A DNA stretch of 51,326 bases, taken from a virus. Below the pieces are notes generated by a model. That model was given only the letters and a program-made list of their open reading frames with translations. It searched no databases and was not told the origin of the DNA. The position numbers and the translations under genes are program-made. This document shows positions 1 through 51,326 of this stretch, piece by piece (the first letter of the stretch is position 1; each line of letters starts with the position of its first letter). The DNA is taken from positions 1 to 51,326 of the IMG/VR virus record IMGVR_UViG_3300032285_004475; one strand, given 5' to 3'.

Positions 1-39
1 AAGTACAAACAATGCGTTTGTTTTTATTAATTTTTCCAT
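1..39 (-). CDS. Start of an unidentified gene, cut by the window edge
   Basis: On the minus strand an ATG at 39-37 opens a frame beginning MEKLIKTNALFVL that runs off the window without a stop. It lies 27 nt after the stop of the DUF5672 gene, and its A-rich leader resembles that of other starts here. The visible residues could be the start of a signal or membrane segment, but 13 residues are too few to identify it. Confidence 0.4.
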   Translation of the reverse strand, partial: MEKLIKTNALFVL

Positions 40-66
40 TTTTATTTTTTGTTATTTATGTTTATA

Positions 67-726
67 TTAAAATTTGGGATATTGGTTATTTGAACCAAAA
101 TAATTATGAAAAGCAAAAGGTTTAATTCCTTGTATTTCAGGTATCATACTCTCATGTGAAAAGTATTTTGCAACATCAATATCTGCATATTTACACCCCT
201 CTTCAAGATATTTGTGACGATAATTTACACAAATAAATCCATCTTCATTTGTAAATCCATGAAATGCTTTCCATTCTAAATTAAGTTTGTTTGGGACATC
301 TAAAAGTTTTTTACTTCTTAAAGAAACACTATTACCTTGTCTTACTAAATTTCCATTTACGTCCCTGTATGAAAAATTATCGTTTGGTAATGGCCAAGGA
401 GCTCCAATATAATCATACTCTAAAAATTCATCTCTCCAAGATTCAGGATTAACTACAAATCCGTTATCGTGTATTAGAATACAAAAATCAGTGTCAATAT
501 GTTTAGGTAAATTATAAATTATATTATAGTTCCACTCATCAATATTCGAACTCTTTGGAGTGTCTTCATGAATGATAAAATCGGGTAAATTATCAGGTTT
601 AATATTTGAAGCTAATTTGACCTTACCAAATTCTATATTTCTACAACTATATTCTAAAGCTTTTATTGTTTCAGGAATTCTAACACTTGTTAAAGCGATT
701 AACGTGACATTAGGTAATTTAAGCAT
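67..726 (-). CDS. DUF5672-type glycosyltransferase-like protein
   Basis: A 219-aa protein with the signature of the DUF5672 family, which is associated with glycan biosynthesis loci. Seen: an ILIHDNGFVVNP segment near residue 83, then YDYIGAPWP near residue 105, an SVSLRSKKLL stretch near 134 and a late NEDGFICVNYR stretch. Members resemble GT-A glycosyltransferases and lack a signal peptide, so cytoplasmic sugar transfer is likely; donor and acceptor are unknown. The start overlaps the stop of the upstream RmlD-GT2 gene by 8 nt, so it is co-translated at the distal end of the glycan operon. Family call firm, biochemical role inferred. Confidence 0.75.
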   Translation of the reverse strand: MLKLPNVTLIALTSVRIPETIKALEYSCRNIEFGKVKLASNIKPDNLPDFIIHEDTPKSSNIDEWNYNIIYNLPKHIDTDFCILIHDNGFVVNPESWRDEFLEYDYIGAPWPLPNDNFSYRDVNGNLVRQGNSVSLRSKKLLDVPNKLNLEWKAFHGFTNEDGFICVNYRHKYLEEGCKYADIDVAKYFSHESMIPEIQGIKPFAFHNYFGSNNQYPKF

Positions 727-2098
727 ATTTTTTACTAACCATTAAAAATTCATTATATTTCTGAGATTCTGAAATAGTGTCAGTTAGTCGATTACCCCAA
801 GTTCTGTTAACAACTGTGATTTCATTTAATATTGAAGGTTCACCGTATTTTAAAAACATTCTTTGGTAAAAATCACAGTCCATTAACCAATTCAGATTTT
901 CGTCAAAAAATATTAAATCATTATTCTTTAAAGTCAATCCACTTGGACAACCTAACGTGTTATTTCCTGACCAAACTGTACTATTCCATTGTGGAAAATA
1001 ATGTCTGTAAAAATTAATACCATCGTTGCTATGGTAAAACTGTGTAAAGAACCAATTAGTGTTTGAATTTTGTTCTATAAAATTAAATTGTTTTTCTAAA
1101 GAAGTTTCATCATAAATGAAGTCATCTTGAAATAAAATTTTAATCCACTTACCTTGGCATTTTTTTAATGATTCATTTATATTTGGTGAAATGACACCTC
1201 TACCTCTGTCATTAAAAGAATGGTTTATTTTTAATTTATCTGACCATTTATCACAAATATCTTTAATAGTGTTATCAACACTATGGTCTGAAATACTTAT
1301 TTCAAAATCTGTAAATGTTTGTCTTGATAATTTTTCAAAACTAAATTCTAAAAATTCACCACCTTTACCATTATACCCGTATGTTGGTATTGCAATTGAA
1401 AAATAAGGTTTTTCAGATAAAAAATTTTCCATTTTTTTAATATTCATACTAATATTTTTAGGGACTTGTAACGGGGAAAATATTTTTTTTGTGTTTTTAG
1501 TTTTAGTTGCTAATTCGTGAATTGTTTTTAATTCTGTACCGACATTAAAAACTCCATTCGCCCCTTTAATTATGAGTTTGATAATTAAATATGAAATTAC
1601 ATTTACGTAATCAAAATTACCAATTTGGTCAATCCAAGAATTATCATAAGGAAATGGGTTCGGCTTATGTGAGCATCTAATAATTAAAAAATCTTTAGAT
1701 GTCAATTGAACTAAACCATCTGAAAGTAATTTTGTATATGCGTACCAATTTTCACAATGAACAGGAACATCAGTTTCTTTGGGTAAATTTTGTGAATTAC
1801 TATAAACATAGTCAGTTGAAATATGAATTAATTTAATATTTGTTTCATTACAAAAATTTATTAATTCATGGACAAATTTATAGTTTGTATTCCAATGACT
1901 TTCACTGTCTTTTGAATAGGTATCAGTATTTGCAATACAATTTAGTATTACATTATAGGTATTTTCAGGTATAAAAGATTTAAAATTTTCGATTGAAAAA
2001 TTATTCTTTTTTCTTGAAACATAGTCCCATCCTGTTTGTTTTTGGATTTCTGAACCCAATAGTCCATCACCTAAAATTAAAACTTTTAATTCTCCCAT
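719..2098 (-). CDS. Fusion: RmlD-like sugar-nucleotide reductase plus GT2 glycosyltransferase
   Basis: A 459-aa two-domain protein. Residues 4-220 form an extended-SDR Rossmann domain like dTDP-4-dehydrorhamnose reductase (RmlD): GDGLLG nucleotide loop at 10-15, STDYVY at 94-99 and a Y119-x3-K123 catalytic pair. Residues 231-459 form a GT-A family 2 glycosyltransferase that opens with FSIAIPTYGYN and has a QDD acidic motif at 324-326. One chain could therefore finish a deoxysugar nucleotide and transfer it. RmlD alone is normally about 300 residues, so the reductase half is short and its substrate-binding region may be reduced. The gene overlaps the upstream dehydrase by 13 nt and the downstream gene by 8 nt. 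No frame break is seen at the junction, so the fusion looks genuine. Confidence 0.8.
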   Translation of the reverse strand: MGELKVLILGDGLLGSEIQKQTGWDYVSRKKNNFSIENFKSFIPENTYNVILNCIANTDTYSKDSESHWNTNYKFVHELINFCNETNIKLIHISTDYVYSNSQNLPKETDVPVHCENWYAYTKLLSDGLVQLTSKDFLIIRCSHKPNPFPYDNSWIDQIGNFDYVNVISYLIIKLIIKGANGVFNVGTELKTIHELATKTKNTKKIFSPLQVPKNISMNIKKMENFLSEKPYFSIAIPTYGYNGKGGEFLEFSFEKLSRQTFTDFEISISDHSVDNTIKDICDKWSDKLKINHSFNDRGRGVISPNINESLKKCQGKWIKILFQDDFIYDETSLEKQFNFIEQNSNTNWFFTQFYHSNDGINFYRHYFPQWNSTVWSGNNTLGCPSGLTLKNNDLIFFDENLNWLMDCDFYQRMFLKYGEPSILNEITVVNRTWGNRLTDTISESQKYNEFLMVSKKYA

Positions 2099-3390
2099 TT
2101 TTCTTTAAAAACATTCTCAACGTATTCAAATACATCGTCATTATAATGAGGAGCCGCACCTAAAAAGAATACTTTATCTAAAACTTTATTTGAGTTCGGA
2201 TATTTTTCGATAGTGTCCAAATGTGAATATCCTGGGTGGAATAATATATTTCCTGCAAAATAGTTTCTTGTTTGAATTTTATTTTCTTCTAAGAATGAAA
2301 CTAATTTATCTTTTAATTGCTTATCATCACAAATAAATGGTGTTCCAAACCAACAAGTATCTGATTTAGGTAAACTTTCTACCCCTTTAACTCCTTGAAC
2401 GTATTTAGTAATAATTGATTCAATTTTTATCTTACTATTTTTTCTTTTGGTATCAATTTCTTCAAATTTTGATAATTGAACCAACCCAATTGAACCTTGT
2501 AAATCCATAGGTTTTAAATTATAACCCATATTGGTGAAAACATATTTGTGGTCAATAATTCCATTGTATGAACCCAACCAATTACTAAATCTATTTTGAC
2601 AAGTACCACAAGATAATAAATTTGCAGAACCGACACAATAACAATCTCTACCCCACCAAGATATACTAACAAAAAGTTTCTTTAAATCCTCAATGTTTGT
2701 ACAAACCATTCCACCTTCACCTGTTGAAATGTGATGTGCTGGGTAGAATGATGAAGACCAAGCAACATAGTAATCTGAAATTGGTTTACCGTCCCACTTT
2801 GTTCCCAAAGTATCACAACTGTCACCAACTAATTGTATATTGTGTTTTTCACATAAAGATTTTAAGAAATCCATATCAGGAGGATTACCAAGAACTGGTG
2901 ATACAAAGATTGCTTTTGTTCTTGGAGTAATTTTTTCTTCAATTTTAGTTACATCAAAATTTAATGTATCCCACTCAATATCAACAAAAACAGGCACTAA
3001 ATTATTTTGAGCAATTGGAGCTATGGTTGTAGGGAACCCAACAGGTGATACAATAATTTCATCACCATCATTCCACCCAAAATATTTTTTTAATGCCGTT
3101 ATCAAGACCAAATTTGCCGAACTACCTGAATTAACCATGTGTGAAAATTTCACACCAAACATTTTTGAAAATTTATTTTCAAATTTGTAAACATTTTCAC
3201 CAGTAACTATCCATTTACCTGAAATTAAAGTTGTGATTGCCGATAGTATTTCTTGGTGGTCCCAAAATGGACCTGAATATAAAACTTGACTTTTTCCTGG
3301 TTCAAATTTTTGATTGTATAGATACTTTGGATTGTTTTCAATCAAGTATTCTTTTAAGTTTTCTAAGATTGCTTCTAAATTTTTTTCCAT
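2086..3390 (-). CDS. rfbH: RfbH/E1-type CDP-4-keto-6-deoxyglucose 3-dehydrase (PMP and [2Fe-2S])
   Basis: A 434-aa DegT/DnrJ/EryC1-fold protein. In place of the PLP-binding lysine of aminotransferases it has histidine: FYPAHHISTGEGG with H219-H220, the hallmark of the E1 dehydrase of 3,6-dideoxyhexose synthesis. Four cysteines (C250, C252, C261, C264) in GRDCYC...SCGTCQNRF match the family's [2Fe-2S]-binding region. E1 works with a reductase (E3) to remove the C3 hydroxyl of CDP-4-keto-6-deoxyglucose on the way to paratose, abequose or tyvelose. No E3, CDP-glucose synthase or 4,6-dehydratase is in the window, so the host or another part of the phage must supply them. It lies in an operon with SDRs and glycosyltransferases. 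Confidence 0.88.
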   Translation of the reverse strand: MEKNLEAILENLKEYLIENNPKYLYNQKFEPGKSQVLYSGPFWDHQEILSAITTLISGKWIVTGENVYKFENKFSKMFGVKFSHMVNSGSSANLVLITALKKYFGWNDGDEIIVSPVGFPTTIAPIAQNNLVPVFVDIEWDTLNFDVTKIEEKITPRTKAIFVSPVLGNPPDMDFLKSLCEKHNIQLVGDSCDTLGTKWDGKPISDYYVAWSSSFYPAHHISTGEGGMVCTNIEDLKKLFVSISWWGRDCYCVGSANLLSCGTCQNRFSNWLGSYNGIIDHKYVFTNMGYNLKPMDLQGSIGLVQLSKFEEIDTKRKNSKIKIESIITKYVQGVKGVESLPKSDTCWFGTPFICDDKQLKDKLVSFLEENKIQTRNYFAGNILFHPGYSHLDTIEKYPNSNKVLDKVFFLGAAPHYNDDVFEYVENVFKEKWEN

Positions 3391-3421
3391 ACGTTAATTA
3401 TAGGTTAATGAACTTTATAAA

Positions 3422-4195
3422 TCAAATACTAACCCAATCTAAAGGTAAAATATCTTGAGTATCTTTATGACCCGAAGGGCCAAACCAATTTTTTGGACCG
3501 ACTATCTTTTTCCCCACATTTTTATTTAAATAAGCCGCCCACCAACTAAATGTGCTATTTGCAATAATGTTATTTTCACATTCACTCATTAATTTAAAAT
3601 CTTGTAATTCATCTGTGAATGGTGAGTAAAATATATTATCACCTACAAAAGTTTCTCTAACCCAATACATGTCATCTGAAAAGAAAATAAATTTACTATC
3701 GGGGAATAACTTCATTGCGTTTAAATAATAACCTTTACTACAAGGTGAATGAAATGATAGGTTAATTCCATTCAAATAATCCCCTCTACGAATATGAATT
3801 GAGGTAAAATGATTATTATCAAAATCAATTTCATTTTTAAAATCTGATACTGAAATATCAGATAAATCAAATAAGTTAATAATATCTTCTTTATAATCTA
3901 TAAAATATTTTTCACTTTGGAAACTACCAACTAAGTGTAAATTTTTACTGTATGGTAATTCTTTATAAGAAAAAAAAGGTTCTTGATAAGAGGACTCAAA
4001 TGGATAATTTGAAATTATTGGTATTTTTTTAAAAATATTTTTAATGTAGTTATCTGATGTGTTTCCTTGTTGAGGGGTAAAACAATCGTGGAAATTAAAC
4101 CCGTATGTGTCGTTATTTCTTTTTGCTAACGCAACTGCTGCGGAGATTTGAAACATTTGGTTTCCTAAACCACCTTGTAAACGTGTAGAAATCAT
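3422..4195 (-). CDS. GT11 family glycosyltransferase (alpha-1,2-fucosyltransferase-like)
   Basis: A 257-aa protein with all landmarks of glycosyltransferase family 11: GGLGNQMFQ at 8-16, HIRRGDY at 134-140 (GDP-fucose binding region) and STFSWWAA at 214-221. Known members transfer fucose from GDP-fucose in alpha-1,2 linkage to galactose-type acceptors of O-antigens and capsules. Length is slightly below the usual 280-300 residues but the core is complete. Its start shares one base with the stop of the upstream GT2 gene; 31 nt separate it from the next gene, the only sizeable gap in this part of the operon. Fucose as donor is family knowledge, not proven here. Confidence 0.9.
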   Translation of the reverse strand: MISTRLQGGLGNQMFQISAAVALAKRNNDTYGFNFHDCFTPQQGNTSDNYIKNIFKKIPIISNYPFESSYQEPFFSYKELPYSKNLHLVGSFQSEKYFIDYKEDIINLFDLSDISVSDFKNEIDFDNNHFTSIHIRRGDYLNGINLSFHSPCSKGYYLNAMKLFPDSKFIFFSDDMYWVRETFVGDNIFYSPFTDELQDFKLMSECENNIIANSTFSWWAAYLNKNVGKKIVGPKNWFGPSGHKDTQDILPLDWVSI

Positions 4196-4917
4196 TATCT
4201 GACTAATTTTTGATATGGTTTTTTATTTCTAATTCTAGTTGCGTGGTCAGTAACCATATGCATATCAACTTTATGTTCATTAATTGGGTTTTCACCGTTA
4301 TAAACATAATTTATTTCAGACATAAATTTGTAGTGTTCAGGACCTGACATTTCAAGCATCGGAAACATGAAACATAAATCACCACTCCACTGCCAATAAT
4401 CACCATTTTCATCACGTAAATCTTCCTCTTTAATATTCCTCCATAAAAATGCTCTCCAAGTTCGGATGTGTGACGCAGTAAATCGACTATTTCTTAAATT
4501 TTCAAAATTAGTTTGAGGACTTGAAAAACCATGTGTCCCGTTTGAATATTTAAAACTACCATTGGCAATCCAAACATTTGGGTCTTTATAAACATTATTA
4601 ATTCTTTCAAATACTTTTGAATCAGGAAGCCAGTCATCTCCATCAACCTCAATCAAAAGTTCGTCGTCAGAAATATTTTCATTAAATCTAATTGTCCTAT
4701 CAAAGTTACCCGCTTGGTATAATTTTTTTTCATAGTCATCAACTAAAATAAAACGACTATCGTTTTTAATTAAATTTTTAATTTTTTCCACTGAACTGTC
4801 CGTAGACATATCATGAGTGATATAACAAGTATAATCTTTATAGGTTTGTCCCATAATAGATAAAATACTTCTTTCGACATATTTTTCAGCGTTATAAAAT
4901 CCAGTTAGTATTACCAT
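4195..4917 (-). CDS. GT2 family glycosyltransferase
   Basis: A 240-aa GT-A fold glycosyltransferase. It opens with VILTGFYNAEKYVERSI, typical of family 2, continues with IMGQTYKDYTCYITHDMSTD, and carries the metal- and nucleotide-binding VDGDDW (D92, D94, D95). No membrane segment is evident, so it acts in the cytosol. It is directly abutted on both sides (shared base with each neighbour), meaning tight translational coupling inside the glycan operon. Donor and acceptor cannot be told from sequence. Confidence 0.88.
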   Translation of the reverse strand: MVILTGFYNAEKYVERSILSIMGQTYKDYTCYITHDMSTDSSVEKIKNLIKNDSRFILVDDYEKKLYQAGNFDRTIRFNENISDDELLIEVDGDDWLPDSKVFERINNVYKDPNVWIANGSFKYSNGTHGFSSPQTNFENLRNSRFTASHIRTWRAFLWRNIKEEDLRDENGDYWQWSGDLCFMFPMLEMSGPEHYKFMSEINYVYNGENPINEHKVDMHMVTDHATRIRNKKPYQKLVR

Positions 4918-5591
4918 TATTTTACGTATTTTTTTAAAATTTTATAAGTATAATTTTCTTTATCAATCCTTTGTGAAATTAATTCGTTAATTTCCATATC
5001 ATTTTGAATAGATGGTGTTATAAATTTTGGTGAAACAAATTTAAAGTTTGGTTTTATATCTAATATATCACAAATAATTTTATATATTTCATAAACACCA
5101 ATTTGTTCAACACATGAAAAATTTAATATTTTTTTGTTGTGTTTTTTTATTAACTCACAAGTTAATGTTTTTACATCCTCAACATCAACTAATGCTCTTT
5201 TTGTATTTTTTTGTACTTCAACTTGTGAGTTTTTCTTAACCGATGTTACAAAAAAATTAACCAAATTATTTACGTTACCATTTTGACTAATAACTTGTGG
5301 TAATCTGATTATTAAATAATTTAATACATTTTCAGTTATAAATTTTTCAATATTTTTCTTATGGGAATAATAATCATTATTAACATGATTGGAAAAAATA
5401 CTACTAAAATATATTATTTTTGAATTTGGGTAATCTGAAATAGTACTAACTAATAATTTTTTTTCCCTTTCAAATTCCTCTTCCCGTTTTTCGTTGGAGT
5501 CCGATACACCTGATGCAAAAATGATTATATCAGAGTTACTATTAAACTCATCAATAAAAAGTTTTGCAATAGAACCGTTACCAACTACCAT
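4917..5591 (-). CDS. Small SDR-type nucleotide-sugar epimerase/dehydratase-like protein
   Basis: A 224-aa Rossmann-fold protein of the extended short-chain dehydrogenase type. Seen: VVGNGSIAK nucleotide loop at the N-terminus, IIYFSS near 59-64 (catalytic Ser) and Y74-x3-K78 in YYSHK. RALVDVEDV near 155 resembles the substrate-domain strand seen in epimerases. It is shorter than the usual 300-340 residues, suggesting a trimmed substrate domain. It probably acts on a nucleotide-linked sugar for the adjacent transferases; whether it epimerises, dehydrates or reduces cannot be decided. Confidence 0.75.
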   Translation of the reverse strand: MVVGNGSIAKLFIDEFNSNSDIIIFASGVSDSNEKREEEFEREKKLLVSTISDYPNSKIIYFSSIFSNHVNNDYYSHKKNIEKFITENVLNYLIIRLPQVISQNGNVNNLVNFFVTSVKKNSQVEVQKNTKRALVDVEDVKTLTCELIKKHNKKILNFSCVEQIGVYEIYKIICDILDIKPNFKFVSPKFITPSIQNDMEINELISQRIDKENYTYKILKKYVK

Positions 5592-5592
5592 A

Positions 5593-6324
5593 TTAAATAA
5601 TTTTTATATTTTTTTTGATTAAATCATCCATGTAATCATATGTTTCTTGGATAACTGCATAGTGTTCACCAAGTTTATATGTTTTATTAAATTGTGATAA
5701 TCTTTGTAATCTGGTATCGTATAATTCTTTCACATATTCTTTACTCAAAAATTTGTAGTGAAGTAATTTAATTTCCGTCTTATCACCTCTTTTACAATTT
5801 TCACAGAAACTTGCGTGTGCTCCCATACCAAAATTAACGTCTTTTTCTGGGTTAAAAATTATATTTTTACACATAGGTGCGTATGTTTCAGGTGACCCGA
5901 TTTGTAACTTATCAGTAATCAATGTTCCGTCATATTCGGGAAAAGTATCTGAAACTATGTTTCTTCCATCAATACTTGGAATGTCAATACCTTGTAATTT
6001 ATACTCGGTTAATTTTTCAATTAAATTAGGGTGATATACTAATTCATCACAATCTGATACAATAACCCAATCAACATTCTGTCCTCTACTGTATTTTTTA
6101 TAACAATTTGATTTGATTTGTGCGTTTAAACCGTCATGAAATTCATTATCACTACTCCATTTAATTACAGTTACTTTGTCGTATTTTTTGTAAATTTCGT
6201 CCGAAGAATCAGTTGACATATTATCAAAAACAAAGATTTTTGATGATATTTTTGAATGATAATCTAAAATAAAAGGTAAAATTTTAGACTCATTCCATGC
6301 TAAAATATAAGAATGTATGTTCAT
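5593..6324 (-). CDS. GT2-like glycosyltransferase (Glyco_tranf_2_4 type)
   Basis: A 243-aa protein starting MNIHSYILAWNESKILPFILDYH, the pattern of the Glyco_tranf_2_4/GT92-like group in which an asparagine-glutamate pair replaces the usual start. Acidic motif SDCDELVY at 90-97 would bind the metal and nucleotide. A C-x2-C pair (FCENCKRGD) and LLHYKF follow near residues 170-190, matching the family's H-Y/F-x-F motif. It overlaps the upstream gene by 4 nt. Cytosolic sugar transfer is likely; substrate unknown. Confidence 0.82.
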   Translation of the reverse strand: MNIHSYILAWNESKILPFILDYHSKISSKIFVFDNMSTDSSDEIYKKYDKVTVIKWSSDNEFHDGLNAQIKSNCYKKYSRGQNVDWVIVSDCDELVYHPNLIEKLTEYKLQGIDIPSIDGRNIVSDTFPEYDGTLITDKLQIGSPETYAPMCKNIIFNPEKDVNFGMGAHASFCENCKRGDKTEIKLLHYKFLSKEYVKELYDTRLQRLSQFNKTYKLGEHYAVIQETYDYMDDLIKKNIKII

Positions 6325-8342
6325 ATTTCTAATAATTTAATCCATTTTTCCATTATTTCTGAATTATTTAACAATGAAACATCATTGTTAGTTGCGTTAT
6401 TACCAAAAAATTCAGTACCTGTTTGGTAACACTCATCCTTAACTAAGGATGCACATTCACTAATTGACGACTGATATACTCGTCCAATCATATTAAACAT
6501 TTCTTGTTTATTTTCAAAATGACCTTTATGAATTACTTTATCTGATAATAAAGGTCTTACAGAATTGTTATAATATGTTGAGTCATTTATTCCTCCAAAA
6601 ATGTAAACCATTTCACATCCATCGTTTAATGCTCGTTCTATTGAAATGTGAGTTTGTTTGTTTTCATCTATACTTCCAATAATACCTGCAATTAAACTCT
6701 TATCTGATTTGTCAATTTTAACTAAATTAGTTTTAAGATTAGGTATTATTACAAAATCACCATCATACGATGAATGATAATCCCTATGTGTTTCATTTAG
6801 AAACACCGCAGTATCCCAAAACTGTCTTTTTTCTCCTACCTCATACAAGTTTTTTTCATGACATGATAAGATAACTTTATCAACAAATGGTCTTTGACCC
6901 AGCTCAACAAAATGTGTGATAAGAATGTCTTCTTTTGAAAAGGTTAGTTCATTACTTAATTTTGATTTACACTTATCCAAATGCCAGTTATGAGGACCGT
7001 ATAGTGTACAGTCATAACCCATTTTATTAAATTCATTTGTTAAATTTACAAATGCGGTGGTTGACCCACCCTTGTCTGAAAACCCTGTTAAAATTTTAAT
7101 TTTTTTAGTGGTATTTTTATCTTCATAACTATTCAAAATAGACGTAGATAAATCTTTCAAATTTTCAAATGATTCAAAAAGAGTAACTTTATTTTGTGGG
7201 AAATCATTTAATAATGATAATGTAGTTTCAATTCCTGAATCAGAAAAAACAACTTTTCTTATATCCTCAAAGTTAGTCACTTCACTATTAAAATTAATTA
7301 CGTTTTCTAAAAATAAAATTTTATCAACGTTTGGGTAAAGGTTTGAAATTATATTTGAAAATTTAGAGTCATCAAATATTATTAAATCAACTTTAGGCTC
7401 TGAAATTTTATAGTAACTATTTGGTTGTGTAAGTACAGGACCGTTTGGTGTATTAATATACCATTTACCATCACCTACTTTATACCCAGGAGTTGATTGA
7501 ATGTCTATAATTTCAATCTTATCTTTTTTCAAGTTATTATGTAATGAATAATTTTTACTCATTGTAATAATTGAAACGTTTGAGTTTTCATTTAATTTTT
7601 TTGATACCTCATAAATTAAACTGTCAGACAAATCACTATCAGTAAAAACTAAAATTTTCAAATCATCTAAGTTAGATAACTTTACTTTTGTAGGTAAATC
7701 TAATTTATATTTTTGAGCAAATTTAACTCTATTTTTTTCCCATGAGTTATTGGTTTGACCAATAGATTTATGTGTTACTCTAATGTTTGTGGTTACACCA
7801 ATTTTAACATTTTCTAAATAATTTCTAAAACAGAAATTAACATCATACATGTGAAACCCGCTAACATTTTCATCAAATAAATGTTTGATTTTACTCTTAT
7901 CTATTGCGATGAATAAACCATCGACAATTACCACTTCTTTCAAAGAATTATTTAAAGAATCTGAATATCTTGACTCCCATTTTTTCCCATCATGTTCATG
8001 ATTAACAATACCCCACATTTTACTTCTATCTTCCCACCACATACCACTTTTTGGCATTTCCGTAGTACCAGCAATTCCGACTATTGAGTAATCAGGATTT
8101 TTTTCAAATAACTTTTCAAGTTTTTGTCCCCAATTTTTTGTGTCAAAATATATATCATCGTGACAAAGGACAACAATATCATTTGATGACTCTTTTATTA
8201 TTTCATTATAAACTTGTGATAAGTTTTTTTCACCATTTGTAACTTTTTCAATTACTTCAGTTTTTGGGTGACCACAAGATTTTTTTAAATATTCTTTTAA
8301 TTGTGGATTTGAAACTCTGGTACTATACCCTATTGTAATCAT
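6321..8342 (-). CDS. Chimeric GT-A plus GT-B glycosyltransferase
   Basis: A 673-aa protein starting at the ATG at 8342, which forms an ATGA overlap with the upstream GT25 gene; a frame extension to a TTG at 8354 is possible but less likely. Residues 1-225 are GT-A-like, with a VLCHDDIYFD metal-binding motif (H61-D62-D63) and GMWWEDRSKMWG. Residues 230-400 contain Rossmann-like blocks ending in LIIFDD. Residues about 415-673 look like a GT-B (family 4-like) enzyme: KILTGFSDKGGSTTAFVNL at its start, then an IIGSIDENKQ strand and a late ECASLVKDECYQTGTEFFG region. Two transferases in one chain could add consecutive sugars. The middle part may be an incomplete domain. Confidence 0.78.
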   Translation of the reverse strand: MITIGYSTRVSNPQLKEYLKKSCGHPKTEVIEKVTNGEKNLSQVYNEIIKESSNDIVVLCHDDIYFDTKNWGQKLEKLFEKNPDYSIVGIAGTTEMPKSGMWWEDRSKMWGIVNHEHDGKKWESRYSDSLNNSLKEVVIVDGLFIAIDKSKIKHLFDENVSGFHMYDVNFCFRNYLENVKIGVTTNIRVTHKSIGQTNNSWEKNRVKFAQKYKLDLPTKVKLSNLDDLKILVFTDSDLSDSLIYEVSKKLNENSNVSIITMSKNYSLHNNLKKDKIEIIDIQSTPGYKVGDGKWYINTPNGPVLTQPNSYYKISEPKVDLIIFDDSKFSNIISNLYPNVDKILFLENVINFNSEVTNFEDIRKVVFSDSGIETTLSLLNDFPQNKVTLFESFENLKDLSTSILNSYEDKNTTKKIKILTGFSDKGGSTTAFVNLTNEFNKMGYDCTLYGPHNWHLDKCKSKLSNELTFSKEDILITHFVELGQRPFVDKVILSCHEKNLYEVGEKRQFWDTAVFLNETHRDYHSSYDGDFVIIPNLKTNLVKIDKSDKSLIAGIIGSIDENKQTHISIERALNDGCEMVYIFGGINDSTYYNNSVRPLLSDKVIHKGHFENKQEMFNMIGRVYQSSISECASLVKDECYQTGTEFFGNNATNNDVSLLNNSEIMEKWIKLLEI

Positions 8343-8968
8343 TTTATTAACCAATTATAATCTGTAACTTTATTTTGTATATCCGAATAATCAACTAATT
8401 GTGTTGATAATCTTGGGTAAAAAGTATAACAATTATTTTCTTTTTGTAACATTGAATAAACAATATCAACTTGAAATTGATATGTTTTTAACAACGACAA
8501 AATTTGTTCATACATTTTTATATTAAACCCAATCATATGGGATGAATAAGTATATGAAACTTTTTTCACAAAGTCATTAACTTTGACAGGTTCAGGATAA
8601 TTACCGTGTATATTATGGTTACCCCCAAAATATATCATATCCCAATTTGGAGGTAAATTTTGAAAATATTTATCGACATTTAATATTTCTTTTTCAAAGA
8701 CACAATCATCTTCTAAAATCAAAACATTATTGTATTTGTTTTCTAAACACCCTTCAAAAATTTTTATAGTAGTTAAAACTAGACCTAACTCACCATCTGT
8801 TAGATTGGTTGGGTATTTTGATAAATCAATGTTTTTACCATCAACGGCTGATACTCTTTCAAACTCAGTAAGATTAAATTCTTTTGATTGTTTAATAAAA
8901 TGTTCCCATCTATCAGGTCTTCGGTCTAAATTTATACAAAATATTTTACCAAAATATTTTTGAATCAT
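8339..8968 (-). CDS. GT25 family glycosyltransferase (LPS-type)
   Basis: A 209-aa protein with family 25 signatures: IFCINLDRRPDRW at 9-21, RVSAVDGKN near 38-46, a G-E-x-G-L stretch near 59-63 and NVLILEDDC with E86-D87-D88. Family 25 enzymes include beta-1,4-galactosyltransferases of lipooligosaccharide synthesis and occur in large phages. Length is normal for the short bacterial type. It begins within the last base of the dUTPase gene and ends in an ATGA overlap, so it belongs to the same transcript. Galactose as the donor is only a family-based guess. Confidence 0.9.
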   Translation of the reverse strand: MIQKYFGKIFCINLDRRPDRWEHFIKQSKEFNLTEFERVSAVDGKNIDLSKYPTNLTDGELGLVLTTIKIFEGCLENKYNNVLILEDDCVFEKEILNVDKYFQNLPPNWDMIYFGGNHNIHGNYPEPVKVNDFVKKVSYTYSSHMIGFNIKMYEQILSLLKTYQFQVDIVYSMLQKENNCYTFYPRLSTQLVDYSDIQNKVTDYNWLIK

Positions 8969-9552
8969 TATATTCCCGTACTACCAAAACCTTTATTACC
9001 TCTATCTTTATCTTCTATTTTATCCACTTTATTTAATTTAACCCATCTACCTGTAATACATCTTGCAACTACTGCTTGTGCAACTTTCATACCTTTTGTA
9101 ACAACAAATTCGTGGTTATTTGTATTAAATAATATTGCTTTGATTTCACCTGTGTAACCTTCATCAACAGTTCCTGGTGAGTTTAAAACCATTAATCCTT
9201 GATTGATAGCTAAACCACTTTTTGACCTAACTTGTATTTCATAATCTTGAGGTAAATTAACAGAAACACCTGTTGGAACTAATGCTCTACCAAACGCAGG
9301 TATTTTAACTTCTTCATTTGCATACAAATCAAACCCACTGTCTGATTCATATGCGTAACTTAATTCTTTTTCATTTGTTGATACAAAATCTATTGTAATT
9401 TTTCCGTCACCAATAAATTGATTAGCATCTTCAAATTCATTAATGTCAAATCCTAATTCATTATTTAATTCTTGTTCTTGTAACTGATTAAAGTCCTCTA
9501 CTAATTTTTTTAATTCCTCTAATTCTTTTGCAAATTCAAATTTTTCACTCAT
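8968..9552 (-). CDS. dut: dUTP diphosphatase (trimeric dUTPase) with N-terminal extension
   Basis: A 194-aa homotrimeric dUTPase that hydrolyses dUTP to dUMP and PPi, keeping uracil out of DNA and supplying dTMP precursor. All five family motifs are visible: SDSGFDLYA (70-78), RSKSGLA (109-115), GTVDEGYTGE (127-136), KGMKVAQ (153-159) and the C-terminal DRGNKGFGSTG (183-193). The first 50 residues are an acidic Leu/Glu-rich extension that most phage and bacterial dUTPases (about 150 residues) lack; it may be a coiled coil or partner-binding arm. It overlaps the upstream exonuclease gene by 4 nt and leads straight into glycosyltransferases. Confidence 0.95.
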   Translation of the reverse strand: MSEKFEFAKELEELKKLVEDFNQLQEQELNNELGFDINEFEDANQFIGDGKITIDFVSTNEKELSYAYESDSGFDLYANEEVKIPAFGRALVPTGVSVNLPQDYEIQVRSKSGLAINQGLMVLNSPGTVDEGYTGEIKAILFNTNNHEFVVTKGMKVAQAVVARCITGRWVKLNKVDKIEDKDRGNKGFGSTGI

Positions 9553-10247
9553 AAATTTGTTAATTTTATTAAAACTTTAATTAATACTTCAACATCTTTT
9601 TCACAATAATCTTGTATTTCTTGGTATTTGTTTTCATTCCAAAATGAATTGTGAACTTTGTTTCCTGTCACTTCCATATTTTTTGAACTTTCAATACCAA
9701 GTGATACACACATAAGTTCTAATGAACTTATTGCTCCAAATTGTCCGTACTGCCAAATCTCTTTAGTATCAATCGCTTTAATTTCCCACGGTTTAGTATC
9801 ATAAGAAGGAAGTATTGATGATGGTAAAATACCATTAACTAACATTCTTTTGGCCAATACAGGAATATCAAAGTTTTTAAGATTATGTCCACAAAGGATA
9901 AATCCTAACTTATCAACACGATTTAATAATGCGTTAACATCTGTAAGTAATGCCTTTTCATCTGAGTTAAAAAAACTTTGTTTTTTAATATCACCTTTTG
10001 GGTCAAGAAATCCTACTGAAACACAAACAATCTTTGAAAACTCAGGAACTAAAGCTGCACGATTGACAAAAATTTCGTCTAAGGGTTTTTCAGCATCTTC
10101 AGGAAACCTTTTTTGAAACCAATCTAAATAATTAATAAATTGGAAATGAAGTTCAGGATAATCCGTTTTAAAATTTTCATAGTTACTTGAAATACCGACA
10201 GTTTCAATGTCAATAAATAAGATTTTGTGTAATGGGTGTTTTATCAT
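9549..10247 (-). CDS. DEDDy-type 3'-5' exonuclease (DnaQ-like)
   Basis: A 232-aa stand-alone exonuclease domain. Seen: ExoI FIDIETVG (D13, E15), ExoII GHNLKNFDIP (D127) and ExoIII YCEKDVE (Y214, D218), the Y-x3-D arrangement of the DEDDy subclass. It resembles free-standing exonucleases related to the proofreading domain of family B polymerases. It could process DNA ends or nicks, assist recombination or degrade host DNA. The window's DNA polymerase carries its own exonuclease motifs, so this is an additional nuclease. It overlaps the glycosyltransferase upstream and the dUTPase downstream by 4 nt each. Confidence 0.85.
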   Translation of the reverse strand: MIKHPLHKILFIDIETVGISSNYENFKTDYPELHFQFINYLDWFQKRFPEDAEKPLDEIFVNRAALVPEFSKIVCVSVGFLDPKGDIKKQSFFNSDEKALLTDVNALLNRVDKLGFILCGHNLKNFDIPVLAKRMLVNGILPSSILPSYDTKPWEIKAIDTKEIWQYGQFGAISSLELMCVSLGIESSKNMEVTGNKVHNSFWNENKYQEIQDYCEKDVEVLIKVLIKLTNL

Positions 10248-11458
10248 ACGATTGATTTATAAAATTCTGCTCTTGTTTTTGTTACTACATCTAAACTATA
10301 TCTTTGCGAAACGTGTTCATATAATCTTTCACCCATGTCAATCCTCATATTTGGGTTTTGAACTAATTTTTTAATGTATTTCGCCCAATCACTATGATTT
10401 CTTGCGTCATCCACTAACAATGCGTTTCCATCAGTAAACTCACCATTTTTCATTGCGTGTTTTAAGTCAATTGTATACGGACCATAGTTACTTGCGATTA
10501 ACGCTTTTTTATAGAAACCTGCTTCAATAACTTTAAGTTGTGATTTTACCTTGTTAAACATATGTTGTTTAATTGGTGCCAAAGATATATCAAATTTTGA
10601 ATAGTTACGTGCATATGATGTAACAGGTTTGGTCCAAACTCTACGGTATGGTAAACTCTTTTCGTTTTCAAAAGGAGTTTCAACAAATAGTTCTAAATGT
10701 TTCTTATATTCAGGTGATACAATTGAATAGTTGTTGGTAAAAATCTTTTCATAATCATACCATACAGTTTCGTGAGGTTTAATTGGTCGTCTTGTTTGTT
10801 CCCCTGTTTGTTGGTTAATTTCAGTCATCATACCACGAGTATCAAAACCACAAACTACATATTGTATTTTGTCACTAATATCTGAAAGTTTTGAAACCAT
10901 TCCGTCAAGAAGCATTAAATCATGTAAGTGTGATGAACCACCTAACCAACCTACTCTTACTAACTCAGATTCTTCAGTTGGTTCATTAAATTGTCCTTCT
11001 TTTTGGTCAATTGCATTAGGGAAAATTACAACATTTTTATTAAATTTACGGATTTCATCTGCAAATAATTCAGTTGTAGTTGTAACGTATTTTGCAAGTT
11101 TTAAATTTGCAACAATCTTTTCGTGTATTTTTTCTTGAAGAATTAATTGGTGAAGTGGATGTTCTTTGCCGGGTAACCAATAATCATCAATATCTGCGAT
11201 TGTTATAATACCCATTGAATTCAAAATTGGAATTGTCTTAATTGACAAATCCATATCTTGTCCTAATGAACGATGGAAATGAACAATTTGATAATCTTTA
11301 AAATAATTTAAATTTGTTAAATCAGGATTAAACTCAATATCAACATGAAAATCATCTCCGTATTTTGCTTGTAAATGAGTATGTGGTGTAATTGACCTAA
11401 ATCTTCCAACCCCTGTAGTATCGGATGGAATAACTAAAACTTTAATTTTTTCTTTCAT
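10244..11458 (-). CDS. GT-B glycosyltransferase (family 4-like)
   Basis: A 404-aa protein beginning MKEKIKVLVIPSDTTGVGRFR; an upstream in-frame ATG at 11494 would run into the terminator region, so 11458 is preferred. The fold is GT-B: N-terminal HFHRS and IADIDDYW segments, a linker with VVIFPNAID, then a C-terminal donor domain with VRVGWLGGSSH and LKVIEAGFYKKALIASNYGPY, the region that contacts the nucleotide sugar in family 4. Related proteins occur in T4-like phages of marine and freshwater bacteria. It is the first gene of the long minus-strand operon and has its own leader after the terminator at 11501-11527. Confidence 0.82.
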   Translation of the reverse strand: MKEKIKVLVIPSDTTGVGRFRSITPHTHLQAKYGDDFHVDIEFNPDLTNLNYFKDYQIVHFHRSLGQDMDLSIKTIPILNSMGIITIADIDDYWLPGKEHPLHQLILQEKIHEKIVANLKLAKYVTTTTELFADEIRKFNKNVVIFPNAIDQKEGQFNEPTEESELVRVGWLGGSSHLHDLMLLDGMVSKLSDISDKIQYVVCGFDTRGMMTEINQQTGEQTRRPIKPHETVWYDYEKIFTNNYSIVSPEYKKHLELFVETPFENEKSLPYRRVWTKPVTSYARNYSKFDISLAPIKQHMFNKVKSQLKVIEAGFYKKALIASNYGPYTIDLKHAMKNGEFTDGNALLVDDARNHSDWAKYIKKLVQNPNMRIDMGERLYEHVSQRYSLDVVTKTRAEFYKSIV

Positions 11459-11500
11459 AATGAAAAAGATAAATGAAAGAAGATTATAATTCAACTATAA

Positions 11501-11527
11501 TAAAAAAAAAGTCCTCACAAGGAGGAC
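11501..11527 (-). terminator. Intrinsic terminator ending the 14086-11552 operon
   Basis: Read on the minus strand, a perfect 6-bp stem GTCCTC/GAGGAC with a 5-nt loop (11511-11527) is followed by a run of nine T (11510-11502). It lies 25 nt downstream of the 190-aa gene and just upstream of the next operon's leader, separating the two minus-strand units. Confidence 0.85.
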
Positions 11528-11551
11528 ACAATTTTTAATATTTTGTAAATT

Positions 11552-12124
11552 TTATTGGACTTTTTTAACTTTTGAAATTTTACCTTCAAAAATATGTTTA
11601 CCAACTTTAATTGTCATAAGTTCGTTAGATTTTTGACTCGATTCAACAAGAAGTCCATTTTCACTTAAAACTTCTTCTACAGTTTCTCTTACAATTTTTT
11701 TAATATCTGATGCAGATAATCCGTAAGATGTTTGAGTCGCTTCTTGTTTTTTGTTTTCAACAACTTGATTTTTATTGTTACCCATTAATCTTGCGGCTTT
11801 TTCAATAATATCGTCAGAAATTGTTGCTTGGTATTGTTGTGGTTGTTCTATCGGATGTTCCATCATTAATCTTTTGATTGCGTCAGGAAGTTTAGAATTT
11901 TTTATTCTGTCTTCTGTCATAACTTTTGGTGTCACAGGTTTTGGTTGCTCTTGAGCTAAAAATTCTTGTGGGATATTATAAGTTGCAGGTATTGGAGCTT
12001 CATTATACTCTCTAACTAATTGTTGAGTTGGTGATGAACTTTTAGGTGAAACTCCTTTATCCATTTCGTCGTGTCTATTCATTATTTGTTTAGACACCAT
12101 TAGTTTTTGCATTAAATCATTCAT
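11552..12124 (-). CDS. Uncharacterised phage protein with C-terminal helical motif
   Basis: A 190-aa protein I do not recognise by function. The first half is polar and rich in Gln, Pro and Ser (likely disordered). The stretch ASDIKKIVRETVEEVLSENGL near 139-159 is an amphipathic helix of the kind seen in T4-like phage head or scaffold-associated proteins, followed by a small beta unit (MTIKVGKHIFEGKISKVKK). It is the last gene before an intrinsic terminator and overlaps the WYL-like gene upstream by 8 nt. A virion or assembly role is only suggested by the late-type promoter of this operon. Confidence 0.6.
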   Translation of the reverse strand: MNDLMQKLMVSKQIMNRHDEMDKGVSPKSSSPTQQLVREYNEAPIPATYNIPQEFLAQEQPKPVTPKVMTEDRIKNSKLPDAIKRLMMEHPIEQPQQYQATISDDIIEKAARLMGNNKNQVVENKKQEATQTSYGLSASDIKKIVRETVEEVLSENGLLVESSQKSNELMTIKVGKHIFEGKISKVKKVQ

Positions 12125-12509
12125 TTTCTAATTCAAATTTTGTACACACTCTTAAACCAACCATTCCCTTATCTTCAGGATTATAACTTGGTCTTATTAT
12201 ATCAAATTTTTCACGTGGGTCAGATGAAAAACTTCCAATTCTATCAACCCTAAATAATCTCCAACCTGGTAATGGTTGGTCACCTATAGTTGCAGTATGT
12301 GATGCTCCTTCTCTTTCCCATGCTCTTATAACTTTGTTACCTCTTTTTGATGTTCCGTAACAAAAAGGTTCAATAACACGAAGTCCTTTACCTCCATTAT
12401 CTTCCCCGTCATAGTAAATTGTTGCAACGTGCCTATTCTTAATGGCATTAGTAATTTCTTCACTACTTGCTTCAAAAATAAGTTGTTTTATGACGTTGTA
12501 AAGCTTCAT
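12117..12509 (-). CDS. Stand-alone WYL-like domain protein
   Basis: A 130-aa protein whose core (residues 15-110) resembles a WYL domain: AIKNRHVATIYYDGE, then LRVIEPFCYG, VIRAWERE and WRLFRVDRIGSF, the order of strands in WYL modules. WYL domains bind nucleic acids or ligands and normally sit behind a DNA-binding helix-turn-helix; none is present here. Free WYL-like proteins are known in T4-like phages but their job is unclear. It overlaps both neighbours (4 and 8 nt). Fold call moderate, function unknown. Confidence 0.65.
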   Translation of the reverse strand: MKLYNVIKQLIFEASSEEITNAIKNRHVATIYYDGEDNGGKGLRVIEPFCYGTSKRGNKVIRAWEREGASHTATIGDQPLPGWRLFRVDRIGSFSSDPREKFDIIRPSYNPEDKGMVGLRVCTKFELENE

Positions 12510-12799
12510 TCTGTTGAAGGAGTGTTATAAGGATTTTTTGAGCTGTATTTGTTTAATTTTATATTATCAACTTTAGCGACTTGGTCTGTTGATGTACCTC
12601 CGTTGAAGATGTCTAAGAATACCCCGGTTCCTCTTCCTTTATCATCACCATCAGAGATGGCGTCAGGATTAGTTACACCATATTCATTAGCATTTGATTT
12701 ATAATCATTTCTTGTTACCAAATCTTTTCTAACTTTTTGTGCAATTGCACTTAAAGCGTTATCTGGTTGGTTTAAATCTATTGGAACTTTTGATGCCAT
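12506..12799 (-). CDS. Small uncharacterised phage protein
   Basis: A 97-aa polar protein, starting MASKVPIDLNQPDNALSAIAQKVRKDL. It has no transmembrane segment, cysteine or recognisable domain. Its C-terminal half (DGDDKGRGTGVFLDIFNGG) is Gly/Asp-rich and may be unstructured. It overlaps the WYL-like gene by 4 nt and follows the 138-aa gene by 4 nt, so it is a genuine operon member. No function assigned. Confidence 0.55.
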   Translation of the reverse strand: MASKVPIDLNQPDNALSAIAQKVRKDLVTRNDYKSNANEYGVTNPDAISDGDDKGRGTGVFLDIFNGGTSTDQVAKVDNIKLNKYSSKNPYNTPSTE

Positions 12800-12803
12800 A
12801 ATT

Positions 12804-13220
12804 TTATAGTTTTTTCATTATTTCGTTTATTCTTTTAAGGTTGTCCACAACTTCTTTGTTGTAGTTTTCATAAATAGAGTGATGACTTTTAGATGACCTG
12901 TTTAAATCTCTAACATTATCTTTTCTATGTGTTGATAAATATTGGTTTTGCATTCCTGAGTCAGAAGCATCCCTTTTTTGTCTATTAATACTTCCTCTAT
13001 CTGAATCTAAATTTTGTTTAATCCAAGAATGTAATGTACTTAAATCTTTATCTCCAAATTTTTTATTTTGTATATCATGAAGTATTTTCTTCATATTTTG
13101 ATATGTTAAAAATCCATTTGTGAAAATATTATGAATAGTTCTTTCGTCTTTAAAATTTTCTAAAGACGATAATACGTTGTGTGGTACTTCGTATGTATTT
13201 CCATACATATCACTATTCAT
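12804..13220 (-). CDS. Uncharacterised phage protein
   Basis: A 138-aa basic, hydrophilic protein. The N-terminal half is helical by composition (NVLSSLENFKDERTIHNIF, NMKKILHDIQNKKFGDKDLSTLHSWIKQNL); the middle is rich in Arg, Asp and Ser; it ends with a charged helix (VDNLKRINEIMKKL). It begins in a 4-nt overlap with the upstream 289-aa gene. No family recognised. Confidence 0.55.
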   Translation of the reverse strand: MNSDMYGNTYEVPHNVLSSLENFKDERTIHNIFTNGFLTYQNMKKILHDIQNKKFGDKDLSTLHSWIKQNLDSDRGSINRQKRDASDSGMQNQYLSTHRKDNVRDLNRSSKSHHSIYENYNKEVVDNLKRINEIMKKL

Positions 13221-14086
13221 TTCTTTAAAATTTTAATTAAGTCATTTATTTCAATACCTTCTTTATCTGCTAGTTTTTTAATGTTTTCTAAATTTTTTGT
13301 AAGAACTTTACTTAAACCGCTCTTTTTACCCATTTCCTTGTCACCTGATTTTTTCTTAAGGATAATATCCTCAACCATTTTTTTCATCATAGCTTTCTTT
13401 TCTTCTTCTAAATTTTCTTTTTCAGAAATAGTCATTCTATCAATAAAACCTTTTTGTTTTTTAATTTTTTTAGGTACCTGTTCTAATTTTTTTCTATGTT
13501 TTTTAGGGTCAGGTTCTTTACCTTGTTGTCTTGTTCTTTCTGCCGCTTCTTCTTTGTCTAAACCTAATTCTTTAACAAATGTTTTAAAAGTTTCAGGACC
13601 ATTTTTGTCTTTTGTTTCTTCATAACCAAATGCGTCAGAAAAGTCAGTTTCATTAATTACTTCATCAGTTTCTTCTTCACCTTCACCCCAATAAACACGA
13701 TATCCACGAGTAACAGGATTGTTTGTTTGTCTTGTTGCAACAACCTCTTGGTCCATTGTACTCTTTGGTGAAAGATAAGGATTATGAATTGGAATTTTGG
13801 AACTTAAAAAGCTTCCGTCATAATCTACTAATTCTTCCAATTCGTCTTTTTTCTTATTTAAAGTTTTTTTAACGTCAGAATTATTTTTTAATTTTTTTTC
13901 TTTTTGAATTTTTGAAATTGTTTTTTCAACTTCTTTTTTATCTTTCTTGTCGAATTTAACAACTTCATCTTTTTTTCTGGCTTCAGTTAAAGTGTTAGAA
14001 ACACTAAAATATACAGAAATATCTTCCTTCCCCTCTTTGATATAGAAGTAATATGGTGAACTAAAATATTCTTTATTAAATTCCAT
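13217..14086 (-). CDS. Lys/Glu-rich uncharacterised protein, first gene of a late operon
   Basis: A 289-aa protein dominated by Lys and Glu with several long charged helices (residues 45-80 and 165-260), so coiled coil or disordered. A short ordered piece, PVTRGYRVYWGEGEEETDEV near 123-142, is the only globular-looking part. The C-terminus (LADKEGIEINDLIKILKK) resembles a small helix-hairpin unit. It starts 14 nt after a minus-strand TATTTAT motif (14107-14101) and is transcribed divergently from the LamG-like gene. A scaffold-type role would fit composition and context but is not shown. Confidence 0.55.
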   Translation of the reverse strand: MEFNKEYFSSPYYFYIKEGKEDISVYFSVSNTLTEARKKDEVVKFDKKDKKEVEKTISKIQKEKKLKNNSDVKKTLNKKKDELEELVDYDGSFLSSKIPIHNPYLSPKSTMDQEVVATRQTNNPVTRGYRVYWGEGEEETDEVINETDFSDAFGYEETKDKNGPETFKTFVKELGLDKEEAAERTRQQGKEPDPKKHRKKLEQVPKKIKKQKGFIDRMTISEKENLEEEKKAMMKKMVEDIILKKKSGDKEMGKKSGLSKVLTKNLENIKKLADKEGIEINDLIKILKK

Positions 14087-14100
14087 TTGGCTTTTTACAT

Positions 14101-14107
14101 ATAAATA
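14101..14107 (-). promoter_or_regulatory. TATTTAT late-type promoter element
   Basis: Minus-strand TATTTAT, 14 nt before the ATG of the 289-aa gene. Paired with the plus-strand copy at 14120-14126 it forms a compact divergent promoter. Confidence 0.6.
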
Positions 14108-14119
14108 CTTTGATTTAAC

Positions 14120-14126
14120 TATTTAT
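14120..14126 (+). promoter_or_regulatory. TATTTAT late-type promoter element
   Basis: Plus-strand TATTTAT, 7 nt before the ATG of the LamG-like structural gene. No Shine-Dalgarno sequence follows. Confidence 0.6.
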
Positions 14127-14133
14127 CAATAGA

Positions 14134-16353
14134 ATGGCTCAACAGAATATAAATCAATACAATTTTAATAAGTGGTACATTAAACCTGTACGTAAAATTT
14201 TTGACATATGTCTTGCTTCAGATGAAAGAGATTATAATGAAGAAGTAATATTTTCAACTGATTTAATTGCACAAAATGATGGTGATAGATTACCAATAAA
14301 TTTTGATTTAAATAATAGTGGTTCGTCACAACAATTTACAATCACATATGGTGAATTTTTGTCGGCAAATACTTTAGTATCTTTAAATTATTATAATCCT
14401 GAAAGCGTTGATTTAAATTGTTTAACCGCATCCACCTTATGTGATATTGGATTAACAGGTATTGATAATGGTTTAGTACCTCAAATGACAGGGGAAACAA
14501 TTAATTATACAATGGGTCTTTTCACTGGTACAAGTAAATGGGATAGATATTATTACGATAGAAGACAAAAATTAATCAATATTACAGGTTATACCAATCC
14601 TCCAAATGAACGATTTACAGGTAATACTTTAGAAACTGTTTATAATATGGTTTCAGTTGAGTTAGGTTCAGTCGGGTATTACAATCAATTGTATGGAGGA
14701 TTTTACCAAGGGTTTTTTAAATTATTTGGTTACGATTATGAAACATTCCCAAATAGAACAAATGAAGGATGGACTGTTGAAATGTTGTTAAGAGCAAGAC
14801 AAGTTGACCAATATGCGCCGTCAACAGGACAAACAACATTAAATTCAACATATCCTGAAAACACAAATACTTTCTTTTATTTTGGTACAAGAGCTGAAAA
14901 TAAATTTTATCATCATGCGTCAGGTTCACCTGTTTCAGATAGTGGATATACAAGAGTTACTAGTGTTTTAGAGGGTTGTTTACAAACTTGTGCGTGTCAA
15001 AATTCGGGAGTAACTAATTCAAGATGTGTTGAAGTTTATCAACCATTAGTGTATACTGCACAACATGATACAACTTGTAACTGTGGTTGTAATTTAATAA
15101 CAGAGGTTCCAAATAACGACAAAAACCCGTTATATGACTCAATGTCTAATTCATTTTCATTGCGATTATCAGGGGACCCTGCAAATCCAAAAGTTTGTGT
15201 TAAGGTTTTAACTTATACAGGAGGATGCGTTACTACAGGAACTTGTCCTACAACAGGAATTACATATGAAACAGGATATACTATTACAGAATATTGTTCT
15301 ACAAATCAAATTTTTGATTATTGTGCAACAAATAGTCCTGATTATTTAAATAAAGAACATTGGTTTTTAATTGATTGTGTATGGGAAAGAAGTACCTATT
15401 ATGATACTTGCGATTTATATTACAGAGGTGGATTAGGATTAATTACTGATACAGAATATGTTGATAGTTTATCAAACAACTCAACATTACTCATCCAACC
15501 ACCAATTACTCACGAAGGTTCAACTCCCGCTCAACAGGTTGAAATTGTTAATCTAAACGAAAGATGGTTGATTGAAAGAAGTGACAGATTGGGTGCGTTA
15601 AAAATTTACGTTAATGGTAAATTATTTTTAGTGGTTAATGGATTTGAAGAGGTAATCCCAAGAGCGTTAAACACTGAAAAAGAAAAACAACTTGGTGTTC
15701 CTTTTAATATTTCTTGGGGTGGTGGTACACAAGGTTTAAGAGAAAGTTTGACATTCACAGGATGTCCAACAACCTTAACAGGATTAACGTATATGCAAGA
15801 CCCTGAGGTTATGCCAAATCAAACATTATCAGGTTCTTCATATTCGGCGTTAACTACAAATATTTTAATTGAGCCAACATTTGGAGGTTCTTTTGACGGA
15901 GCAATTTCACAATTTAGAATGTATACTGAACCATTATCAGTTCCTGAAATTATTCACAATTTGGATATATTAAAACCAACATTTAATTTATTTGATTTTA
16001 GATGTCCTAACTGCTCTGATGGATTTGTAAATGACATTGGATTTGTTAAAACACAAAATAATATAACTTTTTCATCAGTAACTTTCCAAAATTATGAATA
16101 TTATTTATATTATTCGCCTGAGGGACAAAATTTAAGAGAGTTTCTAAGTTACCATGATATTGCACCAACATTCCCACTTGTAGTCGATATAACAGTATCA
16201 CCATTGGTTGAACATAATGGTTTTGGGACATATTATTTTTATTTCCCTCAAATTGACCAAACCATCGCAGTTTTAGTAAGTTTATTGAATAATTTATTTT
16301 TAGTCGGACCTGATGAATATTTATTAGGTGACGGAGGACCGTTGATAGTTTAA
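14134..16353 (+). CDS. Structural protein with LamG/concanavalin-like domain
   Basis: A 739-aa protein, probably a tail or adhesin component. WTVEMLLRARQ near residue 213 and FFYFGTRAENKFYHH near 248 look like the first strands of a LamG-type jelly roll; LGALKIYVNGKLFLVV near 487 and GAISQFRMYTEPLSVPEIIHNL near 590 are the typical last strands. Between them lies an insertion with several Cys pairs (QTCACQNSG, TCNCGC). LamG domains usually bind glycans or cell surfaces. It has a TATTTAT element 7 nt upstream and is followed 27 nt later by the giant fibre gene with its own element. No signal peptide. Baseplate, fibre base or receptor-binding are the main alternatives. Confidence 0.7.
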   Translation: MAQQNINQYNFNKWYIKPVRKIFDICLASDERDYNEEVIFSTDLIAQNDGDRLPINFDLNNSGSSQQFTITYGEFLSANTLVSLNYYNPESVDLNCLTASTLCDIGLTGIDNGLVPQMTGETINYTMGLFTGTSKWDRYYYDRRQKLINITGYTNPPNERFTGNTLETVYNMVSVELGSVGYYNQLYGGFYQGFFKLFGYDYETFPNRTNEGWTVEMLLRARQVDQYAPSTGQTTLNSTYPENTNTFFYFGTRAENKFYHHASGSPVSDSGYTRVTSVLEGCLQTCACQNSGVTNSRCVEVYQPLVYTAQHDTTCNCGCNLITEVPNNDKNPLYDSMSNSFSLRLSGDPANPKVCVKVLTYTGGCVTTGTCPTTGITYETGYTITEYCSTNQIFDYCATNSPDYLNKEHWFLIDCVWERSTYYDTCDLYYRGGLGLITDTEYVDSLSNNSTLLIQPPITHEGSTPAQQVEIVNLNERWLIERSDRLGALKIYVNGKLFLVVNGFEEVIPRALNTEKEKQLGVPFNISWGGGTQGLRESLTFTGCPTTLTGLTYMQDPEVMPNQTLSGSSYSALTTNILIEPTFGGSFDGAISQFRMYTEPLSVPEIIHNLDILKPTFNLFDFRCPNCSDGFVNDIGFVKTQNNITFSSVTFQNYEYYLYYSPEGQNLREFLSYHDIAPTFPLVVDITVSPLVEHNGFGTYYFYFPQIDQTIAVLVSLLNNLFLVGPDEYLLGDGGPLIV

Positions 16354-16363
16354 TAAAATGAAG

Positions 16364-16371
16364 TATTTATA
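16364..16371 (+). promoter_or_regulatory. TATTTATA late-type promoter element
   Basis: TATTTATA between the stop of the LamG-like gene and the fibre start codon, about 10 nt before the ATG at 16381. Confidence 0.6.
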
Positions 16372-16380
16372 AATTAAAAA

Positions 16381-19300
16381 ATGCCAACTTTTTCAGGTTT
16401 ATATATTAATCAATTAAGTGCGACAACATCAGTTAACGGAAGTGATTTATTTGTTGTTTATCAAAACGGTACAACATACAATGTTATCAAAGATAATGTG
16501 GGGTTTTTAGATTTAACAGGTGGAACTGTTAATGGGTCAATTTCAGCAACAACTTATTATGGTGATGGTAGTAATTTATTAAATATACACCCACAATATA
16601 ATGCTGGTGTTATTTCAGGGTCAAGTTTATGGGTGAGTAATGGTAATGGTTCAATTAATTTACCTTCAGTACCTGTCGCGTTATACAATAACTCAAATTT
16701 TATTGAACCTTTACAGGTTTATACAGTATCAAGTGGAACAACAGGAGTTGGTAGTATTCCTGCGTTATCAAATAATGACACTAATTATATTTTTATTGAG
16801 TATAACAACGGAAGTCCAAGATATAATGTATCAACATCAGATAGTACAATAAATGACAGTAATGTTGTTTTATACATGATTGTTTATAGAGCAAACAATT
16901 TTGTTCACACATTAGATTTTGGAAACTCTGGTGCGGGATTACCAAACAAATTAAACGATAGATTAATTTCTACCGATAGATTTGCTCGTGAAAGTGGTTT
17001 AGCGTTAGGATTAAGCGGTTCTACAGGTGTTGTTACTTTAACATCAGGAGTCGCTTGGAATGCTACAAATCGACAAACTTTAATTGCGGTAAATTCAATT
17101 AACGATATTTTCTTTAAAAACTTTCATAGTGGTGGAACTTGGGTTTATACAACAACTGCAACTACATTAAACAATTCATTTTATGATAATGGTACGAATT
17201 TAATTACAGCAACTGCTGGAAAATATTTGGTCAACTATTATTATCGAGGTCAAGAAATTGGAGACCATTTATACGAGGTTGTTAGTCAAAGTCAATATGA
17301 TAATACTTCAGATGCTGAACTATCAACCGAACCATCATTACCCGAACTTATCACATCTCACGCATTTTTGGTGGGACGTATTATTGTTGGTGTTGGTTCT
17401 TTAACGGGGTTGGTTGAAAGTTCATTTGTCACAGTATTCCAATCTACACAAGTACAATCACATAATGATTTGGGTGGTATCCAGGGAGGTTCGGCAGGTC
17501 AATATTATCATTTAACATCTACTCAATATACAAATTTAGCTCAAACAAACGTCAATAATAGTTTTTCAACTAATCAAACTGTTAATGGTTATGTTTCCGC
17601 AACAACACTTTATTCATCATCATTAGTAACATCAGGTTCCGCAGTTTGTGTTGGTTCAAACGGTATTTTACAACAGTATAGTCCAACACAAGGTATTATA
17701 GTTTTAGGGGCTGGCGTAAATTCAACAGTTAGGTGTGGATTAAATAATTCAACAACAGGTGCTGCTTCTGGCGTATTATCAGGTTGTTTTAATACAACAA
17801 ATGGTAATTTTTCATTTGTTGGTGGGGGTAGTGGAAATACTGCATCAGGAATATATTCATTTGTTGGTGGAGGTTTAAATAATAGAGCAGTATCTTCTTG
17901 TGATACAGTTGTTTCGGGTATTAACAATATTGCATCGGGTAATACTTCATTTGTCGGCGGAGGTAGTGGTAATAGTGCTGGTGGAGCATGTTCAGTTATT
18001 GGAGGGGGTCAATCTAACATCACAACAGGTGTTTATTTAAATACAATTGCGGGTGGAGGTCTTAATATTGTTTGTAGTACTTTTGGAGGAACAATTGGTG
18101 GAGGATTTGGTAATATTGTATCAGGAAACTATTCATTCATAGGTGGAGGAAATTGTAATACTACAAATTCAGATTGTTCATTTGTTGGCGGGGGTAGATT
18201 AAATTGTACATCAGGTTCGTTTTCATCTATTTTAGGTGGTAGCGGTAATACTGTTTCAGGTAACTATTCAGCGGCGATTGGTTGTGGATTAAACGCAACG
18301 GCTAGTTGTACTTTATATACAAATAATATAATAACAGGTACAATATCTGCAACAACATATAATAACTTACCTGTAAGTGCGGTTACAAGTGGAACAGGAA
18401 TATCGGCATCAACAAGTAATGGAACTGTAACAATTACTAACACTTTACCTGACCGTACAGTTACAATTAGTGGTGGAACAAATATACAAATAGTGAGTTC
18501 ATATCCAAATTTTGGAGTTAACTTTACAGGAAGTACATCAAGTAGTATTATTGTATCAGGTGCCGGGGTTAACTCAACTGTTAGATGTGGTGTTTCAAAT
18601 ACGTCTTCAGGAAAATATTCCGCATCTTTAGGAGGTTGTAGTAACAGTTCTTCAGGTCTTTATTCTTTTATTGGAGGAGGTAAAACAAATACTGCTTCTA
18701 ATAGTGGTTCATTTATTGGTGGTGGATATAATAACACATCATCGTCAATTTATTCAGTTATGGTTGGGGGAGGATTTAATACGGTATCCGCATGTAGAGG
18801 TGTCGTAGTGGGAGGTTATTTAAATAAAGCGTGTGGTACACTTTACTCAATTGTTGTTGGTGGAAGTGAGAATATTTCATCAGGTAATACGTCAACAATT
18901 AATGGTGGTTATAGAAATACTGCGGGTGGGGATTGTTCGTTTATAGGTGGAGGAAGTTTTAACACGTCAAGCGGAAGTTACTCAACAATAGGTGGAGGTT
19001 GTAAAAACACCGCGAGTAATGGTAATTCCACCGTTGGGGGAGGACAAACTAACACCGCAAGTAGTTTTTACTCAACCGTAAGTGGAGGACGATGTAATAG
19101 TAGTAGTGCTACGTATACAACAGTTAGTGGTGGTTATAAAAATCTATCATCCGGTATTGCTTCTGCTGTAGTTGGGGGTAAATGCAATATTTCTTCAGGT
19201 TCATTTTCATCTGTTTTAGGTGGTAGTGGTAATACTGTTTCAGGTAAGTATTCAGGAGCAATTGGATGTGGATTAAACGCATCTGCAAACTGTACATTTT

Positions 19301-21402
19301 ACACAAATAACTTCTGTGCTTGTGGTAGTATATACTCAAGTTCTTTAAATACTTCAGGATGTGCAGTATGTGTTGGAGCGAATGGTTTATTAACAGGGTA
19401 TACGGCATCTGTTGGTGGTGGAGGTATTATCATTTCAGGGTCAGGAACTAACTCAACGGTTAGATGTGGAGTTGGTAACACTGCGTCAGCATCGTATTCA
19501 GCGTCTTTAGCCGGTAGTGGAAATACTGCTTCAGGTATTTATTCATTCATTGGTGGAGGTTTTTGCAACATAGCAAGTGGTATTACATCAACTATAAGTG
19601 GAGGTTATAAAAACATCGCAGGTGGGAATTGTTCATTTGTCGGTGGTGGATGTTTAAACTATTCATTAAGTTGTGGTACTTTTATTGGTGGAGGGTGTAA
19701 AAATACTGCAAGTGGTTCATATTCATTTATTGGTGGCGGGGTGGTTAATTTAACTTGTAATGGGGGGTTATATAGTTTTATTGGTGGAGGAGTTTTTAAT
19801 TGTACAAGTGGACATTCGGCCTCTATAGGTGCTGGTTATGGTAATATTGCAGGTGGATGTTGTTCATTTGTTGGTGGAGGAAATTGTAATTACTCATTAA
19901 ATAATCTGGTGACAATTGCTGGTGGTGATAGAAACATTGCAAGTGGTTTAACAGCTACAATTGGTGGAGGGGCTTTAAACATATCAAGTGGAGTCACATC
20001 AACAGTTGCTGGAGGACAAAGTAATACAGGTGGAGGAAGTGCATCGTTTGTTGGTGGTGGTTTTTGTAACCGAGCGTTGTCACAATACTCAAATATTGTA
20101 GGAGGTAGATTTAATACAGTATGTGCTGTTTACTCGACTGTAAGTGGAGGATATTGTAATATTATAACAGGAAGTACCTCAACCGTAAGTAGTGGGGATA
20201 GAAATATTGTAGGTGGAGCATGTTCATTTATTGGTTCAGGAATTTTTAATTACAACACAGGAACTACTTCAGTTTTGATTGGAGGTTATTCAAACCAAGT
20301 TTTATCTAATTGTTCATTTATTGGTGGTGGTTCTAGTAATATATCATCAGGAAATACTTCAGTTTTAGTTGGAGGTTTGTCAAACCAAGTTTTATGTAAT
20401 TGTTCATTTGTTGGTGGTGGTAATTCCAATATATCATCAGGATGTACTTCGGTAATTGTTGGAGGACAAGGTAATATTGCACAAGATACATATTCGATAG
20501 TTATGGGTGGGCTTGGTAACTGTGCCGCAGGAGCTAGTACAATTGTAGTAGGTGGTAATAATAATTGTGCCTTTGGTACGTATTCAATTGTTGTTGGTGG
20601 TTTCAATAATAAAAGTTTACCACAATCCGCGTTTTTGGCGTCAAATTTTATTGGGGGTGGTCAATATAACATTTCGTCAGGTTTCACATCAACAATTGTT
20701 GGTGGTCAATGTAATATTGCGGGAGGTAACTCTTCTTTTATTGGGGGAGGTTTAAGAAATATATCTACTAATTGTGGGACAGTAGTGTCAGGAGGTAGAG
20801 ATAACACTGTTAGTTCAATTTGGTCTTTTATTGGTGGTGGTAGTGGTAACACAGTTTCATCAGCGTACTCTTCAATCAATTCTGGAAGAAATAATACAGT
20901 TCTTCAATTTGGTATTCACAACTCAATAAATTCAGGTTCTGGAAATACAATTTTTTCATCAAGCCAATATTCATTTATTGGTTCAGGATGTTTTAATACA
21001 ATTGGTACATCAGTTTGTTTTTCGGCAATAGTTGCTGGAGACACAAATTGTATTAACTCAAATTCCTCTTTTATTGGTGGGGGAAGATATAATACTGCAA
21101 GTGGTACGACATCAACAATTAGTGGTGGTTATAAAAACTGTGTAGGTGGAGCTTGTTCATTTGTTGGTGGAGGTAGTGGAAATACAGTTAATGCCACCTT
21201 TAGTGCGATTTTAGCGGGTAGTGGAAATACGATACCATCAACAGGTACCACATCATTTATTATTGGTGCAAACATTAATTCTGATAGAAGTTGTACAACA
21301 TTTGTAAATAACTTATCAATTAAATCAATTCCGACATCATCTGCAGGTCTTCCTTCAGGGTCTGTTTGGAGTAATGCCGGAGTTTTAAATATTGTCCCTT
21401 AA
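16381..21402 (+). CDS. Giant repetitive tail fibre/adhesin A (YadA-head-like beta-roll)
   Basis: A 1673-aa protein. Residues 1-60 are a phage-fibre N-terminus (ISATTYYGDGSNLLNI type); residues 60-430 are a mixed beta region. From about 438 on it consists of roughly 15-residue repeats of the form NTASGxYSxIxGG, close to the 14-residue YadA head repeat, predicting a trimeric left-handed beta-roll. Three modules each open with NSTVRCG (near 443, 725, 1020); the first two close with GCGLNAxAxCTxYTNN and the third with a related NINSDRSCTTFVNN. The C-terminal IPTSSAGLPSGSVW resembles caps on other phage fibres and recurs in fibre B. About 54 Cys by eye is unusual for a fibre. Likely role: host-surface binding at the virion tip; adhesin function is inferred. 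Confidence 0.82.
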   Translation: MPTFSGLYINQLSATTSVNGSDLFVVYQNGTTYNVIKDNVGFLDLTGGTVNGSISATTYYGDGSNLLNIHPQYNAGVISGSSLWVSNGNGSINLPSVPVALYNNSNFIEPLQVYTVSSGTTGVGSIPALSNNDTNYIFIEYNNGSPRYNVSTSDSTINDSNVVLYMIVYRANNFVHTLDFGNSGAGLPNKLNDRLISTDRFARESGLALGLSGSTGVVTLTSGVAWNATNRQTLIAVNSINDIFFKNFHSGGTWVYTTTATTLNNSFYDNGTNLITATAGKYLVNYYYRGQEIGDHLYEVVSQSQYDNTSDAELSTEPSLPELITSHAFLVGRIIVGVGSLTGLVESSFVTVFQSTQVQSHNDLGGIQGGSAGQYYHLTSTQYTNLAQTNVNNSFSTNQTVNGYVSATTLYSSSLVTSGSAVCVGSNGILQQYSPTQGIIVLGAGVNSTVRCGLNNSTTGAASGVLSGCFNTTNGNFSFVGGGSGNTASGIYSFVGGGLNNRAVSSCDTVVSGINNIASGNTSFVGGGSGNSAGGACSVIGGGQSNITTGVYLNTIAGGGLNIVCSTFGGTIGGGFGNIVSGNYSFIGGGNCNTTNSDCSFVGGGRLNCTSGSFSSILGGSGNTVSGNYSAAIGCGLNATASCTLYTNNIITGTISATTYNNLPVSAVTSGTGISASTSNGTVTITNTLPDRTVTISGGTNIQIVSSYPNFGVNFTGSTSSSIIVSGAGVNSTVRCGVSNTSSGKYSASLGGCSNSSSGLYSFIGGGKTNTASNSGSFIGGGYNNTSSSIYSVMVGGGFNTVSACRGVVVGGYLNKACGTLYSIVVGGSENISSGNTSTINGGYRNTAGGDCSFIGGGSFNTSSGSYSTIGGGCKNTASNGNSTVGGGQTNTASSFYSTVSGGRCNSSSATYTTVSGGYKNLSSGIASAVVGGKCNISSGSFSSVLGGSGNTVSGKYSGAIGCGLNASANCTFYTNNFCACGSIYSSSLNTSGCAVCVGANGLLTGYTASVGGGGIIISGSGTNSTVRCGVGNTASASYSASLAGSGNTASGIYSFIGGGFCNIASGITSTISGGYKNIAGGNCSFVGGGCLNYSLSCGTFIGGGCKNTASGSYSFIGGGVVNLTCNGGLYSFIGGGVFNCTSGHSASIGAGYGNIAGGCCSFVGGGNCNYSLNNLVTIAGGDRNIASGLTATIGGGALNISSGVTSTVAGGQSNTGGGSASFVGGGFCNRALSQYSNIVGGRFNTVCAVYSTVSGGYCNIITGSTSTVSSGDRNIVGGACSFIGSGIFNYNTGTTSVLIGGYSNQVLSNCSFIGGGSSNISSGNTSVLVGGLSNQVLCNCSFVGGGNSNISSGCTSVIVGGQGNIAQDTYSIVMGGLGNCAAGASTIVVGGNNNCAFGTYSIVVGGFNNKSLPQSAFLASNFIGGGQYNISSGFTSTIVGGQCNIAGGNSSFIGGGLRNISTNCGTVVSGGRDNTVSSIWSFIGGGSGNTVSSAYSSINSGRNNTVLQFGIHNSINSGSGNTIFSSSQYSFIGSGCFNTIGTSVCFSAIVAGDTNCINSNSSFIGGGRYNTASGTTSTISGGYKNCVGGACSFVGGGSGNTVNATFSAILAGSGNTIPSTGTTSFIIGANINSDRSCTTFVNNLSIKSIPTSSAGLPSGSVWSNAGVLNIVP
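17695..21300 (+). repeat. Coding tandem repeats of fibre A (about 45 bp units)
   Basis: In-frame degenerate repeats of about 45 nt encode the NTASGxYSxIGGG units. Three larger modules are duplicated: the NSTVRCG openers near 17710, 18565 and 19450, and the GCGLNA closers near 18280 and 19265. The DNA around 18211 and 19201 is nearly identical over tens of bases, which offers material for recombination. Confidence 0.85.
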
Positions 21403-21453
21403 TAACATTTATTTTTGATTTATTCATATTATGTTTTTCACAAAAACAAACAT

Positions 21454-22323
21454 ATGAATATAATATTTCAAATTAATGGTGGTATCGGTAAATGTGTTAT
21501 GGGAACCGCTATCTGTGAAATCATAAAGAAAAAATACCCAGAATCAAAATTAATCGTTGTATCAGGTTATCCTGATGTATTTTTAAATAACCCATTTGTT
21601 GATAGAGCTTATGCTTTTGGTGAACACAAATATTTCTACTCAGATTATATTGAAAATGGTGATTTTAAAGTATTTGCTCATGACCCATATCTTGATACAG
21701 AACATCTTAAGAGTGAAGAACATGTAATTCAAACTTGGTGTAAATTGTTTGATTTGGAATATAATGGTGAAAAAACAAACATTTATATTACTGAAAGAGA
21801 ACAACAATTTTACTCTAAGAAATACACTACCGACAAACCAATTATGGTAATTCAAACAAATGGTGGTGTTGAACAAAATATGAAGTATTCTTGGGCTCGT
21901 GACATTCCTCATCACATTGCACAACAAGTTGTTGATAAATTAAAATATGCTTACACCATCTTCCATATTAGAAGAGATGACCAACCATCATTAAGAGATA
22001 CTGTTCAATTAACAGATAGTTTTAGAGCAGTTGCAATAGTGATTGCAATGAGTTCAAAAAGATTATTTATGGATAGTTTTGCACAACATGTTTCATCGGC
22101 TTTAGGGATGACATCAACAGTTTTATGGATTGCAAATTCACCAAAAGTTTTTGGGTATGGTATTAATAAAAATATTGTCCATAATCAATTTACTAAAAAA
22201 CCTGAACTTAAATTATCTTATTTAAATAAGTTTAACATTTTAGGTGAGCCAATGGAATTCCCATATAATTCTGAAGAAGAAATTTTTAATATTGAAGACG
22301 TATTAAAATCTTTAGAGGACTAA
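21454..22323 (+). CDS. GT9-like (heptosyltransferase-type) glycosyltransferase
   Basis: A 289-aa protein. The ATG at 21454 (MNIIFQINGGIGKCVMGTAI) is chosen because earlier codons in frame would need a TTG start and add a non-conserved stretch. The N-terminal NGGIGKCVMG replaces the GDxxL..P region of heptosyltransferases, and the C-terminal KRLFMDSFAQHVSSALGMTSTVLW with IANSPKVFGY matches the nucleotide-sugar site of family 9. Family 9 enzymes add heptose or related sugars to lipopolysaccharide cores. It is the first gene of the second glycan operon and is followed 1 nt later by the SET gene. No exact TATTTAT lies upstream, only an ATTTAT-rich leader. Confidence 0.75.
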   Translation: MNIIFQINGGIGKCVMGTAICEIIKKKYPESKLIVVSGYPDVFLNNPFVDRAYAFGEHKYFYSDYIENGDFKVFAHDPYLDTEHLKSEEHVIQTWCKLFDLEYNGEKTNIYITEREQQFYSKKYTTDKPIMVIQTNGGVEQNMKYSWARDIPHHIAQQVVDKLKYAYTIFHIRRDDQPSLRDTVQLTDSFRAVAIVIAMSSKRLFMDSFAQHVSSALGMTSTVLWIANSPKVFGYGINKNIVHNQFTKKPELKLSYLNKFNILGEPMEFPYNSEEEIFNIEDVLKSLED

Positions 22324-22324
22324 T

Positions 22325-22711
22325 ATGAATATACCTATTCCACAAAAGATAGAAGTTAAAGCATCCCCCATTCATGGATTGGGGGTTTTTGATAAAGAAA
22401 AAATTTTAAAAGACGAAATTATTGAAACTTGTTATGCAATATTTTTCAGAACAGATTTAGGTGATTTAAATGATGTCTTATTAAAATACCGATTTTCATA
22501 TCCTTGTGGTACACAACCGACACATTTTGCAATACCATTAGGTTATGGTTGTATCTACAATCATAGTGAAAATAATAACGCTTTTTGGACCTGTGATTCT
22601 AACTCAGCTCTTTACTATTTCGTGTCAAATCGTGATATTGAAATCGGTGAGGAAATTTGTACTTCATACGGAGGTCCTGATTATTGGAAATTTATTAAAA
22701 CAATTATATAA
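22325..22711 (+). CDS. SET-domain protein
   Basis: A 128-aa minimal SET domain. Seen: ASPIHGLGVF (13-22), the usual opening; IYNHSENNN (77-85), the N-H-S S-adenosylmethionine/catalytic motif; and GEEICTSYGG (108-117), the closing motif with the catalytic Tyr region. SET proteins are lysine methyltransferases; bacterial and viral examples methylate chromatin-like or ribosomal proteins. No pre- or post-SET region is present. Its TAA shares a base with the sulfotransferase ATG (TAATG). A terminator-like hairpin lies inside codons 14-22. The substrate is unknown; a virion, fibre or host DNA-binding protein is possible. Confidence 0.8.
   Translation: MNIPIPQKIEVKASPIHGLGVFDKEKILKDEIIETCYAIFFRTDLGDLNDVLLKYRFSYPCGTQPTHFAIPLGYGCIYNHSENNNAFWTCDSNSALYYFVSNRDIEIGEEICTSYGGPDYWKFIKTII
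22365..22390 (+). terminator. Terminator-like hairpin inside the SET gene
   Basis: CCCCCA (22365-22370) pairs with TGGGGG (22380-22385) around a 9-nt loop and is followed by five T, on the coding strand of the SET gene. It could attenuate expression of the sulfation genes downstream, or be a by-product of the codons for SPIHGLGVF. Confidence 0.35.
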
Positions 22712-23535
22712 TGGAAAAATTATTCTTTCAAAGTTCACTACCAAGAGCTGGTAGTACAATGTTACAAAACATTTTAGCTCAAAATCCTGATGTTTATGCA
22801 ACACCTACAAGTGGTGTATTGGAATTAATTTATGGTGCAAGAGCCAATTATTCATCATCACCTGAATTCAAAGCACAAGATGCTGAATTAATGAAAAAAG
22901 GTTATCTATCTTTTTGTAAACAAGGTGTTGAAGGTTTCTTTAATGCAATTACAGATAAAAAATATGTTGTGGATAAAAGTAGAGGATGGGGAGTTCACTA
23001 TGGATTTTTAAACGAGGTATTCCCTGAGCCAAAGATTGTCTGTATGGTTAGGGATTTACGTGATATTTTCTGTTCTATGGAAAAGAATTTCCGTAAAAGT
23101 CAGTATAAAGATATGGGTATTGTTAATCATGCTGAGTTACAAGGAACATCAACTCCAAAAAGAATTGATATTTGGGCTAACTCACAACCTGTTGGTATGG
23201 CGATTGAACGATTGGGTGAAATTTTTAGACAAGGAATTAATGAAAAAATGTTGTTTATTAGATATGAAGATTTATGTTTGTATCCTGAGGCAACTATGTT
23301 AAAGATTTACAACTATTTAGAAATTCCTTTCTTTGAACATGACTTTGATAACATTGAACAAGTCACCAAAGAAGATGATGAGATTTATGGTATGTTTGGT
23401 GACCATACAATTAGAAAGTCATTAGAATTAACTCCGTCATCTGCAGTTAAAGTTCTTGGACAAGATGTAAGTGATTGGATTTATAATAATTACCAATGGT
23501 TTTACGAAATTTTTAATTATCAAAAGAATATATGA
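22711..23535 (+). CDS. PAPS-dependent sulfotransferase
   Basis: A 274-aa sulfotransferase that should move sulfate from PAPS to a hydroxyl, probably on a sugar. The 5'-phosphosulfate loop SSLPRAGSTMLQ (8-19) and the 3'-phosphate motif VRDLRDIFCSM (113-123) are both intact, the latter with the Arg and the Ser expected to hold the 3'-phosphate. A later YEDLCLYPEATM near 194-205 matches the conserved helix of the carbohydrate/heparan-type group. No signal or membrane segment, so it is cytosolic. It overlaps the APS kinase gene by 4 nt, giving a direct link between PAPS making and PAPS use. Confidence 0.88.
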   Translation: MEKLFFQSSLPRAGSTMLQNILAQNPDVYATPTSGVLELIYGARANYSSSPEFKAQDAELMKKGYLSFCKQGVEGFFNAITDKKYVVDKSRGWGVHYGFLNEVFPEPKIVCMVRDLRDIFCSMEKNFRKSQYKDMGIVNHAELQGTSTPKRIDIWANSQPVGMAIERLGEIFRQGINEKMLFIRYEDLCLYPEATMLKIYNYLEIPFFEHDFDNIEQVTKEDDEIYGMFGDHTIRKSLELTPSSAVKVLGQDVSDWIYNNYQWFYEIFNYQKNI

Positions 23536-23960
23536 TTTATTGGTTTACAGGTCAGCCAGGAGCTGGAAAAACAACATTGGCAAATGCTTTAATTGAAAAG
23601 TGTTCAGACACTTGTATTAATGTTGACGGAGATGGTTTAAGAGAACTATTTCAAAATTTTGATTACTCACCTGAAGGTAGAGTTAAGAACATCCAATCTG
23701 TTATAGATTTGGCTCGTTTTTTAGACCATAAGGGATTTACCGTAGTTATTTCGGTAGTAGCGCCTTACAAAGAAATGAGGGATACTTTAAAAAGAACAAA
23801 TGAAGTTGTTGAACTTTACGTTCACACAAGTGAAATTAGGGGTAGAGAACAAAACTTTGTTAAAGAGTATGAACAACCTACTGAAAACTTCATAGATATT
23901 GATACGACAAATAAAACAATAGACGAATGTCTTGATTTAATACCTTTTAACAGAAAATGA
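23532..23960 (+). CDS. cysC: Adenylylsulfate (APS) kinase, CysC-like
   Basis: A 142-aa P-loop kinase: Walker A GQPGAGKTT (7-15), DGDGLRE (32-38) where CysC has its LDGDxxR motif, SPEGRVKNI (46-54) equivalent to the FSxxDRxENI APS-binding stretch, and VVAPYKEMRD (75-84). It would phosphorylate APS at the 3'-hydroxyl to yield PAPS. It is shorter than the usual 190-200 residues because the C-terminal region is trimmed. Its neighbours are a sulfotransferase upstream and a nucleotidyltransferase downstream, each overlapping by 4 nt. A nucleoside or polynucleotide kinase-like role is the alternative. Confidence 0.8.
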   Translation: MIYWFTGQPGAGKTTLANALIEKCSDTCINVDGDGLRELFQNFDYSPEGRVKNIQSVIDLARFLDHKGFTVVISVVAPYKEMRDTLKRTNEVVELYVHTSEIRGREQNFVKEYEQPTENFIDIDTTNKTIDECLDLIPFNRK

Positions 23961-24355
23961 GTACTTGGGATAAGAAAATTCACGTAGAGTCATCACTACC
24001 TGCAAAAGATGGACAATATGCTATGTTTGTTGGTAGATGGCAACCTTTACATAAAGGGCATCAATCATTGTTTCAAGAAGCTTTAGATGAAGGTAAAAAT
24101 GTTTTAATCTGTATTAGAGACATTCAACCTGATGAAAAAAATCCATATAGTGCTGAAGAAGTTAAAAAGAATATTGAGGAACATTATTCTGATATGGGTG
24201 ACAAGATAAAAGTCATGGTAATTCCTGACATTTGTTCTATTGAATTTGGACGAGGTGTTGGTTATAATATTATTGAGAGAATTCCACCTCAAGAAATACA
24301 CGATATTTCTGCAACTAAAATCAGAGAGGAATTAAGAGCTCAAGGAAAATTATGA
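23957..24355 (+). CDS. HxGH nucleotidyltransferase (NMNAT/PPAT-like)
   Basis: A 132-aa member of the HIGH nucleotidyltransferase superfamily. GRWQPLHKGH (26-35) supplies the H-x-G-H nucleotide site and ISATKIREEL (117-126) the second phosphate-binding motif, as in NadM-type adenylyltransferases. ATP sulfurylase belongs to the same superfamily and has an ISGTxxR equivalent. Gene order (sulfotransferase, APS kinase, this gene, all overlapping by 4 nt) makes an adenylyl transfer to sulfate an attractive idea, but NMN or sugar-phosphate adenylylation or cytidylylation are equally compatible with the sequence. Confidence 0.75.
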   Translation: MSTWDKKIHVESSLPAKDGQYAMFVGRWQPLHKGHQSLFQEALDEGKNVLICIRDIQPDEKNPYSAEEVKKNIEEHYSDMGDKIKVMVIPDICSIEFGRGVGYNIIERIPPQEIHDISATKIREELRAQGKL

Positions 24356-24795
24356 AAAACAAAATTAAAAAATTTCAAATTAGATTCAATGTAAAATCAA
24401 CATCCGATGAAGACAGATGGAGATTAATTGAAAATGGAAATGAAATATTGGTGTCTGAGATTATTATTGATGGTCATACGTCAACGACAAAAGATTGGAT
24501 GCCCGAATTAGGTGAATATAAATGGCATATCAGTTGTGAAGGACATTGTAAGGTTGTTGATAATGTTGCATACGTTACAACGGTTAAAGAAGAAACTGTT
24601 CTTCTTCGTCATATCTTAAAAACAATTTCTTATAGATTACTTGGTACGTTAACAACTGTATTAGTAGCTCTTTCTTGTGGAGTATCTTTAGAAATGTCTT
24701 CTTTATTAGGTATTGGTGAGTTAACATTAAAACCTGTTATCTATTTCTTTCACGAGAGAATGTGGTACAAGTACGTGAAAATAAAAAAAAAATAA
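24352..24795 (+). CDS. DUF2061 membrane protein with N-terminal phage domain
   Basis: A 147-aa protein. Residues 1-80 (IRFNVKSTSDEDRWRLIENG, EYKWHISCEGHCKVV) form a small beta domain of a type I recall in T4-like phages of environmental bacteria. Residues 87-142 are DUF2061: HILKTISYRLLGTLTTVLVALSCG and IGELTLKPVIYFFHERMWYKY, two membrane segments in a conserved hairpin. DUF2061 often sits next to or fused with sulfate-activation genes in bacteria, so its place after APS kinase is telling. It may anchor the sulfation enzymes at the inner membrane; this is inference. Confidence 0.78.
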   Translation: MKNKIKKFQIRFNVKSTSDEDRWRLIENGNEILVSEIIIDGHTSTTKDWMPELGEYKWHISCEGHCKVVDNVAYVTTVKEETVLLRHILKTISYRLLGTLTTVLVALSCGVSLEMSSLLGIGELTLKPVIYFFHERMWYKYVKIKKK

Positions 24796-24829
24796 TTTAT
24801 ATTTTTTACTTTTTAACTAAGATTTGATT

Positions 24830-26074
24830 ATGAAAATCTTCATTCAAATCGCCTCATATAGAGACCCACAATTAATACCGACAATTAAATCAGCTTTAGA
24901 AAATGCTAATAAACCAGATAATTTGGTTTTTGGTATTGCTCATCAATATCATCCTGAAGATAAGTTTGATGATTTATCTGAATATAGAAACGATGAAAGA
25001 TTTAGAATAATTGATATTCTTTATTATGAATCTAGAGGAGCATGTTGGGCAAGAAATCAAATACAACAAGTGTATAATAAAGAAAATTACACTCTTCAAA
25101 TCGACTCACACATGAGGTTTACGCCTAATTGGGATGTTGAAATGATTAAAATGATTAAGGACTTGCAAAAGAAAGGCTATAAGAAACCATTGTTAACAGG
25201 TTATGTTTCATCTTTTGACCCTGATAATGACCCAAATGGTAGAACACAAGAGCCATGGAGAATGGCGTTTGATAGATTTATTCCCGAAGGTGCTGTGTTT
25301 TTTTTACCTGAAACAATTCCTGACTGGCGTAATTTAACTGAACCTGTAACGGCAAGATTTTATTCTGCACACTTTTGTTTTACATTAGGAAAGTTTGCTA
25401 AGGAGGTTCAACACGACCCTGAGTTTTATTTTCATGGTGAAGAAATTTCAATTGCTGCAAGAGCGTATACTCATGGATATGATTTATTCCATCCTCATAA
25501 AGTTTTGATTTGGCATGAATATACAAGAAAAGGACGAACCAAACAGTGGGATGATGACTCTCAGTGGGTACATAAAAATAATTTTGCTCACAAAAAAAAC
25601 CGCTCCCTTTTTGGAATGGATGATGAGGAAAATATGAATCACGGTAAGTATGGTTTTGGCAAGGTTAGAAGTTTAAGAGATTATGAAAAATATTCAGGGT
25701 TACTCTTTTCTAAGAGAGCCGTTCAACAATATACCTTAGATAAAGGTTATCCACCTAATCCATATGACTTCAACTCAGAGGAAGAATGGTTAAAATCGTT
25801 TACATCAGTTTTTAAACACTGTATTGATATTGGGTTTACACAAGTCCCTGAAAAAGATTACGATTTTTGGGTTGTTGCGTTTCATAATGAAAAAGATGAA
25901 ACCATTTACAGACAAGATGCGGACAAGAATGAAATTGCTCGTATGATGAATGACCCTGATGGTTATTGTAAGGTTTGGAGGGAGTTTTTAACTGATTCAA
26001 AACCTAAATATTGGGTTGTTTGGCCACATTCAGAATCAAAAGATTGGTGTGAAAGATTAACAGGAAATTTATAA
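24830..26074 (+). CDS. GlcNAc-transferase family protein (PF11397/GT60-like)
   Basis: A 414-aa protein; ATG at 24830 preferred over a TTG two codons earlier. It has the family core: IQIASYRDPQLIPTI (5-19), FGIAHQ (34-39), ESRGACWARNQ (67-77), YTLQIDSHMRF (87-97, D92 and H94 as the DxH-type metal site) and FYFHGEEISIAARA further on. Known members in eukaryotes attach GlcNAc to hydroxyproline of Skp1; bacterial and viral relatives are uncharacterised. The last 130 residues are outside the core. It is preceded by a 34-nt gap with AT-rich leader, so it may have its own promoter. Confidence 0.82.
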   Translation: MKIFIQIASYRDPQLIPTIKSALENANKPDNLVFGIAHQYHPEDKFDDLSEYRNDERFRIIDILYYESRGACWARNQIQQVYNKENYTLQIDSHMRFTPNWDVEMIKMIKDLQKKGYKKPLLTGYVSSFDPDNDPNGRTQEPWRMAFDRFIPEGAVFFLPETIPDWRNLTEPVTARFYSAHFCFTLGKFAKEVQHDPEFYFHGEEISIAARAYTHGYDLFHPHKVLIWHEYTRKGRTKQWDDDSQWVHKNNFAHKKNRSLFGMDDEENMNHGKYGFGKVRSLRDYEKYSGLLFSKRAVQQYTLDKGYPPNPYDFNSEEEWLKSFTSVFKHCIDIGFTQVPEKDYDFWVVAFHNEKDETIYRQDADKNEIARMMNDPDGYCKVWREFLTDSKPKYWVVWPHSESKDWCERLTGNL

Positions 26075-26076
26075 TT

Positions 26077-26787
26077 ATGAGTTTTACATTTGCAACATTT
26101 TGTTTTGGTGAACGTTATTATGGACAAGTAAACCGATTTATTGATGATATATCATCATCATCTTATCAACCTTCATTAGTTGTATTAACTGACAATGAAG
26201 AAATGATTACAAAGAAAGATTTTGTTAAAACATTTAATGTTAATGAATTTAATTCACAATATCTTAATTACCAAACAAATTATTATGACTTTGATTTTTC
26301 GGTTAAACGATATGCTGTTAGAGCTTCGGTTAATTTAGGGTTCACCAAAGTTATACTGGTAGATGCTGATATGAGAGTTAATCCTTCATTATTTAACGAA
26401 GAACATATCTTAAATTCCTTTATTGAAAATTCTGTTTCAGGTCCTGTCACTTACAATTTTTCTGAACAAATTCAATCCAATAGTGAGTTAGGTAGAAGAT
26501 TATTACATTATGAAACTGTTTTTAATTTTGAAACTGATAAGGAAAAATTAGGTATTATGCCTGAAGATTGTGTTCAATATTTAGATATTGAAAAAGATAA
26601 GTTTATTCAATTTTTAGATACATGGGATAAATGTATTGAACATAAGAAGAACGATGGGTTACGAAATATTCCCGCAGGTAATATAGATGAGATGTGTTTT
26701 TCGGCACTTTATAACGGAATAGAGCTTGGAAATAATTCAAATAAATCTTTAAACATTATTTACGCCGAACATGACAAATGGTACTAA
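26077..26787 (+). CDS. Putative GT-A glycosyltransferase-like protein
   Basis: A 236-aa protein: FATFCFGERYYGQVNRFIDDI at the start, VKRYAVRASVNLGFTKVILVDADMRVNP near 77-103, with D96-A-D98 as a probable DxD metal motif, then NIPAGNIDEMCFSALYNGIE near the end, where family 8-like transferases place their acceptor loop. I cannot assign a named family. It starts 2 nt after the GT60-like gene and overlaps the next by 17 nt, within a run of sugar transferases. Confidence 0.65.
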   Translation: MSFTFATFCFGERYYGQVNRFIDDISSSSYQPSLVVLTDNEEMITKKDFVKTFNVNEFNSQYLNYQTNYYDFDFSVKRYAVRASVNLGFTKVILVDADMRVNPSLFNEEHILNSFIENSVSGPVTYNFSEQIQSNSELGRRLLHYETVFNFETDKEKLGIMPEDCVQYLDIEKDKFIQFLDTWDKCIEHKKNDGLRNIPAGNIDEMCFSALYNGIELGNNSNKSLNIIYAEHDKWY

Positions 26788-27625
26788 AATAATATCCGCA
26801 ATATACGAATTAAAATACGTAGAAGGGATTAATAGTGAAAGATATAAAAATTTTCCATTATTAGTTGCAACAATAAAAAACATAATTTATCCTGAATATC
26901 GTTACGTAATTTATACTGACCAAAATTCTTATGATAAATTTAATTTAAAATATGAATTTGATTTTCCTAATGTAGAATTCAAATTTAAGGAATTGAATAC
27001 ATCTGAAACTTGTGAATTAATTGAAAGGATTAGAACACAAGAATTGTCAGGGGGTATTAACTACGATAGAATTTATTGTGTTAACAATTATTTAGAAGTT
27101 GTTTTAAATAAACTTAAATTTTTAATTGATGAGTCGCATGATTGTGATAATATCTTTTGGATAGATGCAGGATTAATTGGAACTTCTTGTCATGATGGAT
27201 GGAGGGATTATATGGCTCCGTTAATTAATTCAAAAAACTTTTTGAATAAAGTGGTGGATAAAATAAACCAACACGGGTTTATTCATTTAAAAGGTAATTC
27301 AATTGTTATGAATTATGAAACGGTTTCTAAGTTTAATCAACTATTTGGTGTTGAATTAAAGGTTGTTCCTGGATGTCTATTTGGTGGAACATCAGAAAAA
27401 GTTAGACATATTTTAGACGGATATTTAGACATTTTTAATCAATATTTAACCACACATAACCAACTTATTAGTGAACAAGAGGTCCTTACGGCTATTACAG
27501 GTAAACATTCCGATAAATGTTACGCTTTTGAATTTGGAGATTGGTTGGATTTACAAAAAGCTTTCTTAGACATTTTAGACATTTATGACGAAACAAAATA
27601 TGTAAGGGAGAAATGTTATGTTTAG
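26771..27625 (+). CDS. HtrL/YibB (WlaTC)-like glycosyltransferase
   Basis: A 284-aa protein with the FWIDAGL signature at 129-135 (D132), preceded by RYVIYTDQNSY near 44-54 and followed by PGCLFGGTSEKV near 204-215, the arrangement of the WlaTC/HtrL/YibB family associated with LPS outer-core synthesis. No signal peptide. It overlaps its neighbours by 17 and 8 nt. Donor unknown. The N-terminal domain of the 556-aa gene further on is a distant paralogue. Confidence 0.72.
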   Translation: MTNGTKIISAIYELKYVEGINSERYKNFPLLVATIKNIIYPEYRYVIYTDQNSYDKFNLKYEFDFPNVEFKFKELNTSETCELIERIRTQELSGGINYDRIYCVNNYLEVVLNKLKFLIDESHDCDNIFWIDAGLIGTSCHDGWRDYMAPLINSKNFLNKVVDKINQHGFIHLKGNSIVMNYETVSKFNQLFGVELKVVPGCLFGGTSEKVRHILDGYLDIFNQYLTTHNQLISEQEVLTAITGKHSDKCYAFEFGDWLDLQKAFLDILDIYDETKYVREKCYV

Positions 27626-28181
27626 TTATAACATAGTTTGTACTTCTATCGGAAGAGAAACATTACCAAGATTGATTGAGTCATTTAAAGACCAATTAGA
27701 CGCAACAGATATTTTTACAATTATTTCAGATATTAATCACGACTTTGTTTCGGAAGTATTATCAAAATATGAGTTTAATTTTAAAGTTAATCACATAAAA
27801 AATTCAGGTGAAAGAAAATGGAAATATGGTCATCCATTAATTAATGAAAACATTAATTCATTAGAAGGTGATTTTATCATGTTTGCAGATGATGACGATA
27901 GATACACAGAAGAAGCGTTTAAAGTGATTAAAGAAACGGTTAAAAACAAAAATAAATTATACATCTTTAAACATAATTGGCTTGGAGATATTAATTGGAG
28001 GTTAAAAGATTTTACAAGAGGTAATGTTGGTAAATGTATGGGAGTAATACCTAACACACATAATTTACCATTATTTCAAGAGGATGTTTTTGGTGATGTG
28101 ATTTTTTATGAACAGATAGGTCAAATGTTTGAAAGTGAATTTGTTGATTATATAATCTATAAAGTTAGGGATACGGAATGA
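27618..28181 (+). CDS. GT2 family glycosyltransferase (short)
   Basis: A 187-aa GT-A domain: YNIVCTSIGRETLPRLIESFKDQ at the start and GDFIMFADDDDRYTEEAF with D91-D94 as the metal/nucleotide site. Shorter than usual for family 2, with little acceptor domain, but complete through the catalytic half. It overlaps the previous gene by 8 nt and the next by 4 nt. Confidence 0.75.
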   Translation: MFSYNIVCTSIGRETLPRLIESFKDQLDATDIFTIISDINHDFVSEVLSKYEFNFKVNHIKNSGERKWKYGHPLINENINSLEGDFIMFADDDDRYTEEAFKVIKETVKNKNKLYIFKHNWLGDINWRLKDFTRGNVGKCMGVIPNTHNLPLFQEDVFGDVIFYEQIGQMFESEFVDYIIYKVRDTE

Positions 28182-29848
28182 GTAATATTACATTAGTAAC
28201 AGGTTTATGGAATATTGGGAGGGATAATTTAGAAGAAGGATGGTCCCGTTCTTTTTCACATTATTTGGAAAAATTTGAACAACTATTAAAGGTTGAAGAA
28301 AACTTAATAATTTTTGGTGAAAAGGAATTGGAAGAATTTGTTTGGGAAAAAAGAAATCAAAACAACACCCAGTTTATTCTGAGGGATAAAAGTTGGTTTA
28401 TTGAAAATGATTTTTATGATAAAATTCAAAAGATAAGAACAAATCCTGATTGGTATAATCAATCAGGGTGGTTAAAAGAATCGACACAAGGTAGATTAGA
28501 AATGTATAATCCTCTTGTTATGTCCAAAATGTTTTTGTTAAATGACGCGAGAATAATGGATAGGTTTGATTCGGAATTTTTATTTTGGATTGATGCGGGA
28601 TTAACCAATACTGTTCATCCTGGTTATTTTACACACGACAAAGTTTTAGATAAGTTTGGCAAATATATTAATAAATTCATATTTGTTTGTTTTCCATATA
28701 ACGCAAATAATGAAATACACGGATTTTCATATCCATCAATAAATGATTGGGCAAATGATGATGTAAAAAAAGTTGCTCGTGGTGGTTTCTTTGGTGGTCC
28801 AAAAGAAACTATATCACAGATAAATGGTGAGTATTATAACTTATTAAATGAAACCTTATCACAAGGTTACATGGGAACCGAAGAGTCAATATTTTCAATA
28901 ATGGTATATAAGTTTCCTGAACTTGTAGATTACTTTGAAATTGAATCAAATGGTTTGTTCGGGAAATTTTTTGAGGATTTAAAAAATGATGAATTAGTTA
29001 AACAAACTGAATATAAAGTTGTTGTTCCTGATTTGGATATTGAAAAAGTCGGTTTATATGTTATTTCGTTTAATAGTCCAAAACAATTTGAAACTTTAAT
29101 TAAATCAATGATTGAATATGATAGGGATTTTATAGATAAAACAAAAAAATATTTACTTGATAATTCAGTTGATTTAACTACAACACCAAGATATGTAGAA
29201 TTATGTGAAGAGTATGGTTTTGAACATATTAAAAAAGATAATCTTGGAATTTGTGGTGGAAGACAGTTTGTGTCAGACCATTTTAATGAATCCGATTTAG
29301 ACATTAGTATTTGGTCAGAGGATGATATGTTTTTTCAAAATAAACCTGAAGAAACTTGCCGAAATGGATTTAATCGTTATACACCTAATCTTTATCAAAA
29401 ATGTTTAGAAATAGTTCAAAAAGAAAAGTTTGATTTTCTTAAAATTAATTTTACAGAGTTTTACGGTGATAATAGTGTTCAGTTTAGTTGGTATAATACT
29501 CCGCAAGATTTTAGGAGCTCTAATTGGCCAAATAATCCTAAACTACCAAATAATGGATTATCTTCAAACGCTCCTTTAACTGAATTTAAAAATATTAAAT
29601 CTTATAGAGGTTTACCATATGTGACCGGAGAAATTTATTATTGTAATTGGACACATTTTATAACTAAAGAAGGAAATCGTAAAATGTTTCAAGACACAAA
29701 ATGGGGTAGTCCTTATGAACAAACGTGGATGTCACACATTTATCAAGAAACTATTAAAGGAAAAATTAATCCTGGATTATTGTTATTAACTCCTGTTGAA
29801 CATAATCGTTTTCATCATTATGACGGCTCATTAAGACGAGAAAATTAA
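28178..29848 (+). CDS. Fusion: HtrL/YibB-like plus GT2-like glycosyltransferase
   Basis: A 556-aa bidomain protein. Residues 1-275 are HtrL/YibB-like: SNITLVTGLWNIGR, LEMYNPLVMSKMFLL near 107-121, FWIDAGLTN at 136-144 and ARGGFFGGPKE at 200-210. Residues 290-556 are a GT-A unit: VGLYVISFNSPKQFETL, DNLGICGGRQFVSDHF near 354-369 and SIWSEDDMFF near 378-387 (D382-D383). Last gene of the second glycan operon; its TAA overlaps the stop of the antisense HNH gene in a shared TTAA. Confidence 0.75.
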   Translation: MSNITLVTGLWNIGRDNLEEGWSRSFSHYLEKFEQLLKVEENLIIFGEKELEEFVWEKRNQNNTQFILRDKSWFIENDFYDKIQKIRTNPDWYNQSGWLKESTQGRLEMYNPLVMSKMFLLNDARIMDRFDSEFLFWIDAGLTNTVHPGYFTHDKVLDKFGKYINKFIFVCFPYNANNEIHGFSYPSINDWANDDVKKVARGGFFGGPKETISQINGEYYNLLNETLSQGYMGTEESIFSIMVYKFPELVDYFEIESNGLFGKFFEDLKNDELVKQTEYKVVVPDLDIEKVGLYVISFNSPKQFETLIKSMIEYDRDFIDKTKKYLLDNSVDLTTTPRYVELCEEYGFEHIKKDNLGICGGRQFVSDHFNESDLDISIWSEDDMFFQNKPEETCRNGFNRYTPNLYQKCLEIVQKEKFDFLKINFTEFYGDNSVQFSWYNTPQDFRSSNWPNNPKLPNNGLSSNAPLTEFKNIKSYRGLPYVTGEIYYCNWTHFITKEGNRKMFQDTKWGSPYEQTWMSHIYQETIKGKINPGLLLLTPVEHNRFHHYDGSLRREN

Positions 29849-30465
29849 AAGATAATTTTATTACCTTTGATAAGATTATCCTTAGCCCAAAGTGGTTGTA
29901 AGTTGGTATAATGACAAAGTTTATAAATTTCATCTTCAGATTTTGCTGACGACAATGGTATTATATGGTCAATGTGCCATCCATAAAAACCGTGATTTTC
30001 CCAAGTCATACTATCAGTAAATTTTTCTTCTAAATAATGTTTAAGAAATTCGGGAGAACATCCAATAACTTCATTAATAGATTTGTTTTTTTTATAACTT
30101 TTAAAGTTAAGTAAATTCCTTAATCGAGAACTTAATTTATGTCTCAATTTAAATAAAACATCTTCATTATATTTTTTTTTACGATAAATTCTGTGTTTAT
30201 CTATATATAATTTATTTTTATCTTTAATTTTTTCTTTATTTATTCCGTAATATTTTGAACGGTATTCATTACGTTCTTCGCGGGTTTTATCGTACCATAT
30301 TTTATAGTATTGAGGATTTTGTAATCTTTTAATCTTTTCATCCTCACTCTGACAAATTTTGCATCGACTTTTATAATATTGTGTTCCATTTTTACTAACG
30401 GATTTTTTATTGTACTCACAAACTTCTTTTTCAATATTACATTTACTACAAATTTTTGTTTTCAT
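29845..30465 (-). CDS. HNH endonuclease (homing-type)
   Basis: A 206-aa protein. The N-terminus has two C-x2-C pairs (C6/C9 and C35/C38), a zinc-ribbon common in phage HNH enzymes. The middle is a highly basic helical DNA-binding region. The C-terminus has the HNH core: GWHIDHIIPLS (H164, D166, H167), CHYTNLQPLW (H185, N188) and KDNLIKGNK. Free-standing HNH genes of this type act as mobile endonucleases in T-even-like phages. It is antisense to the glycan operon, overlaps its last gene by 4 nt and overlaps the small gene upstream by 20 nt. Confidence 0.88.
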   Translation of the reverse strand: MKTKICSKCNIEKEVCEYNKKSVSKNGTQYYKSRCKICQSEDEKIKRLQNPQYYKIWYDKTREERNEYRSKYYGINKEKIKDKNKLYIDKHRIYRKKKYNEDVLFKLRHKLSSRLRNLLNFKSYKKNKSINEVIGCSPEFLKHYLEEKFTDSMTWENHGFYGWHIDHIIPLSSAKSEDEIYKLCHYTNLQPLWAKDNLIKGNKIIF

Positions 30466-30601
30466 AATATTCTTTTAATAATTTGTTTATCAGAGATGAT
30501 TTTTTAGTTTTATCATTAACCATCCTATCAAATAATTCTCGGTCTAAACTGATTCCGAATTTAACTTTTCGGTCTTCTTTAAGTTTCATTTTTCTACCCA
30601 T
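30446..30601 (-). CDS. Small ribbon-helix-helix-like protein
   Basis: A 51-aa ORF from ATG at 30601 to TAG at 30448-30446: basic start (MGRKMKLKEDRKVKF), a GISLDRELFDRM strand-helix and KKSSLINKLLKEYYE helix, the layout of Arc/MetJ-type RHH DNA-binding proteins. It lies 5 nt after a minus-strand TATTTAT and overlaps the HNH start by 20 nt. It may regulate the divergent region or assist the endonuclease. Confidence 0.65.
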   Translation of the reverse strand: MGRKMKLKEDRKVKFGISLDRELFDRMVNDKTKKSSLINKLLKEYYENKNL

Positions 30602-30605
30602 ATAT

Positions 30606-30613
30606 TATAAATA
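30606..30613 (-). promoter_or_regulatory. TATTTATA late-type promoter element
   Basis: Minus-strand TATTTATA ending about 5 nt before the ATG of the 51-aa RHH-like gene; divergent partner of the element at 30668. Confidence 0.6.
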
Positions 30614-30667
30614 TTACATAATTTAAAAAAGTTTCACTTTTATAATTTTAATTAATGTTAAGTTAGA

Positions 30668-30675
30668 TATTTATA
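30668..30675 (+). promoter_or_regulatory. TATTTATA late-type promoter element
   Basis: Plus-strand TATTTATA about 14 nt before the ATG of the 122-aa baseplate-type gene at 30689. Confidence 0.6.
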
Positions 30676-30688
30676 AAAAAAAGTATCT

Positions 30689-31057
30689 ATGGAGTTTTTC
30701 ATTAATCAAGGGGCAACTTTACCAATTTTAAAAATGCAAGTCGTTAAAGACGGAGTTGCGGAAATAGATGAATTTATGGACATGATTGAAAAATCAACTG
30801 TATATTTTTCTATGATGAACTTACAGACGGGTGCTTACAGAATATTAAACAATATTGCTGGTTTTGTTGAAAAGACATTTGTTGACCCAAATGCTAAGAC
30901 GGAATATTATTTATATTACAAATTTAATGGAACTGAAACAAGTCAAGTCGGTTTATATCGAGGTGAGTTTGTTTTGGCTAATGATGAAGGAACACAAATA
31001 TTACCTTTAAGGGAAGAGCTTATAATAAAAATTGGTGAGAGTTATGTTATGACATAA
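30689..31057 (+). CDS. Baseplate-type paralogue 1 (small structural protein)
   Basis: A 122-aa protein that shares its layout with the next gene and with the N-terminus of the gene at 36098: MEFFINQGATLPILKMQVVKDG opening, a YYLYYKFNGTET strand pair with a following acidic turn, and ILPLREELIIKIGESYVM at the end. This is a compact beta domain like those at the N-terminus of baseplate upper or receptor-binding proteins; the family name is not certain. It consists of the domain only. It heads a plus-strand unit with a TATTTATA element. Confidence 0.6.
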   Translation: MEFFINQGATLPILKMQVVKDGVAEIDEFMDMIEKSTVYFSMMNLQTGAYRILNNIAGFVEKTFVDPNAKTEYYLYYKFNGTETSQVGLYRGEFVLANDEGTQILPLREELIIKIGESYVMT

Positions 31058-31058
31058 G

Positions 31059-31685
31059 ATGGAATGGATAATTAAACAAAATGCAACGTTACCAATTTTT
31101 CAATTTGAGATTGCAAGAGATGGTAGGAGTGATTTTAGAAGAAGTCATTACATTTTTAATACTAATTTTTACATTTCTGTTTATGATGAGGTAACAAAAA
31201 AAGTTAGAGTTGCTTCAAAACCTTGTTATGTTACAACAAGTGCTTCCACATCCAATCCTGATGAAGTAATTTATTATGTGAATTACAAATTCACTCATCA
31301 GGAAACAAAAATAGCTGGTGATTTTATTGCTCAAATTTCGGCGATTAATTCTGACGGAACAATTGTTCTTCCGTTGAGGGATAAAATTACTATTTCAGTT
31401 TTAGAAAGTTTCAGTTTAGATTATCAAGATTATTTGGACAATTACATTATTCAAAGACCTTGTTGTCCAATAATTAAAGTTGAACCTATAATACCATTTA
31501 GTTGTGAGGTTTATTTAATCACTGAAAATGGTTTGAATTTATTAACTGAATCGGGTGATTATTTAGTATCTGAAATAAATGAATGTCCTCCTACTCAGTG
31601 TGAAGTTGGAATTGTCGCCGAAAATGGTGATTATCTTCTTACTGAATTTGGTGAATATTTAATTGAAGAAGAAACTATTTGTTAA
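31059..31685 (+). CDS. Baseplate-type paralogue 2 with ENGDYLLTE repeats
   Basis: A 208-aa protein starting 1 nt after the previous stop. Residues 1-145 repeat the shared domain (MEWIIKQNATLPIFQFEIARDG, then YYVNYKFTHQET and VLPLRDKITISVLESFSL, ending in RPCC). Residues 150-205 contain two copies of a beta repeat, LITENGLNLLTESGDYLVSE and IVAENGDYLLTEFGEYLIEE. Similar ENGDYLLTE repeats are frequent in phage tail proteins as I recall them. It precedes fibre B by 29 nt, suggesting a connector or chaperone for it. Confidence 0.6.
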   Translation: MEWIIKQNATLPIFQFEIARDGRSDFRRSHYIFNTNFYISVYDEVTKKVRVASKPCYVTTSASTSNPDEVIYYVNYKFTHQETKIAGDFIAQISAINSDGTIVLPLRDKITISVLESFSLDYQDYLDNYIIQRPCCPIIKVEPIIPFSCEVYLITENGLNLLTESGDYLVSEINECPPTQCEVGIVAENGDYLLTEFGEYLIEEETIC

Positions 31686-31702
31686 AATACATAAAGAAAG
31701 AA

Positions 31703-31709
31703 TATTTAT
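31703..31709 (+). promoter_or_regulatory. TATTTAT late-type promoter element
   Basis: TATTTAT 5 nt before the ATG of fibre B at 31715; helps choose this ATG over an upstream in-frame TTG at 31679. Confidence 0.6.
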
Positions 31710-31714
31710 TTAAT

Positions 31715-34700
31715 ATGTCAACTATAAAAATTTCGCAATTACCATTAGGAACTCCAAATCCAAATGATATATTACCATTTGTACAAAGTGGTGTAACCAA
31801 GCAATCATATATTTCAGGGATAACCGCAAATTCTGGAAGTGGTGTAATAATTCAGGGTGAGGGTAATAATTCAACTGTTCGTTGTGGTGTAAATAATACT
31901 GCGTCAGGTAATTATTCCGCGGCTTTAGCTGGTTGTGGTAATATATCAAGTGATTACGGAGCAACTGTTGCAGGTGGAAGTAATAACACCTCAAGTTGTT
32001 ATGGAGCAACTGTAAGTGGTGGGTATGGTAATACTGCGAGTAATGGTTACTCATCTGTATTAGGAGGATATGATAACACCGCAAGTGGTAATTATTCATC
32101 TGTGGCTGGTGGTTTTAGTAATACGTCAAGTGGTTATAACTCATTAATTAGTGGTGGACGACGAAATACTGCTTCAACTCAATTTTCAAATATTAATGGA
32201 GGAATATGTAATACTATTACAAATAATGCATATTATTCATCAGTTGGTGGTGGATGTTGTAATACTGTTTGTGATAATGCTTGTTTTTCAACAGTAAGTT
32301 CAGGATACCGTAACTGTATTACAATACCTTATTCTGTTATAGTTGGTGGAAGAAATAACTGTTTAATTAACTTTGGACAATGTTCAGTAATTGCAGGAGG
32401 TGCCGGTAACACTATTAGTGGTTACGGTTCAGTAATTAGTGGAGGTTATAATAATACTGTAAGTGAAAATAGTTCAACAATTAGTGGAGGTTATGGTAAC
32501 ACTGCAAGTGGTTATAACTCAACAATTAGTGGTGGTTATCGTAATACTGCATCGTCATATTATACATTCATTGGTGGAGGTCTTTGTAACGTCGTTTCAA
32601 GTTGTTGTAGTGTAGTTGTTGGGGGTATGTGTAATGAAAATACTTCACAAAGAAGTTCAATTGTAGGTGGTAGTGGTAACTATTTAGGAACACCATCAAA
32701 CGGTTCATTTATTGGGTCGGGTCAGGCTAACGTAACAGAAAATCCTAATAGTGTTATTGCAGGTGGTTTAAATAATCAAATAGGTAATGTTAATTCATAT
32801 CAGGTATACTGTTTTAATGGTAATGAAGTATGGTTAAACGGTGACCAATCAGGAAGTATTCAAACTGGTCAACTTGTTGAAATGTATAATCCGGGGTCAC
32901 AAAGAACCACAAAAGGACAAGTATACAATTCGTACTATAATGGTGGAGGTTATACTATTGTTCAATTTTATGGTAACGGAGGACCAAGTTTTTCATATAA
33001 TAATTCATACCTTATTAACTTAACGACATCATCACAATACGGTTCAAACAACGTAATTGGTGGTGGATATAATAACACAGTTAAAAATGACTATGGTGTA
33101 ATTGTTGGAGGATGTAGTAACTACATTGACTCACAATTTTCATTTGTTGGGGCGGGAAGATATAACTGTATCATAGGTAGTGAAGGAGCTGAATACTCAA
33201 CAATTGGGGGTGGACAATCTAATACCATTTGTGGTAGTAATGTGTATGACTCAACAATTGGTGGTGGTGAAAATAACAGCATATGTGGCAATTCTAGACA
33301 CTCAACAATTAGTGGGGGATATAATAACCATATATATAATGACAGTTATTGTTCAACAATTAGTGGAGGATATAGTAACTGTATTTATGAAAATACATAT
33401 TCATCCACAATCAGTGGTGGATATCGTAACTGTATTTACGGAAATAGCTACTGTTCAACAATTAGTGGAGGGTATTTTAATTGTATTCTTGATAATACAT
33501 ATTCATCCACAATCAGTGGTGGATATCGTAACTGTATAAATGGTAATTCTAGATATTCAACAATTAGTGGTGGATACTGTAACACATTGAGTAATTACTC
33601 TTGTATATCAACAATCGGTGGTGGATATAGAAACTGTGTGATAAATTGTGCTTGTTTTTCTGTAATCGGTGGGGGTCAATACAATTCAATTGTTCCCCAA
33701 CGAAGTGGTTACTCCATCATTGCCGGTGGAGCTAGCAATACAATATCAGGAACTTATGGATACTCATCAATTTTAGGAGGAGCAAATAATACAATATCAA
33801 ATTATTACGGTGCGGCAACAATCAGTGGAGGATATAATAATACAATATCATCTTGTTGTGGTGGAACAATAGGTGGAGGTATTAGCAACCGTATTACTTG
33901 TATACACGAACTAAACTCAAGAGGACTTTCAAATATTACAATGGGATGTTGTAATGTTATTTGTGATATATCTTTATCGTCTATCCAAGCGGGTACTGCC
34001 AACATAATTAGTTGGGAAGATTTTGGAGGAATTTTACCTGATACATATGTTAGAAATTCATCATTTATTAATGGTGGTTCGGGTAATATTATTTACGGTT
34101 CAAACAACTCTATTAATGGTGGTGTGGGGAATACTATGTCTAACTGTTATGGTAGATTTAATAATATTAATGGAAGTCAAAGTAATGTAGTTTGTATAGG
34201 TGGTAACGTTACAAGTGGATTTAAATCAGGTCAAGTATTAATTTCATTTAATAGTAGTGATAATCTCTCGTATCGCTCAACGGTTAGCAATTATTATTAT
34301 AACAGTGAAATTAACAGCACAATAGTTAATGTTAACGGGTATTTAGGTCAAGCAAAGAGTACATATTGTGTATTAAACACAGGCATTATGGGAAGTAATT
34401 TCCGTGGAGCAATTAGTTCAGTAATCGGTGGTGGGTCGTTTAACTCATTAGAAGGTGGTTGTAATACTATAAGTGGTGGATATAGTAACTGTATTTGTAA
34501 AGACGGTAATAATTCATACACTTATAGCACAACAATTAGTGGAGGTTATTGTAATACAACACGTTCAAGTTATTCAACTATTAGTGGTGGTTATTGTAAT
34601 AGTATTAATGTAGGGTTACATCATACTATTGGTGGTGGATGTCGTAATACTATAACTGGTTACGACCTTACTCAAACAGGAAGTAGAATAAATACAATAT

Positions 34701-35635
34701 CTGGAGGTTATAATAACACAATTTGTACCACTCAATCATCAGGGGCTAAGTTTAATTATATAATAAACAGTTATGGAAATACCATAAGTGGAGGTTATCG
34801 AAATAACTTAACAAACTCAGATTACTCAACAGTTAGCGGTGGATATCGTAACTGTATTTTAACGGGTGGATATCAAACAATTAGTGGTGGTTATCACAAT
34901 ACAATAAGTGGATATTATGGAAATGACCCATATAACGGTAATTATAAATATAACTTTAACACAATAAATGGTGGATATTGTAACACAATAAGTGGATATT
35001 ATATATCACAATATAATGCAATATCAGGTGGATATTGTAACACAATGTCTCAATATAATGATAATAAGGCATCTACAATTAGTGGTGGTTATCGTAACAC
35101 AATAAGTAATTATTATACAACTATTGGCGGTGGTGCTTATAATGCTTCAACTGGCACTCATGCATTCATAGGTGGTGGCCGTCAAAACACCTCAAGTAAT
35201 AATTACTCAACCGTAGCTGGTGGAGTTCAAAATAGTGCCAATGGAAGTGTATCATTTGTTGGTGGTGGACGTAATAACACCGCGAGTAATAACTACGCGA
35301 CCGTAGTTGGTGGTCAAAATAACATCGCAAATGGTTATAGGACATTTGTAGGTGGGGGTCTTCAAAACACCGCAAGTAATAACTACGCGACCGTAGTTGG
35401 TGGTTCTAGTAACACCGCAAGTGGTATTTACTCATTTATTGCCGGAGGTTATGGTAACAATACAAATGGTTATTTTAAATCGTTTATTATTGGTTCAAAT
35501 ATCACCGCAGATATGGCTTGTGCAACATTTGTCAACCAATTATCAATAAAGAACATACCAACATCTTCAGCAGGTCTTCCATCAGGAGCAATATGGAAAG
35601 ACACAGGAGCAGGTAACGTATTAAAAATTGTCTAA
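31715..35635 (+). CDS. Giant repetitive tail fibre/adhesin B (YadA-head-like beta-roll)
   Basis: A 1306-aa paralogue of fibre A. The N-terminus TIKISQLPLGTPNPNDILPFVQSG is a phage-fibre attachment motif; a single NSTVRCG opener near residue 53 starts about 80 beta-roll repeats (SGGYxNTISGxYSTI). Two non-repeat inserts, near 360-440 and 830-890, look alike: both have a SGQx opening and a central V.N.YYN stretch, as small domains on the roll. It ends with NITADMACATFVNQLSIKNIPTSSAGLPSGAIW, the same cap as fibre A. Many Cys replace Ser/Asn in the repeats. Exact DNA repeats, for example 44 bp at 33392 and 33494, are present. Probable receptor-binding fibre. Confidence 0.82.
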   Translation: MSTIKISQLPLGTPNPNDILPFVQSGVTKQSYISGITANSGSGVIIQGEGNNSTVRCGVNNTASGNYSAALAGCGNISSDYGATVAGGSNNTSSCYGATVSGGYGNTASNGYSSVLGGYDNTASGNYSSVAGGFSNTSSGYNSLISGGRRNTASTQFSNINGGICNTITNNAYYSSVGGGCCNTVCDNACFSTVSSGYRNCITIPYSVIVGGRNNCLINFGQCSVIAGGAGNTISGYGSVISGGYNNTVSENSSTISGGYGNTASGYNSTISGGYRNTASSYYTFIGGGLCNVVSSCCSVVVGGMCNENTSQRSSIVGGSGNYLGTPSNGSFIGSGQANVTENPNSVIAGGLNNQIGNVNSYQVYCFNGNEVWLNGDQSGSIQTGQLVEMYNPGSQRTTKGQVYNSYYNGGGYTIVQFYGNGGPSFSYNNSYLINLTTSSQYGSNNVIGGGYNNTVKNDYGVIVGGCSNYIDSQFSFVGAGRYNCIIGSEGAEYSTIGGGQSNTICGSNVYDSTIGGGENNSICGNSRHSTISGGYNNHIYNDSYCSTISGGYSNCIYENTYSSTISGGYRNCIYGNSYCSTISGGYFNCILDNTYSSTISGGYRNCINGNSRYSTISGGYCNTLSNYSCISTIGGGYRNCVINCACFSVIGGGQYNSIVPQRSGYSIIAGGASNTISGTYGYSSILGGANNTISNYYGAATISGGYNNTISSCCGGTIGGGISNRITCIHELNSRGLSNITMGCCNVICDISLSSIQAGTANIISWEDFGGILPDTYVRNSSFINGGSGNIIYGSNNSINGGVGNTMSNCYGRFNNINGSQSNVVCIGGNVTSGFKSGQVLISFNSSDNLSYRSTVSNYYYNSEINSTIVNVNGYLGQAKSTYCVLNTGIMGSNFRGAISSVIGGGSFNSLEGGCNTISGGYSNCICKDGNNSYTYSTTISGGYCNTTRSSYSTISGGYCNSINVGLHHTIGGGCRNTITGYDLTQTGSRINTISGGYNNTICTTQSSGAKFNYIINSYGNTISGGYRNNLTNSDYSTVSGGYRNCILTGGYQTISGGYHNTISGYYGNDPYNGNYKYNFNTINGGYCNTISGYYISQYNAISGGYCNTMSQYNDNKASTISGGYRNTISNYYTTIGGGAYNASTGTHAFIGGGRQNTSSNNYSTVAGGVQNSANGSVSFVGGGRNNTASNNYATVVGGQNNIANGYRTFVGGGLQNTASNNYATVVGGSSNTASGIYSFIAGGYGNNTNGYFKSFIIGSNITADMACATFVNQLSIKNIPTSSAGLPSGAIWKDTGAGNVLKIV
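33392..33435 (+). repeat. 44-bp exact direct repeat, copy 1
   Basis: Identical to 33494-33537, spaced 102 nt (34 codons, in frame), so recombination between copies would delete or add an even number of fibre repeats without shifting the frame. Confidence 0.85.
33494..33537 (+). repeat. 44-bp exact direct repeat, copy 2
   Basis: Second copy of the repeat at 33392-33435, within fibre B. Confidence 0.85.
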
Positions 35636-35650
35636 AATAATAAAACTATA

Positions 35651-35658
35651 TATTTATA
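35651..35658 (+). promoter_or_regulatory. TATTTATA late-type promoter element
   Basis: TATTTATA about 15 nt before the ATG of the 108-aa gene at 35673. Confidence 0.6.
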
Positions 35659-35672
35659 AATAAAAAAACAAA

Positions 35673-35999
35673 ATGAAAAAATTTTCAACAATACATGTGT
35701 TTGGGTACGGAGAAACTCAAATTATTGGAAACGAACATAATGGAAAAGTTCAATCATCTGAATTAACAAGTTTAACAGATTTTGTTGACCACGTAAAAAC
35801 ATTTTTACCAGCAACAGGTGTGACATTAACAAACTATCACGTAATTCATATTTTTCAAGGTAGTGATGTTAGATATTTAGGTGTTGGTACTGAAGATAGA
35901 AAAGAAAACACATCTTTTTCAGTTAAATGGGAACAGTTAAATCAAGTTATTTTGGATGTTTTTGTTAATGAAATCATTTCAAAATTACCAACCAACTAA
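35673..35999 (+). CDS. Small uncharacterised phage protein
   Basis: A 108-aa protein: MKKFSTIHVFGYGETQIIG, SLTDFVDHVKTFL, NYHVIHIFQGSDVRYLG and FSVKWEQLNQVILDVFVNEIISKL. It looks like an alpha/beta single-domain protein with no Cys and no membrane segment. It has its own TATTTATA element and an intrinsic terminator 21 nt after its stop, so it is a monocistronic unit, likely late and abundant. No family recognised. Confidence 0.6.
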   Translation: MKKFSTIHVFGYGETQIIGNEHNGKVQSSELTSLTDFVDHVKTFLPATGVTLTNYHVIHIFQGSDVRYLGVGTEDRKENTSFSVKWEQLNQVILDVFVNEIISKLPTN

Positions 36000-36020
36000 T
36001 TTGAATTAAAATAATATTAC

Positions 36021-36047
36021 AAAAACCCCAACCAATGGGGTTTTTTT
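36021..36047 (+). terminator. Intrinsic terminator (bidirectional form)
   Basis: A-run, ACCCC/GGGGT stem with a 7-nt loop, then seven T. Symmetrical A and T runs would allow use from either side; it follows the 108-aa gene. Confidence 0.85.
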
Positions 36048-36097
36048 ATTTAATCAAGAAGATTTAAAAAAAAAGAAAAATATATATTATATAGAAA

Positions 36098-37510
36098 ATG
36101 GAATGGTTTATAAAGAAAAATTCAACTTTACCTGTCTTTCAAATAGAAATTGATAAAGATGGAAGAAGTGGTTTTCATAATAATTGGAACCTAACAGGAC
36201 AAACTGTTTATATTTCTTTATATGATGAAATAACAAAAAAGTTTTTGATTAGTTCAAAACCATGTTATTTAACTTATAGTTCATCAACAATTAATGATGA
36301 TATTTCCTGTTATTTAAATTATCAGTTAACTTATCGTGAAACAAATAAAATGGGAAGGTATGAAGTTCAACTTTCCATTATTAAAAACGGTGAAACACTT
36401 GTTTTACCTTTAAAAGAAAAAGTTTATATAAGTGTGATTGATAGTTTTTCATTAAACTACGTTGGCTTTAATAACAACTATGAAATAGATAGACCTTGTT
36501 GTAAGAACCCTGACCCTACCACTACGGCAACCGCAGTTACAAGAACCCCAACAAGAACTCCAACACCAACTGTAACTCCAACAAATACCGTTACCCCAAC
36601 AGTCACTCCGACAAATACTATGACACCAACCGTAACTCCAAGTAATACTCAAACACAAACAAATACACCAACACAAACAAATACTCCGACTCCATCAGTA
36701 AGTGCAACATTAATACCAACAAATACACCAACAAGCACCCCAACAAATACTGTAACCCCTTCAATTACACAATCTAAAACTCCAACACCTACAGTAACTC
36801 AAAGTGTTGGCGCGTTAGTTGTTCCTTTATGTTCGGTAATTTATGTTGATAACAATAATGACATTTATAGTTATAACATTAATACAAATATAAGTACGTT
36901 TTTACCAATACCATTTACAATTTATAATTTAGATATTGCCCATACTCAAAATAAATTATGGACAACAATTAATACATCAGTAAGAGAGTGGAATATTACT
37001 TTAAATCCATTTACCGCAACTTATAGTAGAGATTTAAACTTCCCATTCTTTATAGGAGCAGGTTTAGGAGCAATTAATGATACTACACTTATCGTTACAA
37101 ATATATCGGCACCTCAATCAGTTTATGAAATGGATATTACAACAACTACACCTGTTTCAACATATAAATTTGATTTACCACCAACACAAATAGTTTCAGG
37201 TGACATTTTATTAACCACCACTAATAAACTTTTGGTAACTACTTCAGAAAGTCCAAATATATACTTATTACAGTATGATTATTTAACAGGTAATTTAGAA
37301 TTAACCATAACCCTTAACCCAACAGTTACTGGAGGTCCGTGGGGTATATTTGAAAATTCAGGAAACATTTATGTTGCTGATAGTAATGGTGATGTATATT
37401 CTGTTAATACAACAAGTCCGTACAATATCACATTAATCAATAATACTGGTCACCCTGTATATGGTGCGTCCCAAGTACCTTCTTGTTTAACTACGAATTT
37501 TACAATTTAA
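36098..37510 (+). CDS. Baseplate-type paralogue 3 with PT-rich linker and beta-propeller-like domain
   Basis: A 470-aa protein in three parts. Residues 1-135 are the shared N-terminal domain ([37 protein letters not shown]). Residues 137-236 are a low-complexity linker of TPT/NT/PTV units, almost only Thr, Pro, Asn, Ser, Val. Residues 240-470 contain short repeated beta blocks ([45 protein letters not shown]) typical of a WD- or NHL-like propeller. It probably holds a binding head away from the baseplate. The Thr-rich linker would be an excellent O-glycosylation target for the glycan operons. The leader has a TATATATTATATA stretch, not an exact TATTTAT. Confidence 0.68.
36506..36808 (+). repeat. 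Low-complexity Thr/Pro-coding repeat
   Basis: Imperfect units of about 12-30 nt (ccaacaaatac/actccaaca type) coding for the TPTVTPTNT linker of the gene at 36098; variable-length behaviour is plausible. Confidence 0.8.
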
Positions 37511-37540
37511 TTTGACTTATAATATTTGATTGGTTAATCT

Positions 37541-37576
37541 TACCACACAAGGTAAATTCCGACCTTAATTTCGGAA
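37541..37576 (+). promoter_or_regulatory. Leader hairpins before the DNA polymerase gene
   Basis: Two adjacent stems: TACC/GGTA with a 6-nt loop (37541-37554) and TTCCGA/TCGGAA with an 8-nt loop (37557-37576), ending 23 nt before the polymerase ATG. T4 DNA polymerase represses its own translation through a leader hairpin with an 8-nt loop; this could be the counterpart. Confidence 0.4.
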
Positions 37577-37599
37577 GCAAATACACCATTTTAAATTTT

Positions 37600-40527
37600 A
37601 TGATATCAAACGAAGAAATTGAAAATTTCCTTCAGGGAAATGATGACGAAAAATATATCGTCAGTGTCGAATACGATTATGTTAAAGATTGTGTTTGGAA
37701 AATTATCGAACACCCAATTCACGGAAAACAAATTAAGAAAGATACCTTTATTCCATTTGCTTGGGTAGGTGACTTACGTGGATTAAACTTTTATAAATCC
37801 TCAAAAGCATTACAAAAAGAGGCGATGACAAAACACAAAATCGTCATTGAAAAATTAAGAACTGATGGTAACGAAAGATTAGAAAAAGGTTTAACCTTTA
37901 TGGTTAAATCATTGAACGGTTATCGTTCACTCATTCAGTTTTTCAGAGATGGTGGTGTTGACCCATGGGGTGAAACCACTAAAGGATTGGTATTAATATT
38001 ACCTCCTGTTGAACAATTCTTAGTAACAAAAGAAAAAAGATTATTCAAGGGATTTGATGATTACAATAGTATCACAAGATTTGTATTTGACTTGGAGACG
38101 ACCGCATTAGAACCAAAGGATGGTCGTATTTTTATGATAGGGATGAAAACCAATAAAGGTTTTAGTCAGGTTATTGAATGTTCAACTGAAGAACAAGAAA
38201 GAGAAGGTATTATCAAATTTTTTAATACCATAGATGAACTTAAACCAAGTATCATAGCATCTTACAATGGATTTAACTTTGACTGGTTTTGGATATTTGA
38301 AAGAGCTAAGGCATTAAAGTTGGATATTAAGAAAATTGCCAAGACATTAAATCCAATTAATCCAATCAAACAATCTGAAAGTATGTTGAAGTTGGCAAAT
38401 GAGGTTGAAAGATTTAATCAGACATCGATGTGGGGTTATAATGTTGTGGATACATTACATGCGGTTAGAAGAGCTCAGGCAATCAATTCATCCATTAAAT
38501 CGGCAGGTTTGAAGTATATTACTCAATACATCAAGGCAGAAGCTCCTGACCGTGTTTATATTGACCACACAGATATTGGTCCGTTCTATGCAAAGAAAGA
38601 AGAGTTTTGGTTAAACATTCAAAACGGAAAATATAAGAAAGTAGGTGTTGACCCAAAGATTGACGAAGCGTGTTCTAAACATTCAAGTATCTACATTAAA
38701 ACAACAGGTGATGATTTGGTTGAACGTTATCTTGACGATGACTTGGAAGAAACTTTAACGGTTGATGAAGAATTCAATCAAGGTTCATTCCTACTCGCAT
38801 CTTTGGTTCCAACAACATATGAAAGAGTTTCAACGATGGGTACCGCAACATTATGGGAAATCCAAATGAGAGCATGGTCATATAAGAACATGTTAGCAAT
38901 TCCTAAAAAGAATGAAAAGACCGAGTTTGTTGGAGGTTTATCACGACTACTTAAAGTGGGATATTCAACAGATGTATTGAAACTTGACTTCTCATCACTT
39001 TACCCTTCAATACAACTTGTTCACGATGTATTCCCAACTTGTGATATAACAGGAGCAATGAAAGGAATGTTAAATTACTTCCGTAATACTCGTATCAAGT
39101 ATAAAAACTTGGCTAAGGAATATCAGGATATTGACAAAAAACAAGCAACATCTTACGACAGAAAACAATTACCAATTAAGATTTTCATCAACTCAATGTT
39201 CGGAGCATTGTCGGCTCCACAAGTATATCACTGGGGTGACATGTATATGGGTGAACAGATTACCTGTACAGGGCGACAATACCTTCGTCAGATGTTACGT
39301 TTCTTTATGAAACGAGGTTATACCCCTCTTGTATGTGATACGGATGGTATGAACTTCTCACTACCTGAAGGTGGTGTAGAAGATAGAAGATACATCGGTA
39401 AGGGTAAGAACTGGTTAGTTAAAGAAGGTAAGGAATACAAAGGATATGATGCCGACGTTGCCGAGTTTAACGATATGTTTATGAAAGGGGCTATGGGTCT
39501 TGATTGTGATGGAACTTGGAAATCCTGTATGAACATTGCTCGTAAGAACTACGCAACAATGGAACACAATGGTAAGATTAAACTTACAGGTAACTCAATC
39601 AAGAGTAAGAAACTACCACTTTATATTGAGGACTTCTTGGACAAAGGAATTAAGATGTTACTTGAGGGTAACGGTCAAGCATTTGTTGAGTGGTATTATG
39701 AGTACTTGGAAATAATCTTTAACCAACAAATTCCTTTAATGAAGATTGCTCAAAGAGCAAAGGTTAAATTATCCATTGACGATTATAACAAACGTTCAAA
39801 AGAAAAAACCAAGGCTGGTAATGAAATGTCTCGTATGGCTCATATGGAACTTGCAATCAGTGATGGCATTGCAGTTAGTTTGGGTGATGTAATATTCTAT
39901 GTAAATAATGGGGTTAAAGCATCGCACGGAGATGTTCAAAAGGTTAATAAACCAAAAAAAGGATGGTCGCAAGAACAATTAGATATATTTTTCAAAACCA
40001 ATGAAGATAGAAAAGAAAAGGTAAAATTTTTACAAAAAAATGGATGGGAACAATCTTGGGGTGAGGATAACTGGGTTCGTAGTGATGCGACAAATAAGGA
40101 AGCGAATACAGGAATTTCAACAGACCACGCATATCAAATAGCATTTTCAGATATAGTCGGTTCAGTAGTTCAACTTAATTGTTATCGTCTTGACCCATCT
40201 GAATTGGAATCAAACCCTGATATGACAGGTGAATATAACGTAGCAAGAGCAATTGTTACGTTTAATAAAAGAATTGAACCATTATTAATTGTGTTTAATG
40301 AAGAGGTTAGAAATAATCTAATTGTAACTGACCCTAAAGACAGAGCTTTATTTACCAAAGAACAATGTAAACTAATTAATGGTGTTCCATTTGAACCGGC
40401 AGACCAAGATAGTATTGAAGATTTGTTAACTATTACAGACCAAGAAATGGTGTATTGGGGTAAACGAGGTATTGACCCTGAGTATATTTACGAACTTGCT
40501 GAAGAAGGGTGGGAAGAAATGGTTTAA
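37600..40527 (+). CDS. 43: Family B DNA polymerase (T4 gp43-like)
   Basis: A 975-aa replicative polymerase with 3'-5' exonuclease. Exonuclease motifs: FVFDLETTALEP near 162-173 (D, E) and IASYNGFNFDWF near 214-225. Polymerase motifs: VLKLDFSSLYPS near 460-471 (motif A), KIFINSMFGALS near 528-539 (motif B), LVCDTDGMNFS near 577-587 (motif C, with DTDG instead of DTDS). A C-terminal PEYIYELAEEGWEEM tail is where T4-like polymerases bind the sliding clamp. Length is near T4 gp43 (898 aa). No intron or intein interrupts it. It lacks a TATTTAT element, as expected for an early or middle gene. Its stop overlaps the convergent gene in TTAA. Confidence 0.96.
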   Translation: MISNEEIENFLQGNDDEKYIVSVEYDYVKDCVWKIIEHPIHGKQIKKDTFIPFAWVGDLRGLNFYKSSKALQKEAMTKHKIVIEKLRTDGNERLEKGLTFMVKSLNGYRSLIQFFRDGGVDPWGETTKGLVLILPPVEQFLVTKEKRLFKGFDDYNSITRFVFDLETTALEPKDGRIFMIGMKTNKGFSQVIECSTEEQEREGIIKFFNTIDELKPSIIASYNGFNFDWFWIFERAKALKLDIKKIAKTLNPINPIKQSESMLKLANEVERFNQTSMWGYNVVDTLHAVRRAQAINSSIKSAGLKYITQYIKAEAPDRVYIDHTDIGPFYAKKEEFWLNIQNGKYKKVGVDPKIDEACSKHSSIYIKTTGDDLVERYLDDDLEETLTVDEEFNQGSFLLASLVPTTYERVSTMGTATLWEIQMRAWSYKNMLAIPKKNEKTEFVGGLSRLLKVGYSTDVLKLDFSSLYPSIQLVHDVFPTCDITGAMKGMLNYFRNTRIKYKNLAKEYQDIDKKQATSYDRKQLPIKIFINSMFGALSAPQVYHWGDMYMGEQITCTGRQYLRQMLRFFMKRGYTPLVCDTDGMNFSLPEGGVEDRRYIGKGKNWLVKEGKEYKGYDADVAEFNDMFMKGAMGLDCDGTWKSCMNIARKNYATMEHNGKIKLTGNSIKSKKLPLYIEDFLDKGIKMLLEGNGQAFVEWYYEYLEIIFNQQIPLMKIAQRAKVKLSIDDYNKRSKEKTKAGNEMSRMAHMELAISDGIAVSLGDVIFYVNNGVKASHGDVQKVNKPKKGWSQEQLDIFFKTNEDRKEKVKFLQKNGWEQSWGEDNWVRSDATNKEANTGISTDHAYQIAFSDIVGSVVQLNCYRLDPSELESNPDMTGEYNVARAIVTFNKRIEPLLIVFNEEVRNNLIVTDPKDRALFTKEQCKLINGVPFEPADQDSIEDLLTITDQEMVYWGKRGIDPEYIYELAEEGWEEMV

Positions 40528-40859
40528 GATTGTTTCAACCCGTCTGACGAAACTATAAACCATGAACCAAATGCGTAATATAGTTCAACACAAGCTCCTT
40601 TTTCAATATTAATTTCATTAAACTCTTCATCAATCAAACCCTCAATGGGTTTGATTTTTGTATTAGTTAAAGCTTTAATTATTACATGGTCTGTGTTATT
40701 GTGATTTAAAACAATTTCAATTTCATTTAATTCTTTTGTAATCACAACACTTTCACCTTCTGTTGTATATTTTTCATCTGAAACCATGCACACCTCAGAA
40801 GTAGTTAATACTTGGTTCCCAATAACACGGGTCATCGGAATTGATTTTTGTATACTCAT
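40524..40859 (-). CDS. Small conserved phage protein, probably virion-associated
   Basis: A 111-aa all-beta protein with PIEGLIDEEFNEINIEKGACVELYYAFGSWFIVSSDGLK at the end, a pattern I recall from structural-region proteins of T4-like phages of aquatic bacteria; function unknown. It lies 4 nt after the neck gene, in the same late unit, so a structural role is plausible. Its coding sequence contains a 10-bp hairpin that reads as a terminator for the opposite strand. Confidence 0.6.
   Translation of the reverse strand: MSIQKSIPMTRVIGNQVLTTSEVCMVSDEKYTTEGESVVITKELNEIEIVLNHNNTDHVIIKALTNTKIKPIEGLIDEEFNEINIEKGACVELYYAFGSWFIVSSDGLKQS
40632..40659 (+). terminator. Plus-strand terminator hidden in the convergent gene
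   Basis: A perfect 10-bp stem (40632-40641 with 40647-40656), 5-nt loop, then a T-run (40655-40659). It lies 105 nt past the polymerase stop, inside the antisense 111-aa gene; on the minus strand no T-run follows, so it should act only on the polymerase transcript. Confidence 0.5.
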
Positions 40860-40863
40860 AAAA

Positions 40864-41994
40864 TTAAATTACGTACATATTTCTTGGGAATGCTCTAAAC
40901 TTCATTTGTTTGTTTAGATTTTCAGCGATTAATGCTTCACGTTCCATTATTTTTTCAGGACGTAATCTTGTTAATCTTCCGTCAGCACCAATTAATTCTT
41001 CAATTAATTTAGCTTTTTCATCTTTACCTTCAGTTGCTAATGATGTGTAATCCATCGTTAATTCAGAATCAGGTGTTTTTAAATTACCTGAATATTTTCC
41101 TCTAACTTTTGATAATGTTTCTTTACAACCCGCAACAAAATATCTTCTAACCCATTGTTGTGCAGGTTCATTTAAATCCGCCCATGCAATTGAATTCATC
41201 GGAACATCTGAAGGAAGTTTGATTATATCAGGATTTGCTGCTAAACAAGCATCTCTATCCTCAGGACCAACATCATAATACCAATACCAAACTTGGTTAT
41301 GTCTTAATGATGAATTACCAAAATCAAATTTACCACCAGGTGTTTGCATTAAGTGAATTGCTTTTTTTCCGTTAGGTAGCCCTGTAATTCTATATGTTAA
41401 GTCACCCGCAATAATTCTTCTTTGAATGTTAATTTCTTGTAATCTTAACATCATATCAAATGCCGGCATCATAAAATATGACCCGGTATATCCCATTTGT
41501 GAATAACCTGCCGGCCCACCCATACCATAACCACCTAACGCCCCAAAACTCCATGGGTCAAATAAAACATTTGTTAATTCAGATGGTGTAAACCAAAGTA
41601 GTTCGTTAATTTCACGACCTGCAGGAATTTCATAAACTTGTTGGTTTGGAACTAATGTGAAAAAATCCTTTTTTAAAACCCAGTCACCAAGAGGTGATGA
41701 TTGTAATCCAACTATTTTGGAATATGCTTGAGCGTATCTATTTTCAAAATCTAAACTTTTTGTCACAAAAGCTCTTGATAAAGATTGAGTATCTAAATTT
41801 AAATTATTTAATGATGTCCATTGTGATTCAATTAACCAATCTTGTACATACTGAGCATAATCTCCGATAGAAAATTCTAAGATTGAGTCCATTTGTTCAT
41901 CTTCTAATTCAATTGAACGAATTGGGGCTCCTAATACGTGTCTAACTTTTGTATATAGTTGACTTCTGTAAGGTTCTGCGATTATTGTATTCAT
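40864..41994 (-). CDS. Neck / head-completion protein (gp13-like)
   Basis: A 376-aa protein resembling the neck proteins of T4-like phages: MNTIIAEPYRSQLYTKVRHVLGAPIRSIELEDEQMDSILEFSIGDYAQYVQDWL is the typical connector-type N-terminus. A Gly/Met-rich loop follows near 150-180 (GALGGYGMGGPAGYSQMG), then a helical C-terminus (EKAKLIEELIGADG) and RAFPRNMYVI at the end. Such proteins close the head and accept the tail. It has a TATTTAT element 16 nt upstream and is followed by the 111-aa gene. The assignment to gp13 rather than another connector protein is a judgement from the N-terminus and context. Confidence 0.6.
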   Translation of the reverse strand: MNTIIAEPYRSQLYTKVRHVLGAPIRSIELEDEQMDSILEFSIGDYAQYVQDWLIESQWTSLNNLNLDTQSLSRAFVTKSLDFENRYAQAYSKIVGLQSSPLGDWVLKKDFFTLVPNQQVYEIPAGREINELLWFTPSELTNVLFDPWSFGALGGYGMGGPAGYSQMGYTGSYFMMPAFDMMLRLQEINIQRRIIAGDLTYRITGLPNGKKAIHLMQTPGGKFDFGNSSLRHNQVWYWYYDVGPEDRDACLAANPDIIKLPSDVPMNSIAWADLNEPAQQWVRRYFVAGCKETLSKVRGKYSGNLKTPDSELTMDYTSLATEGKDEKAKLIEELIGADGRLTRLRPEKIMEREALIAENLNKQMKFRAFPRNMYVI

Positions 41995-42009
41995 GAAGTG
42001 ATATTTTTA

Positions 42010-42017
42010 TATAAATA
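42010..42017 (-). promoter_or_regulatory. TATTTATA late-type promoter element
   Basis: Minus-strand TATTTATA about 16 nt before the ATG of the neck-protein gene, touching the end of the SOD-fusion gene at 42018. Confidence 0.6.
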
Positions 42018-43523
42018 TCAATTCAGAGTATAAATTAAATCTTGTGTTGGAATTTTAAACATACTTGAACTAAAAGCAACTGTTTTGTTTTTAAAAATAT
42101 AAACTTCTTTATTAATATTTGAAAAAATTAACAAGTCGGTATTGAATTTTTTAACAAAACCTTTGATTTTAATATGATAGAAACCCTCAATTACTTCCAT
42201 ATTTAAAATTGGTTTTACTTGAGCGTTTTGTATTTTATTATCAAAATTTACTGTTAAATCAGTCCCTGCAAAATCTTCTTTTGAACCCAAACTACCTACT
42301 ACAGTAGCGGTTCCCTCACCAAATTCTTGATTGATTTTTTTTGCAACATATTCCTCAAGTTGACCACCTTTATCATGTGTTCTTTTTAAAAGTTTCATAA
42401 TCTTATCAAGAGTTTTAGACCCTTTAAAAATTCTTTCACCAAAAAAACTCAGATATTCACAAAATTTATTTATTTCTTCTACTTGTTGTGAAGGTGTTAC
42501 CCCAATAAAATTTAATGTTGGTTTATTAACTTTTGTAAGTACGACATTTAAATCATCAACTAAAATTTTAAACCCAATATAATTTGTGTTTAATTTATTA
42601 ATTACAGAACGACCTGGTTGTTCTAAGTCGTAGATACCTGAAGATGAGTCTTCAGAGTATTGATTGTTTTCACGCCACTTATCAGGTAAAACTCTTTTCA
42701 ATGTATTATCAATACATCTTCTATAAGTCCAAAGAACATTTTTATTATTACTAAAAATATCTGAATAATCAGATACGTTTTCGTATAAAAGTTTTTTTTG
42801 TGAAATTGACTCGTTCAATTTTTTTTCAGTTTTTGATTTGTATAACTCGTTAACAAATTCCCAATTGATAACATCCCAAAAATTTTCAATATATTCGTCT
42901 CTTTTATTTTGGTATTTTAAATAATAAGCGTGTTCCCACAAATCTAAACCTAACAACGGAAAACCACCCTTGTTTATTATATTCATAAGTGGATTGTCCT
43001 GATTTGAGGTGGACATAACTTTCAATCTACCTGTATCGGTTAACACTAACCAACACCATCCTGAACCAAATCTTTTTCTTGAAATTTCTTCAAATTTAGT
43101 TTTGAAGTTACGATATGTCCCAAATTGTTTAACAATCTTTTCAAATACCTCACCACTTGGTTTTTGTGGGGTTGGTGATAACATCTTCCAAAACAATGCG
43201 TGGTTAAATGCTCCACCTGCGTTGTTTCTTATTGTTGTATTATATTTTGAAATTTGTTTAACAATATTTTCTAATTCAACATCACCATAATCTTTTTTAC
43301 GAAGAGCTGAATTTAATTTTTTAACATACCCTTTGTAATGTTTCTGATAGTGAAACTTCATTGTTTCAGGGTCAATAAATCTTCTTAATGATGCGTAACC
43401 ATAAGGTAATTTATCAATACCTATGGTTTTCATTTCGTTAATAAAAAATTTGGTTTCAGGTTGAGTTTCCTCACCTAATATACGACTAACTAATGACTCT
43501 GATACTAAATTTAACGATTTCAT
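42018..43523 (-). CDS. Fusion: Mn-type superoxide dismutase plus PD-(D/E)XK-like domain
   Basis: A 501-aa protein. Residues 35-230 are a full Fe/Mn superoxide dismutase: ligands H58, H108 (GGAFNHALFW), D194 and H198 (LDLWEHAYY) are all present, with GSGWCWLVL. Gly104 and Gln175 (STSNQDNPLM) sit where manganese enzymes have Gly and Gln. Residues about 240-501 are new: E390/E391 in KGGQLEEYVAKKI, D422 in AGTDLTV, and Q435-x-K437 (NAQVKP) follow the E...D...(E/Q)xK order of a PD-(D/E)XK nuclease. A 34-residue leader precedes SOD. A late element lies 5 nt upstream. Virion or late-infection protection from superoxide with DNA binding or cutting is possible; the nuclease call is moderate. Confidence 0.82.
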   Translation of the reverse strand: MKSLNLVSESLVSRILGEETQPETKFFINEMKTIGIDKLPYGYASLRRFIDPETMKFHYQKHYKGYVKKLNSALRKKDYGDVELENIVKQISKYNTTIRNNAGGAFNHALFWKMLSPTPQKPSGEVFEKIVKQFGTYRNFKTKFEEISRKRFGSGWCWLVLTDTGRLKVMSTSNQDNPLMNIINKGGFPLLGLDLWEHAYYLKYQNKRDEYIENFWDVINWEFVNELYKSKTEKKLNESISQKKLLYENVSDYSDIFSNNKNVLWTYRRCIDNTLKRVLPDKWRENNQYSEDSSSGIYDLEQPGRSVINKLNTNYIGFKILVDDLNVVLTKVNKPTLNFIGVTPSQQVEEINKFCEYLSFFGERIFKGSKTLDKIMKLLKRTHDKGGQLEEYVAKKINQEFGEGTATVVGSLGSKEDFAGTDLTVNFDNKIQNAQVKPILNMEVIEGFYHIKIKGFVKKFNTDLLIFSNINKEVYIFKNKTVAFSSSMFKIPTQDLIYTLN

Positions 43524-43527
43524 TAAT

Positions 43528-43535
43528 TATAAATA
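43528..43535 (-). promoter_or_regulatory. TATTTATA late-type promoter element
   Basis: Minus-strand TATTTATA about 5 nt before the ATG of the SOD-fusion gene; it sits right after the helicase stop codon. Confidence 0.6.
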
Positions 43536-43536
43536 C

Positions 43537-45297
43537 TTACTTACTATTGATTTCGTTAAGTATTTGTTCAACAATATCTACAGAATTTTCATCTACATCA
43601 CCCATAACTGTACCAATAATCTGTTTCTTCTTTATAAGAATGTCGTAGATAACACCTTCGATTGTATTTTCAAATAGTGGATAGTATATCGAAACTGAAT
43701 TTTTTTGTCCGTATCTGTACGCTCTATCTTCGGCCTGACTATGTTCTGCGGGTACAAATGATAAGTCGTTCATAATAACGGCTTCACCTGCAGTTAGTGT
43801 TAATCCAACACCCGCAGCTTTCATATTACCACAGAAAACTTGTATTTTATCACTCTCTTGGAACTTGTCAACAGCATCCTGTCTTGCAGGTTTTGTTGTT
43901 GACCCATCTAAATAAACAGATTTCTTACCAAAGTGTTCATGTATTTTTTTAAGTGGTTCAGTAAAGTTACTAAAAATAATAACTTTTTTACCTTGTTCAA
44001 TTATGTTTTCGGCGAGTTCAATTGTAATTGATATTTTTTCTTCAGCGATTACTTGTCTTACTTTCATAAGTTTAGAAAACTGAACTGAAAGTGATTTTGA
44101 CTCGTCTTGTCTGTTGTTATACCAATCATAATATTCACCCATCAATCCCTCGTATAATCTTGATTTCAAACGAAGATAAACAGGAGTCATAATTTTTTCA
44201 GGTAAATCTGAAACATCAGTTTTTAATCTTCTTAAAATTTGACGTGATGTTCTTTCCCTTAATTCTTCTAAATTGGACGCTCCTGTAACATTCCAAATCT
44301 TTTTACCACCAACTCTAAACTGATATCCTCCACAATATCTAATTGCGTATGCTTGCCAGTTCTGACTCACAGGACTATCAATAAGTTTTAAAATATTATA
44401 ATAATTCATTGGACGAGAAGTCATAGGAGTTCCTGTTAACAACCAAAGTTTCTTAATGTTTTTGGTTACATCCATTATAATCTTTGTTCTTTGGGCTTGA
44501 GCATTCGAAACATAATGTGCCTCATCAATAACAACCAAATCAAATTTTGAATTAAGAATTATTGAATTGTTTTTATCCTTTGGGTCGTGGAAGTTTTTAA
44601 GAATATCGTAGTTAACAATTACATAATCGGATTGTTCAAACTTCTTACCTTCACAGATATAAACTGATTTATCTGTATAATTTTTAATTTCCCTTTCCCA
44701 ATTTATTTTAAGTGACGCTGGACAAATAATTAAAACTTTATTGGCACCACTTTCTAACGACGCAATTACTGTAGATGTCGTCTTACCAAGACCCATGTCA
44801 TCGGCTAAAATGAACTTATCATTTTTTAATAACTTTTCTATTGCTTCTTTTTGGTGTGCAAGTGGAGGTCGGTTTTCATATTTTGTATAATCAACGTCAA
44901 CTAAGTTTTCAGTGTATTGTTTAATAACCGCAGCTTTCGGTATCCAAAAATCGTGAATAGTTTCACCACTAAAAATTTTACCCCAAATATGATATGATTT
45001 ATCTTTTTCGACTAAAATTTTTTCAACATAAACTTTGTCAGGTTCTTTAATGAAAGGATTATCGGCAACAAGTTTTTGTGAAAAGTATGAATCAATTTCA
45101 ACCCATTTCTTGGCAACTTTTGGAACTACTGTATTGAAATCGATTATATAATCACACTGAGCCCTAGTTGGAACATATTTTTTATTGGTTTCAATCTGTT
45201 TTTTTAACTTTAAGATATAGTTATTTGAGCCTTGATAATTTTCAAGGATGGAGATTGCTCTTTGTTCTACACTTAAATGTCCTGATTCAGTAGTCAA
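43537..45297 (-). CDS. SNF2-family DNA helicase/translocase
   Basis: A 586-aa superfamily 2 ATPase. DDMGLGKTT (166-174) is the Walker A, VIDEAH (256-261) motif II, LTGTPMTSRP (287-296) motif III, and the C-terminal lobe has AGVGLTLTAGEAVIM and AEDRAYRYGQ, the SNF2 motifs V and VI. It is like SMARCAL1/HARP-type annealing helicases, which in phages may act in fork repair and recombination next to UvsW-type enzymes. The first 140 residues are a unique domain. The start is a TTG at 45297; no ATG lies before the conserved core. It is divergent from the tail gene at 45355. Confidence 0.9.
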   Translation of the reverse strand: MTTESGHLSVEQRAISILENYQGSNNYILKLKKQIETNKKYVPTRAQCDYIIDFNTVVPKVAKKWVEIDSYFSQKLVADNPFIKEPDKVYVEKILVEKDKSYHIWGKIFSGETIHDFWIPKAAVIKQYTENLVDVDYTKYENRPPLAHQKEAIEKLLKNDKFILADDMGLGKTTSTVIASLESGANKVLIICPASLKINWEREIKNYTDKSVYICEGKKFEQSDYVIVNYDILKNFHDPKDKNNSIILNSKFDLVVIDEAHYVSNAQAQRTKIIMDVTKNIKKLWLLTGTPMTSRPMNYYNILKLIDSPVSQNWQAYAIRYCGGYQFRVGGKKIWNVTGASNLEELRERTSRQILRRLKTDVSDLPEKIMTPVYLRLKSRLYEGLMGEYYDWYNNRQDESKSLSVQFSKLMKVRQVIAEEKISITIELAENIIEQGKKVIIFSNFTEPLKKIHEHFGKKSVYLDGSTTKPARQDAVDKFQESDKIQVFCGNMKAAGVGLTLTAGEAVIMNDLSFVPAEHSQAEDRAYRYGQKNSVSIYYPLFENTIEGVIYDILIKKKQIIGTVMGDVDENSVDIVEQILNEINSK

Positions 45298-45343
45298 AAT
45301 CTTACTATTGTATATACAACTATAATAATAATCAAAAAAGAAA

Positions 45344-45350
45344 TATTTAT
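45344..45350 (+). promoter_or_regulatory. TATTTAT late-type promoter element
   Basis: TATTTAT 4 nt before the ATG at 45355, one of the closest spacings in the window. Confidence 0.6.
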
Positions 45351-45354
45351 CAAT

Positions 45355-45870
45355 ATGACAAACAGAATAGTTCCAATTACACGATTAGGTAAATTTTTCG
45401 GAGGGGAAGATTACAATTTGGATATCAACATGGGTAGAGAGTGGTTAGAGGGTGATATGAACTTTACTCTTATATTATATAAAGTAGATAAAAAGAAAAC
45501 AAATGTTGATGATGTCTACGGTGAAGCTCAAGAAGACGGAATTAAATTTTTGCCACCTGTTGAGTTTAAAGCGTTTTTACAAATTGTTGCACCTGAAAAT
45601 AAATTTCTTGGAACAAGTAAGATTAATCAGTTAGAGCCAGGAAATGCAAGAATATCTGTATACCAATCACATCTTGATGAATTAGACATTGATATTGAAT
45701 ATGGTGATTATATTGCTTATTACGAAACTGAAAGTAGAGTTAGATATTATGTTGTAAATAATGATGGACGTGTTGTTTCAGATAATAAACATACTTACGC
45801 AGGGTACAAACCATTTTATAGAACAATAAATGCATCTCCTGTGATGGAAAACGAATTTAGAGGATTATAA
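45355..45870 (+). CDS. Putative neck/tail-completion protein
   Basis: A 171-aa all-beta protein: LGKFFGGEDYNLDINMGREWL, NVDDVYGEAQEDGIKFLPPVEFKAF near 55-79, IEYGDYIAYYETESRVRYYVVNNDGRV near 118-145. Such VYGE...PPV-type stretches are common in neck or tail-joining proteins of T4-like phages (gp14 region). It sits directly before the 359-aa gene and near the sheath. Not firmly recognised; late structural role likely. Confidence 0.55.
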   Translation: MTNRIVPITRLGKFFGGEDYNLDINMGREWLEGDMNFTLILYKVDKKKTNVDDVYGEAQEDGIKFLPPVEFKAFLQIVAPENKFLGTSKINQLEPGNARISVYQSHLDELDIDIEYGDYIAYYETESRVRYYVVNNDGRVVSDNKHTYAGYKPFYRTINASPVMENEFRGL

Positions 45871-46949
45871 TGGCAATACCGAAAATTAAAAAAACTTTAC
45901 CTCTTACATATCCACCTATTGGTTATGAAAGAAGATTGGAACTTCTTGAAGATATCAATAAGGATGGAACTTATTTGCCCAAATCTATTTTACATGAGGA
46001 CTTAGACAGAGGGTTTTTAGATTTTGTTAAGAATGATTTAAAAACTGTTGTTAGTGGTAAGTTAGTTAAAGTCGTGGATATTTTAATGACCACTCAAAAC
46101 TGGGCTCAGTTTACACAAACTTGGGATTTTAACAACATTGATAAAAATGTTGAACCACCAATTATTACTACGGTAAGAACACCTGAAGTAAAATTTGGTA
46201 CGTTACCATCATTAAAGTATAACATCCCAAATAGAAAACAATTTTATTATGCTGCAGTTCCTACCTGGGATGGACAAAGAAAAGGTATGGACATTTATAC
46301 TATTCCACAACCAGTTCCTGTTGATATAAAATATTCTGTTAAAATTGTTTGTAACAGAATGAGGGAATTAAATAAATTTAATCAAATTGTTATTGAAAAA
46401 TTTGCATCAAGACAAGCTTATACAAAAATAAAAGGACATTACATTCCTATTACTTTAGACGAAATTTCAGATGAATCTGTTATGGATGTTGAAAAAAGAA
46501 GGTACTACATCCAATCTTATGCATTTACTTTACAAGGATTTTTAAGTGATGAAGAAGAATACCAAGTTAAACCTGCAATTAGTAGAAGTTTAATTATGGT
46601 GGAATTGGATAATAGAAAGAAAAAAGTTAAAAAGAAAGTACAACCAAATCTGTATTTTAATTACCCTAATTCATCTAATCCTGACCAATACCAATTTAAT
46701 GCTAATTATCCTGTAGGGATTACTGAATATACTCAAACTTTTGATTATACCGCAAACGTTAGAGTTGAGGGTAGTCAAAATATAACGTCATACCAAATTT
46801 ATATTAATGGATTATTTTATGGTGATAATTCAACTCAGTTGTTAACAGGTTATATACAAGTTAACAGTGGTGATGAATTAACAATTACTGTTGTTAAGAC
46901 AAATGGAAGTTTGGAAAGCTCTCTAACGTTAGTTTCAACTATACTTTAA
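45870..46949 (+). CDS. Putative tail terminator / sheath-completion protein (gp15-like)
   Basis: A 359-aa protein; its ATG overlaps the previous stop by one base. The core, YTIPQPVPVDIKYSVKIVCNRMRELNKFNQIVIEKFASRQAY and ITLDEISDESVMDVEKRRYYIQSYAFTLQGFL (roughly residues 145-230), looks like a tail-terminator fold. The last 90 residues are a Ser/Thr-rich beta domain (VGITEYTQTFDYTANVRVEG...TITVVKTNGSLESSL), which the T4 protein lacks. Order (neck, this gene, sheath) fits T4 gp14-gp15-gp18. Its stop overlaps the RHH-like gene in TTAA. Confidence 0.6.
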   Translation: MAIPKIKKTLPLTYPPIGYERRLELLEDINKDGTYLPKSILHEDLDRGFLDFVKNDLKTVVSGKLVKVVDILMTTQNWAQFTQTWDFNNIDKNVEPPIITTVRTPEVKFGTLPSLKYNIPNRKQFYYAAVPTWDGQRKGMDIYTIPQPVPVDIKYSVKIVCNRMRELNKFNQIVIEKFASRQAYTKIKGHYIPITLDEISDESVMDVEKRRYYIQSYAFTLQGFLSDEEEYQVKPAISRSLIMVELDNRKKKVKKKVQPNLYFNYPNSSNPDQYQFNANYPVGITEYTQTFDYTANVRVEGSQNITSYQIYINGLFYGDNSTQLLTGYIQVNSGDELTITVVKTNGSLESSLTLVSTIL

Positions 46950-47095
46950 TTTTCACCGTAAATGTCTTTTTTTTCTGAACAAGTATCAGTAATTAATTTT
47001 TCTAAAAACTTATGAATTTTGTAACCATGTTTGTTACAGTAGTTTTTTAAGATTTCGTGACTCTCAGGTGATATTTTGATGTTCTTAATTTTCAA
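46946..47095 (-). CDS. Small ribbon-helix-helix-like protein
   Basis: A 49-aa protein if the TTG at 47095 is used: IKNIKISPESHEILKNYCNKHGYKIHKFLEKLITDTC is the strand-helix-helix pattern of RHH regulators. The frame is open upstream to a TTG at 47173, but that would place the start inside the sheath promoter. The 47095 start lies 35 nt after a minus-strand TATTTAT (47137-47131), the same distance as at the sheath gene. It may regulate the divergent sheath region. Confidence 0.55.
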   Translation of the reverse strand: MKIKNIKISPESHEILKNYCNKHGYKIHKFLEKLITDTCSEKKDIYGEN

Positions 47096-47130
47096 GGTAG
47101 AAAAAAGGTAGAATTTATTCCTACTGTTTG

Positions 47131-47137
47131 ATAAATA
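47131..47137 (-). promoter_or_regulatory. TATTTAT late-type promoter element
   Basis: Minus-strand TATTTAT 35 nt before the proposed TTG start of the RHH-like gene. Confidence 0.45.
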
Positions 47138-47173
47138 GTTGTTTAATGTATTAGTTTTTGAATAAAAAGACAA

Positions 47174-47180
47174 TATTTAT
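47174..47180 (+). promoter_or_regulatory. TATTTAT late-type promoter element
   Basis: TATTTAT 35 nt before the sheath ATG, giving this gene a real 5' leader, unlike most others with the motif. Confidence 0.55.
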
Positions 47181-47215
47181 CAATAAATAAATTTTCAAAA
47201 ACATTTAAAATAAAA

Positions 47216-50200
47216 ATGGCAACATCAAACAAAGTTTTCGTCTCACCTGGTGTATATACATCAGAAAGAGATTTATCTTTTGTTTCACAAAGTGTTGGGA
47301 TTACCACGTTGGGTATAGCTGGGGAAACCTTAAAAGGTCCGGCTTTTGAACCAATCTTCATCACAAGTTATGGAGAGTTTGAAACCTATTTCGGTGGTAC
47401 TACTCCTGAAAAATTTGTGAACACACAAATCCCAAAATATGAAGCAGCATATATTGCTAAATCATATCTTCAACAATCTAACCAATTGTTTGTGACAAGA
47501 ATCTTAGGATTATCAGGTTATGACGCAGGACCATCTTGGTCTATATCAACTGTTGCAAATGTTAATTGTAATACCGTAGCACTTACAGGTACTCCAACAA
47601 CATTTACAGCTTATTTCACAGGAACAACAGCATCAACTGCTTCAGTTACTTTCTTCGGATTACCTGCAGGAATTGTAAATGCAACAACTCCTTATACTAC
47701 TTATAGCGGAGGAAGTTCAACAATTTACGCTCAATTACAGAGTCAAATTTTTGGTGTAATTTCATCACCATCTAGTTCAGGTAATTCAATTACTTACTTT
47801 GGTCCTGTATCGGGAGCACAAGTTACTGCAAATATCGCGGCTGGTTATACTGCGTCGACTAACGTATTTGGAGTTGACTCAATAAGTGCAACAAGCATTA
47901 ATTATTGTTCAGAGTTAAATGATGTGTGGTATTATGCGACCTTTACTCCTCCAACATCAGGTGAAAACTATAATGGTTATTCATTCTACAATACTGTAAC
48001 AACATTTACAGGTTCAAGTGGAACATACGGTGGGGTTATAAGTGGTAAAATTTACAACTTTTCAGGTTTAACTTACTCAGGTTATAATAACTTAGTTGTA
48101 GCAACTTTACGTTCAAGAGGTATTTCAAATTATTCTTCAACACAACATGGTCCTGACTATCAAGTAACAGGAACTTCATTAGTGAAAATGATTTGTACTG
48201 GTTCTTATTCAGGAGTGACTAAAAATCCATTTAGTACGTTTTTAGTTTCAGGTTTAACTTATACTAATACTCCATTCCAATTTGAGACATCATTCCAAGC
48301 GTCAAACGCTAATTACATTTCTAAAGTGTTTGGTGTAGAAAACTTCGCAAAAGACAGAACTGAAGTTCCGTTGTTTGTTGAAGAACGTTACCCAACATTA
48401 TTAAACTATGGTTATAACAAAGGTTATATTCGTGGTTTGAATTGTAATTTAATTTCTTTGCCTCAAGCAAGAAATAATGATACAACATCTATTGGTTTTT
48501 ATCTTGAAAAATATCAGACACCTGAATCACCTTGGGTTGTTTCTGAATTACGTGGTAACTTAGTTTATAGATTATTTAAAGTTTATACAATCGCTGATGG
48601 TAACGCTGCAAACACAGAAGTTAAAGTATCGATTGCTAATATATCTTTCAATAACGGAACATTTGACCTTATTATTCGTGATTTCTTTGACACAGATGCA
48701 AATCCTGTTGTTTTGGAAAAATTCACAAACTGTAGTATGGACCCAGCGGAAAATAACTATGTGGCTAAAAAAGTAGGTTCATCTGATGGTGAATACGCTG
48801 TAATGTCAAAATACATTTTTGTTGAGGTAAATGAAGAAGCACCTGTAGATGCACTTCCTTGTGGATTTGAAGGTTTTGTAACAAGAACTTACACAGGTGG
48901 TAAATCACCATTCCAAATCTTCAAGACAAAGTATGACTATCCTGGTGAAGTTATTTATAACCCTCCATTTGGCACTGCATCTAATGGTTCTAATAGTACC
49001 ACAAGTTCAGGTGACAATGTAAGAAAAACTTACTTAGGTATTTCTTCGGCGGTAGCGTTTTCATCAGATGCACCTGGTTATGACCCTGACTTCTTCCAAT
49101 ATAAAGGGATGCCAAATCCAAATTCAGCAACTTGTACCGAACCGTCACACGTATACTGGCCAAACGTTACAAGAGGTTTCCACATGGATTCAGGAGCAAC
49201 GGCAGTTACAATTGCTAACCTTTACCAAAACAGTGGTCAGACAGCGTTTGATGTTGGAGCTGGTTCATTTAGTTCTGAACCTACATCACAAACAAATCCA
49301 TATTACTTCTTATACTCTCGTAAGTTTACATTTGTTGTTCAAGCAGGATTTGACGGATGGGATATATACAGAGAATATAGAACAAATGCTGACAGATTCC
49401 GTTTAGGAAATACAGGATACAAACAAGGAGCTCTATCTTGTGCACCGTACACAGACGCAACAGGATGGGGAGCATTTAAACAAATCACAGTTGGTGACAA
49501 CACAGTTGATTACGCAAATACTGACTACTACGCATACTTGTTAGGTGTACAATCATTTGCAAATCCTGAAATAACAAATATCAATGTTCTTGTAACACCT
49601 GGTGTTGACTATGTTAATAACAGTGATTTAGTTTCTGCAACAATTGATATTGTTGAAAACGACAGAGCGGATTCAATCTACGTTTGTACAACTCCTGACT
49701 TTAGCTTGTTACAACCATCAACTTCAATGGATAATTTAATTTACCCACAAGAATCTGTTGATAACTTAGAAAATACAGGAATTGACTCTAACTACACTGC
49801 TACTTACTACCCATGGGTTCTTACTCGTGATACAGTAAACAATACACAAATCTATATTCCAGCAACTGCTGAAGTTACAAGAAACTTAGCTTTAACTGAC
49901 AATATAGCGTTCCCATGGTTCGCAACTGCGGGTTACACAAGAGGTATTGTAAACGCAATCAGAGCAAGAAAGAGATTAACTCAAGAAGATAGAGATACTC
50001 TTTACAAGGGAAGAATTAACCCAATCGCAACTTTTAACGACGTTGGAACTGTTATTTGGGGTAACAAAACTCTTCAAATTAGAGAGTCAGCTCTTGACAG
50101 AATTAATGTAAGAAGATTGTTGTTACAAGCTCGTAAGTTGATTTCAGCAGTAGCCGTAAGATTATTGTTTGAACAAAACGACAACTTAGTAAGACAACAG

Positions 50201-50407
50201 TTCTTAGACTCAGTTAACCCAATCTTAGATTCAATTCGTAGAGACAGAGGTTTATATGACTTCAGAGTTACTGTTCAAAACACACCTGAAGACTTAGATG
50301 CTAACCAATTAGTAGGTAAGATTTATATTAAACCAACTAAAGCTCTTGAATTCATAGATATCGAATTCTTAATCACTCCTACAGGAGCTTCATTCGAAAA
50401 TATCTAA
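47216..50407 (+). CDS. 18: Tail sheath protein (gp18-like), enlarged
   Basis: A 1063-aa contractile sheath subunit, against 659 residues in T4. The N-terminus SPGVYTSERDLSF and GETLKGPAFEPIFITSYGEFETYFGG (22-57) are classic. The C-terminal core is also classic: YPWVLTRDTVNNTQIYIPATAEV, INPIATFNDVGTVIWGNKTL, RINVRRLLLQARKLISAVAVRLLFEQND and FRVTVQNTPEDLDANQLVGKIYIKPTKALEFIDIEFLI. Between about 105 and 330 lies a Ser/Thr/Gly-rich insertion that probably forms outward-facing domains of the sheath. It has its own late-type element and a strong terminator, and its smooth codon use hints at high expression. Confidence 0.95.
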   Translation: MATSNKVFVSPGVYTSERDLSFVSQSVGITTLGIAGETLKGPAFEPIFITSYGEFETYFGGTTPEKFVNTQIPKYEAAYIAKSYLQQSNQLFVTRILGLSGYDAGPSWSISTVANVNCNTVALTGTPTTFTAYFTGTTASTASVTFFGLPAGIVNATTPYTTYSGGSSTIYAQLQSQIFGVISSPSSSGNSITYFGPVSGAQVTANIAAGYTASTNVFGVDSISATSINYCSELNDVWYYATFTPPTSGENYNGYSFYNTVTTFTGSSGTYGGVISGKIYNFSGLTYSGYNNLVVATLRSRGISNYSSTQHGPDYQVTGTSLVKMICTGSYSGVTKNPFSTFLVSGLTYTNTPFQFETSFQASNANYISKVFGVENFAKDRTEVPLFVEERYPTLLNYGYNKGYIRGLNCNLISLPQARNNDTTSIGFYLEKYQTPESPWVVSELRGNLVYRLFKVYTIADGNAANTEVKVSIANISFNNGTFDLIIRDFFDTDANPVVLEKFTNCSMDPAENNYVAKKVGSSDGEYAVMSKYIFVEVNEEAPVDALPCGFEGFVTRTYTGGKSPFQIFKTKYDYPGEVIYNPPFGTASNGSNSTTSSGDNVRKTYLGISSAVAFSSDAPGYDPDFFQYKGMPNPNSATCTEPSHVYWPNVTRGFHMDSGATAVTIANLYQNSGQTAFDVGAGSFSSEPTSQTNPYYFLYSRKFTFVVQAGFDGWDIYREYRTNADRFRLGNTGYKQGALSCAPYTDATGWGAFKQITVGDNTVDYANTDYYAYLLGVQSFANPEITNINVLVTPGVDYVNNSDLVSATIDIVENDRADSIYVCTTPDFSLLQPSTSMDNLIYPQESVDNLENTGIDSNYTATYYPWVLTRDTVNNTQIYIPATAEVTRNLALTDNIAFPWFATAGYTRGIVNAIRARKRLTQEDRDTLYKGRINPIATFNDVGTVIWGNKTLQIRESALDRINVRRLLLQARKLISAVAVRLLFEQNDNLVRQQFLDSVNPILDSIRRDRGLYDFRVTVQNTPEDLDANQLVGKIYIKPTKALEFIDIEFLITPTGASFENI

Positions 50408-50424
50408 TCAACGATAAAATAATT

Positions 50425-50453
50425 GAAAACCCTCACGAAAGTGGGGGTTTTTA
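50425..50453 (+). terminator. Intrinsic terminator of the sheath gene
   Basis: AAAACCCTCAC and GTGGGGGTTTTT pair (one G-T) around a GAAA tetraloop, then T-run, starting 17 nt after the sheath stop. Confidence 0.9.
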
Positions 50454-50463
50454 TTTTACATAA

Positions 50464-50471
50464 TATTTATA
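50464..50471 (+). promoter_or_regulatory. TATTTATA late-type promoter element
   Basis: TATTTATA about 4 nt before the ATG at 50475, immediately after the sheath terminator. Confidence 0.6.
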
Positions 50472-50474
50472 GAT

Positions 50475-51290
50475 ATGAAAATATTTTTAGTAGAAGAATT
50501 TGATGAAGAAATCACACCTGATTTAAAATATTATGCGTTTGATTGGGATGATAATATTCTTACAATGCCGACACAGATAATACTTCGGACAGAAAACGGT
50601 GAAGAAGTTGGTATGTCAACTGAAGACTTTGCGGAATATCGTGTAAAGGTTGGAGTTGAACCTTTTGAATATAAGAAGAAAACTGTTGTTGGGTTTGCCG
50701 ATGACCCTTTCAGAAATTTTGGAACTAAAGGGGATAAGAGGTTCATTATTGACTCAATGATGGCAAAAGAAGGTCCAGCATGGGATGACTTTGTTGAAGC
50801 GATTAATGGGGGGTCTATTTTTTCAATAGTTACAGCCCGAGGACATTCACCATTGGCGTTACGTAGGGCAATTGAAAATATGATTGAAACTAACTTTAAA
50901 GGTATTTCCAAAAAAGAATTGGTTAAAAATTTAAAGAAGTTTAGAAAATTTGCAGGTGAGGAGGATATGAAGGATAAAGAACTTATAAATGCTTATATGG
51001 ATATGAATAAGTATTATCCAGTGACATTTGGAGCCGGCTCAGCCCAAAGTCCTGAAAAAGGAAAGGTAGATGCTTTAAGAGAATTCCAACAGTATGTAAA
51101 ATATCTGGCAAATTTATTAAAGAAACCTGTAATGTTCAAAGATGATATTAGTAATAGATTCATACCTAAAATAGGTTTTTCAGATGATGATTTAAGAAAT
51201 TTGGAAAAAGTTAAAGATGAATTATCAAAAGACCCAGAAAATATTATTCAAACAATATCAACACATGGAGGAGAAAAGAAATTATACTAA
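50475..51290 (+). CDS. HAD-superfamily hydrolase-like phage protein
   Basis: A 271-aa protein with HAD motifs: YYAFDWDDNIL (D23, D25) as motif I, SIVTARGH (T120) as motif II and GFSDDD (D237-D239) as motif IV. Similar proteins follow tail genes in T4-like phages, in my recollection, and are annotated HAD-like without a tested substrate. Between the motifs lies a 45-residue stretch (GFADDPFRNF, GPAWDDFVEAINGG) that may be a cap. It could be a nucleotide phosphatase or a polynucleotide 3'-phosphatase, or a structural protein reusing the fold. Its own late element argues for late expression. Confidence 0.78.
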   Translation: MKIFLVEEFDEEITPDLKYYAFDWDDNILTMPTQIILRTENGEEVGMSTEDFAEYRVKVGVEPFEYKKKTVVGFADDPFRNFGTKGDKRFIIDSMMAKEGPAWDDFVEAINGGSIFSIVTARGHSPLALRRAIENMIETNFKGISKKELVKNLKKFRKFAGEEDMKDKELINAYMDMNKYYPVTFGAGSAQSPEKGKVDALREFQQYVKYLANLLKKPVMFKDDISNRFIPKIGFSDDDLRNLEKVKDELSKDPENIIQTISTHGGEKKLY

Positions 51291-51298
51291 TATTTATA
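51291..51298 (+). promoter_or_regulatory. TATTTATA late-type promoter element (gene outside window)
   Basis: TATTTATA directly after the HAD-like stop; no start codon appears in the remaining 28 nt, so the gene it serves begins beyond the window. Confidence 0.5.
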
Positions 51299-51326
51299 AA
51301 CTGGACTTATAGCAAGTTTGACTGAA

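Follow-up and report, generated by a model that had tools for sequence, protein, structure and literature searches.

The internal head proteins and Alt of phage T4 are cargo that carries a capsid targeting sequence and is cut by the prohead protease gp21 (PMC9026906, PMC5694885). The specificity of gp21 is L/I-X-E (PMC9026906); in Alt, the cuts fall at ITE-6 and LTE-619 (PMC5694885). Superoxide dismutases (SODs) are also encoded by viruses. The Cu/Zn enzyme A245R of PBCV-1 is the product of a late gene, is packaged in the virion and has been associated with reduced superoxide in early infection (PMC7019647), and SODs of freshwater phages have been described as genes for defence against reactive oxygen species (ROS) (PMC6802176).

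The window analysed here, a stretch of 51,326 nucleotides, is a 51-kb fragment of a phage genome. A single ORF matches positions 42018..43523 on the minus strand exactly, starts with ATG and encodes 501 amino acids arranged as a leader, a SOD, a linker and a C-terminal PD-(D/E)XK-like domain. An earlier note, made from the sequence alone, had described this gene as a SOD half fused to a second half, and the ORF, the Pfam matches and the pattern of conservation agree with that description. The SOD (residues 36-230; 42834..43418, minus strand) matches Sod_Fe_N (6e-22) and Sod_Fe_C (6e-42), and the PDB sequence matches of the protein are SODs, the best with an E value of 4.5e-60. All four metal ligands that had been pointed out (H58, H108, D194 and H198) are invariant in 35/35 dereplicated homologues that contain the SOD, and so are the second-shell residues H62, Y66 and Q175 together with W196 and E197; Q175 occupies what we take to be the manganese-type position of the family. 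By its sequence, the SOD half is thus an intact manganese-type SOD. The full-length AF2 model was not used for active-site geometry, since its SOD part was poorly modelled with a shallow alignment. In a tree with 45 bacterial SODs, the phage SODs form one group (SH-aLRT 100). The closest bacterial matches are mostly from Bacteroidota, which suggests these bacteria as the source of the SOD and as the host of the phage.

The fusion is no one-off: it recurs in hundreds of IMG/VR matches and at one locus, between a helicase gene and a neck gene. Scanning IMG/VR with the whole protein returned at least 596 related stretches, some of which may be other SODs, and the best 80 of these at least 596 align along the whole fusion at 48-98% identity; a profile of the C-terminal domain returned 522 stretches. 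One relative (G001) encodes the fusion at 98% identity, and UniProt holds a 501-residue protein, A0A6J5L953, that is 91% identical over the C-terminal domain and is named only 'superoxide dismutase'. Among phage records, none covers 80% of the query protein. Because the same full-length fusion is present on many independent contigs, it is neither a product of chance nor of chimeric assembly. It is found in large phages, mostly from freshwater. Of the loci checked, 224/224 have the T4-type SNF2/UvsW-like helicase gene (43537..45297, minus strand) upstream, and 225/238 have the neck or head-tail adaptor-like gene, which matches Ad2 (40864..41994, minus strand), downstream, although these are not independent counts, as one contig may have been entered as several loci. 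The placement between neck and helicase genes seen in the window is therefore the rule in the family. Elsewhere in the window, glycosyltransferase genes, an aminotransferase gene and a nucleotide-sugar epimerase-like gene form one block on the minus strand (2086-11494).

The C-terminal domain (residues 249-501; 42021..42779, minus strand) consists of a helical part followed by the PD-(D/E)XK-like core. Sequence comparison with Pfam, PHROGs and PDB profiles gave nothing convincing for this half. An AlphaFold model built from an alignment of 39 homologues reached a pLDDT of 91, and Foldseek against the PDB placed I-Ssp6803I first (probability 1.00, E 5e-3), followed by Hjc resolvases (E 0.08) and, lower, RecU. 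No PDB match fell below 1e-3, so that support for the core fold is good but not overwhelming. Against viral models, Foldseek returned A0A6J5L953, which is the same protein, and several proteins annotated as PD(D/E)XK; the BFVD entry A0A8D9CCA0, a 1113-residue protein of an uncultured marine phage, contains the whole fold of the domain (TMq 0.81). In our model a long helix holds E390, D422 directly precedes a strand, and the QxK motif is on the strand that follows, an order that is usual for this fold. The residues that the earlier note had singled out, E390, D422, Q435 and K437, are invariant in 35/35 SOD-containing representatives, as are D417 and G420. A SOD-free relative of 290 residues (L343:5974-6846), encoded by the 735-kb uncultured phage LR756501 (LR756501.1), retains E, D, D and QxK (as QCK) at 24.5% identity. 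Taken together, the fold matches, the order of E, D and QxK, and the conservation of these residues in so distant a relative make a PD-(D/E)XK family member with a helical extension the best reading of this half, and the core that the earlier note expected from structure prediction is present by AF2 and Foldseek. That D and QxK never vary points to catalysis more than to binding alone, and the domain is probably catalytic. The C-terminal domain of the window was absent from the phage records searched, while a SOD-less version (L159) matched two records, both of one 735-kb uncultured phage. A pattern search of bacterial genomes gave four matches, none of them a relative.

The presence of Hjc and RecU among these fold matches raises the question of whether the domain is a head-maturation or branch-resolving nuclease that acts during packaging while the SOD protects it, neither part being injected. 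The conserved place beside the neck gene would fit this role, as would the fact that the C-terminal domain is the part kept by every member. However, these matches are weak, and many PD-(D/E)XK proteins would give them; an endonuclease VII homologue is also encoded elsewhere in the window (29845-30465). We regard a packaging nuclease as quite improbable.

Not all members of the family carry the SOD. Although both halves are in one ORF in most relatives, the SOD is absent from 20/69 dereplicated proteins with the C-terminal domain. In one such protein (L178) MKKIEIEKL is followed in frame by KSIISEGKSER where the SOD would stand, and the leader and both of the putative cleavage sites described below are retained. 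A larger SOD-less clade has a similar type of leader that continues into VLSE/SKAEKC (here and below, a slash marks a putative cut). The sites are degenerate (PTE, STE or no E) in several short SOD-less forms, among them the shortest members of this clade. The tree of the C-terminal domain forces two changes of state, which places the origin of SOD-less versions, by sequence, in at least two events that kept this domain. These are probably in-frame losses rather than gains, as the deep clades contain the SOD; the outgroup branch (8.8) is too long for rooting, so that loss is likely but not proven.

The gene is preceded by TATTTATA, a putative late promoter-type element on the minus strand (43528..43535) that ends 4 bp before the ATG. 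Of all heptamers in the 45 bp ahead of ORFs, TATTTAT is the commonest in two relatives, where it precedes 64/243 ORFs in the sense orientation versus 22 in antisense, and 44/181 versus 17 (sense/antisense ratio 2.6-2.9). It precedes several head genes as well as the fusion gene, and 49/62 distinct homologous genes, in keeping with the earlier description of a late-type element at this position. The distance to the ATG is about 10-25 bp in other clades versus 4 bp here. An ordinary leader behind a -10 element would be longer than this, and the element may not be a simple promoter. The T4 late promoter TATAAATA was also considered; it shows no enrichment across the window (14 versus 11.2 expected) and is present at the fusion gene only as its reverse complement, on the other strand, and TATTTAT was taken instead.

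Conservation is uneven along the protein, with a mean pairwise identity among the 35 dereplicated SOD-containing proteins of 76% for the SOD, 50% for the C-terminal domain and 34% for the leader. This leader (residues 1-30; 43434..43523, minus strand), a putative capsid targeting sequence, is variable and ends in FFINE. Nine alignment columns are >90% glutamate, and among these only E30, E197 and E248 have L or I at -2 in at least 34/35. E197 is part of the SOD motif DLWEH; outside the SOD active site, E30 and E248 are the only conserved [LI]xE. The first (INE/M; codon 43434..43436, minus strand) fits [LI]xE in 35/35 at the very end of the variable leader. The second (LYE/N) lies in a disordered linker (residues 238-248; 42780..42812, minus strand) in which AlphaFold has no confidence and where the columns neighbouring E248 are 45% identical; a further putative site in this linker, LNE/S at E238, is present in 26/35. 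At both E30 and E248 the -2 position alternates between I and L, with V in a few homologues, and -1 takes seven different residues. With L or I two before E in 24% of cases in these proteins, one such site alone would prove little. A distant SOD-containing clade (L364-L373) came from another scan after the [LI]xE rule had been set, and in it site 1 fits in 5/6, one having V at -2. An internal start at M31 was considered as the cause of the conservation of E30, but A stands there in 4/35 and mostly also in the later clade, and -2 stays L/I.

These putative sites bear on the earlier idea that the fusion is packaged uncut, as a DNA-bound antioxidant shielding the packed genome. Such a role could draw on the same leader, late-type element and head-gene evidence, and a nuclease-like fold could bind DNA. 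Yet E248 in the linker is conserved in 35/35, with L/I at -2 in 34/35 and a fit in 6/6 of the later clade, and the invariant D and QxK suggest more than binding, leaving an uncut packaged fusion very improbable. The earlier note's pairing of a SOD with a PD-(D/E)XK-like domain behind a late-type element is supported by family membership, conservation, predicted structure and the promoter-like element. Rather than staying a fusion enzyme, however, the product is probably a polyprotein in which the two putative protease sites would separate the SOD from the nuclease-like domain. The note's idea of a virion-packaged antioxidant gains support.

With some reserve, we favour the view that large T4-like phages make this protein as a capsid-cargo polyprotein, and rate at slightly better than even a self-separating two-enzyme precursor that would release a SOD and a nuclease in the capsid for delivery with the genome. 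The precursor would be made late in infection and carried into the prohead core by its leader of ~30 residues. A gp21-type prohead protease would then cleave behind E30 and E248, with E238 as a possible third site, so that the manganese SOD and the PD-(D/E)XK-like protein would come free within the head; both would be ejected into the new host with the DNA. The SOD may remove superoxide in the newly infected cell or shield the particle, and the other product may act on host, branched or competitor DNA. From sequence we infer that the protein is expressed late, packaged, cut and injected, and that both its parts are active. A gp21-like protease (Peptidase_S77) is encoded by four relatives (G001, G002, G004 and G007; 156-242 kb records), and all four (4/4) have a gp23-like capsid protein with LINE/A at residue 60; genes of both types are absent from the 51-kb window fragment. 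A point against capsid cargo is that a nuclease inside the head would have to leave the phage genome intact, for which the analysis gave no reason. Alternatively, this could be an ordinary auxiliary gene, whose SOD protects the infected cell and whose C-terminal domain tethers it to DNA, with nothing packaged or cut. Freshwater phages do carry SOD and other ROS-defence genes, which their describers read in this way (PMC6802176), and both halves stay in one ORF in most relatives. However, an auxiliary gene leaves unexplained the conserved [LI]xE in an otherwise variable leader and linker, the leader without a SOD, and the element common to head genes, and we consider it rather unlikely.

Leaders of a similar pattern precede unrelated payload genes in G003, and the leader is retained in SOD-less forms; the resemblance of the window leader to other leaders is weak (E 0.15), and the pattern was found after looking. 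Six adjacent genes of different kinds in G003 (L203; G003:C1:162981-168165), one with a P-loop motif, encode a common N-terminus, MNLQE(N/S)IxRI.. followed by [LI]xE. This pattern, too, was chosen after looking, and the six genes are a candidate capsid cargo set with one leader type. Another common leader type, (V/I)xL(T/N)E.(D/E/G)L..(I/L/F)(I/V)xK(R/K)(V/I/F).., begins ten unrelated proteins (G001:C1:222628-241513; G003:C1:112932, 128407 and 176579), and a search for it (as LTESDL) found no match in phage records or papers. Many small proteins start with MK(I/V/Y/L)I(I)TE(S/N)Q (L178:3874-5025; G003:C1:40415 and 160400; several in G001), like the start of T4 Alt that is cut at ITE-6. A DHH-phosphoesterase-like start (YFHQDLDGVATAL) stands behind a short MKKIISE or MKNLLKE leader in two proteins (G001:C1:15004-16407; G003:C1:135366-136772).

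If our favoured reading of capsid cargo is correct, the fusion would represent a type of phage cargo not seen before, with the SOD as a cassette lost in frame from some lineages that retain the nuclease. To our knowledge, T4-like cargo that enters the host with the DNA consists of host-takeover or anti-restriction proteins. We know of no SOD among T4 cargo and of no virion-delivered antioxidant enzyme in any bacteriophage, and the fusion would be the first. A search for 'phage-encoded superoxide dismutase' found no paper, and a packaged or fused phage SOD was not described in the literature searched, both with partial coverage. If the SOD is injected, phages would be under selection from superoxide at the moment of infection, an idea already put forward for the chlorovirus PBCV-1. 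Leaders with conserved [LI]xE sites may also allow cargo to be predicted from sequence in uncultured T4-like phages, and SOD-containing and SOD-less relatives at one locus make function testable by natural comparison.

The closest described systems each resemble a part of this protein. The SODs of PMC6802176 and A0A6J5L953 are, like the fusion, freshwater phage SODs, and a nuclease half, leader and cut sites go unmentioned in the accessible parts of the former account. The PA5oct group and Vibrio phage 2.275.O are likewise large phages with Fe/Mn SOD homologues, which match the SOD half only, at 22-30% identity. A245R is also a virus-encoded SOD, but it is a Cu/Zn enzyme of an algal virus with an unrelated fold and no nuclease domain, and its packaging is established where that of the fusion is only inferred. 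I-Ssp6803I shares E, D and QxK in matching elements with the C-terminal domain; unlike it, archaeal Hjc and RecU, the C-terminal domain has an extra helical N-terminal half and no sequence match to them, and its activity is predicted. Like T4 cargo, the fusion has a short N-terminal leader and [LI]xE sites, a resemblance in how it may work, and relatives of its phage have a gp21-type protease and a gp23-type capsid. Unlike T4 cargo, this putatively packaged protein is a single chain that carries two enzymatic domains separated by a second site.
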